DNA of 64,000 bases from Diabrotica undecimpunctata (Eukaryota; Arthropoda; Insecta; Coleoptera; Chrysomelidae). Each line of letters opens with the position of its first letter. Position 1 is the first letter of the stretch. The stretch covers positions 65,059,427 to 65,123,426 of the forward strand of contig NC_092803.1 of assembly GCF_040954645.1 (NCBI RefSeq), written 5' to 3'. The position numbers and the translations under genes were made by a program. Positions 1 through 64,000 of this stretch are shown here, piece after piece. Under the pieces are notes generated by a model that saw only the letters and a program-made list of their open reading frames with translations, did no database searches and was not told the origin of the DNA.

Positions 1-2
1 TC

Positions 3-287
3 CAGAATATCTACAAGCATACGTTTGGTGGTAAAGATATTACCACTATAATTAAGCGAAACCGCCTGCAGTGGGCAGGACATGTAGCCCGGGCCCCTGA
101 GTCAAACATGATAAAAAAGATTCTAACACCGCAACCCGTGGGAATGAGAAGACGGGGTAGACCAAAGCTAAGGTGGATGGACGGGGTAACACAAGATGCC
201 GAGAAGATTGGAGTCGGCAACTGGAAAATGCAAGCGAGGGACAGAATAGAATGGCGTAGAAAGCTTGAGAAGGTCGAGGCCCTCTAA
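3..287 (+). pseudogene. LINE reverse transcriptase C-terminal tail, cut by window edge
   Basis: Frame 3 is open from the window edge to a TAA at 285-287. It carries the basic C-terminal tail typical of insect non-LTR retrotransposon polymerases: an LQWAGHVAR segment, then a RRRGRPKLRWMDGV segment, ending in a Trp/Arg-rich DRIEWRRKLEKVEAL. In these families this region follows the RT thumb and is thought to bind template RNA. The catalytic RT lies off the left edge or is lost. Family assignment rests on the GHV...RGRPKxRWxD signature; exact clade not resolved. Confidence 0.8.
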
Positions 288-987
288 GGGCTGTAGCACC
301 AAGATGCTGACTTTGTTTGCAGACAATTCGTTGAAAAGTAATAAGTCTGAAGATCTTGAAGATGGATGCAAGTTAGTTTATAGTAGGTCGAACAGTCACA
401 GCAGAAATGGAGTTTTGGAGATGGGAATAAGACATTATGAAGGAAATAGTGTGATTGCATAGTGCCACTTTGCAGTGGCGTGTGATTTGGCTGTCCTTAA
501 TACGTTCTTTATGAAAACTGAAGACCAGTATGTTACCTTTAGTAGCGGGGGAAGGGAAAGTTAGATAGATTTTATGCTGTGTAGAAAAAGTCAGCAAAAC
601 GACGTTACCAACTGTAAAGTGATAAAAAGTGAGTGTGTTGCTAGTCAACACCGACCAGTGATAGTAGATACGGTAATAAAATTGAGGCGGAAAGGAACGC
701 AAGTAGGACACCAGGAAGAAAAGTGGTGGAAGTTAAAAAATAAGAATTTGGCAAAAGTCTTTAAGAGTAGAGTGCTAGATTATTTTGAGGTGAAAGATGG
801 GGTATTTTATTGGTTACAAGCCAACAGTAAATTTGTGCTGCGAGTGGAAGAGGAAGTGCTAGGAAAAACATCTGGTAAAGGCCTCCTAGGGACAAAAAAA
901 CTTGGTGGTGAAACAATTAAGTACAACAAAACGTTAAGAAGAAGAAAGAGTGGGTCAATAACAAATCCAGTTTCATATATGTTGTAG
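265..987 (+). pseudogene. LINE APE-type endonuclease relic (craniofacial development protein 2-like)
   Basis: One frame reads through with two in-frame stops (TAG 460-462, TAG 562-564). Recognisable blocks are a KLVYS...RNGV strand, DLAVLNTFF, then TFSSGGR followed after the stop by IDFMLCR, then VTNCKVI..ECVASQHRPVI and a WWKLK segment. These are the C-terminal half of the apurinic-type endonuclease of RTE/CR1-like LINEs, often annotated as craniofacial development protein 2; SQHRPV is the equivalent of the catalytic SDH region. The N-terminal half is missing and the block overlaps the stop of the preceding LINE tail, so this is probably a separate insertion. Inactive. Confidence 0.75.
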
Positions 988-1014
988 ATTCTCTTAGGTG
1001 TAAAATCCGTAAAT

Positions 1015-1377
1015 TAATTTTCGAAACCAAATTCAGATTTTTGCTTTAATCTATGCCTTCTAAGAATTGCAAGGCAAAACAGACGTTGATAAAGATGTTA
1101 TTAGAGACATGGGGAATCTAAAATTTGCATTCCACAACATATCTCCTTAACTAACTAAAAATCCTTAGCGAATTGGTTTCTAGTACTCGTACGGAGTAAA
1201 TCGGAATAAAAAGTAAAGGACAGTTAAGATTTTATTTCACGTATAGTGCGTCTATGTATCCGCTTATACGTATTTCGGCCTAATAGGCCTCTTTAGAACG
1301 GCTTTCACAGTCTATTCTGTCTTAGGAAGCAACTCAAACTAATTTTCGAAACCAAATTCAGATTTTTGCTTTAATCT
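1015..1377 (+). repeat. Pair of 38-bp direct repeats, second forming a hairpin
   Basis: A 38-bp block containing TTCGAAACCAAATTCAG occurs at 1015-1052 and again at 1340-1377. In the second copy the sequence runs on into the complement of its own centre (AAATTCAGATT / AATCTGAATTT), making an 11-bp hairpin. The second copy ends about 9 bp before the outer end of the long inverted-repeat element. No coding signal in the intervening 290 bp. Confidence 0.7.
1258..1302 (-). ncRNA. Hammerhead ribozyme relic (minus strand)
   Basis: On the minus strand the order is helix I (GCCGTT pairing with AGCGG), box CTAAAGA (consensus CUGANGA with G5 changed to A), helix II GGCC-TATTA-GGCC, GAAA, and a zero-loop palindromic helix III (ATAC/GTAT) followed by the expected H17 residue. 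The overall fold matches a type I hammerhead as known from Penelope-like elements; the G5 change should inactivate it. The surrounding 988-1385 has no ORF. Confidence 0.5.
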
Positions 1378-1385
1378 GAATTTGA

Positions 1386-4018
1386 ATTAGTACATGTCCG
1401 TCCAATATAGATGTTGCCATATGTTTGACCAGTTAAAAAAGAGGTCAAGGTAGAAGAAAACACTTATTGATGCAAAACGTAAGCAAGTGGTTTGACCTGA
1501 CATCGATCGAGTTTTTTATACCAGTAACTAGTACCTAAACGCCGACACATGATGTTAACAGCCAACGTCCACAATAAGAGGAACTAGAGCAAAAGATAAT
1601 AATTTTATCTTAACACTACTATTAGTGAGTGTTTGTGTCCATAAGTCCTTTAACATTTGAAAGAAAGCTGTGTTGATTTGGTTGCTTTTCTTGGAAGATC
1701 AGTTATATACATAAAATAAAAGTAGACCATGGATAGTGTCCTGTGGGGCTCATGTGTTTCTTACGAAGATTTCTGTTATTTGTCCGTACCTCACGGTAGC
1801 ATATTTTTACCGAAGATTCCATTTTAATATACACAGTGTGATATAGTTTTTTTTTACTTTAAGACTAGATCCATACGCCAGACATTATCGAAAACTTGAC
1901 TCACTTATAAAAAGCAGTCGTACAGTAAATTGTCTTCTCATATATTTTATTTATTTTGTCAATTACTTTATATATCTACTTGATTCTGTTGTGATTCTCC
2001 AATGTCGAATTGTTGTTCAGAAAGTAGACAGTTTTCTTTTGTAATATGATTTAGTTGGACTAAAAGCAGTTTTTCTTATACATTTCCAAGGATTCATAAC
2101 ATACAAATGGGTATCTATAAAACATCTACATCATTTTGCAAAGTTTCAAGTTTTGGGTTGGATAAAATCTGAGCAATAATCCGCGGGCCAAAAAGTATCC
2201 TAGTTCTAGTAATGCATTGAATATTATTGTTACCAGCATGATTTCTTTTTTGGAAATACCATAATGAGTCGGCTTTCGATAAGATAAAACCCTCGAGTCT
2301 TAGTTGTAATAAATTATTTCTGAATGTATCAAAAGAACCTACAAGCTAATGAGACATATCCGACAGTGTAGACCACAATCTTAATATATACGTAGTGGTA
2401 AATATTTTAATACCGATAAGAAATATATATCAAAATTACTTATATTTACAAAAATAAATCAGGTATTTTACTGAAATACGAATACTGAAATACTTTCTTT
2501 GTGATATTTGTAATAAATATTGATCTAGTTAAATAAAACAGGAGGCTAATTAAAGCCTTAATGATATCACTATACGTGATCTTTTGTATCTGCACTTCCT
2601 CGTATCAGCTATTCGCTTTGTGGACGACGAGAGTATGATGAAAAGTGCCTCTTTCATGTGAGTCGTATGAGCGTTTTTTGAAATACGCAATGTTGATTGG
2701 TTAAATACCCTCATACCAAGAATAGAAAATTGGTCTTGCTTTGAAAAAATCCTTGTTCTTTGTGAGGACTGTCATGAATTTCCACTTACGCTTTCCTTTG
2801 ATGATCTCTCTTAGGTTTATGTAAAATTTTTCATTTTTTTCATCAGCTCCGACGCTATATAAGAACCAGTGACATTAATATTACCTCTTTTTTCCACTTT
2901 ATATGAAGTATATGTCCGTTTCTTTGAAGTCACCTTTTTAATTAAAGATGAGAACTTTAAGTGATTATTAGCCGAATGTAATAAGGGCTCTTGTAATTTC
3001 CCCGCAATTATTTTCTAAGGAAATAACCTCTTTGACAACATGCATCTTCATATCGAGGAGCTGCTTTTCCGGAATAATCGCAGGGTCGGAGTAAGTGTTA
3101 ATTATACGAGTAATGATTAGACTAATGGCAGTAAAAACTTTTCTAATATAAATAGCTAAGTTTGACTGATATTCGTATGTTTATTGAGATAAAATAGATA
3201 AATTTTTGCTTATATAATAAGAAAAACAGTTATGCGTGTGTTGTCTAAAAGCCTTGTTGTAAAGTTATATACTTTTCTGGAACACTTTACTTTTGTATTG
3301 AATTTGTAGTAGAAAAATTGTATGAAAGAATAAAACTGTTTTATTTATTAGATTACAGTTGGAAGTCGTTTTTAAAATACAAATTTTGAAAAATTTATGA
3401 AAATATTGCTACTTACTTATTCACATACCTATCTAAATGTGAAATAAAAGATATGAGCTGACAGTTTACCGTACGACTGCTTTATAAAAGTGAGGCAAGT
3501 TTGATAATGTCTGGCATATGAATCTAATCTTGAAGTAAAAAAAAACTATATCACACTGTGTGCATTAGAATGGAATCCTCAATAAAAGTAAAATATGCTA
3601 CCGTGAGATACGAACATATAACAACAAAAAGCTTCATAAGAAAATTATGAGTCTCACATTACACTATCCTTGGTCTACTTTTATTTTATGTATATAGCTG
3701 ATCTTCCAAGAAAAGCAACCAAATAACCACAGTTTTCTTTACAGATTATAAAGAGAAAATAGCCACAAACACCCACTAATAGTAGTGTTAAGACTACTTT
3801 AACAACATCCTATAAAATACAATAGCTACCTCAAGGTTAGTCAAAGCTAATTAGGAACAAAATTATTATCTTCTCCGCTAGTCCTGTTCATTGTGGACGT
3901 TGGCTGTTAACATCATGTATCGGATTTTATTAGCCACTTAGTTTTTTATTCTACCTAGACTCCTTTTTTAACTAATCAAACACATGGCAAGATCTATATT
4001 GGACGGGCATGTGCTAAT
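1386..4018. mobile_element. Non-autonomous element with ~575-bp terminal inverted repeats
   Basis: The arms 1386-1960 and 3438-4018 are reverse complements of each other at roughly 80 percent by eye. Matching landmarks include the GTCCGTCCAATATAG end, the GATCAGTTATATACATAAAA block and the CACAGTGTGATATAG block. The right arm has about 80 extra bases near 3795-3860. The 1.5-kb core (1961-3437) is AT-rich and has no ORF of note. This fits a long-TIR DNA transposon derivative or foldback element; no transposase or clear target duplication was seen, so the superfamily is undetermined. Confidence 0.65.
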
Positions 4019-4021
4019 AGA

Positions 4022-4313
4022 GCTGAAGTACTGCGGAAAACAACCAGGAATTAGCTTAGAATTATAACAGGTTTCCTTATTGGATATGCGCCAGTTAAGG
4101 GATACCTGCACACAATGAGACTGTTTCAAGGAGACCTAAGCTGCAGACTTTCTAGCGGAGAACCTGAAGCAGACAACGATATCTTGCATGACTGAATGGA
4201 AGTATATCGCAGGCGGCGCACTTTTTAGATATAACGAGGTAACTCCAAGTATATATGGTCCCAACCACTGGACCTTTAAGTTAGTACAGGGTGTCAGAAT
4301 CGTAGTAATGTAA
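4022..4313 (+). pseudogene. LINE C-terminal (RNase H/zinc tail) relic
   Basis: Reading frame with a stop near the start gives LRIITGFLIGYAPVKGYLHTM followed by a degraded CRL...H cysteine-histidine segment. After a frameshift it continues as SIYGPNHWTFKLVQGVRI and stops at 4311. This is the region just after RNase H in LINEs of the I/Jockey/R1 type, where a C-x2-C...H...C motif normally sits; the second Cys is lost here. It abuts the right end of the long inverted-repeat element. Confidence 0.6.
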
Positions 4314-4801
4314 TCATAAAGGAATGGAAATAAAAGGAATGGAATAAAAGATGTACAATAGGCCAATTGCCTGCAGTACGATCGGTTTATAACAGACGGT
4401 TGCCAGGAGAAAAGAAAAACGGGAATTTTACAATCTAATTTTAAATGGTAGTTATAAGTGTCTGTTGGTAAATATGTGCTTCATCTTGATAAATCTTTTT
4501 GGTCATATCCTACTAATTGTGAACGATCGTTCCCAAATACATTTATTTTTTGATATATTCTATAGATGTTTGATTTACTTTATTCTTCCCAAGACCGTCT
4601 TCAGTTATTAGTTCCCATTTATTAGACGCGCATAATATCCTAAAGTGGTTCTCGATCAAAGAAGCCCTAAGAAATGCACATCTGTAATATATAAACAAAC
4701 TTTAAAATGTGTTTATTCTCAACTTTAGCGAAGCAAAAGGATTGAAAATACTTTTTCGGTGTTTTAACTTATACAAGGTAATTTGAAATGCTACAAACCT
4801 A

Positions 4802-5512
4802 GTTACAAAGCAATGATTCTATGGGGTTAACCATTAAAAGATAGTCGAAATTCTAAGATCAACCGGTATAAACTTATCGCGTTATCACAAAACTCTTATG
4901 GTACCAAACGGCGTAGTTCAAATAGAATAAACATTTCTCCGCAATGCCCGGACAGTACTTTTCGATTCAATTTAGATTTAAATCCCATTTCACGCCACTG
5001 TCATTGTTCTGGAAAAAAAACTCTGTTGCAGATTATACCGACCGAAGTTTACAGGTCGAGTTCTTTTCTTTTACTAAAATATTTCTAGTAATTTTGATGC
5101 GCATTAAGTATGCGTTTGATTGTAGGATTTTCAAATCTATTACTAGGTTTGCGAGAGTGTTCGTAAAAATTATTAATCAAATACAAAACAATGGAAAAAC
5201 TACCGCTTTCTACAGAATTAACGTCCCAATCTTATGTTTTATAATTCATGTCCTTAGATCTTGTCTCTAAATCATCCATACAAGAATTTAAAGGAAATCT
5301 GAATATCAGATAGTGCACGCTTTTCTGACTTTCTAAAATGGTTTGAAAATGCTAAAAGCTCTTTCTTCCCTTAACGTACTTACACAGCGATGATTCTATG
5401 AGGTTAACCATTAAAAGATTATATAAATTCTAAGATCTACCGGGATAAACTTATCGCGTTATTACAAAACTCTTCTGGTACCAAACGGCGTAGTTCAAAC
5501 AGAATAAACATT
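4802..5512 (+). repeat. 133-bp direct repeat pair (4802-4936 and 5379-5512)
   Basis: Both copies share TGATTCTATG, GGTTAACCATTAAAAGAT, ATAAACTTATCGCGTTAT and GGTACCAAACGGCGTAGTTC in the same order and orientation, about 577 bp apart. The intervening DNA contains a block (5049-5165) that resembles 11029-11150. They could be terminal repeats or subrepeats of an old element. No TG..CA ends or coding domain were found, so no element class is claimed. Confidence 0.6.
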
Positions 5513-6190
5513 ATCGGAAAATATCCGAATTAATCAAAGAGTGAGACATAACCGTAGTTTATCGTCACTCCGGTTTAATCTGTACTCGGAATATATAGTT
5601 TAAGAAGCACTGGACGAGACCCAAGTTGGGATTAAGGTCAACGCAACTACAATAAACAACGGATAAGACCATCCTAATAGCAAATAATTTATCAGAGTCA
5701 CAACATATAATGAATTTTGTGTAGCAGTGTGGCAATAAAGCAGTAAAAATCCCAAAACCTACCTTATTTTTGCAGTAGGATGGATCTCAGTGAAACTTGT
5801 TTCGTTCGGTGTGTAAGTGTATCAGGAAATTTTGTGTACAAAAATAATAATGTAGAAATGAAAACTACATTATTGAACAAGAAGAACGCATTTTCCTAGG
5901 TGCATTTAAAAGTGATGAAAAATGATAACTTTGTAATTCGCAGATAGTTGTCGGAAATAAGTTCAGTATTATTACTCAGGGGTTTTTGGTGTCACTGAAT
6001 ACGAATATCATGACGACGATAGTGTCCAAGGTGCCTGGGAACCTTGGCTCCGTGTCCTGGAGATTTGTGGAAAGTCAATACAAAATCAGTGCAAATTTTA
6101 TGTAAATTCGATACAAAATCAGGGCAAACTCATTACTAAAGGGTTTTTGGGGTCGCTGAAGACTAATATCATGTCAGTGTACTAGTGCCC

Positions 6191-7159
6191 GTAAAGAAAT
6201 TGATGATACAGCACGGACTGAAACTTGTGGCAGAAAAAACCGAAGCCATCATTTTGAAGGGGAATATGAACAGCCAAAGTGTGGAATTAAAATGTGCGGG
6301 GGCATCTCTAATACCGAAAAAACACCAAAAATGGGGTGAGCATGTGCGGGAGGTGGCCCGGAAGGCTACAAATAGTGTGGCTGCGTTGGGGAGGATGATG
6401 CCCAACATTGAAAGACTTAAATTCGAAAGGAGGAGTGTCTTACACAGTGTTCTGCAGTCGGTCGCCCTCTACGCGGCACCAGTATGGAGCGGGGCGGTGG
6501 AGATAACGGCCTATAGGAGGCTCATGATACGAGAAGACAGAACAAGCCTGTTGCGAGTGGCATGCGCCTACAGGACTGTATTTGCAGCAGTTTTGTGAAC
6601 CATCACTGGATGTGTTCCGTTGTATGTTTTGGCAGTGAAAAGAAAAGAGCCCTATGAGAGAAGAGACCCAAACCTTACTATGGCAGAGAGAAGACAGGAA
6701 AGGGAAAGGTCAATTAAAAAATGGCAAGAATAACGAAACAACATGGAGGATGTAACACATTGGACGAAGATGCTGATCCCGAACATAAGAGATTAAATGG
6801 ACTGTGGCCACAGGTGACTGGATTATTTCCTGACGCAGGTGTTCACAAAACATGGATGTTTTAGGGCCTACCTCTCTAGGATCGGAAAGGCTGACACAGA
6901 TAAATGCCTATACTGTGAACACTTGGACACTGTGACACATACGATGTTTGAGTGCAACAGATAGATAGTAGAAAGGAACAGAATAGAAAAAGAGACAGGT
7001 GTGAATTTTGTTACAGTGAGAGAAATGATTAAGAGAATGATTTAAAATAAACCAGGTTGGACTAGTGTACACAACTATATCCGTGCAGTAATTAAGAAAA
7101 AAGCAGAGGAAGAAAGACATCTGGACCAACGGCCAAGGTACGAGGAAAAGATGCTGTAA
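6191..7159 (+). pseudogene. R1-clade-like reverse transcriptase C-terminus
   Basis: A single frame runs 320 codons with stops at 6596 and at least five later positions. It starts just after the RT catalytic box (HGLKLVAEKTEAIILKG), passes through the thumb (GEHVREVARKATNSVAALG, ALYAAPVWSGAVE) and reaches the C-terminal zinc motif CLYCEHLDTVTHTMFEC (C-x2-C-x8-H-x4-C by my reading). It ends at TAA 7157-7159. The domain order and wording match R1-type LINEs. The multiple stops without frameshifts indicate decay by substitution. Confidence 0.8.
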
Positions 7160-7523
7160 GTTAAAAACAGAAAAGTGGGTCAGAATGTATGAGTTAGACT
7201 GTGTGAGTCAGACTGTGGGAAAGTAGGAAATGCCCGCCTGGGAGTGATGTCGTACTAGGAGCGATGAGGGTCTTCCACGCGCTACCTGAAACGAGAAAGA
7301 ATAAAACTGAATAAAAATAAGAACTGAATAAAAATAGTATTTCTGAAGTGATGCCAGCCTTACAGCGGCCATTCCGCTTCAGGATCACTGGATGACAGAG
7401 GAGGGTCTGGTTTAGCAGGTAAGTATTCGGCGTAGACTGGACCACGAGAGGTCAACTAGGCAGCATCCTGGACTGAGATGTTTTTGAAGATTCCAGACCC
7501 TCCCTCTATAAAGACAAAAAAAA
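6191..7523 (+). mobile_element. 5'-truncated R1-like LINE with 15-bp target-site duplication
   Basis: The insert is bounded by perfect 15-bp direct repeats AGTGTACTAGTGCCC at 6176-6190 and 7524-7538 and ends in an A-rich tail (AAGACAAAAAAAAA). The two halves of the foldback subrepeat resume on either side. These are the textbook products of target-primed reverse transcription followed by 5' truncation. The first A of the repeat may belong to the tail. From 7160 to 7510 the insert is 3' untranslated sequence. Confidence 0.85.
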
Positions 7524-8385
7524 AGTGTACTAGTGCCCAGAACGGGTCTGGTTGCCTTTCGTTTTTTTGAAATTCGATATAAAATCAGTGCACCCTCGTA
7601 ACTAAGGGGTTTTTGGGGTCGCTAATTACGAATATTATAACTGTTATGGTCTCGATGTACAAACTTCAAGAGACTAGCTTATTCCTGAACACAATGTGCC
7701 TCAGTTGCCATCGCCGACATAATTTTAGTGTTCAGCGCTGCCAAAACCCCCGAGTAATGATTTTGCACTAATTTTGTATCAAATTTTCACAATACTCTAG
7801 GAAGCGAGCTTGTCCTGCGCCTCAGATGCCTCATACCCTATCGCTGACATGATATTAGTGTTCAGTAACCAAAAAAGCTATTGAGTAACGAGTTTGCATT
7901 GATTTTGTAATGAATTTCCACAAAACTCTAGAAGCGGAGACCGTCATGGGCACCAGGTGCCTTGCACATCATCGCCGACATGATATTAGTGTCTAGCGAT
8001 CCCAAAAATGAATTTGCACTAATTTTGTATCAAATTTTTTAAAAAGTTCCAGGCATTGAGGTGCAGGTACACGACTGACTTTAGAGAACATCGTCGTCAT
8101 AATAACGTTTAGTTACCCCAAAACCCCCGAGTAGTAATACTGAACTTATTTTTATTAACTGTTTCCGATTTACAAATTTATCATTTCTTATCACTTCGAA
8201 ATGCACTTTGGAAGATATATTTTTCTTGTTTAATAATACAAATTTTATTTCCATACCATCATTGTTAATCACAAAAATTTTCTAACACTCATACAAATCG
8301 AATGCAAAAAGTTTTATTGAGATCCATTCTACTGCAAAAATTTGGTACGTTTATTGCTTCATTGCCTCACCTAGTAGTTTAATAT

Positions 8386-9643
8386 AGCGAAATATTTTAG
8401 GTGCTTACATTTAAATGCTTTCAAAACCAAATTAGTAGTATTTTTGAAAACGTCATAAACGTCGTAGACTCAAAACCTAGTACAAATAACATCTATAAAA
8501 TATCTAATGGATAATCAGCAGTGGGTGTAATCCAAAGAAAAAAATATTACCAAGAATAGAAAGGAAAACATTTATGAGCATAAAGATATTTTTTAGAAAA
8601 TGAAACCTAAATCTAAAGTTTAAAACTCAGATGATCACATGCTTCTTTTTTTGGTTTACTCTATGGGTGTGAAAGTTAGATATAAACTCGCAAACAAAAA
8701 AGAATTGATGCCTGTAATATTTTGTATACTTACAGGTGTTATGGATACAAAATATCATTAACGACGAGGTTCTTAAATGCATGAGTAAATAAAAAGCTAC
8801 TAAACACCATAAAAGAACGCAAAACATCGTAATTAAATCAATTGTAAAGATGTAAAAATCCGAGCTACTTTGACTTATAATAGACGGTAAATAAATACAC
8901 ACTGATGATACCGGAATACCTAAAAAATAAACGGGCGATGGTGAGAAAATTAAAAAGGCTGATGTATTGGTCAGTATTCAAACATCCGAGAAAGACTAAT
9001 CATTACTTAGTCTAGGTTAAAGGTGGACAGTTAGGAACATTTAGCCTTAGAATAATACTTTAAGATCCAGGTTAGGACCTCCTATCAAATCAGCACTCCA
9101 GCATGAATTCCCTGAGCGAGAGTTCTTACCAGATCAGTACTCTCGTAGAACTAGGTTTTCTGTCAGTATCCACGCTGTTTTATACCTTTGTAGATGTTTC
9201 GTCTCCAGCGCGCATGAATTTGTAATGGCAGGTGTCGGTGGGAGTTTGTGCATACAAAGAGGTGATAAGCCAGTGGCAAGCGCTGGCGATAAACGTCGTT
9301 ACAAAGTTTAGCAGAAAGACACTGAATTCATGGTTAAAAGGACTGAGCAGGTGATTTTGCCCCTTATTTGCAAAAATGTATTATCACTTCTTCTGAAAAC
9401 GTGACTTACTAGAACTGTAACCCTTACCTACTGCCTAAAAAATTGTCTTCAATCTAACAAAGATAACAAGTACTTTTATGATTATAATTTGGTAATTTAA
9501 CCTTACCATATATATTTGGTATTTGCTAATTTCAAATGTTTGAAAGAGTACGTCATCTGTAACAAGTTGTTGGTCTATAGGAAAAAATTCAAGTAAATTT
9601 TTAATATCCTAACTTAACTCAATTTACCATCATAACAGTTCCA
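8386..9643. other. No recognisable feature
   Basis: AT-rich sequence without a domain-bearing ORF, RNA gene or clear repeat. A weak internal duplication (ATCAGCACTC / ATCAGTACTC) lies near 9090-9150. Confidence 0.5.
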
Positions 9644-9996
9644 TCTAGATGTGGATATACAGAAGGATACTAAAAATATCTTATGTGGACCATGTCACCA
9701 ACGTTGAGGTCCTACAGCGCATGACAAAAGAAAAAGAAGTGCTTAATTTAATTAAACAACGTAAGCTTGAGTACCTCGGCCACGTGATGCGGAACGAAGA
9801 AAAATATAGAAGTCTTCAACTCGTTATGCAGGGTAAAGTATTTGGCAGAAAAGGACCGGGACACCGTCGTATTTCATGGTTGAGAAATCTCCGACAATGG
9901 TTCGGGATGACCTCAGCGGAGCTGTTTCGCAGAGCAGTCAACAAAACCATGATAGCCTTGATGATCGCCAACATCCGGACCGGATAAGGCACTGAA
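9644..9996 (+). pseudogene. LINE RT C-terminal fragment with (GAA)n 3' end
   Basis: Starts at EMWIYRRILKIS and continues open through a QRKLEYLGHVMRN block and a GRKGPGHRRISWLRNLRQWFG block to TAA 9985-9987, followed by GAAGAAGAAGAA. It is the same family as 33275-34048, whose matching end is also GAAGAAGAAG. Only the RNA-binding C-terminus is present, so this is a severely 5'-truncated copy. RTE/CR1-like LINEs commonly end in short tandem repeats rather than poly(A). Confidence 0.8.
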
Positions 9997-11343
9997 GAAG
10001 AAGAACACTGACAAAATTTATAAATTTTACTTTTAATATTGACACAATGTTTTTTACTAAAAGCTTAAAAATATTATACAGGCATGACAAGAAAAATCTG
10101 TTTTATTAGTTACTTATTACGATAAAAATACTAAAAATTCCACCATTAAAAATGTTTCTAAAACTAAATTCAAACAAAAATTTCATACGTATTATGCCGT
10201 AGCAAAAAATACTGTAGTTGGCACTCAGCGATGTATAATGAAATAAATAGAGAAAAATAGTACTAGTATAGTATAGGGGCGCATGTTCGAGCAACCTGAA
10301 ATGTAACATCAATGGATTTTGCCTCAGTTACTGATTAATGTAAAATGCATATTATTCCGCAATCAACGTTAATTCTTTTGTACTTTCCATTTAAAAAGGA
10401 CTCTTTTTCACATCGATTTCCAAATGGGAGTTTTGTTGTATTCACAATGATTGCTTTGTCCTGTTTGTCAGATTTACCATAAATAGCCTTTTTTATGAAA
10501 AATGTAAACTGACTTTATACAACAAATTCTGTTTTATTCTATTATTACGTACGTTTTATTCTGTACCTCTATTGGTGGTTATAGGATAAGCGGGATAGTG
10601 CTAGTATTGAGTTGTTGGGTATATGTTTTGTTGAAAATAATTTATTATAAACTTTTTGATGTTAAGATTAAAAAAATATGCACCGACAGTTTTATCAGAC
10701 GGTTCAGAATACACTCTTTTTCAGAAATTATTTAACAGTGAAAAAGAATACCATGTTAATTACATGCGATTAAGATGTTAACGTGCTCTTTACACCGTTT
10801 TCTTGTAAATGGTAAAATAGAGGTATATATGAAAACATGGACACATTTTGTATTTAAGTAAGCAATAAGTTTGCCAAAATTTTGATGCTTTGATATTCAA
10901 TTTAAATTGCCGGCGAAAGGGAGTAAAGGGCGAGTTTCCAGCGCTTACAAAATAATAATCATCAAGACTAGAAAAGAAAGAGATGGATGAACTACGGGAC
11001 TCGACTACCTGATCTTTAAATGTAGTTTACAGGTAGAGATTATTTTTCCGACTAAGCTAATTTCCGGTAATTTTACTGCATATCCAGTGAGCTTGCCAAC
11101 TGTAGGATTATCAAAGTCATTTCTAGTTTTGACAAACAGTACCTGTAACATATCGACTGAAAGATGAAAAACTTCTACAGATTACCATGCACCATCTGAC
11201 TTACCAAGTTACAGATTGGTAATTTATACTGGAGAAAGTCACAGATAAACAAGATGAAGTGAGGGATACAATAAAGATATTTGAATTTCAGAGGAATGAG
11301 TCCAAAAATACAAGAAAAATACGACAAAGTACAAAACCGTAAG

Positions 11344-11347
<4 letters not shown>
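9997..11347. repeat. Mostly featureless; block 11029-11150 repeats 5049-5165
   Basis: The only structure seen is 11029-11150, which matches 5049-5165 in order (TTACAGGT.GAG, TAATTTT, TGTAGGATT.TCAAA, TTTCTAGTTT / TTACTAGGTTT) at perhaps 65 percent. The two copies are probably relics of one dispersed family. The rest is AT-rich with no supported gene. Confidence 0.4.
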
Positions 11348-11439
<92 letters not shown>

Positions 11440-11458
11440 ATATATATATATATATATA
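11348..11458. repeat. (TA)n microsatellite
   Basis: About 110 bp of TA dinucleotide with one TGTGTG interruption near 11433. The IY-repeat reading frames on both strands are artefacts of this repeat. Confidence 0.98.
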
Positions 11459-11999
11459 GCCATCATAAATGAAACAAAAAGTAAACTTCGTGAAACTAAA
11501 AATTTTGAAAAATCAGCTTATGAGACACTAGACAAGAACGAGTCAAAGAGAATTTGGAAAGAAGTACGACAATGGAATTAACAATTTAAGCAAGTACTTG
11601 CAAAATAGATAGTGGAAAAAAGAGATATACAGAAAAGCTAGAAACGAAGCAACATTTATTTTAAGTCAAAATACATCACAAATAATGGTAGAAGTATATG
11701 GAACAAATTAAAAATGATTTACGTGGAAGGCAAACTTTCGCTTACAGCATAATACAGTAGACGGTAATGTAGATTAACGAAAACTTCATAGTATATTTTT
11801 AGTAAATTTGATCTTTATAGAAAACCGACTCATACAGGTACTGCAATACACAACAGTTCTTTCCACGCTATACAACACAAATTAGCTGCTGTCCATAGCT
11901 ACATTCACAGACTTGTTTCAATATCACTTTATTTTAATTCTTTTAAAAGCGAATTACAAAATCTTTATCAAATAGCTATAAGAAATGAGTACATTACAA
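11459..11999. other. Weakly coding-like segment, then no feature
   Basis: Immediately right of the (TA)n array a plus-strand frame at about 11466-11580 reads as a Lys/Glu-rich segment ([21 protein letters not shown]) and stops. It may be a scrap of LINE or transposase but I cannot place it. No feature from 11600 to the piggyBac end at 12000. Confidence 0.3.
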
Positions 12000-13207
12000 T
12001 TAACCCTGGAAGTGCACAGTGGGGTGCGAAAAAGCCAGACGCATGAATCGTTCAATGTAACTTGAGCATGTCTGCGTCTTCTGACGATTCTTTGCCCATA
12101 AATTCAGTTATGAGCCGACTACGTTGCGTCGCAAGTTTGTTGTATGGTTTGCCGTGACGATTTCAGTGGAACTGTGGGTACTTCGGACCCCAGTGAGCAG
12201 TTAAAGGTTGTTAAAATTTTGGGATGTTTGTTTGTTATTTGCTAGTATGGCAGATTCTAAGAAAGAATATCATTCCGCAATTACATGGCCAGTAAATCTG
12301 AGAAATACGGAATGAAAGTAATGATATAACTGATTCGAAGACATTTTTTATGCTGAATGCCGTTCCATACGTTGAAAAAGTTGATGTTGAGAATAATGAG
12401 TCAGTTCCTACATATTATTTTAAAAAACATTCTAAACCAATACACGGTACTCACCGTAAGATAACGATGAATAACTGGTTCACGCCAATACCTTTAAGTA
12501 AGCAAATTATGGAAGAGTATCAGCTAGCAATTCCTGTAACGTTGCAAAAGATAAAAGGGCAATACCTCCGAAGTTTACAGAGAAAAAAGAAGTAGCCACA
12601 TCCACATTTGCTTTTGACAGAAATAAAACGCTAGTTTCGTACACTCCAAAGGAAAATAAAGTGGTACTACTTTTATCAACTTTGCATCTTGATCCATCTC
12701 TTAATACTATGACTGTAAAAGCAAACCGTGTACATTCCTATATTGAAACAAAGGGTGGCGCAGATACATTTGATCATATTTGACACTCTTACACGACCTC
12801 CCGTAAAACTAGACGCTGGCCTTTCAGAATGTTTTTCAATATGTTAGATACTAGCTAAATGCTATGGTTCTATTTTCACTAACAAATCCCCAATGGAAAG
12901 ATGACCAAAAACATAATAGAAAAACATTTCTAAAAGAACTTTTAACTGCAATAATTGAACCGCACTAAGCGAAAGACTAAAAGTTACCAATTTGCTAACA
13001 ACCCTAGGTCTAAAAATTAGCAAAATATTATGAGTTAACGTACCTCAAAGGAATAATTGGGATGTTAGTTTGCCTAAAAAGGTTAGATGTGGCTTTTGTC
13101 CTCGTAAAAAAGATCGAAAAACGAGTTCTGCTTGTTCGTTGTAACAAAAACAGTACTGTTTAGAACATCGAGCTCAATTATATTATGTTTGTCAACACCA
13201 AGATTAA
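12000..13207 (+). mobile_element. piggyBac remnant, 5' TTAA end retained
   Basis: A TTAA target at 12000-12003 is followed by CCCTGGAAGTGCACAGTGGG, the CCCT start expected for a piggyBac terminal repeat. A transposase relic follows in the same orientation. I could not find a matching AGGG-TTAA right end before 13.8 kb, so the 3' terminus is lost or unrecognisable. From 13208 to 13840 nothing else is supported. Confidence 0.7.
12247..13207 (+). pseudogene. piggyBac transposase relic
   Basis: The clearest frame is 12350-12595: FMLNAVPYVEKVDVENNESV and a PIHGTHRKITMNNWFTPIPL block, the region between the first and second catalytic aspartates of piggyBac transposases. A frameshift near 12557 leads into a FAFDRNKTLVSYTPK block and then KGGADTFDHI, which carries the third Asp (family motif KGGVDTxDQM). 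After a stop comes SYTTSRKTRRWPFRMFF. A final frame carries the Cys-rich C-terminal finger (RCGFCPRKKDRKT, CSLCNK) and a TAA at 13205. Multiple stops and shifts: dead. Frames shift at least twice. Confidence 0.85.
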
Positions 13208-13849
13208 AGTGTCTGGCTAAAAGTAAAAAACAGTTATCTTGTAACAACGTATATTATTTATTTTTAAAGGACTTTTGTAATTTTATTATAATTTACCAAG
13301 GTTATGTGATATCATAATAGCATTGAGCTTGTGTTTGATAAGTCACACACTATGATTGGTCGAAAGGGATAGCGTGGTATATAGGATGTGTATGTGTCTG
13401 ATTGGTGAAAAGGAGAAAGAGGGATTAAAGTGAAGAAAGTCATGTTTTGCCTGGGAAAAAGGAAGATTACTGTGATTTAAACGTCGGAAGAAGCAAGTTG
13501 TTTTTTTTTTCATATCCTGCAGTAAAAGGTGACAGAGTTCTTATCAAATAATAATTGTAAAAGGTGTGTTGTGTCTGTGGAACGAGCATCAAGGATTGGT
13601 AGCAGCAGACAACAAAAGAACATTCTGTAATTAACAAACAAGTGTATAGTATATTTGGTACTAGTCGACTACGTGAAAATTCTTTCGATTTGTATAAGTA
13701 AAAAAGATAATATATAACATACACAAAATACAATAGGAGATGAAAAAACATTAATGTGCATAACATAAAATAAAACCTAAAATATTTAAAATAAGACATA
13801 TACCAACATAGTGTGTAGATCATTGTTCAGGTTACTGCCTTAAGTGATC

Positions 13850-16465
13850 AAAGTATTCACTAACAGAGTAAAACGCAAATCTCAAAAGGTATCTTTTCAG
13901 ACTTACTTTAAATTTATTCATCGAAAGTTATTTTAAGTCTTTAGGTAGGACATTGTATATATTATAGTAAATTGAGTTTTTTTGTGATTTACTCAAACGA
14001 TACTTAACTGTTCTGATGTTATTTGCACCTCTTTGCTATAGTTATGTAAGTCAGAGTGTTTAATTAAAGTATTAGCGCTGTTATGTATTTCTACATTAAC
14101 GCTGTATAGCTATAATGTTGGCAAGGGCATTATCTTATATCTAATAAACAACGGTTTGCAATATTCCAAGTAGCTAACTTTTGCAATTAATCTTATTGCT
14201 TTTTTTTGCAATTTAAATATTGTTAGGGCATTGCAAGAGTTTCCCCACATAATAACACCATAGCTTAAAAATGAATGAAAAAGAAAAAAGTCCGTTATTT
14301 TCAAGGTATCAACACTTGTAACAAGTTTTAATTGTCTGAGTAAAAATAAGCTACTAGAAAGTTTACCTTTGAGATGGTCAATATGGTTATACCAAGTCAA
14401 TGTGTTGTCAACTGTTATGCCCAACAATTTGACATTATTTTTTTCAACACTTACATCGAAGGTAGACGAGAAAATTAAATTTTGAGTTTTGTTATCATTT
14501 AGTTTAAGTTTATTTGCTAAAAACCATGATTGAGCATTGGAATTGGCATACTCAGACGTGGTTCTAAAACGGAGCGATTTTTATCAGAAAAAAACAAAAG
14601 TAGTGTCATCTGCAAATAAAACTGTTTTAAATGGAGCTATGAAATTGGGCAAGTCATTAACATATATTATAAATAATAGAGGGCCCAGAACTGATCCTTG
14701 TGGAACTCCGTGCTTTATCTGCTTAAATTCAGAGGGACAATTTTCGTACTTGACTGCTTGGTATCTATCCTTTAGATACGATGAATTTAGTTCCAAAGGA
14801 GTACCTCTTATACCGTAACAATGCAGTTTTTATAACAAAATATCATGAGAAACACAGTCGAAGGCTTTTGAAAGATCACACAGCGTTATGGCAGAGTGAT
14901 TATGCTTCTCAAGGCCATCAACTATGGCACTCATCACATCTAAAAGTGCATGTGTTGTGGAACGATCCTTTCTAAACCCATATTGTGAACTAGTAAAAAA
15001 GTTCTTTGTTTCAAAGTACGATATAAGACGCTTCTTCAAATTTTTTTCGATTATTTTACTGAATATCGAAACGATGGAAATTTGTCTATAATTGTCTACA
15101 AGGTCACGATCGCCCTTTTTAAAAATAGGAACAATCTTGGAGTATTTAAATGAAGTTGGGAATATCCCGATTGAAAAAACACTATTAATGAGATGTGTTA
15201 AAGGTTTAGTAATTATTTCACTAGTGCTTTTGATAAAAGATGCGTTTAGCTCATTCGTATCCAAATAATTTGAATTTTGTAATGCTTTTATAACTGTGGA
15301 TACTTCTTGTTGATTGGTTGGAGACAGAAAAAATGAATTCGATGGAGCTGGAAATTTTTGATAGTTCAAAATTGTGTCGTCTGGTGTATTTGGAAGGGAT
15401 TTTATAATATTCTCAGCAATTTCAACAAAAAAGTTATTGAAAGAGTCACAAGATATGTTGGTTGTTGTATTATGTAAACCATTTGTTTTATTTCGCTCAT
15501 AGTTAATTACCCTTCAACACGTCTTGGATCTATTCTTTGAAGTTAGTATCAATTGATCATATGCCAGCTTTTTCGTTCCTTTTAACTCAGCATTGTAATG
15601 ATTTTTATATCTTTTATGTTCGTTGTAATGTACTGAGTTTTAAGTAGAATTAGCACGTATTCTATATGTTTGCTAATGATCTCTCATATTTTTTAAGTTG
15701 TCATTGAACCAGTTTACCGGACATCTTCTGTAAGTTTTTAACTTACACCAGTTTTTTTAGTGGAAAATATTGCGATACTGAAAGATTATAATTATCTATT
15801 AGAAACGTTGCTAGGTAATTTACATCAAGATTATCTTTAAAAATGTTCCAGTGTAACACGGATAAAAAGTTCCGCATTTTTAAGATACTCTTCTGCTTAA
15901 AGGCTCTAGCTTGACTTTTGCTGAATTGATGTTAAGCTTATACTGATATACTGGCCGCCATGATCAGAGAAACAAGGTTCAAGAACATTTGCCCGAAACT
16001 GATCTTCTTCAACATTTGTCGTAATATTGTCTATACAAGTGGCAGATGTATCAGTAATTCTAGTATAGTCATGGCTTGTTTGTTTTATTCCAAATTATGA
16101 TGATATTATTGAAGTCAACTCACTAGTATTTGTCGTTTTCGCAATAAAATTAATGTTAAAATCTCCCAAAACTATTACTTTTAAATTTGGCCTCATAATG
16201 GAACCTAATAAATTTTCGAAATTTGTAAAAAAAATACTTAAAATCGTTACATTTACTCGATCTATACACTGCCAATGCAACCGTGTTAATATCTTGTAGA
16301 ACAATTCCATAAAATTCAGATGTTTCTTCTATATTAAATTTATCACAGTGAATATCTTCGAATTTTAAAATATTTTTAACATATATTACAGTACCACCGT
16401 TCTTTTTATTTTTCCTACAGAAACTGCTAGCAAGTAAATACCCATCGATATTTATTTAACAGAGT
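13850..16465 (-). pseudogene. LINE ORF2: APE endonuclease and reverse transcriptase, broken
   Basis: Minus-strand frames in order: endonuclease with the GDFN catalytic region (VIVLGDFNIN near 16180); RT fingers/palm 15369-14830 (SKIVPIFKKGDRD, DNYRQISIVSIFSKIIE, DLSKAFDCVSHDILL with the motif A Asp); 14796-14584 ([20 protein letters not shown] motif B and [11 protein letters not shown], the FADD motif C); 14427-14110 thumb (MLGITVDNTLTWYNHI); and a decayed tail to about 13850. The first part of the endonuclease is missing and there are several frameshifts. Confidence 0.85.
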
Positions 16466-16499
16466 TTAACGCTATTCAAAATATGAATTAGTTTTTTAA

Positions 16500-17523
16500 G
16501 GTACTTCTAAACTTCCTACGTCTCGATCTAAATTGTTTCCATTTGTGCGGACTGTTGCATTTCCACTAAAGTTTTGTTAAGTTTGATTACAAAAGAGTTT
16601 TCTTCCCTTGTCTCTGCTGCAGGCACATCTGCAGCTATAGTCAAAGTTATGAATTGTCTGCTGACTGCGTTCTTTCCCGAAATTTTTTAATGAATTTGAA
16701 TCTTCTTACAACAGATCCACTGGGCCATATAGATGGGTTGTATACATTGTCTGTACTTTCTAAAGGGAAGGACACTTTTTAAGATGATTGCTGATCAGTT
16801 CTATTCCATTTCTCACAATCAAAACATATTTCAGGCGCCGTTTCGTTTAAAAGATCCTTCAAATCATTTGAATTCATATCGGCACTGACACGTGAAACGT
16901 GGAGATGCCCCCGTCGAGGAAGTGTATTAAAATTAGAAGCAATTTTGCTACCGAAAATCGGTTTGTTGTATTGATTTATTTTATTTTGTGTCGGGGAATT
17001 CCTTTCGGAATCTCCTACCGGTTTTGTATTTGAACCAATATTTCGTTCAGTAGGTTTTTGTTCAGGTTCACTAGCAGACACAATTTTTTGCTCGTTTATT
17101 TTATATTTACCTTTCTAGAATTTGTACTTGTTGTTGATGTTTTAATAGAATCTAATATCTTACTGGTAGATGGCGGTACATGTTGCAAAATTGAATTAGT
17201 ATTTTGTAGTTTTAACAATAATATTAGATCTTCTTGTTCTTGAATTCTTTTTTCAAGTTTATAAGAAAGTCTACTTACGATTTCAAGTTCTTTTTTAATA
17301 CACAATCACAAAATAAATTTTCACTCGTGTCATGAAATTTGTTTTCTTTATCACTGTCTGTTAAGTTCGTAGCTTTATCACTAAGTTCATTTACATAATT
17401 TATTAACTGAATGTTTGTCACTGTCACTGGTAACTTAAAATTAATTAAAATGTCCACAAGTTCGTTCTTTTTCAATTTATTTAATTCTGTCGTTATGATG
17501 ACTATTAAACTACTAGCCGTCAT
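16500..17523 (-). pseudogene. LINE ORF1 (coiled-coil, RRM-like region), broken
   Basis: Three consecutive minus-strand frames make up ORF1. The first begins MTASSLIVIITTELNKLKKNELVD, cut here to its first residues, at 17523. The second (17305-17096) is a charged helical segment likely to form a coiled coil (ELEIVSRLSYKLEKRIQEQE). The third (17081-16779) carries LHVSRVSADMNSNDLKDLL, resembling the RNA-recognition-like fold of jockey-type ORF1. Then comes a degraded VYNPSIWPSGSVVRRFKF-like tail. Known ORF1 proteins of this group bind element RNA; the frameshifts mean this one is not intact. Confidence 0.65.
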
Positions 17524-18165
17524 TTTGAAACTCTGTAGAAGGTATTAGGATAGTGTATAAATAAAATATAATATAATAATAAAATAAAAGGTTAGTTTAC
17601 CATATAATAAACAAAGAATTTCAAACACGATCATAACTAGATCATAATTAATTTGATTTTTTTATATTTTATTCAGTGATTTCATTTCACAATAAATATC
17701 TTTTAGTTCAGATATAAAAAAATTAAAAGAAGTAATATTTCTTGAAAGAAAATTGTTTGCCTTGATTTAATTTAAAAAAGAAAGCACAGGGAAGAGATCT
17801 TTTATTTGAATACAAGTCCCAACAATTTATTGATAATTTTGTATAGGAATTTTAATGAATTTGTAATTTTAATTATGCGGATTAGCGCATATGATTTTAT
17901 ATGATTTTAATTAATTGTAAAATTGACTTTAATACTTTTTTTAATTATGTTTTAATAAATTATATAATATTTTATTATTACAAAATTATTTGGTTTAATT
18001 TATTTTCCTATAGCCGATCCTTTCCTTAAAAAGGCAACTGCTTAAAGAATATTTTGAAGCCACTTATTATAATTAACGATAAAAGGAGCTCTGAGATCAA
18101 ATCTTAATTAAAATTTATTTATTTGTTCTTGCAAAATTAACCCTAAAGCATATTAAATCAATTAA

Positions 18166-18171
<6 letters not shown>

Positions 18172-18248
<77 letters not shown>
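18172..18248. repeat. (TA)n array abutting PLE 3' end
   Basis: 77 bp of TA repeat that ends exactly where the left (minus-strand) PLE copy begins with AGTAAACTC. Confidence 0.97.
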
Positions 18249-18251
<3 letters not shown>

Positions 18252-18303
18252 AACTCTTAAATATTGGGGAAATCTGCAAGAAATACTCTAATGTGTATCA
18301 ATT

Positions 18304-18358
18304 GTTTCGCCGAACGTTTTCGCCAAAGACAATTAATTTGGCTTCTTCAGGGCTGAAA
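18304..18358 (-). ncRNA. Hammerhead-like motif at outer end of minus PLE copy
   Basis: Mirror copy of the motif at 21199-21253, differing by one base in the helix II loop. It retains the CTGAAGA box, the GCCAAA/TTTGGC helix II, GAAA and the palindromic AAC/GTT helix III. Confidence 0.55.
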
Positions 18359-18930
18359 GAGAATAAATTATAATTAGCTACCATATATTATTTATTAAAA
18401 CATTATTGATCTTACCGTAACTTAGAATTGTAGAGTTAGAATATTAAAAAACTTTGCTAGTAACATAGTGGTGTTTTTTGTTACTATGTGCAAAAAAAGT
18501 TTTTTATAAGGATTGAAATGTATGGTAGCTTCGAACTTGACACGTAAAGGCTTACCCAAGGTTAATCGAAAAACCCAATGCAACTACATTTAAAAGGAGG
18601 TAATTCTTTGAAATGTCGGCAATAACTAAATTTTTGATTTTTAGATAGTTAAAAGTGAGATTCTGTTTAAGCCAGAACGCAAGCGCTGACAACTTCATTA
18701 TTAGTTCGTATGAATCTTTATGTCGTTAAGGTTCATTGGTAAAAAACGAATGAATTTAAATCCCAGTAAAGGGAAATATTATTTTGATTTTCTTTATTTA
18801 ATTATATTATATTGTTCATGTATTATTAAGTCTTATTGAGACGTATCTAAGAAAAGCAAGGGAATGTTATATATTTTTTGTTAATGAAAATTAATTATAA
18901 AGGTATGTTAGTTGTTAATGGATATATCAG

Positions 18931-19200
18931 TCAAGTTAGTAATCTGTGATATAGTATTGTTCTTGGTATCTGATTTAAGTAACAGGTGGTATATTCGACG
19001 ATGCTGATGAATCTGTCGTAGGACATGGAACAACAACCTCTAATACGGTCCCAGTTGATCTCTATTGATGTCAAACATATTCCTAGATGAACATTGCTGA
19101 ATAAGGATACAACGTCAAGGCTAACGAGGACATAATTTGATGGAAGTATGTAGCCATTATATTTATTTACCATCTCAAAAGAATCTTTAATGTAATATTG
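18931..19200 (-). pseudogene. PLE RT, internally deleted copy
   Basis: The first ~65 codons match the plus copy, including motif A (SLDVVSLFSNV). At SIVE the frame jumps to the last codons of the element, read out of frame (YTTCYLNQIPRT...), because about 1.1 kb covering RT motifs B and C and the GIY-YIG nuclease is missing. The junction has a short A/T microhomology. Noncoding remnant. Confidence 0.85.
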
Positions 19201-20649
19201 TATATATATATATATATACAAGTATATAATCAATATTACATTAAAGATTCTTTTGAGATGGTAAATAAATATAATGGCTACATACTTCCATCAAATTATG
19301 TCCTCGTTAGCCTTGACGTTGTATCCTTATTCAGCAATGTTTATCTAGGAATATGTTTGACATCAATAGAGATCAACTGGGACCGTATTAGAGGTTGTTG
19401 TTCCATGTCCTACGACAGATTCATCAGCATCGTCGAATTTCTCTTTAACAACACTTACTTCTCATTTAATGATAAATTCTATCAACAAACTTTCGGTACC
19501 CCTATGGGAGCTAAGATTTCTCCTATCATTGCAACTTACGTTATGGATTATGTATTAGACTCAGTCATTTCTTTACTATCCTTTAATATTCCATTTATTA
19601 AAAAATATGTTGATGATATCATTTTGGCTATACCCAATGACAAGGTAGATGAACTATTAGACACTTTTAATGGTTATGACCCCTACATCCAGTTCACTAT
19701 AGAGAGGGAAGATGGTAATTGGTCCGTCCCCTTTCTCGACATAAGGATGATCAGGGAAACCAACAACATCAAAATAGATTGGTATCAAAAACCGACCCAT
19801 TCTGGTAGATACCTTAACTACAACTCATACCATAATAATTCTACCAAAGTCAACTTAATCAAACAGATGAAAAATAGAGTAACAAAACTATCAGATCCTT
19901 TATTTCATACAAAAAACCTACAAATCCTACAGAAACTTTTTATTTCAAACGCTTATCCAACACCATTAGTTAATAAGATTTTGTTTAATACTATCCATGA
20001 CGAAGATATTTCACCTTCCTTCGCGACTAACAATGCTGATCCTGATGTCTTAAGTGGGAACCTAGTCTCGGATACTCCTATAAACAAATATTTTTCATTA
20101 CCATATTTCAGAGATATCACTCCGGGGTTAACAAGGATTCTGAAAAGTGTTGAAAATAGCTTTGGCAATAATAATAACAACATTAAACTTAATGTAGCTT
20201 GTAGATCAGCCCTAACAATTAATAAACTTTATTCTAAGATAAAAGATAAGACTCCCATAGATAGGCTTAGTAATATTGTCTACAACATTCCATGTCTCTC
20301 TTGCAACAATTCCTACATCGGTCAAACATCTCAATTATTGAAATCACGTATTACAATACACAAAAGTGATTCTCGACTTCACCCTGACCGTTGTGCATTA
20401 GCCAAACATGTCCATTCCACTGGTCATCTCATGGACTATACTAACACCACAATTCTCCACCGTGAGAACAATAAATCTAAAAGAGAGTTCATTGAAATGT
20501 CTTATATTTTCCTTAACGATTTCTCCATTAATGTTAAGAGTGACATCAAGAATCTAAGCGATATATACCACCTGTTACTTAAATCAGATACCAAGAACAA
20601 TACTATATCACAGATTACTAACTTGACTGATATATCCATTAACAACTAA
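19198..20649 (+). CDS. Penelope-like RT with GIY-YIG endonuclease (5'-truncated)
   Basis: A 483-codon open frame. It has RT motif A SLDVVSLFSNV (residues 38-48), motif B GTPMGAKISP (100-109) and motif C YVDD (137-140), then a linker with a Cys pair (PCLSCNN, 366/369) leading into the GIY-YIG core (VYNIP...SYIGQTS, 361-378; R384) and the C-terminal HKSD...H...H region. Penelope-like proteins are normally about 700-900 residues, so the N-terminal RT fingers are missing where the palindrome centre cuts the element. The first ~8 codons are TA-repeat and not genuine. RT copies the element RNA and GIY-YIG nicks the target. Confidence 0.92.
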   Translation: MYIYIYIQVYNQYYIKDSFEMVNKYNGYILPSNYVLVSLDVVSLFSNVYLGICLTSIEINWDRIRGCCSMSYDRFISIVEFLFNNTYFSFNDKFYQQTFGTPMGAKISPIIATYVMDYVLDSVISLLSFNIPFIKKYVDDIILAIPNDKVDELLDTFNGYDPYIQFTIEREDGNWSVPFLDIRMIRETNNIKIDWYQKPTHSGRYLNYNSYHNNSTKVNLIKQMKNRVTKLSDPLFHTKNLQILQKLFISNAYPTPLVNKILFNTIHDEDISPSFATNNADPDVLSGNLVSDTPINKYFSLPYFRDITPGLTRILKSVENSFGNNNNNIKLNVACRSALTINKLYSKIKDKTPIDRLSNIVYNIPCLSCNNSYIGQTSQLLKSRITIHKSDSRLHPDRCALAKHVHSTGHLMDYTNTTILHRENNKSKREFIEMSYIFLNDFSINVKSDIKNLSDIYHLLLKSDTKNNTISQITNLTDISINN

Positions 20650-21198
20650 CATACCTTTATAATTAATTTTCATTAACAAAAAATATATAACATTTCCTTG
20701 CTTTTCTTAGATACGTCTCAATAAGACTTAATAATACATGAACAATATAATATAATTAAATAAAGAAAATCAAAATAATATTTCCCTTTACTGGGATTTA
20801 AATTCATTCGTTTTTTACCAATGAACCTTAACGACATAAAGATTCATACGAACTAATAATGAAGTTGTCAGCGCTTGCGTACTGGCTTAAACAGAACCTC
20901 ACTTTTAACTATCTAAAAATCAAAAATTTAGTTATTGCCGACATTTCAAAGAATTACTTCCTTTTAAATGTAGTTGCATTGGGTTTTTCGATTAACCTTG
21001 GGTAAGCCTTTACGTGTCAAGTTCGAAGCTACCATACATTTCAATCCTTATAAAAAACTTTTTTTGCACATAGTAACAAAAAACACCACTATGTTACTAG
21101 CAAAGTTTTTTAATATTCTAACTCTACAATTCTAAGTTACGGTAAGATCAATAATGTTTTAATAGATAATATATGGTAGCTAATTATAATTTATTCTC

Positions 21199-21253
21199 TT
21201 TCAGCCCTGAAGAAGCCAAATTAATTCTCTTTGGCGAAAACGTTCGGCGAAAC
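21199..21253 (+). ncRNA. Hammerhead-like ribozyme motif in PLE 3' region
   Basis: Order: helix I 5' strand TTTCaGCC, box CTGAAGA (21207-21213), one extra A, helix II GCCAAA (21215-21220) with TTTGGC (21230-21235), GAAA (21236-21239), palindromic helix III AAC/GTT, H17 = C at 21245, then GGC-GAAA closing helix I. Core and pairings fit a type I hammerhead apart from the extra A after the box. Penelope-like elements are known to carry such motifs, with a helix III so short that they act as dimers. Confidence 0.6.
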
Positions 21254-21333
21254 AATTGATACACATTAGAGTATTTCTTGCAGATTTCCCCAATATTTAA
21301 GAGTTTACTATTTAACTAATATTAAATTTCTTA

Positions 21334-21335
<2 letters not shown>

Positions 21336-21374
<39 letters not shown>
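21336..21374. repeat. (TA)n array right of PLE pair
   Basis: 39 bp of TA repeat lying 26 bp beyond the plus PLE copy and directly left of a LINE fragment. Confidence 0.95.
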
Positions 21375-21378
<4 letters not shown>

Positions 21379-21512
21379 GACGAAATAAAGCAAAGAACAT
21401 CAATAGAAACAGACATACTAACATACATAGAACAAAAAAGACTAAAGTGGTTTGGAGAATGGAACAACAGCGAGAGATGGAAACGGTTGAGCGAGGGAAG
21501 GCAGTGAATACT
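21375..21512 (+). pseudogene. LINE RT C-terminal scrap between two (TA)n arrays
   Basis: Reads NDEIKQRTSIETDILTYIEQ then KRLKWFGEW, equivalent to the NDEIRNRMGVDGSLVTDIER and WYGHVQRMP region of the LINE at 24546-25535. Sequence decays at the stop (21509) before the next (TA)n. Same LINE group, older copy. Confidence 0.65.
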
Positions 21513-21525
21513 GTAGAATCCCTGA

Positions 21526-21528
21526 ATA

Positions 21529-21582
<54 letters not shown>
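21526..21582. repeat. (TA)n array
   Basis: TA repeat with one TGTGTA interruption near 21533, directly 3' of a LINE C-terminal fragment. Confidence 0.95.
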
Positions 21583-21585
<3 letters not shown>

Positions 21586-23280
21586 CATCACCATGTCACC
21601 TTACAAACATCTACAGAAATTTTTACAGAAAGAAAGGAAAACAATAGCTCAACCGTTTTCATTCATGGCCATTGGAATAAATGTCACCAACCAATGTAAA
21701 CTGTCACTAAAGTAAGAAATATACACACATATCGTCGTTGTAGAGTGAAAACCACGTATGTTCTAAAATGTACAATTTTCAGGAGCAAATAAAAACCGAT
21801 TTGAAGATTTAAGGATGTGTCTAAACTGTAATACCTTAATTGCGTGGCTAGAAATTTATCTTTTTTTCTATATTTTCTCTGTACGAGTAATACGAGTCAG
21901 ATATACGAGTCAGTAATCAAGATATATGAGTATTTCAATAAATAAAGTGAGTTTGTGAGGTATTTATGAAGAATACCTCTATTTAAAATTGTTATTCAAA
22001 ATAAGCGCAAAAAGTAACAAAACATTTAGTTGATATAAAACAATTTTATGCAACAAGAAACAGCAACCACGATATCAAAAAAAATGCATATTTTTGGTCA
22101 TTACAATTTTTAATTCTGATAAGTGGTTACAATTAAGTGGTTATATTCTGTTGTTTTGGTATTCTTCTATCATATAATGTCTCGAATGAATTCATCTGTT
22201 AGTAATAGTTTACGAACTCTTCTTTTCAACTTCTCAAATGAATGAGAATTTTTTTTTAATTTTTATTGTCCCCTCAGGACTATATTGTATACATCTTATA
22301 TCCACAACAACCGAATCTCCTAATTTAGATCAAGATCTAATGGACTGTATATAGGGAAGTATATGAAACTTCTTAAAATAGACAAATTAAGTGATTGTAC
22401 TTTATAGGGTCCAGGGTTAACTCGCACTAGCTTTTAGACTGTCACCCAACGCGTTGGTGAATAAATGTTACAATTTTTTAGTTGACGCTCTATGGTGAAG
22501 TGAAGTCTAAAAATTGCTGTGTAATTATGAAGCCAGTTTTTACAACAGCAAGAAGAAATCCGTTTAATAAATTAACAAATTTTATCAAATAAAATGCTGC
22601 AGAATTTATTTGATTTGTCCTTCTTTTCCTTCCACTGATTTTCTCCGTACTACATATTACTCTCTTTGGTTTCTTTTTCTCTTTTGTTCTTCATTCATTC
22701 TGTTTTCACAGATCTTCCTTGTTTGACCCGAATTTATTCCATCTGCTGAGTACCATCTTAATTTATTGTCTTTATTACACTTTTTCATTCAAATCAATTT
22801 ATTAAGTTCGTAAATTTGATCAGCAATAGAATTATCACCATTATTAGAAAAATCGAAGGAGGATATTTCAGCAATGCCTCTAGATGCTGGATTTTTTTTT
22901 CAAAATTCACTCTTTTTTAAAATTGGAATTAGAATAAAAATCTTGGAGCTCTATAAATAGTATATAACCATTTGCAAATAATAATGACGCATTTATAAAG
23001 AATACGCAACATTTTTTAAATAAATTATCGAATATTTGTGTGTGTGTATTTTATTGGCACTGGTTTTGACAACCAACTGGCCAGTCAATTTGTTTTGATT
23101 TCTCTCTTTACACAAGATATTATTAGTATTTAAATTTAAAACTATTGTATTGACAGTTAAGACATGGAATGTTAGAAACTTACTTACTAATTTACTCTGT
23201 TTTTGCTGTTTTATTTTCTGTATCTTTTTTTTTATTATTTTTTTTATATATCGAATATTTAAATTAATTCAAATAATATT
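21583..23280. other. No recognisable feature
   Basis: AT-rich, with poly-T tracts near 22245-22260 and 23225-23250. No supported ORF, RNA gene or inverted repeat. Confidence 0.5.
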
Positions 23281-23283
23281 TTA

Positions 23284-23640
23284 GTGAGTTTTGACATAAA
23301 TAGTTTATTGACAAATGTGCCCTTAGTTAAGACTAAAAATAATCAAAACAACATTAGATAAAGACGATACATTGACAATTAGAACAAGACCAAATGTATC
23401 AGCTATAATGGAGATCATTATGTAGGGATAATGCCTATTTTGAACTAAATAATGAATCGTGTAAACAAAATTTTGGTTTAGAAACGCACTCTGCGTTATC
23501 TCCATTATTAGCGAATATATTTATGGAAGATTTCAAAATAATTATTGCTTGTTGGACATATTCCTGAATAATATTAACAATTTTTTTTTGTTTACAAACA
23601 TTGTCGCATCAACCTCAGGTTATTAAGTGATATATATACA
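23284..23640 (+). pseudogene. Penelope-like RT relic
   Basis: Frames in succession give VSFDINSLLTNVPLV (RT motif A of PLEs), then IKTTLDKDDTLTIRTRPNVS and, after a shift and stops, FELNNESCKQNFGL....LSPLLANIFMED (motif B region, where the usual GxPMGxPLSP is degraded) and finally a trace of the motif C region (FLFTNIV). This is a third PLE family, more decayed than the 18-21 kb pair. 23650-23830 is unassigned. Confidence 0.65.
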
Positions 23641-23829
23641 TATACATGAGATAATTCACTTATAAATATTAAATTTATTGTCTTTAATGAATTTTACCAA
23701 TTGTTCAATTTTACATTTTTCTTCTAAAATTTCACTCGTTAATCCGATGATGTGGTTGGTCTGTCTCTGCAACTGGTATCATTAGATACATTAGATAAAG
23801 TCGAGTAATAATAAATTAATGAGCTCTGT

Positions 23830-24405
23830 TGGAAATTTGATATTTCTATGGTTTTATATGTTTTCACTTCGCGAAATTTTGAAGATGAACTGACTCACTG
23901 GTTTTGTCTTAAATTTTTGACCTTTACTTTAACAAATTATTTTAAGTCATTTAGCATTTAGCACTCCATTTCTTACTTCACTTGCGGTTTTACTGTTTCT
24001 TGCTTGTTGGGCAATGCTGTAAGTTTATTCGTTCCCTTGCAGTCCAATGTGTCAAGGAACCCATAGAAATTCTACACTATGGTTGCTGTTTTGTCTGGTA
24101 ACTAGTTCTTTTTTAATTATGAGAGGAATTGAATGTGTTGTGTAAATCTGGTTAATGGTATTGATGGAACTGAGGGAATCGGTAATTATAAGAGCTTTGG
24201 ATATATTACCGGAGTTAGTATGAGTGAAAGATTGGTAGATGGCATAAGGCTCGCTGGTATGTATGCAGCTTAAGAATGGTAGTTTATACTTAAGTGTAAT
24301 ATTTGAAGTAATGACAGCTGCCCTAACTCCAGTGGATGTTTTAGAGGCACCTGCGTATACGTAATAGAAGTTAGTTATTGATAAATGTATTTTTTATTAA
24401 GGAGG
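23830..24405 (-). pseudogene. LINE RNase H domain relic (I/Jockey-like)
   Basis: Minus-strand reading gives YVYAGASKTSTGVRAAVI (degraded DGSK first-Asp motif), SEPYAIYQSF, ALIITDSLSSINTIN (TDS motif) and FLWVP-HIGLQGNE (the WVPSHxGxxGNE motif), with stops. This is the RNase H domain that follows RT in I-type and some Jockey LINEs. No RT precedes it; its upstream side ends at a piggyBac-like terminus at 24433. Confidence 0.7.
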
Positions 24406-24432
24406 AGGAAGTATCGTTCTTTCTAAAGATAT

Positions 24433-24510
24433 TTAACCCTGCCGTACCGTTCGAGTCAACTATGCAAATGTACTGTTCGGGTCAATATGACCCAACTATG
24501 GTTTGCGGTC
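24433..24510 (+). mobile_element. Possible piggyBac-type terminus
   Basis: TTAA followed by CCCTGCCGTACCGTTCGAG. It has a near repeat inside (TACCGTTCGAGTCAA / TACTGTTCGGGTCAA) and a GGGTCAATATGACCC palindrome. TTAA-CCCT and subterminal repeats are piggyBac-like, and it could be the lost 3' end of the minus-strand piggyBac at 27.1-28.2 kb. No partner end was found. Confidence 0.3.
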
Positions 24511-24545
24511 CTTAATTGAAATAAAATAAGCTAATGGCGCTACCA

Positions 24546-25535
24546 GCGTAAAGTACCAACCAAGAAACCCACCTTATGTTTATAGACCTTCAGAAGGCCT
24601 ATGATACTGTACCCGCTAAAAAGCTATGGAAAGTTTTGCAGGAAACAAACATTAACCACACAGTAATTAACGCCCTTAAACAGCTTTATGAAGGATCAAC
24701 GTCGGGAATAAAAATTTGAAATAGACTTTCAAAAAAATTTCCTGTAAACAAGGGACTCCGGCAGGGGTGTTGCATATCCCCCACATTGTTTAAAATCTAC
24801 GTGGCGAAAGCACTGTATCAGTGGAAGAGAAAGTACAGAGGAATGGGCATTGACCTGGGAGAAACTTGCCTATATACCCTACAGTTTGCAGACGATCAAG
24901 TCCTTATAGCCAACAATAAAGAAGACCTGACATATATGGCCAGAAAACTACAGGAAGAATACAAAAAGTGGGGTTTAGAACTCAATACACAAAAAACAAA
25001 ATATCTCTCAATAGGCGCAGAATTATCCAACATTCAGATGGACACAACCGAAATTGCATTCTGCACTGAATATACCTACCTAGGAATTGATTTCGACACC
25101 ACAGGCACAGACTATAGGGAAATTAGAAAACGAATAACCCAGGTCCGTAGAATAATTGGATGCCTTAACGGAGTTCTTTGGAGCTCAGAAATTGGTAAAA
25201 GACGAAAATACAATATATATGAATCTCTCATAAAAACCAGCTTAACCTATGGTACAAAGACATGGAGACTAACAGAAAGCAATAAAAGAAAACTCGAAGC
25301 AACAGAAATGGATGTATTTAGACGATCACTTCGAATATCTAGGGCAGACAGAATTAGAAACGATGAAATAAGGAATCGGATGGGGGTAGATGGATCACTG
25401 GTAACAGACATAGAAAGGAAACAACTTATATGGTACGGCCATGTTCAAAGAATGCCAGAAACAAGACTACCAAAAATCGCCATGAAATGGATACCACCAA
25501 ATCGTAAGAAACGAGGAAGACCAAAAAGAATTTGA
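24546..25535 (+). pseudogene. LINE reverse transcriptase, 5'-truncated, one stop
   Basis: One frame is open from about 24546 to a TGA at 25533-25535 except for a TGA at 24717. Blocks: LMFIDLQKAYDTVPAKKLW (motif A), VNKGLRQGCCISPTLFKIYV (motif B), LQFADDQVLIANN (FADD motif C), the thumb (TEYTYLGIDFDTTGTDY) and the C-terminal LIWYGHVQRMPETRLPK...KKRGRPKR. The catalytic FADD is intact. Endonuclease and N-terminal RT are absent. The 3' end runs into a (TA)n array 6 bp after the stop. Confidence 0.88.
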
Positions 25536-25536
25536 A

Positions 25537-25638
<102 letters not shown>

Positions 25639-25694
25639 AAGTTTTATATTGAGGTTGCAGTCATTAATAGGGCAGGAAAGTAAAACTCTTTGTT

Positions 25695-25738
25695 CTTTAA
25701 TCAAGCTTTCGCAAAATTTATTTGCTTCTTCAGGATAT
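25695..25738 (-). ncRNA. Hammerhead-like motif in PLE 3' region
   Basis: Minus strand: ATC, box CTGAAGA, extra A, helix II GCAAA/TTTGC, GAAA, palindromic helix III (AG/CT), then GAT closing a 3-bp helix I. Same layout, including the extra A, as at 21199-21253, though the flanking PLE protein is of a different family. Confidence 0.45.
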
Positions 25739-26129
25739 GCTAAAATATGGTATCAGTAAATACAACGAAATTAGAACTAAATAGCATTGTATAAAACTAG
25801 TAAAAAAACTTACAACATGAGGTTAATCCATTAAATTTTCAAATTTGCAAAACATTAAAACTTAACTTATTTTAAAAATTATACAGTTATGTAAGTACAA
25901 TATTCCAATTTAATTTAATTTTGTAAAAATTCATTTTGACATTGATTATGTTGATGTTTGATTTATGTCAGAAAGACACTCGTTTCTGTTTATTATATTA
26001 TTTGTTGTTGATAACTAGCTCTTGATTGTTATTATGGTTACGTACAAAGTGGCGCCGAATATGAATATTTAAATTTTTTGAAATTCTAATATTTATAGTC
26101 AGAAAATCTAATATTGGAAAATTATAGTA

Positions 26130-27034
26130 TTAATTTTCGTAAGACAGAATGTAATTATAGATATTGCTTAGTTTATCAATATCAGTTTTTTTATTAACGC
26201 ATTGATATTTATTTATGCATACCATTTCTAAGAATTCTCTTTTATTTAATTGGTTTTCGCGTCTTAATATATTAGTTTCATTGAAATTAAATGAATGATT
26301 TTTATTAATTGCATGATCTATTAATGCACACGTATTTTTATTATTTCTAAGGTCACTTTTATGTGATGTTAGTCTGCCTATTAAATTTCTAGATGTGTGT
26401 CCGATGTATGACTTATCACAATTTTCGCATGGTATTATATAAACTACATTTGAGCTTTCCATAATGCTAATAGGTGATTTAGTTTTTGTATACAATGATG
26501 CTAATGTTTTAACATTTTTAGTTGCAATTTTAATATCAGAATAGTTAGCAAAGACTTTAGTTAGTTTGGGTGTTAATGTTGGTATGTAAGGTAGTGATGT
26601 GAAAGTAAATTGAGATTGCACGATTTGTTGATTTGGTTCTCTTGTTTGATTCATGTCAATCATTCTATTATTAGGATTATTAAATAAAAATTTGTTAATT
26701 ATTTTAATTGGGTACGAATTCTCTAATAAAATGTCTTTAAGTTCTAATAACCCTTTGTTGATGTTATTGATGTGTGATAATTTGACTATTCTGTTTTTTA
26801 AAGCCAATATCAAATTTATTTTCATATGAGGTGGATGTTGTGAATGATAATTAATAAATCTGTTACTAAATATAGGTTTTCTGTACCATTCAGTGCTTAA
26901 TACATTTTGTGCATTACGTTTGATTTTTATGTCAAGATATGGGATGCTATTTTCTATCTCTTTTTCACATGTAAATTGTAAATGTTCACTATAATTATTA
27001 AAAGTTTGTAAAGTTTCAAATTTATCAAACGATT
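26130..27034 (-). pseudogene. Penelope-like protein: RT palm end, linker, GIY-YIG
   Basis: A continuous minus-strand frame of about 300 codons; no ATG occurs before 26825, but the frame is open to 27034. It begins right after RT motif C (ETLQTFNNYSEHLQFTCE), continues with SIPYLDIKIKR and WYRKPIFSNRFINYHSQHPP, then the linker with a Cys pair (PCENCDKS) and the GIY-YIG core (VVYIIP...SYIGHTSRNLIGRL), HKSD and a REFLEMVCI segment. The nuclease half is intact, but the catalytic RT residues lie on the other strand, so no functional protein can be made. Confidence 0.85.
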
Positions 27035-27036
27035 TG

Positions 27037-27115
27037 TAGATGACTTAATACTTGCTTTACCTGCAGACAAAATAAATGAAACTCTTTTTACGAATATAGT
27101 TAACAACAGTGCTAT
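27037..27115 (+). pseudogene. Inverted PLE 5' piece carrying RT motif C
   Basis: Plus-strand RFVDDLILALPADKINETLF corresponds to the Y/FVDD motif and following strand of the same PLE. It overlaps by a few residues (DK.ETL) with the start of the minus-strand part, as expected for a 5'-inversion junction. Confidence 0.75.
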
Positions 27116-28180
27116 CGTGCGTGAAGTAAAAAAGACGAACTATGAACTTCTCTATTCGCAATTTGTACTGAAAGCTCTGGCTTATTTTTTTATAGTCCCC
27201 AGCATTGTATTTTTTCTTTTTAGCAGAAGTTGTCCTAAGTTGTCTGATGTAAAAAAGTTATCACAAGTAATATTGTGGCCTTTCAAATCACTACGCAAGT
27301 CGCACACCACACGAATTCTCTGATTCCGTTCCGGCGCGACACCTGCTTCCTTTCCTGTATAGATCTACAATTTTAGAGCATACGAACTTTTACTGTCACA
27401 TTAAGCCCAAATTTGTATACCATATTACGCTGGTTTGCTTGGAATGTACTGTTTGAAGGGTCAGCGGCCTCTAAAGGCAACTAATTGCTCGTCGACAGTA
27501 ACATTTTCATCAGGGTTAAAAAATTTTGGTAGAATTTCTACCCATTTTTTTCAAATTTCACATATTGCAGCAAGTTTATCAGTACGTCTGTTATCCTGTC
27601 TAGTAGTCTTGTTATCAAAACGTATTACTTGCGAAATTTTTGTAAATACTTCCAGGGATATTGTTGCTCGAAATACACTAAGACTCGTTTCTTCATTCCA
27701 CAAACTTTTAGTTGATTCGCCATGGGACTTAAAAAATCCAGCTAACAATAAAAGACCAATGTATGCTAGAAAATTAATTTTATTCAAGTCTTTCCAGTTG
27801 TTCCAAAAACACGACGTCCTTCCATGTTGGTCATATTTATAATTTGATTTTAACTATGTCAGAAAAGAGTGCGTCAAATGAATTTTTGACATCGAAAATT
27901 CATTCACATGCGTACTTTGTAACTCCTGGAGCAGTATTAATAACATTGGCCGTGAAAAAACCACCGCGTTGATAAGGAGGATCGATAGACCACGGGATAT
28001 TACCGTCTTTTGAAGGAACTGTTACAGAAAGTTCTACAGGATGTTGTACGTAGAATGGAACAGCAGAATCATCACTACTTTCTTCCTCACTCTCACTACT
28101 TGTATTGTTTTCTGTTTCTGATATGCACTCATCACTCTCTGACACGTTCGCGAATCTCGTCTTCGGTTAGCGTTCTTCGA
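27110..28180 (-). pseudogene. piggyBac transposase relic, C-terminus lost
   Basis: Minus-strand blocks in order: acidic N-terminus (ESDECISETENN, SESEEESSDDS; 28145 down); SKDGNIPWSIDPPYQRGGFF and NVINTAPGVTKYA (typical N-terminal domain); 27787-27551 (FLAYIGLLLLAGFFKSHGES, SLEVFTKISQVIRFDN, TDKLAAI). After a shift come the first catalytic Asp region (NVTVDEQLVAFRGR), KQYIPSKPA and the second Asp region (HNITCDNFFTS). The third Asp and Cys-rich tail are missing because a PLE abuts at 27110. At least two frameshifts also break the N-terminus near 28165. Confidence 0.85.
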
Positions 28181-28293
28181 TGCGACAATATCTTTACAAT
28201 CGAGCTGTTGTTTTTCTGTGATGATTTTGTGTAGTATAAACTCTTCGGAATAATTACTACTGGGAGTTTGTTTAGAAATATGTAGCAAAAGCA

Positions 28294-29397
28294 TTGGCTA
28301 TTTCATTGTGTTTTGTTATTACATACGAGTATATACATAATACAAGTATTATGAAGTATAAAAGGTATTTGATAAAATTTGTTTTTAATAGTGGATATAG
28401 CGGAATAGATTTTATGAATAATCATGGTCAAATAGAAATACAAGGTGAAATTGTCAGAGAAAGAAGGTTGGTTACACCAGCGGAAGCACTTGTGCTCTCC
28501 GGCGTATGTCCTTCAATACCGCACGACTTGCTAATCAATGAGCTACAAAATATCGGCATAGTTCCTGTTTCCCCCATGACCTTCCTCAAAATAAGTGCTT
28601 CTATGCCTGAGTACAATCACATCCTTAGTTTTCGAAGAAAAATCTATATCAGTCCTCACAATCTAACACTACCAGAGTCATTTACTCTTGTTTTTGACAA
28701 AACGACATATAGAATATTCATTTCTCAAGACAGTTTAGTTTACTTTACATGCAAGAAGCCAGGACACATCGCTTCACAGTACTCCGACCCACTAGCTCAA
28801 CTAAACCCCAACCAAAACAATGAAGCATCGGTATCCAGCGCAACAAATATATCCTTGCAAGCATCCAATGACACAAACCCTTCTCAGTGTGAACAAATGT
28901 CTATTTCTAATATCCCGGAGATACCGAACAAAGTAAATGCATCAAATAAGGACAGTCACATAATGAATCAACCAAAAAGAAACGTTGATGAAATTATTTC
29001 ACCTGGAGCAGATCCATCTTCAACAGAATGTAACATTTTTCCACCACCTAAAGTCCAAGCAAAATCTAAAAAAGCTAAAAGTAGTTCAGCAAGCACTTCT
29101 GAATGCTCATTTTCTCTCTTACTTGACCCTGCTAAAAACTTCATAGAAAATCACCCTCTACCTTTCCCTCTAAACGTTGATCAACTTAACATGCTCCTAA
29201 TGAATCACGGGGTCAGCAGATCCTATAACCACAATTCAAGAATATACCACAGACCTACCAGCTTTGTTCCATATGCTCAGTCAAGTTTATCCCCATTTAA
29301 AGGAAAATCAATAAAACGTAAATTCACCTCCATAAGCAAAAAAATCCATAATTATATTAAGAGTGAGGCATCGGAAGCGGAAAGTGACACATCTTAG
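28294..29397 (+). CDS. I-like LINE ORF1 (gag-like, degraded zinc knuckle)
   Basis: Intact 367-codon frame. Residues about 50-170 carry the gag-like region of I/Jockey/X-type ORF1: RERRLVTPAEALVLSGVCPS, FLKISASMPEYNHILSFRRK and TTYRIFISQDSLVYFTCKKPG. The last should be a CCHC knuckle, but the first and last Cys read as Tyr (YFTC...GH...Y), so zinc binding is probably lost. The remainder is Ser/Asn-rich and low complexity with a basic C-terminus. ORF1 proteins package LINE RNA. The first ATG is used; the first ~45 residues do not resemble the family and may not be native. Confidence 0.7.
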   Translation: MAISLCFVITYEYIHNTSIMKYKRYLIKFVFNSGYSGIDFMNNHGQIEIQGEIVRERRLVTPAEALVLSGVCPSIPHDLLINELQNIGIVPVSPMTFLKISASMPEYNHILSFRRKIYISPHNLTLPESFTLVFDKTTYRIFISQDSLVYFTCKKPGHIASQYSDPLAQLNPNQNNEASVSSATNISLQASNDTNPSQCEQMSISNIPEIPNKVNASNKDSHIMNQPKRNVDEIISPGADPSSTECNIFPPPKVQAKSKKAKSSSASTSECSFSLLLDPAKNFIENHPLPFPLNVDQLNMLLMNHGVSRSYNHNSRIYHRPTSFVPYAQSSLSPFKGKSIKRKFTSISKKIHNYIKSEASEAESDTS

Positions 29398-29429
29398 TTA
29401 AGCCAACATTAATTAAAAACATTCCTTGT

Positions 29430-30067
29430 TGTCTAGTCCTTTCTGACTCTCTCAGCGCAGTCAAAGCTATGCAAAATGCATACCCTAAACACCCCATTGA
29501 GAAAATTAAATTATCAGGGTCGAATTAATGAAAGCTTAAGAAAATTTCAGAAAAGTCCACTTCCTATGGATACCATCTCATATAGGCATAGAAGGGAATG
29601 AAGAAGCAGATACTAGTGCGCGTAACGCTATCACCAGTGACACATCAGAAACAGAGTGACGGAGCATCGCAGGCAATCTAAAAGTTTATTTCAAAAATAA
29701 GGTGTTAAGTGCGTGGAATCGGGAGTGGAATGACTCTAGGTCGACTCTCAGAACCATCAAAAGTGATATTTTTTCATGGAAGTTCACAGCCAGAAGTAGA
29801 AGATGCCAAATTATTATTACACGTCTACGACTTAGACACTGTAGGTATACTCATGCCTATCTCTTCTCAAATAGTGAACCTCCAAAATGCGAAACATGCA
29901 ATACAGTAGACAGTATAAAGCACTTCTTGATAGACTGTCCTAAATATGTAAATCAAAGACAGTCTTACAATTTGCCAAATAACTTGAAAGCACTCTTCAA
30001 CAAAAGTTTAGTTCCGAACAATTTATTAGGTTACTTAAAATGTATAAATATTTTACACAAAATTTAA
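29430..30067 (+). pseudogene. LINE RNase H and C-terminal zinc tail
   Basis: First frame: LVLSDSLSAVKAMQNAYP (SDS Asp motif). A shift then leads to WIPSHIGIEGNEEADTSARN (the HxGxxGNExAD motif). After another stop, an open 121-codon frame (29702-30067) contains LSAWNREWNDSR, RRCQIIITRLRLRHCRYTH and a zinc-type motif CETCNTVDSIKHFLIDC (C-x2-C-x8-H-x4-C). This is the standard C-terminus of I-clade LINE polymerases. Broken by two shifts. Confidence 0.8.
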
Positions 30068-30405
30068 CTTAATTAATTGTTACAAATGTTCAATTGTTCA
30101 CAAATTGTAATTAATTTTTACATTGATTGATTGTTACAAATGTTAAATTTAATATTATTACAAATGTTACAGGACTGTCGCTAATAACCTTTGGGTGGAT
30201 GCGACTTTATTTCTTTAAATAAAAAAAAAAATTAGTTTTTTTCTGATAATTTACGAATATTGCACCAGACTGTAGATAAAGTTTTCCTCCAGTTAGTTTT
30301 TTGAGCAGTTTTTGTTATATATCTAGCATATGCTTTCTATTTTTTGTATTTAATGATGTTAGAAGCGTTATGTTTTTTCATTTTGTTGAAAGATACCTTA
30401 TATTG

Positions 30406-30518
30406 TTCTGAAGCTATTTTCTTGTGGCATGTTAAAGTAATTACTATTTAAATGGGAATAAGCCACAATTAAAGGTTAAAGTAAGTTTATTGACGTTTCA
30501 ATTTCCACTTCTAAAATC
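30406..30518. repeat. Short PLE-end-like repeat inside LINE (copy 1 of 3)
   Basis: Matches one arm of the palindromic repeat at 39202-39436 (TTCTGAAGCTATTTTCTTGT, GGGAATAAGCCACAATTAAA, TTGACGTTTCAATTTCCACT). Flanks share a 14-bp near duplication GA(T/A)AC(C/T)TTATATTG at 30392-30405 and 30519-30532, although the host LINE codes for QYK there, so part may be chance. The minus strand has GAAACGTC, a GAAA box plus AC/GT palindrome. Confidence 0.65.
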
Positions 30519-31660
30519 GAAACTTTATATTGCTTGATTGCGTTTTGAGATTATGTGTTCCACCATGGTAGATGTCTGTGTTTCCTTATTATTTTAATTT
30601 TTCCTATATGTGCTTCTGCCGCGTATATAATAATATTAGTAACAATGTTTTGTGTTTCATTTATATCAGTGATGTCAAAACTGGTGTCTAGTGATTCTAT
30701 GTTTATTTCTATCGCCTCAGCGTATTTTTTCCAATTAGCGTTTTTCAGGTTTCATTTTCGGACTGGTTTGTACTCAGAGATAATGTTATCAAAAAATACA
30801 CATACTTTTATTGGATAATGGTCGCTTCCATATAAAAACGGTAAAGGATCCCAGTTAAGTGCGATTGAAAGACTTGGGTCACAAATCGATAGATCGATTA
30901 CAAATGTTTACCATTATGTACATTAAATCTGATTAGTCGTCCATCATTAAGAATGTTCAAGCTTTCTGTTGTAAACAAGTCTTCGAGTAGTTTGCCTTTG
31001 GTATTACAATTTGTTGAGCCCCACATTGGGTTATCACTATTGAAATCTCCTAATATTAGCCTGGGCATAGGCTTTTGTGAGATGAGTGCTTTTAAGTCGG
31101 TAAGGACTGCCTTTGGGGGAACATAAATACAACATACATTAATGCATCGGGAAGCTTTAACTGAGAAGGCTACAGGTTCGATGTCTGTTCTTAGAGGAAT
31201 AATTGTTTGTGCTTTAAGGGTGTTATTAACATAAATAACCAGTCTACCACTTGCTTTTTCCTGATTGTTTCTATTTTTATAAAAAGTTAAAAAGTTACTA
31301 AATGTATGACAATGTTAGTCTTTGAAATTTGTTTCTTGAAGACAAATGTTTAGCATGTCATAATTCACTCGACGTATCCGTGTCGAGTTCTTCATCCTCG
31401 TATTTTTAGTTTTTTGAGTTGTTTCGTCAGTTTCTTTTTTAACTTTGTACATTTCAATTTTAGTAGTCTTTAGTAGCTTGGATACACATAAATAGATTTT
31501 GGATGAGTTATATAAATGCTTGAGTGTCTGAGGTTTATTTATTTGTAACACTGATAACATCTTTAGCTCCTTGAATGTTTTTAAAAAAATCAACTGTTTC
31601 TTCAAAGGTTAATATTTGTTTTTAGGAATCGAATAATTCTTTAATTGGTGGCATTATTGA

Positions 31661-32301
31661 AGTTATACTTCTATATGCGCGTTCGACGTTGGAAATTTGT
31701 ACGGGAGTGAATCGTCAAAATGATTACATATGTAAGATATCGGTAGGAGAGAGACAGAAGGTATATTTTCTCTCTCTTTTTCCCTCGAGAATAAAAATGT
31801 TTCTTTTGTAAATATATTTAATATTTATTAATATTTTTTTTTATTAATATTATTATCATGGTAAATTAAACATATGCGTAAGTAAGTTATGTATATTGTC
31901 AATTTTAAATACTTATGAAGATTGCCTTTTAATTTGTATTTTATTATTATATTGAATAATGTTGCAGTGTATTGTATTGTATTTTTATATTATTAACAAA
32001 ATAAACAATGAATTTTATTGCAAAGTATGTGTAAATTTTTTTTTGTATTCAACTCCTTTCATACATATATGAAAATAAAAATATACATTTTCATCAAAAT
32101 ATTGATTTAATCCTTCATTTACTATACCCTTACAGGTCAAATGTTGTTTATATACAGCAAACGATGCACCATATACCTATATACCTAATTCTGTTTCTCA
32201 TTCTGCTCTCCCTTACCTATAGCATTACATATGTAATGTTTGTGCAGATTGATTCCCATATAAATTTGTAACGGCGAATGCGTGTATAGAAGTATAACTT
32301 C
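31661..32301. mobile_element. MITE-like element with ~55-bp terminal inverted repeats
   Basis: Ends are GAAGTTATACTTCTATATGC on the left and its near complement on the right (GCGTGTATAGAAGTATAACTTC region), continuing inward to about 55 bp with a GGGA.TCAATC/GAGTGAATC block. No ORF inside the 640 bp. It interrupts the ORF1 of the surrounding LINE. Superfamily unknown. Confidence 0.7.
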
Positions 32302-32639
32302 TACCGGCAGTCCCACTGGACTGCCACACTCGTTTTTTATTCTTTCTTAAGACACTGTCGATGTTTTTGTTTTTATTTTTTTTTTTGTTTCTGTTTTGGC
32401 TTTGGAAATAAATTGTCACTAGCTAATGTCTCAATGAGAAGTGTTATTGCTTCAGATATATTTCGGTTGGAAGATGATTTTGATGTATTTTTCTCGTCGG
32501 ATATGCTAAATTCTTGTGGTGCCGGACGGTCTTTATTTTCATTAAGAGAGCTAGAATTATTGTATAGACTGAAAGATAAAGACTGTTTAGTATTGCTTAG
32601 GTAGGTCATTCGATGGTTACACATTGAGCCCCAGGTTGC

Positions 32640-33270
32640 TGGGGTAAATCGAACGAGATAGAAATAAAATAATTATTCAACGAAAAATAACGAACATGTG
32701 ACGTTTATAACGTTACACACTCGTTACACCATCCAGAAAAATTTCGAATCCAACTGAAATTTTTTTTTCTCAAAAAAAAAAACAAGAATACAACGTTCTA
32801 TCTAGGAAAAGGGTATATGCAGTAGTAATATGTAATCAACATATAAAAAATAAATACGTTAATGCTCAAAATAAGGTAATTATGAATTATTAATTATAAA
32901 AAATTTAGAGTCTAACCCAGAAAAATATTTCATAACGAATTTTAGTATTCGTCATACTAAAATTGTCAAACATGGTTTAACTATAAACAAATTTAAATAT
33001 ACTTTAAGCAAGTATGTAATTTACTTTCTAAGGAATAAGGAATCTAAGGAATAATGGAACTCAAAGTAAGTATACAAAATACGGGGCAAATCACCAATAA
33101 AAAAAGAGATCATATCTCAAATAATTGAAGTCACTGAAAATTCTAATGAGTGGATCTCATTAGAATAAAAAAAATATACCATACAAGTATAATTTCTAAA
33201 AAAACATGCTTCTTTTACTGCTTTTATTTCCCTTAGTATAGGTATTCTTATGCAACTTATTGCCAGTATA
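32640..33270. other. No recognisable feature
   Basis: AT-rich spacer between two LINE relics; contains poly-T/poly-A runs near 32760-32782 but no supported ORF. Confidence 0.45.
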
Positions 33271-33274
33271 CACG

Positions 33275-34060
33275 GTGATCCTTGCCAGTACCATAGACGA
33301 ATTACAGCAGGTAATGGAAAGAGTTTATTCAGTTAGTGAGGAATACGGCCTGAGCCTCAACTTCAAGAAGACAAAGTGGATGCTGATAAGCAGGAAGCAA
33401 CAGCCTGCTCGACAGTTACGGATAAGTAAATATTGACTATAGATACTAATTGACCATGTAGAATCTTATGTGTACCTTGGCACCAACGTAAATGCAAAAT
33501 GGGAACATCCAACAGAAATTAAGGCGAGAATAGAATGAGCTAGAGCAGCATTTAGCAATATGAAAAAGCTCCTCATAAGCAGGGATTTGTCTCTTCCCCT
33601 AAAACTACGTCTAGTTAAATGCTACATTTTTCCGATCTTACTGTAAGGTGTGGAGGCCTGGACGCTGACGGAGACGCTCACGAGAAAACTAGAAGCATTC
33701 GAAATGTGGGTGTACCGACGCATTCTTCGTATATCCTGGACCGAACATGTCACCAACATAGAGGTAATCCAAAGAATCGGAAAGGAGAAAGAAATCGTGA
33801 ATACAATTAAACAAAGAAAGCTTGAATATCTAGGCCACATATTGAGACACGATAAGTACCGTCTACTGCAATTGATTGTCCAGGAAAAAATAGACAGTAA
33901 GCGAGGGCCAGGCAGGAGAAGACACTCGTGGCTCCAAAATCTGAGGAAGTGGTTCGGGCTCACATCGGTCGAACTATTCAGAAGCGCCGCAAACAAGATC
34001 AGAATTGCCATGTTAATAGCCAACGTTCGCAACGGACAGTGCACTTGAAGAAGAAGAAGA
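33275..34060 (+). pseudogene. LINE RT palm-to-C-terminus with (GAA)n 3' end
   Basis: One frame from just after the degraded YADD motif (VILASTIDELQQVMERVYSV, NFKKTKWMLISR) through the thumb (HVESYVYLGTNVNAKWEHPT, LKLRLVKCYIFPILL) and into an intact 132-codon C-terminus (WTLTETLTRKLEAFEMWVYR, QRKLEYLGHILRHDKYR, KRGPGRRRHSWLQNLRKWFG) to TGA 34046-34048, followed by AGAAGAAGAAG. Stops at about 33435, 33441, 33537 and 33642. Same family as 9644-9996. Confidence 0.85.
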
Positions 34061-34298
34061 TTGTAATTTCCACCTTTAAGTTTCCTTCACTCTTCCATCA
34101 TTTGCAATATTATATCCGTCATCCATTTTTGCTTTTTTTCTTTTCTTGATTTATGATGTTTATAATAAAAGAGTGGTAATAGATGTCTTCATTTCGTTTC
34201 ACTCACTTAATCTCGTATCCGTCTCTTAGCAGACTTGGATTAGTCTTTCTCCCCTTTCGTTTTTTGTGCCAAGACTATATGCCCCCACAGCAATATAT

Positions 34299-35831
34299 TT
34301 AACCCTTTACTGCTTAGTGGCTTTACAGTGGAACCATTATATATTTAAACAAATTTTTTTCCTACCACCGGAGTAGTCTGGGAGTGCGCTGGGACCAGCA
34401 GATGAAAAGCGATGTATATGTCGTGTATTTCACCTACCACGCGATCTAAAATTCTAGGAGTAGTTATGCATAGTAGACGTCATACATTTGGCGTGCTCAC
34501 AAGTGAATGAAAGTGCGATTATTTATTGTTGTAAATAAACAAACATTTTTCTACTGATAAATGGTATGTATTATGTTTATTTGTTGAAAAATAGATGAAT
34601 TTATGTATTACCCTACTGGGTTTTTATGAACTCCGTAGATACCTAAGTGAATTTTTATATTTGAGTGGTCTTTCTAATAGGTGCCACTACGGCGATCGGT
34701 AACTAACAGGGATGATTTGTTACAAAATTCAAAAATTTAAGTAAAATAATAAGTAATTACGCTTACGATTTAATGGATATCTCATCCTAGAGATCTGACG
34801 TCTTCGATTCTGATGAGAACGAGGATGAAGATTACTATTATTGATGAGTTAAAATGGACCACCAAATAATGCCCCTTAACTCCGTTCTTTCTCAGAAAAC
34901 GTTAGACCAAATGTTCCTGATACTGTAGAGACTCCTCTTGATTTCTTATTTTATTTGTTTAATAAGAACCTATTGAATACACTTGTTTTCCAAACGAATT
35001 TATACGTAGTATAAAAAAACACAACACTCCCACAACAGTTGAAGAAATAAAGTGTTTTTTGGAAATAAATTTCTATTATTGGGAATAAAAAAAATTTCTT
35101 TATGTATGTGTTGTCACAGATTAGGATGGTTTCTTACTTATCTTCACATAAACAATAATGTATTAGAACTTAAAAAGGTTAGCGATAATGATAAACTCTA
35201 CAAAGTACGGCCATCGCTAGAGTAACTTTCAAACCCTTACTTTTGTAAGGGCTTTGGGTTGTCCCTGCAGGCAGCAATCAATAGACGAATCGATGATAAG
35301 GTTCGAGGGACAAAGTAGTTTACGCTAATATATGCCGATGAAGCTTATAAAAAGGGATTATAAGGTATTGGTACGTGATTATCAGTCAGGATATGTTTTA
35401 CAATTCCAAATATACACCGGAAAAGGGGCAAGAGGAATAAAAGAGCTTCCAAGAGATTTAGTTGAAAAAAATTATGTATAAAAGTTTATTTCGATAACTA
35501 TGCATCATACTGATCAACTAATACTCATAATTTTCTAACACTCAACAAGTAGTACTGGAATGTCTTTGAAAAACCCGGAAATTCGTAAATTTATAAGAAG
35601 AAACATGGACAAATTAAGCACCAGCCACAGGTTCAAAAAACAAGTTTCTCCAGAAATAAGAACTGACAAAGCAATCCATATGACTCTGCATGGAGCAAAA
35701 CTACGTTGTACATACTGCAGTACCAAGACATACAAGATGGCATTGTACTACATGTAATGTAGGTTTATGCCTATCTGAAGACAAAAACAAATAATTCACC
35801 ATTAAATATAAGTCCGTCCACAAATGGTTAA
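34299..35831 (+). mobile_element. piggyBac element, both ends tentatively identified
   Basis: Left TTAA (34299-34302) is followed by CCCTTTACTGCTTAGTGG. A possible right end, CCGTCCACAAATGG-TTAA (TTAA 35828-35831), reads on the complement as TTAACCATTTGTGGACGG, a partial match. The 1.53-kb span and internal transposase relic fit piggyBac. The right boundary is less sure than the left. Confidence 0.65.
34755..35800 (+). pseudogene. piggyBac transposase relic (second family)
   Basis: Acidic start SDVFDSDENEDEDYYY, then PLDFLFYLFNKNLLNTLVFQ. A degraded central part includes KGL...GIGT and CFTIPNIH..GKR equivalents of the GYKxW..QIYTGK block, then VYFDNY with the second-Asp motif. The C-terminal frame 35560-35757 carries the Cys-rich finger (LRCTYCSTKTYK), completed by a shift into RWHCTTCNVGLCLSED. 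Dense stops and frameshifts. Distinct in sequence from the two other piggyBac relics in the window. Confidence 0.8.
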
Positions 35832-35859
35832 TTTAATTTTATTAATAATTTTATTTTTT

Positions 35860-36255
35860 ATTTTTTCTTCAGTAGATTTGGATGTCGGTGTGTAGACCTG
35901 AATGATGTTTATATTAAAAGGACATGAGTTAGTTGGACACGAGAGTTGTGTTGTGGTATCACCCGAATAATAGATATGGTGTTCATCTATAATTGTTTCT
36001 TCAGAATTTGGCCATCGAACTTAACTGCATTCTATAATATCTATGTTCAGGCACATAATTTGTTGAATAATATTTGCTGCCTTGCCTACTTGGTACAAGA
36101 TCCGAATGTTCCACGTACCGATTCTTTTCAATTTTGGGACATTATTGTCTGACCGGAGGATTCTTAGCATCCTCTTCCCACTTAAAGGGTGCCCGGGACT
36201 GCCGCGGAGACAATTTCTCAGCTCCAGCACAATGAAGGTCACTCCCAAGTATCGG
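35860..36255 (-). pseudogene. LINE endonuclease N-terminus relic
   Basis: Minus-strand 75-codon frame ending near 36021 contains KRIGTWNIRILYQVGKAANI and IIQQIMCLNIDII, the opening TWN(V/I)R...Y..GK strand and helix of APE-type LINE endonucleases. After a shift the same strand gives a HHIYYSGDTTTQ and NIIQVYTPTSKSTEEK continuation near 35980-35870. The middle is deleted. It lies directly right of the piggyBac end. Confidence 0.7.
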
Positions 36256-38063
36256 TTCTTTCACTCATAGCTGTTGATCCACACGTGGGGGATAACTTAT
36301 ACCGGTAATCGTTCGGTTAGTAGAGCAATAGTGACCCATCTGACCTTGGAAACCTAATAGACATTCGGGATCGGAAGAAACAAGAGTTAGCCAAAAGAGT
36401 CTTATAGAAAAGATTAAAGACATTTCACTCAAGACAAGTTGAAAAAGAGTAAATGGCCTTATGATTTGTCAGGTGCATTGCGTAAGAAAATGAGTATCAC
36501 TGTGTTCCCACTCATATTACAAGGTGTTGACTACAGACTGTATATATCGCGCAACATGCAGTAGCATGGAGGATAGGGTACACGCCATTTTTTACAATGT
36601 AGTCAATAGTAGTAGTAGTTTTTACAAAGTCTTTACTTTTATAAATTATTAGAAGAATTTTTTACCAAGTGACAAAAGTAAAATTGTGGCTTATTCCCAA
36701 TAAAAATAGTAAATGACTCTATAAATTGTCGTTTATTTTTATACTAAATCTGTAAGCAATACTCGTTTCTTAATTTATACGAGGTTTTCTTTGTAATTAA
36801 TACATTTTTGGAACTGATCATATCAGAATTTTTTAAATTTTAGGTTTTTCTAAATTTAATCAAAATATTATTTAAGAAATAGATGGTGGATAATAAGTGG
36901 GAAATTATCTTAGAGTAATATGTGTTAAAAAAAAAGTTAAAACTTACAATGCAGGTTTGCACGTCAATTAATACTTTAAAAATGTATACTACTAGATGGC
37001 ACTACTAGTCATTATGAAATAAAATGTTTCTTGAGCATGTGCGGTATGAGCTTATCAAGCTTATTAAGCAACTATTTTTATAAAAAAATTACATACGTTG
37101 TTTTCACTCTGCAGCGACGATGTCTTTGTCAGTGTCTATTTATATTTACGTTCTGGAATTGTAGACTCCTTTTACTAAATTATTGAACGTTTTATTATGT
37201 TTGTTTCAAACCACTTTATACTATATTTCATGCTAGTTTTATAAATATCTCATTTTTATATAGTTCTATAATCTACTTTGCATTTTTTTTAATCTGTGTA
37301 TGTACGGTAATTCAAACATCATAACCAGCTTAAACGGCTCTGTATATTTTTTATTCCTTCCTTCTCTCAACAGGAGATGTGAGGGTTGCATTAATTCATT
37401 GCCTGTTAGTCAAAGCTAAATATCAAAGGATTGTTAGGTTGACAAAGAAAGTCTGATTTGTAAATGAAAAACTTTTTGAGGCCTCACCACAAACGATGGC
37501 GACGTGATAAAAAGGTTGAAAATTAGAATACCTTAGAAAATACAGTTCAAAGCAATTTCGGAACGAAACAATCCTTTGTGAGCGAAAATCACACAAATAA
37601 TAATTTCATAGAATTAGATTTAATATTATATTTTTTGTCAGCTAGCAAAATTAAATTTGTGAATAAAACTATTTCAAATTTAAAATAAATACATAAAAAT
37701 CCAATGACTTTTCTTAACATTATAATATTTTGAGAAAAAAATATTGTCTATGGTTGAAGTTGAAATTCAATAGGATTGTCAGGGCAGACATTTTGTAGTT
37801 ATTATCATTTTTGGCAGTGACATCTGATATAAGTCCTAACTGGATTGAGTAGACTCGCCTTGTTGCAAAATTTAAAGTAATAGTATCGCGTGCATCGTAT
37901 ATTTTGTGCCGTTGAGGTATACCTGAATGTCAAGAGAGGGACAAACTGCCATCTTAGTTATCTTTTTCGAAAAGAATATTCTTATTGTAATACGACAACA
38001 TTGTGAAAACTTGCCGGCAAATAGTGTAAATAAATATTAAAATCAGGTGGCCGGAAGTATTTC
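36256..38063. other. No recognisable gene; one partial repeat match
   Basis: Only a ~25-bp match to the 39.2-kb repeat (ATTGTGGCTTATTCCCA, around 36682-36700). Otherwise AT-rich with no supported ORF or RNA. Confidence 0.45.
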
Positions 38064-38222
38064 ATGAGCGCACAATCGGATAACATGGGATCAAAACCAA
38101 CGTGCAGTACATCTGCTGTTAAACACAATAAAAGAAGACGATTATCTGTGAGAGAAAAACAAATAATAAAATCGATTTATAAGGGATTATGTAAAATAAA
38201 ACAAAATATGTTTTTATTTTAA
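38064..38222 (+). pseudogene. Short ORF with KRRRLSVREKQIIKSIYKGLC, transposase-like N-terminus
   Basis: 52-codon frame from ATG to TAA. It begins with a Ser/polar stretch and then a basic segment leading into REKQIIKSIYKGL, which resembles the start of helix-turn-helix domains in Tc/mariner- or PIF-like transposase relatives common in insect genomes. The similarity breaks at KGLC, 30 bp before the 28S fragment. It could be a first exon or a truncated transposase. Identity is tentative. Confidence 0.35.
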
Positions 38223-38250
38223 CCGAAAACGGCTTTATTTTTTAATATCA

Positions 38251-38824
38251 GGGGTCTCGTCTAACCGACAAGACAAGCCAGCAAGCCTTCCAAGCTGAGG
38301 GCTAAACTCTCAATAGATTGCAGCGTGGAATCTGCTCTACCATATAGAACACACTGCCTGGTACCTAGATCGTCTACAGAAAACATTGAAAAGATTATAA
38401 TACCCATGTTCGTCCTCTAAGATTTGGTCTACAGGCAAGAATTATTGATCCCACCCTAAATCGATAATCTGAATGGAAATAAGGGCTCATACGACAATCG
38501 TAGCAAACTACAATTGCCTAGTAAAGTTACATTGTTTTGAGCCTTTCCACTCTGGAAAAACCAAGAGATATCGTTGGTACCTTGGACTAGAAACGATACG
38601 TTCTTAGAGGCGTTCAGGCATAATCTCACGGATAGCAGCTTTGTACCATTACCCGTTTGAGTAAGTGCATCCACCAAATGTCCGAACCTGCGATTCCTCT
38701 ACGCTGCGGTTCCTACGAGTCATCAGAAGGAAAAACTAACCTGTCCCACAACGGTGTAAACCCAGCTCACGTTCTCGTTGGGTAAACAATCCAACGTTTG
38801 GCTTATTCTGCTTGGCAATGCAGA
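38251..38824 (-). rRNA. 28S rRNA 3'-end fragment (pseudogene copy)
   Basis: On the minus strand the sequence contains CGTTGGATTGTTTACCCA, GAACGTGAGCTGGGTTTA, GGGACAGGTTAGTTTT, CGGACATTTGGTGGATG, ATTATGCCTGAACGCCTC, then ATATGGTAGAGCAGATTCCA, TTGAGAGTTTAGCCCTCAGC and GTCGGTTAGACGAGACCCC. This is the conserved 3' terminal ~570 nt of insect 28S rRNA. A conserved stretch corresponding to the sarcin-ricin loop neighbourhood (after GTTTTTCCTTCTGATGA) is deleted or scrambled, so it is a dispersed fragment, not a working rDNA unit. The 73-codon frame here is spurious. Confidence 0.9.
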
Positions 38825-39189
38825 TTTATATTGCTTATCCGTTTATATTGTCTAAGTCTACTGTCAACAGTTTGATATATAGTAATATATCAAACTGTTT
38901 TATTGCTTCACACATTTTTCTTATATGATTTCACATTTTTACAAATTACGAATTTCTTCTTCTTTAAGTGCAATGTCCTTGATTAAACAATTATAAATTC
39001 TTTATCTACTATTATCATGTTTTTAAATTTTTAAAATGTTTGTCTATCAGTTTCTGCGCGAAGGAGTTCTTCAGCTGTCATATCGCATTATTGTTTAATA
39101 TTGCGTAATCGAGATAGCTTTGACGCCCTATCCATATTTTATCTTCTACTTTTCCCTGTATTATAAGTCGAAAGTAAATGGTATTTAGG

Positions 39190-39448
39190 TCCTTCAATTA
39201 TATTGTTCTGAAGCTTTTTTCTTGTGGCATTTTAAATTAATTTATATTTAAATGGGAATAAGCCAGAATTAAAGGTTAAAATACGTTTATTGACGTTTTA
39301 ATTTCCACTTCGGAAATCGTTCTCAAAATACAAACTAATGTTTGTATTTTGAGAACGATTTCCGAAGTGGAAATTGAAACGTCAATAAACGTATTTTAAC
39401 CTTTAATTGTGGCTTATTCCCATTTAAATATAAATTTCCTTCAATTAT
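39190..39448. mobile_element. 235-bp palindromic repeat with 12-bp TSDs (copy 2 of 3)
   Basis: Perfect 12-bp direct repeats TCCTTCAATTAT at 39190-39201 and 39437-39448 bound the element. The interior contains two ~97-bp near-perfect inverted arms (about 39236-39332 and 39335-39430) meeting at CAAACTAATGTTTG. Each arm's outward strand reads TTGAGAAC-GATTTCC..GGAAATT-GAAACGTC, a decayed hammerhead layout with AC/GT palindromic helix III. Likely a short Penelope-type end that inserted as an inverted dimer. Confidence 0.75.
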
Positions 39449-39699
39449 GTGTCAAAAATACTCAACTTTTTTTTCTTTGTGGTGTTCGGCAGCTGACGTT
39501 CAGTGTTTATCATTCTGAGAACACTTTCGTTGAAAGTCTGTGAGATCTGCGGTATTTTTAGAATACGGCGGTAATACCACATTCAAACGATTTTAATTTT
39601 TTTAGCGTTTTTTATTTTAGAGGCTATATCTCACAACTATAAAAGAGGATCGACCAGACATTACAGCTCAAAACCATTTTACGAAGATTTAATGACATA
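39449..39699. other. No recognisable feature
   Basis: Short AT-rich spacer between the palindromic repeat and the minus-strand LINE. Confidence 0.4.
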
Positions 39700-41350
39700 C
39701 AGATATTTCAATTCTTGTTTGTATCTCCTCACCAGAGTTTGCATTTGTGTTTAACCTTCATAATATGTAAAATGACGTTCTATTTTCTGTACATTTATCC
39801 AAATTTCCTGTTGAGCTACATTTATTTTGCCAAATTCCAATCACTTTGTTTTCTTAGTATTAATTTTAAGACCTTTTCTTTCGCTTGCTTCATTATTAAC
39901 GTTTACCAGTGTTTGAAGCTCTTCTACACTTTATGTAAAAATGGCTATATCCTCTGCAAATCAGATACTACTAATTGTTTTTCTACCAATCTTTATTCCT
40001 TCTGGTGTGCCATCCAAGTCTTTTATGAATATTTTCTCGGAATATACAACATACATTAAATAGACCTGAAGATAATACACAGCCTTGTCGTACTCCACAT
40101 TTTATGGGCAGGTTCTTGGTTTTGTCGTCTTTAGTTTGGATATATGCTACTTGGTTATAATACAGATATTTTAGTAGTCTTAAATAATAGTTTTATCCTG
40201 CCGTTTTTATGCATTTAAAAAGTAGGTCATGTTAAACTTGATCAAAGGCCTTTTCATAGGTAATAAAACAGATATAGACGTCTTTTCGAAATTTGTAACT
40301 CTTCATCACCAAAGCTAAACTATTTTGCACCAATTTGGATTTCAAATATAGGGAATGTGTGATTTGAATTATTCACAAAAATATTTTAAATGAGTGACTC
40401 ATTAGACTAATAAGTCTAATTCGCCGCATTTCGTGGGTTAACTCTTCTTTGTTGATCTTATTATAAAGAGCAACTCAAGCAAATTCTCTGATATTTTACC
40501 TTCATTGTAGATTTTAATAAATAATGTGGTTAAGTAGGCAATACTCTCCTCGTCCAGATGTTTAAACAATTTGGCGTGAATTGTTCCAGGTGCCTTATTA
40601 TTTTTTGCTTGTTTCATCTCTATTGTGATCTCTAATTCCAATATACTAAGGCATCTATCTATCTTGTTGTTACAGATAGTATGTAACTGTTTTCTCGACT
40701 GTCATCTTGGAAAAGACCATATTCTTTCCATTCTTTGCGATGTAGTGCATGATGAAGAATTCTTCCACTAGCATCATTAAGTAAGTAAGCGTGTTTTGGT
40801 TTCCAATTACTGCGATATGTTTGAGTTTTTTATGAATACTGAAGCTGTTTTTTTTTGGGGTCTTCGATTTCTTTATATGGTTATTTTATGCCAAAATGTT
40901 TGGGCTGTTTATTTTTGTTTTTTATGGTCTTCTATCTTGGCTTTTGCTAATGCAAATTCATCGTATCCAGAATTTCTTGAGTCATGTATTCACTTTATGT
41001 TAGTCGTTTAGTTGGTTTCAAATATGTCTTCATTTGCTGCAAAATTCATTCTTAAATGCTATGTTAGTGTTCATTTTTGGTTCTGTTGACATATCTGGTG
41101 GTTACGTGCGTCAGGGTTTGTGAGGAAACTAAGGTATATTTTATTTGCTATATAATCTCAAGCTTGATTTGCACTTGACACCGAGTAAACTATGGTTTGA
41201 ATTTATGTCAGCTCTACAGCCGAAACTCTCTAAATCTTTACAGCTTTAGCAGTATTCTGGAACCGGTGGTTTATTAAAAGTAGTCTATTTGGTTCCGTAT
41301 TACTCTAGTTTGATGTTTATCTTGGGGTGACTTCCACGTACGTAGGTGTC
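39700..41350 (-). pseudogene. LINE endonuclease C-terminus and reverse transcriptase relic
   Basis: Minus strand: EN end near 41340-41150 (DTYVRGSHPKINIKLE, GCRADINSNHSLLGVKCKSS, the SDHxLL region); linker; RT fingers 40641-40438 (ITIEMKQAKNNKAPG, IAYLTTLFIKIYNEGKISE); motif A trace (ITYEKAFDQV near 40240); YLRLLKYLYYNQVAYIQTKD; motif B (CGVRQGCVLSSGLFNV near 40090); then EDIAIFT and VNVNNEASERKGLKINTKKT to about 39760. Numerous stops and shifts. 5'-truncated at a (TA)n array. Confidence 0.75.
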
Positions 41351-41402
41351 CTTTTTAAGCTTGAGTGGCAATGGTCAAAATAGGGATAATAGGGATACCC
41401 CC

Positions 41403-41405
<3 letters not shown>

Positions 41406-41467
<62 letters not shown>
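41406..41467. repeat. (TA)n array
   Basis: 62 bp TA repeat at the 5' side of the minus-strand LINE relic. Confidence 0.97.
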
Positions 41468-41469
<2 letters not shown>

Positions 41470-43365
41470 AAGTAGTATTATGAAATAAAAATGAAAATAA
41501 TATTGTCATCATAGAACATAGGCACACGTTCAACAAATAATTATAACACAGTTTATTAGTTGCTCTTTTCATTAAGATACGGAGGCAGTAAATTACCCCT
41601 AATAATCAACGTAAGTAAGACAGTAAATTAACCTTAATTTTATGACCAGTCCCTTTATTCGTATTTCTCTTGTGATTACCGGCTGCTGGGGTAACATCGA
41701 CTCCCGTTACTGAAATAATTGCCACATGATATCCACTTCACTTAATTATCCAGCAAATTATATAACAATTGATTTAGCTATTACTGATTAATTGTCTTTC
41801 GTCTAAATCAAATTCAGAGACGTACTTAAAAATTTTATTTGATGTCACCAAAGATAAGAAATTATTAGTTTGAAATATAATGAACTGTTAAAATTTTGTT
41901 ATCGCTATGTAGTGTTCTCGGTGGTAAAATTACACTTTGTCTAAAAGAACTGTCAGTTATTTTCTCTAATCATCTCTTATAACTCGAGCTTTTTTGCTGG
42001 ACATCATCAGTTCTTCGCAAATAATATTGAAGTCAACTGGCTTATTGTACATGATACTATTATACTATAACATATTATACAAGTCTTCGCAACTTAGGAG
42101 GATCTGCTATGTAAGCTTGCCGCCAACATCCGATGGGGAGTTTATTTGGCTGTGATACGTCAAGGTGACATTAAACCCTCCCATAGTAACAGCAAGTTCA
42201 GCGAAATCCACTTTACTGTGCTGAAGGTTTGCCTATAGAATCAATATTGGAAGCATTGAAATCTATTTGGGATAGAAACAAAGTTCGCGATCGTAGTCGC
42301 CTCTCTGCTTGTTCCCTCTAATGTTCTTGATTTATAAATATAGAAGAATCACTTATTTCTGTTTTGTATCATTATTTTGTCTAGTGTCGATTTTATTCTC
42401 ACGAGTTGGGACTAAATTCTGTCAAAAACGACAGTGCGCCAATATCGTGTTAATGCTATAACCTCACAGAGTTCGCCAACTATTTGGGATATCGCCTAGT
42501 CAACACTTTTCGCCCCATGCCATGCATCTCCTGAGTTCTATACTGCTCAACCTTATAATTGAGTAGTAGTAACGATGAAGAACGATCTTCTTTTTCTTTC
42601 CAATTTAAGTGTAGACATCCTTTCTGTATAAATCTATAAGATATCCATTTTCTTATAATCTAAAATTTAACGCTGATTTCGAATGTAGAGGAACTATACT
42701 AGACTCTTCTGTGGTTTGTTGTTTGTAGTGGATCGAACCTATATTATTCAACAGCACAAATAAATTTGTATATACCTATCAGGTCTTATAGTGCTGTATA
42801 AACCCCACTTTAATTATTTGAGGTAAGCACAAACAATTGGAAACTATGCAAGGCTCACCTCAGGCGATGTCCACGTTCTATTAGCCTTCTTCTGGTGGTG
42901 TTCTGCCGAATACCTAGTTTCTCGTGGAACCAAAATATATCAGAAATAAATAAACGAATCAACTCGGGGAATCTTATATACTAGTAATATACATATATAG
43001 CTGCATCATGTTCCATACCATACTTTCAAATATAAAAGTAGAATGAAGTCCAAGTAGGTTAAAAAAAGTCTAGCAAGTAGTACAGTGAGGGAAAGATTTA
43101 ATTACCTATTATGAAAGGCTTGACCCAAACGAGGTTACTTTTAGCAGATGGCTCTAAAATATATATTTAGGACTCAAAAAAATTAATAATTATAACTACA
43201 TAATTTTTATATTTATTTAATATCAAGAGACGTCTTGAAAAAGAATTGAAAATAAATTCGAAAGCTTGAGAGCAAGTCAAAAAATTTTCTTTGTTCTATG
43301 GGCCAAATAGACTGCATCGTCCTCAAGAATCACCACTTGATATTTAAGTTAACAGTCAACAATAC

Positions 43366-43369
<4 letters not shown>
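41468..43369. other. No recognisable feature
   Basis: 1.9 kb without a supported ORF, RNA or repeat. A segment near 42100-42250 is less AT-rich than its surroundings, but I could not assign it. Confidence 0.45.

Positions 43370-43434
<65 letters not shown>
43370..43434. repeat. (TA)n array at LINE 3' end
   Basis: 65 bp TA repeat immediately 3' (in LINE orientation) of the GAAGAA-ending minus-strand LINE at 43435-44040. Confidence 0.97.
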
Positions 43435-43436
<2 letters not shown>

Positions 43437-44040
43437 TTCTTGCTCTTTAAAAACAATTCTGCATGTTTATTGGCGGATTGATACCTCCATGGAAGGTTAT
43501 CACTCCATCTTCTTCGCAGTCGTCCGATACTTATTCTACCGATTGGTGATTTATCTCTTGCTATTTGGACCACATGGGTCTTCCCCATTCTGCTTATGTG
43601 GTTATTCTATTCCTTTTTTCTGTTTAGTCTCCATTCGTTTATACACTGTGCGTTACATTTTCTTATATTGTCTTTACTTCGCTTTCGATCTCTCAGCGTA
43701 TTTCCTGTAATTCTTCTGAGTACTAACATCTCTATTGTTTCCAGTAGTCTTCGTGTTGTGTATACTGGCTTTATAAATTATTGATGTTATCTCAGTGTTA
43801 ATATGTATATTTTGCCATATAATATTATTAAGGCATTCTGCAAATTTATTTACTGTTTGTACTTGTTCTCTTACTTCTTTGTCCAGGTCTCCATAGGTGT
43901 TATTTCCATTAGTTGTTTAATACTGATGCCATTAATTTCTGTTTTACATCGGATTGGTTCTTTGCTGATAAGTATTGTTTTAGTTTTGTTTAGTTTTAGT
44001 TTTAGTTTTATGATAAAAAAACACCAGAATACACCACAAA
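43435..44040 (-). pseudogene. LINE RT thumb and C-terminus
   Basis: Minus-strand frames: KEPIRCKTEINGISIKQLM-like strand near 43960, YGDLDKEVREQVQTVNKFAE, LNNIIWQNIHINTEITSIIY, then NYRKYAERSK and finally the basic tail MGKTHVVQIARDKSPIGRIS...RRRWSDNLPW (43588-43460), ending in AAGAAGAA next to (TA)n. It is a common insect LINE type (DKSPxGRRSxGRPRxRWSDN). Catalytic RT part absent; several shifts. Confidence 0.75.
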
Positions 44041-44165
44041 GATAAAAGTCGAAAGCTTACAGAATGACTCCACCAGATACCTGTTCCAAAAAAGAATAAC
44101 AGTAAGAAGCAGAAACGCATATTTAACAGAAAGTGATGGAATCTAAAAAAGCTGGATAAATGTTA
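44041..44165 (+). pseudogene. LINE linker scrap (plus strand)
   Basis: Plus-strand KVESLQNDSTRYLFQKRITV and TESDGI resemble the helical linker between endonuclease and RT of LINEs. Short and unsupported by neighbouring domains. Confidence 0.35.
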
Positions 44166-44275
44166 TATTTAATATCTTAGCCTTAGCTAAGAAATGCACA
44201 GACACTATAAAAAGAAACATGACGATTTAGCCAGCCTGTTGCAAACTATAACACGCTCACATATTTAATACATAA

Positions 44276-45225
44276 TTCAATATTGGTTTCTTTTTTCCAA
44301 AGAAAGACCAGTGCAACTGTGAATCATTTAAAAACGCAATCGACCAAAACAAGGAAAAATTACAATGGCAGTATAAATCTCACCAAGAGGAAAAAGAAAC
44401 AAGTAGAACTAAGAAAGTTTCTGACAAAGAAGTAGTTTTGGTAATGTACCTAAAAGCTGTCCTATCAGTGCCTATAAGACAAACAAGATTAAATTTTTTA
44501 ATTTTACGGTATCAGAAATAAGCAGTGACAAGACATCATGCTACTTCTGACGAGAAGGTCTGGGACAAAGAGGAGGTTCATGTGTCTTGACATTTCTTGA
44601 AGAAATTGCTAATGCACATCCTCCATCTGACATTATTCTTTATTCCGATAACTGCTGTCTTAAAAAAAACAGATTTGTTCTTGCAATGTATTACTAAGCA
44701 ATAAACCAGTTTCAGTTAAATTCCTTAACACACAAGTACCTCATTACAGGTCATACACCAAACGAAGGTGATGTATCATCGAAAAAGCTATGAAAAGAGT
44801 TAAAAAGTCAGGACCGGCATACGTTCCGATTAAATTGTATCGATTATTAGAAAAGCTAAGAAAAAATCCACTTATAGTACAAGAATTAAGTTACAATGGC
44901 CTCATCGATTTGAAAATGTTTCAGCTTCAACTGCCAGAAAAATATACACGGTGATCAAATAAAATTGTCAGATATTAAAATGATTCGATTTGAGAAGGAA
45001 AGTGATAGGTTGTTTTACAAAACCAGCTACAAACAGATGGATTGGAATCAGACCTATGCTATAACCGTAAAGATGTTATTAAAAAACTTACATTCATTTC
45101 AAAAATTCCTATCTCTGGAAATAAGAAAAGGGACCTAGAAAAATTATTATCAAGTAATATAATTCCCAAATATTATGAACATTTTTGGTTTTTTTGTGTT
45201 CAAAAAACAAATGTTGCTTTTTGGT
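44276..45225 (+). pseudogene. Transposon-associated YSDNC-type protein (DUF7869-like) relic
   Basis: Successive plus-strand frames give NIGFFFPKKDQCNCESFKNA with a charged EEKETSRTKK linker, then NFTVSEISSDKTSCYF-like traces, EGLGQRGGSCVLTFLEEIAN, PPSDIILYSDNCC.KKN, FQLNSLTHKYLITGHTPNEG, KRVKKSGPAYVPIK, FQLQLPEKYTR and finally SDIKMIRFEKESDRLFYKTS with a C-terminal KKRDLEKLLSSNIIPKYY. YSDNC-xQNKN and GHTxNEGD are the conserved boxes of a multi-copy insect family I recall as DUF7869-like, possibly an RNase H-fold transposase (inference). At least four frameshifts: dead copy. Confidence 0.6.
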
Positions 45226-45560
45226 ATTTTTGACTAGTGTTTTTGTTATTTTTTAAGGATAATATATCTTTTTGAGTAGTTTGTATTATTTACTGACAAT
45301 AAAATTATATACCTTACTTTTTTAATGTTACTTTTGTAGACTAACTCAAAACGGGTCGGGAACTTTTTAAAAATATTGGAAGAACAATCACGCAACTGGA
45401 AGGCTGCAAGTTCTGAGACCTGTTTTACTTAAAAGTTTGTATTATCAAAAAACTAAGAGTGTAATCCAAAATTAGACTAAATTTTCCATTAAAAAAAGTT
45501 TTTTAATTTCAAAAATATTCACTTAAACTTTCACTTGTTAACTTTCTTTTAAAAATATAT
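45226..45560. other. No recognisable feature
   Basis: AT-rich spacer between the DUF7869-like relic and the minus-strand LINE. Confidence 0.4.
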
Positions 45561-46655
45561 TTTTTGCTTCCAAAACCTTGGTTATTTGCTTCCATTTTTG
45601 CGGTTTCTTGCTTTTTCCCTCCAATCTCTGACTCATATTTCTAATACATCTTGCGTTACTGCTTTCAACCATTTCCTCTTTGGGCGTCCTCTTTTTTTTT
45701 TCTCCGTTTCCCCCTTCTTCAGAATTTGTTTAACATTTCGGTTCACTGGCAATCGTATAATGTGGCCAAACTCTTTGGGCTCGTATTGTTGCTGTAACTA
45801 TTGGTTTTTTATATGTCTTTTTTTTTATTATTTGTTCATTTCTTCTTCTTTTTCAAATATTATTTGTCATCTGTATTCCTCCGAAAATCTTTCCCAGATC
45901 TCTACTTTCTTTGCTTCCTGTTGGCTCATAATCTACGTTTCTCTTACATACATCATTATGGGTCTTATTACTTTCTCGTAGTTTTGCTGTGTTTAACACA
46001 TTTTTTGCTGTTAGTGTTAAATTTATTGATCATGCCAGTCTGCTCCGCTTTATTAAACTTTTGTCTATATCTTAATTATGGTTACTTCTAGTATTCATAT
46101 TTTGTCGCTTTTTAAAATTACAGACAGCTTCTGCCGTTTTTATTTTGATATATTTGCTCTGATGTATTATGTCTCTTTTAATTTCCATATATTACGTATT
46201 TGTTTGGTTTATTGCTAGTCCGTATCCTTTCGCGTATTCTTCAAATTTCTGAAAAACTCTTTCTAAACCTTTTTTCGTTGTTCTTAGTATCGTCACATCA
46301 TCCTCTTACGCTACGCACTGTTCTTTGCTGTTGAATATGGCCCTGCTTTTGCTTATATTTAATCTTCTTACTATTTGATCTAATACTAAGTTAAATAAAT
46401 TTATTGATATCGGATCCCCTTGTTTTAAAATTCTATTCATTGTGAACTGGCTTGAAAAGCTTTCTTCATCATAACCCTATTTCTTATTTTCCTATGCGTC
46501 ATTCTCATTAGTCTTATAAGCTTTTATGATATTTCTAATGTTCTCATGGCCTCATATAGCATTCTCCGGTTTTTTGAGTCGTATGTTTTTTTAGAATTGA
46601 TAAATAACAACCAGTCCCAAGTTTTGTTCGTAGGTATTGATTTTTGTTAAAACAG

Positions 46656-47559
46656 GCCATTGACGTTCCGTTTTTTAGTCCGACTAGTGGTCAAACTTCT
46701 GCAGTTGGATCTGAAATCGGATAGTGAGTGGGCTAGTTGGATTAGTTGGACAACTAGTGGTACGAGTCGGAACATCTGGAGGGACGACTTGAAGGTCCAA
46801 CTTTCGACTGGCGATGAAGTGGGAGCGTGAATGGTGAAGTTGGAAGTCGGATCACAGGTCGGATCGAAAATTTCCTTAGTCATTTGAACTTCGGCACCTG
46901 TTACTTATGAGATTTCTATAAATTACTGTACGCAAAGATCCCTAGTTCGCAAATATTTAATAGAAAATAAATTTTCAATTGCACGAAAATTACCCCTATT
47001 AAAATACACGATTCTTCATCATCATCTACTTTTTGTTAGGCAAATCATTTTCTTTTCTGTAGATCTATTTTGGACACTCCCACACTGGTAGAATTTCCAA
47101 CACTCCGAATTGGCTATAGAAGAATTATCAACAAACAACGAAAATTAAATCATAGTTGTACTGAAATTAGAAGTAACTGTTTCTTTATATCGTTCTGAAG
47201 TTATTTTCTTGTGGTATCTTACACATATTTACTATTTTAATTGGAAATAAGCCTGGATATTAGTTAGAAATTAAATTTATTTAACGTTTCAGCTTCAACT
47301 TCGGAATAATTTGATAACAATTTCCGAAGTGGAAGTCCAAAGGTTAAATACATTTAATTTGCTGCCATTTTCCTCCTCGTAATTATATTTTGGGTATTGT
47401 TTACTAGATATTTTTTTGGTTAAGCCGTATACACCGTCGTGAAAACAAACTAGAATTGAAGTTGGACCGCTAGTTGGATAGCAAGTCGGAGCGTAAGTGG
47501 AGACGAATATTCAACTAGTAGTCCTACTAAGTAGGACCGCAAGTCGGAACGTGAATGCC
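46656..47559. mobile_element. Non-autonomous DNA transposon with subterminal repeats
   Basis: Left end GCCATTGACGTTCCG matches the complement of the right end CGGAACGTGAATGCCC. Both ends are rich in short repeated words (AGTTGGA, AGTCGGA, ACTAGTGG), especially 46680-46860 and 47450-47545. Such subterminal repeats are typical binding sites for hAT- or Mutator-like transposases (inference; superfamily not determined). No transposase gene. It splits a LINE, and itself contains the short repeat at 47184-47365. Confidence 0.65.
47184..47365. repeat. Short PLE-end-like palindromic repeat (copy 3 of 3)
   Basis: TATATCGTTCTGAAG...TTTTCTTGTGG start as in the 39.2-kb copy, through AACGTTTCAGCTTCAACTTC. 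It then folds back (AACAATTTCCGAAGTGGAAG, AGGTTAAATACATTT) into a shortened second arm. The minus strand keeps GAAACGTT. Nested inside a DNA transposon that is inside a LINE. Confidence 0.6.
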
Positions 47560-47700
47560 CAGCTTAATTTTAACATGCTTATTTGATCTGTAGTTGTTTT
47601 TTCTGGTCTAAACGCTTCTTGGTATTTTGCGATAACTTTATTTTAATATTTCATTAATATTTTCTTAATAATTTGTTATAAAGTCACAAAAGTAGACAGA

Positions 47701-49099
47701 AAAGATCTTTCAGGTCGCAGTATGAACAGGTCTAGGAGGTCTCCCATTTTTTGCAATCTATAATCGACAAGACACTTAAACCTTAAACTTAAAAGGAAAA
47801 GAACTTACTTAAAGACAAGCCAAAATGGATGCTGAAGTTAGAAAACCGATGAAAACTGTTCTATAAATATAAAATATAGTTTACAATAACAGACAGGAAT
47901 TTATTATTATTAAGACAACATATTCCCTTATCACATAATCATTTTCTTGATTCCTCGTTTTTTAAATGACCTTTTATATAAAACGTTACTTACGTAAAAC
48001 GTAACCTGACAAAGAGTCTACAATTTTTATTAATTTCCTTTTCTCTAGAGACAGTTCAACGATTCCAAGTAGGTAGTTGTGTTTAGAATATCGACACGAA
48101 CCGCCTAAGTAGCTGTCATTCATATTGGTTTTAGTAATTCCTTGATTACATCGCGTGACCGACTCTAGGAACAATCATGGCAAATTGAATAATGAAAAAA
48201 GAACTGGTTTACGTTGCCCTTATATTTCAAATTTGAAGACTTCTGAAATTAGAAACTCGAGGTATTTCGTGTCTATCATCACGCAGGGTGGGCACTTTGC
48301 ATTCAAGGTTCTTTTGTAACAAAAAATTCTTAGTTAAATTAATTTTTGCTAGAGCATTATTTTGATGTTAGAGTCTCATTGGACTAATTAGGTAATTTTT
48401 ATCTATTCTAATTGAATCACAAAGTTCAAAAAGGACTCATAACTGGAATTTTTTTCTTGTTTATACAGGGTGTGCCAAACCTCTTTCTTTCTTTTTCTTT
48501 CTTTTCTTTCTTTCTTTTATTACGGCAAAATAATGGGGTATATAAAAATGTTTATAACGAAATTGATGAATCAAAGACGTCTATAGTTTAAAATTATTTT
48601 CAATTATACAGGGTCAATCAGAACAACGGAATAAACCAAAGTAGTGTTTTTTTTAACAAAACATCCTGGATAATAAAGTATTTTTGAATAAATATATTTT
48701 TTTTAAATATAAAGAGTTTTTAAAAGGTTTTATAGGTCTATAGTTAACAATTTTCTAAATATGTACACTGCTAATATTTAAAGTGATAGGTACATAGGTT
48801 TTCAAGGTAGTAAAAGTGCAAATGATTTAATCTCTTTGACATATATCCATACAATATACAGTGTGATCACTATTTTCAAAGCGATCTTACCTTAAGTGAC
48901 CAGATCTCGCTACCGTACATTATTATTGGCCATTTACCCTATGGGTAACCCTATAATCAGATTCAATGAAAACTTTAATTTTATGAATGCCCTTACTTAT
49001 TATTTTTGTGTGTAACGTAAAAGTGTATGGAAGGGTAGATGGTTAGAAACTATTCTATTTATGTAAAATGTTTAGCTAAATGCGAATATGTAGCCTCTT
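47701..49099. other. No gene seen; contains a (TTTC)n tract
   Basis: AT-rich. Two TATACAGGGT words (48471 and 48605) recall mariner-type termini but are in the same orientation and show no partner ends. Confidence 0.4.
48480..48518. repeat. (TTTC)n microsatellite
   Basis: 39 bp of TTTC/TTTTC repeat on the plus strand. Confidence 0.9.
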
Positions 49100-49520
49100 C
49101 ATATAAAAAAGTGGAAGAAAAGTGAAAGAAACTGTCTTTTTCATTGAGTTAATAAGCAATAAACTAATAGCTTTTTGTCCTTGCAGAAATCAAAAGCACA
49201 CAGCAGGCTAATTTGTGTTGACCTTAAGTTTGCTGCATACTATTATTTATCAAATGTAGAAAAAGTTTTAGAATCTTAGCCGTCGATGCAGAGAACAGAC
49301 AGAGAAAGTATGAGGAGATACATAGTGGGAACAGATAGACACTCGACTTATATATAATATTGTAGCTATTTTAAAATTTTGCTAAAAACGGCTTGAAGTA
49401 TGCCTTAAGTCGACAATACGTACTTACCAGCCGTATGCTTTTGATTGTGGAAGGGCAAAAAGCTATTTGGTTATTGCTTGGTAACTCAATAAACAAGAAA
49501 ATATCTTCCAATTTTTTAAT
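49100..49520. repeat. Inverted repeat (MITE-like), arms ~105 bp
   Basis: 49142-49245 pairs with 49388-49490: ATTGAGTTA.TAAGCAATAA, ATAGCTTTTTGTCCTTGC and ATCAAAAGCACACAGC on the left have near complements on the right. The ~140-bp loop has no ORF. No target duplication resolved. Confidence 0.6.
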
Positions 49521-53720
<4,200 letters not shown>

Positions 53721-54768
53721 ATAACAATTATTATTTATTATTTTAATTTAATTTAATTGTAATCTAACTTTAATCTAATTTATTCTAAGGTTGTTTTAAG
53801 ATTTAAGGTTTAAGATTCTTGTTAATATATTTCACTTGTTCATTGGTTGAATTTCATATTTTGCAATATTTATTTCATAGCGTCTATTTGTTCTTGAAAT
53901 ATTATTATATTCTCCATGCCTTGAATTTCTGCCAAAAAATATATAATTACTCTTCATTCTATGATCTTACGCCATTTTCTGTAAAAGCTAATTATTTAGT
54001 TGAAACCTTATAAAAGATAAATTAAATTTTCTTTATTGTTTTTATTTCCTGGTTTCATTAATAAAATCTAGATATTTTTAATCTTGTATATCTGAAAATT
54101 TTTTCGTTGCTTCTTTTACCGAGATTTTTTATCATAAAAAATTATAAAATAAAGCTATTTTTTAGGTGCTGTGGTTTACTTACACATAATAAGTATTTAA
54201 ATAAAATATTTTAAATAAATATCCAACATTTAAAAAAAAACTATTGAAGCTTATAAAACTAGAATATGATAAACAAAAAATTACAAAATATAATTTTCAA
54301 GTTTCGTTAATGCTGAATCTCCGGACAAAACGTCCCCTGTATTTGTTTCAAAACTAACGATGTGACTGGAATATCAAACAAATTTCGAAAGAGAAATTAT
54401 TCTGTTCAGAAACCACATTTCATGCAACTTGACACCAGAACCTCTGTGTATGACATTAATGAACTATACATATGTATATAAGGAGATCAAGCAGAAGCAA
54501 TTTGTTAACACCTAACCCTACACTAATTGCTAATTCTGATAGACCCCTTCAGGAAACATACTAAGCAAATCAGTTAACAAGAGCATACTATTAAATTGCA
54601 TTGTGGCAGTTACAATTAATGACTAAACGAAAACAAAATTTAATTTGTATCATAAATAATGTTTAAGAATTTTTTGTTTGTAAATTTTACAATTTTACGA
54701 ATAAATTAAATATCGGAAGCCGTCGTCAAAAATAATAAAGAACGGTGTGTAGGAAATAAAACTCTATT
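53721..54768. other. No recognisable feature
   Basis: AT-rich 1 kb between the LINE 5' end and a PLE 3' end; no supported ORF, RNA or repeat. Confidence 0.45.
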
Positions 54769-54813
54769 TGTCTCAATATTTCGTTAAGATTTTGTTACTT
54801 CTTCAGGAGAAAA
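54769..54813 (-). ncRNA. Hammerhead-like motif at PLE 3' end
   Basis: Minus strand: TCTC, box CTGAAGA, extra A, an imperfect helix II (GTAA/TTAAC), GAAA, palindromic helix III AT/AT, then GAGA closing a 4-bp helix I. Same layout as at 21199 and 25695. Confidence 0.45.
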
Positions 54814-55560
54814 TTGTAAATTTATTAGAATAATTATTATATGTAAACAAAGTGAATATTTCAATACTTACAGCTATTAAGAGTTTCTAATATTATATTA
54901 TTTATCTATGATTAAGAGTAAAAATTTAAATTTTGTTAACATATCTAGGTAAATGACATTTTTGTTTGATTTTAATTTATTTAGGAGTTATGGTAACCGC
55001 AATATTTTATATAGTGAATTCTTATTGTACAATTTTTAGTGAATAAGTTAAAATAAACAATTATTATGACAGTATTATCCATATTGTAAGGTGAAAAAAT
55101 GGAATTAATAGTAGAAAATTGAGAAAGAATCAGGAACATGGTAAATTGATCTATAAAATGTAATTGATGGTACGTAGTCAGTTATTGTAATACTGATGTT
55201 TTGAATTGGAATAAAATTGTAGGTAGAGTTACTAGAAGATTACTGAGTTTGTTTTTAAAGGTTAAGATCTATCATATCATACATTGTTTAGTATGTTGCA
55301 GTAGATATTACTTCAATGGTCGGTGTCTGTCTTATAATTGATAGATTCAGGAGTTTTATTAATGTGTACCATTTCAAGGAAAAGTCGATTTTTGTACTTA
55401 TCAACTTGTTTTAAGATTTTTACATTATTAAAGTCGAAGTTATGTCCTGTCTTCAAGTGCTGGTCCACTAAGGCACAAGAGTTTTTTCGTATGTTACAGT
55501 CACTTTTGTGTTGAGTGACACGTTGTTTAAGCCACTATTATATTGGTCAAAGTCAAAAGT
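54769..55560 (-). pseudogene. Penelope-like element 3' half: GIY-YIG C-terminal relic
   Basis: Minus strand 55530-55270 reads LKQRVTQHKSDCNIRKNSCA, LVDQHLKTGHNFDFNNVKIL and RLFLEMVHINKTPESINYKT, the segment after the GIY-YIG core (HKSD, H...H, EM motifs) seen in the 20-kb and 26-kb PLEs. Then follow untranslated sequence and the hammerhead-like end. RT and the GIY-YIG core itself are missing. Stops near the end. Confidence 0.75.
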
Positions 55561-56299
55561 TTTGAAAATTTCTTACTACAATCTGGATATTTTGTATACT
55601 TACTTTGAGTCTTTTTTAATATATAATTTAATGTATTTTATAATTATTATAAAAATTCGGACAACCTAGGTATTATGTGCATATTTTTCATTTTGGAATC
55701 ATATACTGCTATTATTTAATCAATAGCACCAATATATCTTAAAAAACGTTAATTAATCCATTTTTTTTTAATTATCAAGATTATGAAAACATTGAATACT
55801 TAAAGTAAGTGAAGAAAAAGAGTTATATACCTACTTTTATAATCTGTTATTTACAACTATTTACAATATTTTCTCAGAAAATAGATCACTGTCGGTTTAC
55901 TTAATCTAAACCTATTAAAAAGCCTTTATCATTACAAAAATTAAAATGTCGATTCTGCATTAAATATTATATTCTCGCACCAAGTTTATAAACAGTAAAA
56001 ATCATACTGATGATACTCTCTTATTTTATTAAATCTTCTAATACTGGATCCATGTCTCTCAGCCACAATTAACAACAATAAGTATTTGGGTTAAAATTTT
56101 TGATTTCGCGCTAACCTACAGCATAATAATAAACTACAATAAATACAATTTATTTTCCAGGTTACTTTTTATTCGGTACTTTATTTGGCAAATAAATATT
56201 TTACATTTTATCTGTAAGATAAGTTTAATTTATTTTCTGTCAGTTGGTAGTTCAGCTCTCTTTCATAAGTGGCGCTAGGTGTTTAAATCTAAACTAACA
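55561..56299. other. No recognisable feature
   Basis: Strongly AT-rich with no supported ORF or repeat. Confidence 0.45.
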
Positions 56300-57940
56300 C
56301 TTATTCTTCTTCTTCTAATGGCGCTACAACCCTTTGTGAGTCTTGGCCTGCTTAACAATGTTCTTCCATTCTGCCCTGTCGGATACTTTCCTTCGCCACT
56401 GCCTGATGTTCATGGTTTTAAGATCCCTCTCTACGTCGTCTATCCATCTTTTACGGGGCCTTCCTCTTGTTCTGTTTCCTTGGGGCTTCCATCTCTGGAC
56501 TACTTTTACAGCTCGATTATCTGGCATTCTTTCAAGACGACCAAGCCAGTCTAGTCTTTGTGACTTTACAAATCTGACAATATCTGCGCTCTGCATTAGT
56601 TCATCCAGCTCGTGGTTCATTTTAATTCTCTTCGAACCATCGCTGCATTGGGTTGGTCCAAATATCTTCCTTAGAATTTTGCGCTCAAATATTCTCAGTT
56701 GATTTTTATCAGTGGTTGAGAGGGTCCACGGTTCACATCCATATGTGACCACTGGTCTAATTACTGTTTTGTAGATTCTCAGCTTAGACTCACGATTCCG
56801 TAACTTCCTTTTCATTAAGTCTTTGTATGCATAAAAGCACTTATTACCGCTAAGAATATGTGCTTGTATTTCTTGACTGATGTTGTAGTTGTCATTTATT
56901 ATTGAGCCTATAAAAGGGAAAAGTGGAGGCATATTTGTAGGTATGGTTGTCTACCTTCAGATTCTCATGTTCCTTCGATTTTGTGCACTCCATATATTTT
57001 GTTTTGCTTTCATTTATATATAGACCCAACGTAGCAGCTTCTCGTTTCAGTTCTATAACTTTTTCGCTTAATACCCTTTTGTTGCGGCTTATTATGGCAA
57101 CATCATCCGCATATGCGCATATTTGCAAAGATCTTGTATTAATGCAGCCCTTTATATCAAGTTTTCTAACAACAGCTTCTAAAGTTAGATTAAAAAGTGT
57201 TGTTGATAAGGCATCCCCTTGTCTAACTCCATTTTCACTATCAAAGGCCTGCGTCATATCTCCATCTATTCTGACCACAGCTTTGGAACCCTCCATAGTC
57301 ATTAATATAAGTTTCACCAACTTATTAGGTATCCCTAACATAGATAGTTGCTTTAACATCTTTTGTCGATCTACTCCATCAAACTCCTGTTTGAAATCGA
57401 TATACAAGTTGTAAATAGGTATGTTATATTCAACAGATTTTTCACGTATACCTCTTAACATATGTATTTGGTCTATAGTTGACCTCTTTGGTCTGAAGCC
57501 ACATTGGTATTCACCAATAATCTCCTCCGAAAACGATTCCAGGCGGCTGTATATAATTCCTGATAATATCTTGTAGATGACATTTAAAACTGTTATGCCC
57601 TTATAATTTTTTCAGAGTCGTTTTGTCTCCCCCTTTGTACATAGGAAGTATGATTCCTACTTTCCAATCTTCTGGGATGACTTCTAGTGTCCATATGCGG
57701 TCGATTCGTTTATGGATACGCCTCCATAGCGCATGTCCACCATTCTGTATCAGTTCTGCAGTTATTCCATCTGTGCCAGGTGCTTTGTTATTTTTTAGAT
57801 GTTTTATGACGTTTATCGTTTCTTCCAATGTTGGTTGCTCAACTAGTTGTTCTGCTGTGTGGTGAATTATCTCTTCATCTTCGTTTTGTTCTTTTTCTGG
57901 GTTTAACAGCCCTTGGAAATGCTCCTTCTACCTTTTATTG
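56300..57940 (-). pseudogene. LINE reverse transcriptase, 5'-truncated, with (GAA)n end
   Basis: Minus-strand frames: RT fingers 57828-57601 (VIKHLKNNKAPGTDGITAEL, DWKVGIILPMYKGGDK); palm 57461-56892 (LYIDFKQEFDGVDRQKML motif A; NGVRQGDALSTTLFNLTLEA motif B; ICAYADDVAIISRN with intact YADD); then a shift near 56930 into the thumb and C-terminus 56932-56324 (FIGSIINDNYNISQEIQAHI, LRIYKTVIRPVVTYGCEPWT, SQRLDWLGRLERMPDN, TRGRPRKRWIDDVERDL). It ends with AGAAGAAGAAG at 56302-56314. The catalytic residues are all present; three breaks separate the frames. The 5' truncation is in the pre-RT linker at about 57935. Confidence 0.88.
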
Positions 57941-58196
57941 TATAAAAATGTAAAAAAAAAACTTTCAAGTTAAACTTTAATTTCTCGAAAACAGTAATTT
58001 TTGACAATGTCAGCTTTTGCAGTATGCCGAAGAGATTTTATATATTTGCTTGATATTTTTTTAATTACATACTACTACTATTAGAAGTTGTAAAGATAGC
58101 CTTAAAAAATATTCGTGGCGAGGCGAAGATGAGGTGGGTCAATCCCTGATATAACTGACTGATGATTTGGTATAGAAATGAGCACTGAATACCTAT
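57941..58196. other. Spacer between LINE and Gypsy 3' LTR
   Basis: No recognisable feature; contains a poly-A run near 57951. Confidence 0.4.
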
Positions 58197-58589
58197 TGTT
58201 GTGAATTTATTAAAAGGTTCAATATTTATAACACTTACGGATTTAATTTATTTCTTTATTTATATTAACTTATCTGACAATAATTTATTATATCCGTACG
58301 TAACAAATTCGCGAGCGCGGGTCTTGAGAATTAACTAACTGTTTTCAAAATAAAAGTTCCCTCATATTTATACGAAAACAGCTGCTCTAGAATCACATGG
58401 ATGTTGACCTCAATTGACCTGGTTTCGCCTCGAATGGACAGGTCTAATTCCGGAAGATTCGAATGGAACCAGTTTTTTATTACTTGGAGTTTATACCAGC
58501 TGGTCGAAAGGTCTCGTATAATCTACAACATATTAGTGATTAAAAACTTGTTTACAGGTTAAAATTATGACTCATATTTTTACGTAACA
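58197..58589 (-). repeat. Gypsy 3' LTR
   Basis: Read on the minus strand, it begins TGTTACG directly after the polypurine tract and ends CACAACA, with the usual TG..CA boundaries (393 bp). Inside are a TATAAATATGAGG TATA-like box (about 58368-58380) and AATAAA polyadenylation signals toward the end. The right boundary is firm. The left boundary was chosen for its TGT...ACA symmetry and could be off by a few bases, since the 5' LTR is not available for comparison. Confidence 0.7.
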
Positions 58590-60930
58590 TTGCCCCCCTC
58601 TCAAAAGATGGTTCCTCCTGGAACCTTGTCGGGACTAGAACTGGAACGGTATGCTGGTATCGGCAACTGGACCCTCTTTTACAACTTCCAGTTGTATAAA
58701 AATGACAAGGGACGGTTTTCTCTCCGCACCAGTAACTACGCGGATTGCAACAGACTAACACCTGGACTTCGGTGTCTTTAAAGATCTCCTCCACCATATT
58801 TCGGATAACCCTCCAATCTAATTGGCGGCACTCCAACTTTGGCATGGCTAACTTTTGCACGTCGGACTCTAGTACGTGCTCTCTCAGTTGAAGTAAGGCT
58901 TCCCATACATCTCGGTAGGTAGGTTGGTCACGGGCAGTGTCTTTTGTTACCAGGTAGAAAAGGTAACGTGATGCATCTTGGAGTTTCAAGGTTTTACCGG
59001 GAGTTGGCACCTGGCATTGAAGTTCTGCAACTCGACCAAACTTCCTTCGAAAGACGGATGCCAACCCTGGTGCGTCTTTGATACTGGCCGGGATGGTAAG
59101 GGCCAGCGAGTAGTCATCGGGGAGCGCGAGTAGATCTTGCTTTTCTTCAGTGGTAACACCATGTCTCGCTTTACCGGTACCTCCATAGGCACCCATGAAT
59201 TCCTCAAACGTGAGGTCAGACACATCTTGGACTTGGTTTACTTCCACTTCTTCATCTACGTCGTGGTCACCTTCGAAAGACGCCAGCCGGTTATGGTGTA
59301 CTATCATCGGCTTTCCCCTCGGAATCTTGCTTATTCGGTAGATGACATCGTTGATCTTCTCCATGATGAGGTATGGACCTTCCCAAAACTGCTGCAATTT
59401 GGGAGAACAACCTTTTCGCTTCTTGGGATTATAGAGCCAGACCTTGTCGTTCTTTTTAAAGCAACCCTTTTCGGCTTGTGTATCGTACCGTTTCTTCATT
59501 CGGTCGCTAGCGATCTGAAGGTGGGAACGGACCAATTCATGTACATCGTCCATTCTTCTTCGTAATTCGATCACATAATCTTCACCTGCTACATCTTCTC
59601 CAGGTCGACATCCAAACTCGAGATCACAAGGTAGTCGCATTTCGCGTCCGAATAGGACTTTGGCTGGTGTCTGGCCTGTTGATTCGTTAACAGCAGATCT
59701 GTAGGCCATCGTGAAGAATGGAAGGTATTGGTCCCAGTCTCGCTGATGATCGGACACCATCTTTGTCAAATACTTGCCAACTGTCCTATTCATTCGTTCT
59801 ACCATACCATCCGATTGCGGATGATACGCGGTAGTTCTTGTTTTCTTCATGCCTAGTCTATCACATATTCCTTGGAATAGATCGCTTTCGAAGTTCCTGC
59901 CTTGGTCACTATGGATCTCCAAAGGCACTCCAAATCGGCTGATATATTCTTGGATCAACTTATCTGCAACGGTGGCGGCCTTCTGGTCTGGAAGTGCGTA
60001 AATCTCGACCCACTTAGTAAAGTAATCCATTACTACCAGCATGTACTTGCCTCCATTTTCACTTTCTGGAAATGGCCCAGCGATATCCAAAGCTATTCTT
60101 TCAAACGGGCTTCCAACGTTATATTGTCTCATAGGAGCTCTCCTTTTTCGGTAAGGCCCGTTACTCGTAGCACAAATAGTACATTTCTTACACCAGTCTT
60201 TTACGTCGTCGGAACTGTTCATCCAATAAAACCGTTCCCGAATTCGCTGAAGGGTTTTCTTTACACCAAAATGCCCTCCCGATGGACTGTCGTGTAACTG
60301 ACGAAGTACTTCGGCTATTCTGCTCTTTGGGATCACCAACTGTCTTCTCTTCTCTAAACCGTCATCATTTTTCAGGACTCGTTTGAGCAAGCCACCTTCG
60401 ATGATAAATGAGTCCCACTGGGCCCAATACGTCTTAACTACTGAGCATAGGTTTGATATTTCCTGCCAAGGTGGTCGACGGTTTTCCTCTTTCCATTTTC
60501 GGATTTTCTGTATAACTGGATCTCTCTCTTGTTCTTCCCTTATCTTAGTAGGCGTCCAGTCGTCGTTGACAATCGTCGTTCTTAGCACTGCTGCTTCCTT
60601 GGATTCCGTTTTGTTGCAGTGGGAACACTCTGCTGGGCATGGCCTTCTGGAAAGAGTATCAGCGTTTCTATGGCTAACTCCGGCCCGGTGCTCAATCTTA
60701 AAATCGTATTTTTGGAGTCGTTCGATCCACCTGGCTATCTGACCCTCTGGATTCTTAAACTGCATCAACCACTTAAGGGCGGCATGGTCGGTTCGGATTA
60801 GAAACTTTCTGCCATAGAGGTATTGATAGAAGTGCTCTACTGATTTCATTACTGCCAGAAGTTCTCTTCTCGTGACTTGAACTCTCTTGAATCTGAGACA
60901 GCACTCCTCCAATTCCCACATTACTTGCAT
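58552..60930 (-). CDS. pol: Gypsy pol part 2: RNase H end, integrase, macro domain, CCCH finger
   Basis: 792-codon open frame. Residues 19-96: C-terminal RNase H (TRRELLAV, RTDHAALKW, HRNADTLSR). Residues 213-253: integrase H2C2 finger (H213, H220, C250, C253). Integrase catalytic triad D282, D342, E378 with the D-x35-E spacing; GPY motif 518-520. Residues about 599-730 then resemble an OARD1/TARG1-like macro domain (DDYSLALTIPAS, PGLASVFRRKFGRVAELQ, YLFYLVTKDTARDQPTYRDV, KLAMPKLECRQLDW). Residues 742-760 form a CCCH finger (C742-x7-C750-x5-C756-x3-H760). The frame passes through the polypurine tract and stops 12 codons inside the LTR. The first ~16 codons are out-of-frame RNase H, not a real start. 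Confidence 0.93.
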   Translation of the reverse strand: MQVMWELEECCLRFKRVQVTRRELLAVMKSVEHFYQYLYGRKFLIRTDHAALKWLMQFKNPEGQIARWIERLQKYDFKIEHRAGVSHRNADTLSRRPCPAECSHCNKTESKEAAVLRTTIVNDDWTPTKIREEQERDPVIQKIRKWKEENRRPPWQEISNLCSVVKTYWAQWDSFIIEGGLLKRVLKNDDGLEKRRQLVIPKSRIAEVLRQLHDSPSGGHFGVKKTLQRIRERFYWMNSSDDVKDWCKKCTICATSNGPYRKRRAPMRQYNVGSPFERIALDIAGPFPESENGGKYMLVVMDYFTKWVEIYALPDQKAATVADKLIQEYISRFGVPLEIHSDQGRNFESDLFQGICDRLGMKKTRTTAYHPQSDGMVERMNRTVGKYLTKMVSDHQRDWDQYLPFFTMAYRSAVNESTGQTPAKVLFGREMRLPCDLEFGCRPGEDVAGEDYVIELRRRMDDVHELVRSHLQIASDRMKKRYDTQAEKGCFKKNDKVWLYNPKKRKGCSPKLQQFWEGPYLIMEKINDVIYRISKIPRGKPMIVHHNRLASFEGDHDVDEEVEVNQVQDVSDLTFEEFMGAYGGTGKARHGVTTEEKQDLLALPDDYSLALTIPASIKDAPGLASVFRRKFGRVAELQCQVPTPGKTLKLQDASRYLFYLVTKDTARDQPTYRDVWEALLQLREHVLESDVQKLAMPKLECRQLDWRVIRNMVEEIFKDTEVQVLVCCNPRSYWCGEKTVPCHFYTTGSCKRGSSCRYQHTVPVLVPTRFQEEPSFERGAMLRKNMSHNFNL
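58590..58603 (-). promoter_or_regulatory. Polypurine tract of the Gypsy element
   Basis: Minus strand GAGAGGGGGGCAA immediately precedes the TGTTACG start of the LTR. In LTR retrotransposons this RNase H-resistant purine run primes plus-strand DNA synthesis. Confidence 0.8.
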
Positions 60931-62757
60931 CCGTATCTAAGATGAACTCTCCTTCTGGCAGTGGATACCCCAAAATTGGTGCTGTTATTAAATGCTTTTT
61001 CAACGTTTCAAAGGCATTTTGGCAGTCTATATCCCAGCGGTATTCTCTTGCTTCCTCTGTAAGTCGAGTTAATGGCTTAGCGATATCTGCAAACTTCTTA
61101 ATAAACCTCCGGTAGTAAGTACATAGTCCAAGAAAACTTCTCACTTGATGTTTGTCAGTTGGTTTTGGCCATTCCTTAATAGAATCGATTTTTCCCTTAT
61201 CCACGGCCACTCCTTCTTTACTGACTATATGACCCAGATAATTGACTTTACCTTGAAATAGCTGGCACTTCTTGGGGTTTAACATCAATTGGGCAGCTTT
61301 AAGTCGATTAAAAACGTTTTCTAAATTCTTCAGATGTTCTTCGAATGTCTCCCCCAAGACGATTATGTCATCCAAATAAACCAGGCATGTTTTCCAAGAT
61401 AACCCCCTCAACACATTTTCCATAAGCCTCTCAAATGTCGCAGGAGCATTACAGAGTCCAAATGGCATAACGTTGAATTGCCACAATCCAGATCCTGTGG
61501 TGAAGGCTGTCTTTTCTTTATCTACTGGGTCCATTTCTACCTGCCAGTATCCAGACTTCAAATCCAAAGTAGAAAACAATTTACTTCCGGCCAATGTGTC
61601 CAATGTGTCATCGATCCGAGGCAGAGGATAACTATCTTTCTTGGTAACGTTGTTCAGCAAACGGTAATCCACACAGAACCTCGTCATTCCGTCTTTCTTC
61701 TTAACCAGGACCACCGGAGAGACCCATGGGCTCGTAGAAGGTTCTATCACCCCGTCTTTCTTCATTTCCTGAACAATCGTTTCAGCTTCCTCTCTCTTCG
61801 CCTGTGGTAATCGTCGAGCTGTTTGACGAATTGGCTTAGCATTACCAGTATCAATTTTATGCTTAACAACGGTAGTTCTTCCCGTCTTTCCTCCTTTCGG
61901 TACGAAAATATCACGATACTGCCGAAGAAATTCCCTTAATTTCCTTTTCTCCATCTGATTTAGAGACTGTTCTGCAACTGCAACCATTTGGTCGAATTTG
62001 TCGTTGGAATTATCAGATGTTGTCGCCTGACGGATTATGGATGTCACAGGTACACAAGTTCCTACTTTTGTCTCTTTCTTTATGGTCACTGGGTAGTCGT
62101 TGACATTGATAAGTCTCACAGGAATTTCCTTAGCCGAAGTCACCAATTCCTTTCCAATTATGATTCCACGGCCAACCTCATCGTCGTGGTTCCAAGGCTC
62201 CATCATAACAGGTCTCCCTTCGTCCACAAATCCCTGTAGCCGCGCTACTATGATCGTTTCGCTCCTCGCAGGCACGACTGTATCTTCTGTAATGGCTGCT
62301 TGCACAGTGTTGTCATTATGTGGATGAAGAAATACCTCCTCATTGCCAACTTTGATTACCTTATTCTTGAAATCCAATTGGAATCCATGCATATTCATTA
62401 CGTCCATTCCTAATATAACATCCTCTTCGATGTCAGCAACTATAACAGTATGGACGAACTTTTCTGCTCCAATTCCCAATTGTACCTGGATTTCTCCATG
62501 AATGTTGGCATTTTCACCTGTAGCGGTCCGAAGTCGCAACCTCGTTGGTAATAGTTTCTTTCGGCTGTTTATAACTGTCGGGCGTATAATGGTTCTGGTC
62601 GCTCCGGTATCCACCAACAACGTATGCTTTTTACCATTTATGTCTCCATCTACATATACACTATCTTCACGACATTTCAAAGAAGCTATTAGTATGAGAG
62701 GGTCTTTGGAAAAGTTCTGGGTCGAAGCTGCCCCCCTAAGGCTGACCCGTTCTAGTT
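60773..62757 (-). pseudogene. pol: Gypsy pol part 1: protease, reverse transcriptase, start of RNase H (truncated by frameshift)
   Basis: Counting from the TTG at 62680: aspartic protease with DTG (24-26) and the ILGMD motif (89-93); RT with STLDLKSGYWQV (motif A, D373), VMPFGLCNAPATFERLM (motif B) and YLDD (435-438); thumb/connection SFLGLCTYYRRFI; RNase H start ILDTDASNVGIGGVLSQIQ (580-598). The frame then shifts and ends after about 37 foreign residues at 60773. It is open upstream of the TTG to the gag overlap, in the -1 frame relative to gag, so pol is normally made by frameshift readthrough. A deletion of about 20 codons plus a shift in RNase H kills the polyprotein. Confidence 0.92.
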
Positions 62758-64000
62758 TTCCTGATTGTGAGTTTCTTGATTTGCGTCGTACCTAGGGTGC
62801 TTACAGGAGCTTCGTACGTGTCCTATTTCGCCACAATTCCAGCATCTGATGGTCTTCGTTTTCTTGTATGTCATGCTTTTTATCATATTAACGAGCTGGT
62901 CAAGTTTATCTTCATCTCCTTCCTCTTTTACAGTCCTAACTTTACTGTAACCGCCAGAGGCCTGCGTAGCTGACTCATATTCGAGGGCGGCGGATAAGAC
63001 ATCAACCAGCGTCTTGTGACGAGCTAATCGTAGTGTTCTCTGCATTTCATGATCACGAAGACCATCAATAAACGTTTGAACGGCCAATTTTTCCATCATG
63101 TCTTCGGGAGCTGTTGGATAAGCATATCGTACTAATCTGGCAATATCTACCTCATATTCTTGAAGAGCCTCATCTTTCTTCTGTCTACGATTTTTAAGCT
63201 GTGACTGATATACATGCTCCAAATGTTCGTGGCCATATCGCATATTTAACCTCTTCTTCAGTTGTTCGAAATCATCGGTCTCCTCTACGGCTATGGTCTG
63301 AAGCACATCTAAGGCATCTCCTCGAAGAGCGATAGTCAGGTTTACAGCCTTTTCTTTTTCAGACCATCCATTCGCTCTTGCAGCTGATTCGAACTGTTTC
63401 ATGTAGTTATTCCATGACGATTTTCCGTCGAAAGTTGGGACTTTCACATGGACAGAACCTCCACTTCCTTCAAATTTCGGCCGTATTTCCAACTTACATT
63501 TCGTCTCGTCTTCTTTTGTCTCCACTGTAATTGGATTGTTTCCTCTCTCTGCTGTCCCGGTTTCGTCCATCTTCCTTTCTATCTCTTTAATCTTTTCTTC
63601 GAAGGCCGACATATCGGCAGCAACTTGGTTTTTTAATGAAGACACTCTATCGTCAAGAGCAGACATCTCAGAAGTGACTTTAGAGATGTTAGCAGAAACT
63701 TTACTTTCCAGAGAAGAAATCTCGTTAGAAACTTTGTTTTCTAATGAGGCGATGTCGCCGGAAACTTTCGAAATATCGCCAGAAACTTTGTTCTCTAATG
63801 ATGCGATGTCACCGGAAACTTTGTTCTCTAATGATGCGATGTCACCAGAAACTTTCGAAATATCGCCAGAAACTTTGTTCTCTAATGATGCGATGTCACC
63901 AGAAACTTTCGAAATCGACGAGAGGACAGCATCTTCAAATATATAAGTCTCTGGATCTAGACCTTCTTCTAGCAAAGCGTTCTTTAGTCGTTGGACTAAC
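62752..64000 (-). CDS. gag: Gypsy gag with tandem-repeat coiled coil and CCHC knuckle (5' partial)
   Basis: Open from the window edge to TAG at 62752-62754; the apparent start at 63975 is a TTG, and the same frame continues upstream (LVQRLKNALLEEGLDPETYI), so the true start lies outside. After about 20 residues comes a long coiled coil made of 11- and 7-residue repeats (KVSGDIASLEN, KVSGDIS). Then follow a charged linker, a capsid-like region (VKVPTFDGKSSWNNYMKQFE, LTIALRGDALDVLQTIA) and a nucleocapsid knuckle CWNCGEIGHVRSSC (C-x2-C-x4-H-x4-C). Capsid assembles the particle; the knuckle binds RNA. Confidence 0.92.
   Translation of the reverse strand, partial: LVQRLKNALLEEGLDPETYIFEDAVLSSISKVSGDIASLENKVSGDISKVSGDIASLENKVSGDIASLENKVSGDISKVSGDIASLENKVSNEISSLESKVSANISKVTSEMSALDDRVSSLKNQVAADMSAFEEKIKEIERKMDETGTAERGNNPITVETKEDETKCKLEIRPKFEGSGGSVHVKVPTFDGKSSWNNYMKQFESAARANGWSEKEKAVNLTIALRGDALDVLQTIAVEETDDFEQLKKRLNMRYGHEHLEHVYQSQLKNRRQKKDEALQEYEVDIARLVRYAYPTAPEDMMEKLAVQTFIDGLRDHEMQRTLRLARHKTLVDVLSAALEYESATQASGGYSKVRTVKEEGDEDKLDQLVNMIKSMTYKKTKTIRCWNCGEIGHVRSSCKHPRYDANQETHNQEN

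Follow-up and report, generated by a model that had tools for sequence, protein, structure and literature searches.

Does a Ty3/Gypsy retrotransposon of a chrysomelid beetle carry a macro domain behind its integrase and, if so, what might such a domain do there? The question is raised by a 64,000-nucleotide stretch of the Diabrotica undecimpunctata genome (contig NC_092803.1, positions 65,059,427 to 65,123,426), referred to here as the window, in which a sequence-only reading had proposed a fusion of this kind. Accessory integrase domains are uncommon and may offer a clue to the way in which an element locates its target, and chromodomains are thought to play a tethering role in other Ty3/Gypsy elements. 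We describe the element, its copies and relatives, the state of its catalytic residues and the selection acting on its domains, and weigh the functions that these data allow.

Structure of the element in the window

A TG...CA LTR pair, a short target duplication and a polypurine tract identify the element as an LTR retrotransposon (Table 1). Pfam matches on the minus strand occur in the order gag/CCHC, protease, reverse transcriptase, RNase H, integrase H2C2, rve and p58-type C-terminal domain, which is the protease - reverse transcriptase - RNase H - integrase arrangement, with integrase last, of Ty3/Gypsy elements. The partner LTR was located by blastn just beyond the window end (64165-64557, in locus L009), and the element is flanked by the 4-base target duplication CTAT; a primer site was also read. 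Since the two 393-base LTRs differ at one site (1/393), the insertion is young. Pol of the window copy is split across two frames near 60773-60936.

Table 1. Features of the element, in window positions.
Feature	Position	Strand	Evidence
3' LTR (TG...CA)	58197..58589	(-)	blastn and edge reading
Polypurine tract GAGAGGGGGGCAA	58590..58602	(-)	read from sequence
CCCH zinc finger, C-x7-C-x5-C-x3-H, directly after macro domain	58651..58719	(-)	PF00642, E 9.9e-7
OARD1/TARG1-type macro domain, ORF residues 588-728	58753..59175	(-)	
Linker, integrase C-terminal domain to macro domain	59176..59280	(-)	alignment
Integrase C-terminal domain, Integrase_p58_C	59281..59379	(-)	Pfam PF22938, E 3.2e-13
GPY motif within integrase C-terminal domain	59371-59379	(-)	
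Integrase core (rve)	59818..60105	(-)	Pfam PF00665, E 8.2e-14
Integrase H2C2 zinc-binding domain	60160..60333	(-)	Pfam PF17921, E 1.5e-21
RNase H, C-terminal part, downstream pol frame	60706..60885	(-)	Pfam PF17917, E 7.7e-17
Reverse transcriptase	61223..61705	(-)	Pfam PF00078, E 1.9e-38
Aspartyl protease	62393..62653	(-)	Pfam PF13975, E 3.5e-11
gag, extends beyond window	62752..64000	(-)	Pfam Retrotrans_gag, 8.7e-8
gag CCHC knuckle	62797-62847	(-)	zf-CCHC, 1.7e-4

Several further aspects of the coding region were observed. In the window copy gag and pol overlap (62752-62791) in frames one base apart, and frames of at least 1700 aa occur at 27 of 150 places of the window's family, termed family A, as if gag and pol were in one frame. 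In the window form the pol frame extends across the polypurine tract and on into the 3' LTR (58555-58602; 1431-aa frames); many other family A copies have 1422-aa frames with a one-base gap near the pol end (L061-L090). Gag, which starts at about window position 64086 when read with locus L009, has at its N-terminus a SAP domain (PF02037, E 5.5e-8) that straddles the window end and is followed by tandem coiled-coil-like repeats; SAP is a DNA- or chromatin-binding motif. Elsewhere in the window, the frames at 19141-20649 and 26130-27044 resemble, by eye, Penelope-type elements with a GIY-YIG-like end.

A macro domain and a CCCH zinc finger follow the integrase

The domain that follows the integrase is an OARD1/TARG1-type macro domain. 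Homology to this type has an E value of 2.2e-22 and the structural matches return an alpha/beta macro fold, as the sequence-only reading had anticipated; together these two results rule out a chance resemblance. With the general Pfam macro profile (PF01661) the window tail has no match at E<=1, and scores of 12.5 bits in the Aromia relative P0003 and 13.2 bits in a second family, B, lie below the gathering cut-off of 22.

The zinc finger is of the CPSF4/RBM22 kind and exceeds the gathering cut-off of its profile in the window (PF00642, 29 bits against 20.5). Its motif is found in 57/57 family A loci and 25/29 family B loci, and in an alignment it is present in the rows for the window (A), P0002-P0005, family B and P0009. 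Pfam matches of the window tail at E<=1 do not include a chromodomain, the mark of a chromovirus.

Among known systems, one of the closest is OARD1/TARG1 (C6orf130), an ADP-ribose glycohydrolase (4j5q, 4j5r, 4j5s, 2eee). Viral macro domains, those of alphavirus nsP3 and others, share the fold and form a second tier of structural matches, and the macro domain of bacterial DarG is alike in fold with an HMM match below cut-off. However, the former belong to viruses and the latter to a toxin-antitoxin system, whereas the beetle domain belongs to a retroelement.

Two families in one genome and relatives in other beetles

Searching of the 1.74 Gb host genome established that the tail is present in all 150 scored places (out of 6109 first-look candidates) at 97-100% identity, with a frame of at least 1400 aa at 80 of these 150 family A places. 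When the same genome was searched with human OARD1, 4800 candidates arose, of which 150 were scored as matches. The best of them, L029, is a single frame with an intact TARG1 pattern and is taken to be the host's own OARD1-like gene. It is an uninterrupted 760-aa frame (L060:3733-6015) in which a long basic low-complexity N-terminal part precedes a canonical TARG1 domain; no Pfam domains were found in this frame, and a LINE-like reverse transcriptase frame adjoins it by eye. From the same search a second retroelement family, B, was recognized at 29 loci (L030-L058), its status being confirmed for these 29 of the 149 non-host matches; when one of them (L040) was read through, it gave integrase, macro domain and CCCH finger in that order.

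Protein searches extended the family beyond this genome. They returned P0002 (70%), an element of the longhorn beetle Aromia moschata (P0003, 39%), the further relatives P0004 and P0005, P0006 and P0007 from Diabrotica virgifera, and P0009, a D. virgifera member of family B (86%); two scans of IMG/VR confirmed no relatives. The integrase-macro architecture is thus common to two families of one genome and to other beetles, and a private chimera is ruled out by the 150/150 scored places, by family B and by P0002, P0003 and P0009. The proposed fusion of a macro domain to the end of a Ty3/Gypsy pol is accordingly confirmed by sequence, by fold and by many copies.

Two of the D. virgifera entries are composite or misnamed. 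P0006, entered as 'ADP-ribose glycohydrolase OARD1-like', carries the retroelement linker and is therefore a piece of the retroelement family; annotators should be warned that this 'OARD1-like' entry belongs to a retroelement. In P0007 the start of the retroelement tail is joined, by eye, to an unrelated transposase-like part. Additionally, three family A places (G000:C1:103055236, 103072785 and 103090344) lie on one strand at spacings of 17,549 and 17,559 bases, which suggests a tandem segmental duplication around the element.

The macro domain was probably acquired once

The linker upstream of the macro domain, FxEFM...(K/S)AR-GV...DL, is recognizable in both families and in the Aromia element; a junction shared by several copies is what the sequence-only reading had named as part of decisive support. 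In a macro domain tree of 9 rows, two of them long branches (Aromia and human), the seven retroelement domains group apart from host L029 and human OARD1 with support of 98/97; the Aromia row is without the last helix and strand, probably through a cut in the gene model. In a 5-row integrase tree the two A sequences pair with each other, and so do the two B sequences. These results support acquisition of the macro domain once, before families A and B and the Aromia element split. Capture of a host gene, as originally suggested, is supported with respect to its OARD1/TARG1 type and its sharing by two families and the longhorn element; the donor gene, however, cannot be named, because the seven retroelement domains compared are only 37-40% identical to L029 and 31-39% identical to human OARD1.

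Both families have lost part of the catalytic pair

Catalysis in human TARG1 relies on nucleophilic attack on the ribose by Lys84, and the resulting intermediate is resolved by Asp125 (PMC9967889, PMC6397177). The GxG loop holds the pyrophosphate, Asp20 and Leu21 are residues of the adenosine side, and the strict TARG1 pattern is given as TKx(30,35)Px[IL]GxGxD (PMC6397177). Lys84 is kept in 57/57 family A loci, the window included, and the window copy also keeps Thr83. The family A loop reads ECRQLDW in all 57 loci (56 distinct places), the GxGLD loop being two residues shorter and Asp125 gone; the window region reads PKLECRQLDW, with neither GxGxD nor Asp125. This loss is old, since the GxGxD loop is also missing in P0002, P0004, P0005 and P0006. 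In family B, Arg replaces Lys84 in 29/29 loci and Asp125 is kept in 28/29, and the D. virgifera member P0009 has Arg at Lys84 and Glu at Asp125. Judged from the aligned residues, neither family of this genome has the complete TARG1 catalytic pair, and the change responsible differs between them. Loss of the GxGxD loop in family A and replacement of Lys84 by Arg in family B distinguish the beetle domain from OARD1/TARG1, as does its fusion to the integrase of a retrotransposon and to a CCCH finger.

The Aromia element keeps both Lys84 and Asp125 and fails the strict TARG1 pattern because Ala occupies the first Gly of the loop; this type may still hydrolyse ADP-ribose. Hydrolysis is also possible for family B if Arg can serve, and the substitution is no proof of inactivity since a Streptomyces macrodomain is reported to work with Gln at the Lys84 place (PMC9967889). 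On the ligand side, Asp20, Leu21 and Thr83 are invariant in a 13-row alignment. The TARG1 residues Phe22, His32 and Ser35 are replaced in the window copy by Leu, Leu and Pro.

These residues bear directly on the suggestion that the element uses the domain to counter PARP-based defence. A counter-defence hydrolase would strip host ADP-ribose from Gag-Pol, chromatin or the ends of element DNA and thereby undo silencing or a block to integration. Such a role would suit the TARG1-like ancestry of the domain and the Aromia copy with its retained pair, and ADP-ribosylation has been connected with control of mobile elements: SIRT6 is described as silencing L1 by modifying KAP1 (PMC4695847), and in parp-1 null flies five of eight significantly changed mobile elements rose, as did ten more, nine of them of the gypsy superfamily, with weaker statistics, although the authors allow an indirect effect of PARP-1 loss (PMC7712786). 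However, family A is without Asp125 and its loop in 56/56 places, family B is without Lys84 in 29/29 loci with P0009 having Glu at Asp125 as well, a TARG1 D125A mutant is reported to be inactive on DNA (PMC5725667), and of 87 loci scanned for the strict TARG1 pattern only host L029 has it; it is absent from all of P0001-P0009, including the Aromia protein. Counter-defence by reversal of ADP-ribosylation consequently fits badly, and we regard it as unlikely; for the window copy itself, the lost Asp125 loop and failure of the strict pattern disfavour an active TARG1-type hydrolase.

Evidence for purifying selection on the macro domain

Nonsynonymous (N) and synonymous (S) changes were counted separately for shared variants, defined as those carried by at least two loci, which mostly passed through active elements, and for singletons, which are mostly post-insertion changes; codons with two or three changes were excluded. 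The family A sample comprised 30 loci (L061-L090; 28 distinct rows) and the family B sample 29 loci, several of which cover just part of the piece. Both samples were ranked by distant queries, which makes them less biased yet non-random. An earlier count of 26 S and 16 N distinct substitutions over 20 rows was not relied on, because its copies were ranked by protein score and the count is thereby biased against N changes.

Shared variants of the family A macro domain comprised 5 N and 14 S (omega-like 0.13, p 1.8e-5), as against 23 N and 7 S among singletons (1.15, p 0.84); the corresponding integrase counts were 5 N/29 S (0.05) and 31 N/15 S (0.65). Shared variants of the family B macro domain comprised 18 N and 19 S (0.32, p 8.6e-4) and its singletons, at 35 N and 28 S (0.42, p 0.0011), are below neutral; the integrase of this family gave 10 N/21 S (0.16) for shared variants and 79 N/40 S (0.65) for singletons. 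Since macro domain singletons are also below neutral, the family B copies are either a biased or a young sample, which makes the test on their shared variants less strong. Family A is therefore the cleaner test, and its contrast between shared variants and singletons is unrepeated in family B. These data support maintenance of the macro domain under purifying selection, though less tightly than the integrase, as indicated by the N/S counts and by A/B identities of 43% for the macro domain versus 67% for the integrase.

The zinc finger behaves differently. Its shared variants number 3 N and 3 S in family A, and the CCCH and end piece of family B shows no sign of constraint (16 N/3 S, omega-like 1.8, p 0.44). 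This bears on an alternative in which the macro domain and the finger together have RNA or cDNA as their ligand, at the stage of packaging, reverse transcription or integration, and ADP-ribose has no role. A CPSF4/RBM22-kind finger placed directly after the macro domain, with its motif in both families and their relatives, would agree with this, as would the presence of a macro domain-RNA complex (3gpq) among the PDB matches. We nevertheless think it improbable, as Gag already has a CCHC knuckle, the finger's shared variants lack clear constraint, and RNA binding alone would not predict invariance of the adenosine-side residues and Thr83.

A once useful capture that is now merely carried would account for the loss of catalytic residues in both families and for the faster divergence of the macro domain relative to the integrase, but such decay is very improbable given constrained shared variants in both families alongside neutral-looking family A singletons, loop loss in A-like rows that have 58-75% of the macro domain in common with the window even so, and open frames of at least 1400 aa at more than half of the scored places.

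A proposed ADP-ribose reader on the integrase

The explanation that we favour, tentatively, is that the domain is a non-hydrolytic ADP-ribose reader that tethers integrase to ADP-ribosylated targets. A chromatin tether for integrase was the other function suggested by the sequence-only reading. Binding instead of hydrolysis is argued for by the constrained fold, the largely kept adenosine side and the two different losses from the catalytic pair. In a pol that ends protease - reverse transcriptase - RNase H - integrase - macro domain - CCCH zinc finger, the captured macro domain would no longer hydrolyse but bind. Its ligand may be ADP-ribose, poly-ADP-ribose or another, related nucleotide, and by this contact integrase or Gag-Pol would be kept at proteins or DNA that carry ADP-ribose, such as PARP-marked chromatin, with the CCCH finger presumably adding a nucleic-acid contact. 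The macro domain would thus fill the role attributed to chromodomains, and a chromatin or DNA tether is its likeliest role because it occupies the end of the integrase, the place of the chromodomain in other Ty3/Gypsy elements. Loss of the loop in family A may weaken ADP-ribose binding too, and the replacements at Phe22, His32 and Ser35 in the window copy likewise count against this reading. A more specific version, in which the captured hydrolase became a pseudo-enzyme reader that directs integration to, or licenses it at, PARylated chromatin or DNA ends bearing ADP-ribose, is conceivable and is put forward with greater reserve.

Parts of this arrangement have precedents. Chromovirus-type Ty3/Gypsy elements are described as having an accessory domain after integrase (PMC3605345, PMC2864245), but theirs is a chromodomain, whereas the beetle element carries a macro domain and a CCCH finger instead. 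A captured cellular enzyme domain is likewise reported for Ty3/Gypsy elements of orchids, in this case an AlkB-type m6A demethylase (PMC9289625); there, however, it occupies a separate frame and is active as a demethylase in vitro, whereas in the beetle it lies inside pol with catalytic residues lost. TARG1-like homologues, few of them with all catalytic residues, have been surveyed in viral genomes, in a report whose main text does not contain the word 'transposon' (PMC4245714). In the main text of a review on the accessory domains of retrotransposon polyproteins, 'macro' occurs only within 'macrophage' and 'ADP' does not occur at all (PMC6338049), and PMC8195603 treats bacterial macro domains and metazoan TRADD-N genes fused to retrotransposons. 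Viral macro domains and Ty3/Gypsy elements with a chromodomain or AlkB are therefore known; of a macro domain in an LTR retrotransposon we found no report in the open-access literature, subscription papers being mostly outside this scope.

Through its macro domain a retrotransposon would be connected with ADP-ribosylation, which has been linked to retrotransposon control in flies and mammals. Two lineages with different lesions in one and the same enzyme, whose fold both have kept, constitute a natural test of reader versus eraser. If the reader interpretation is true, these beetle elements would read a host chromatin signal in a manner new to retroelements.
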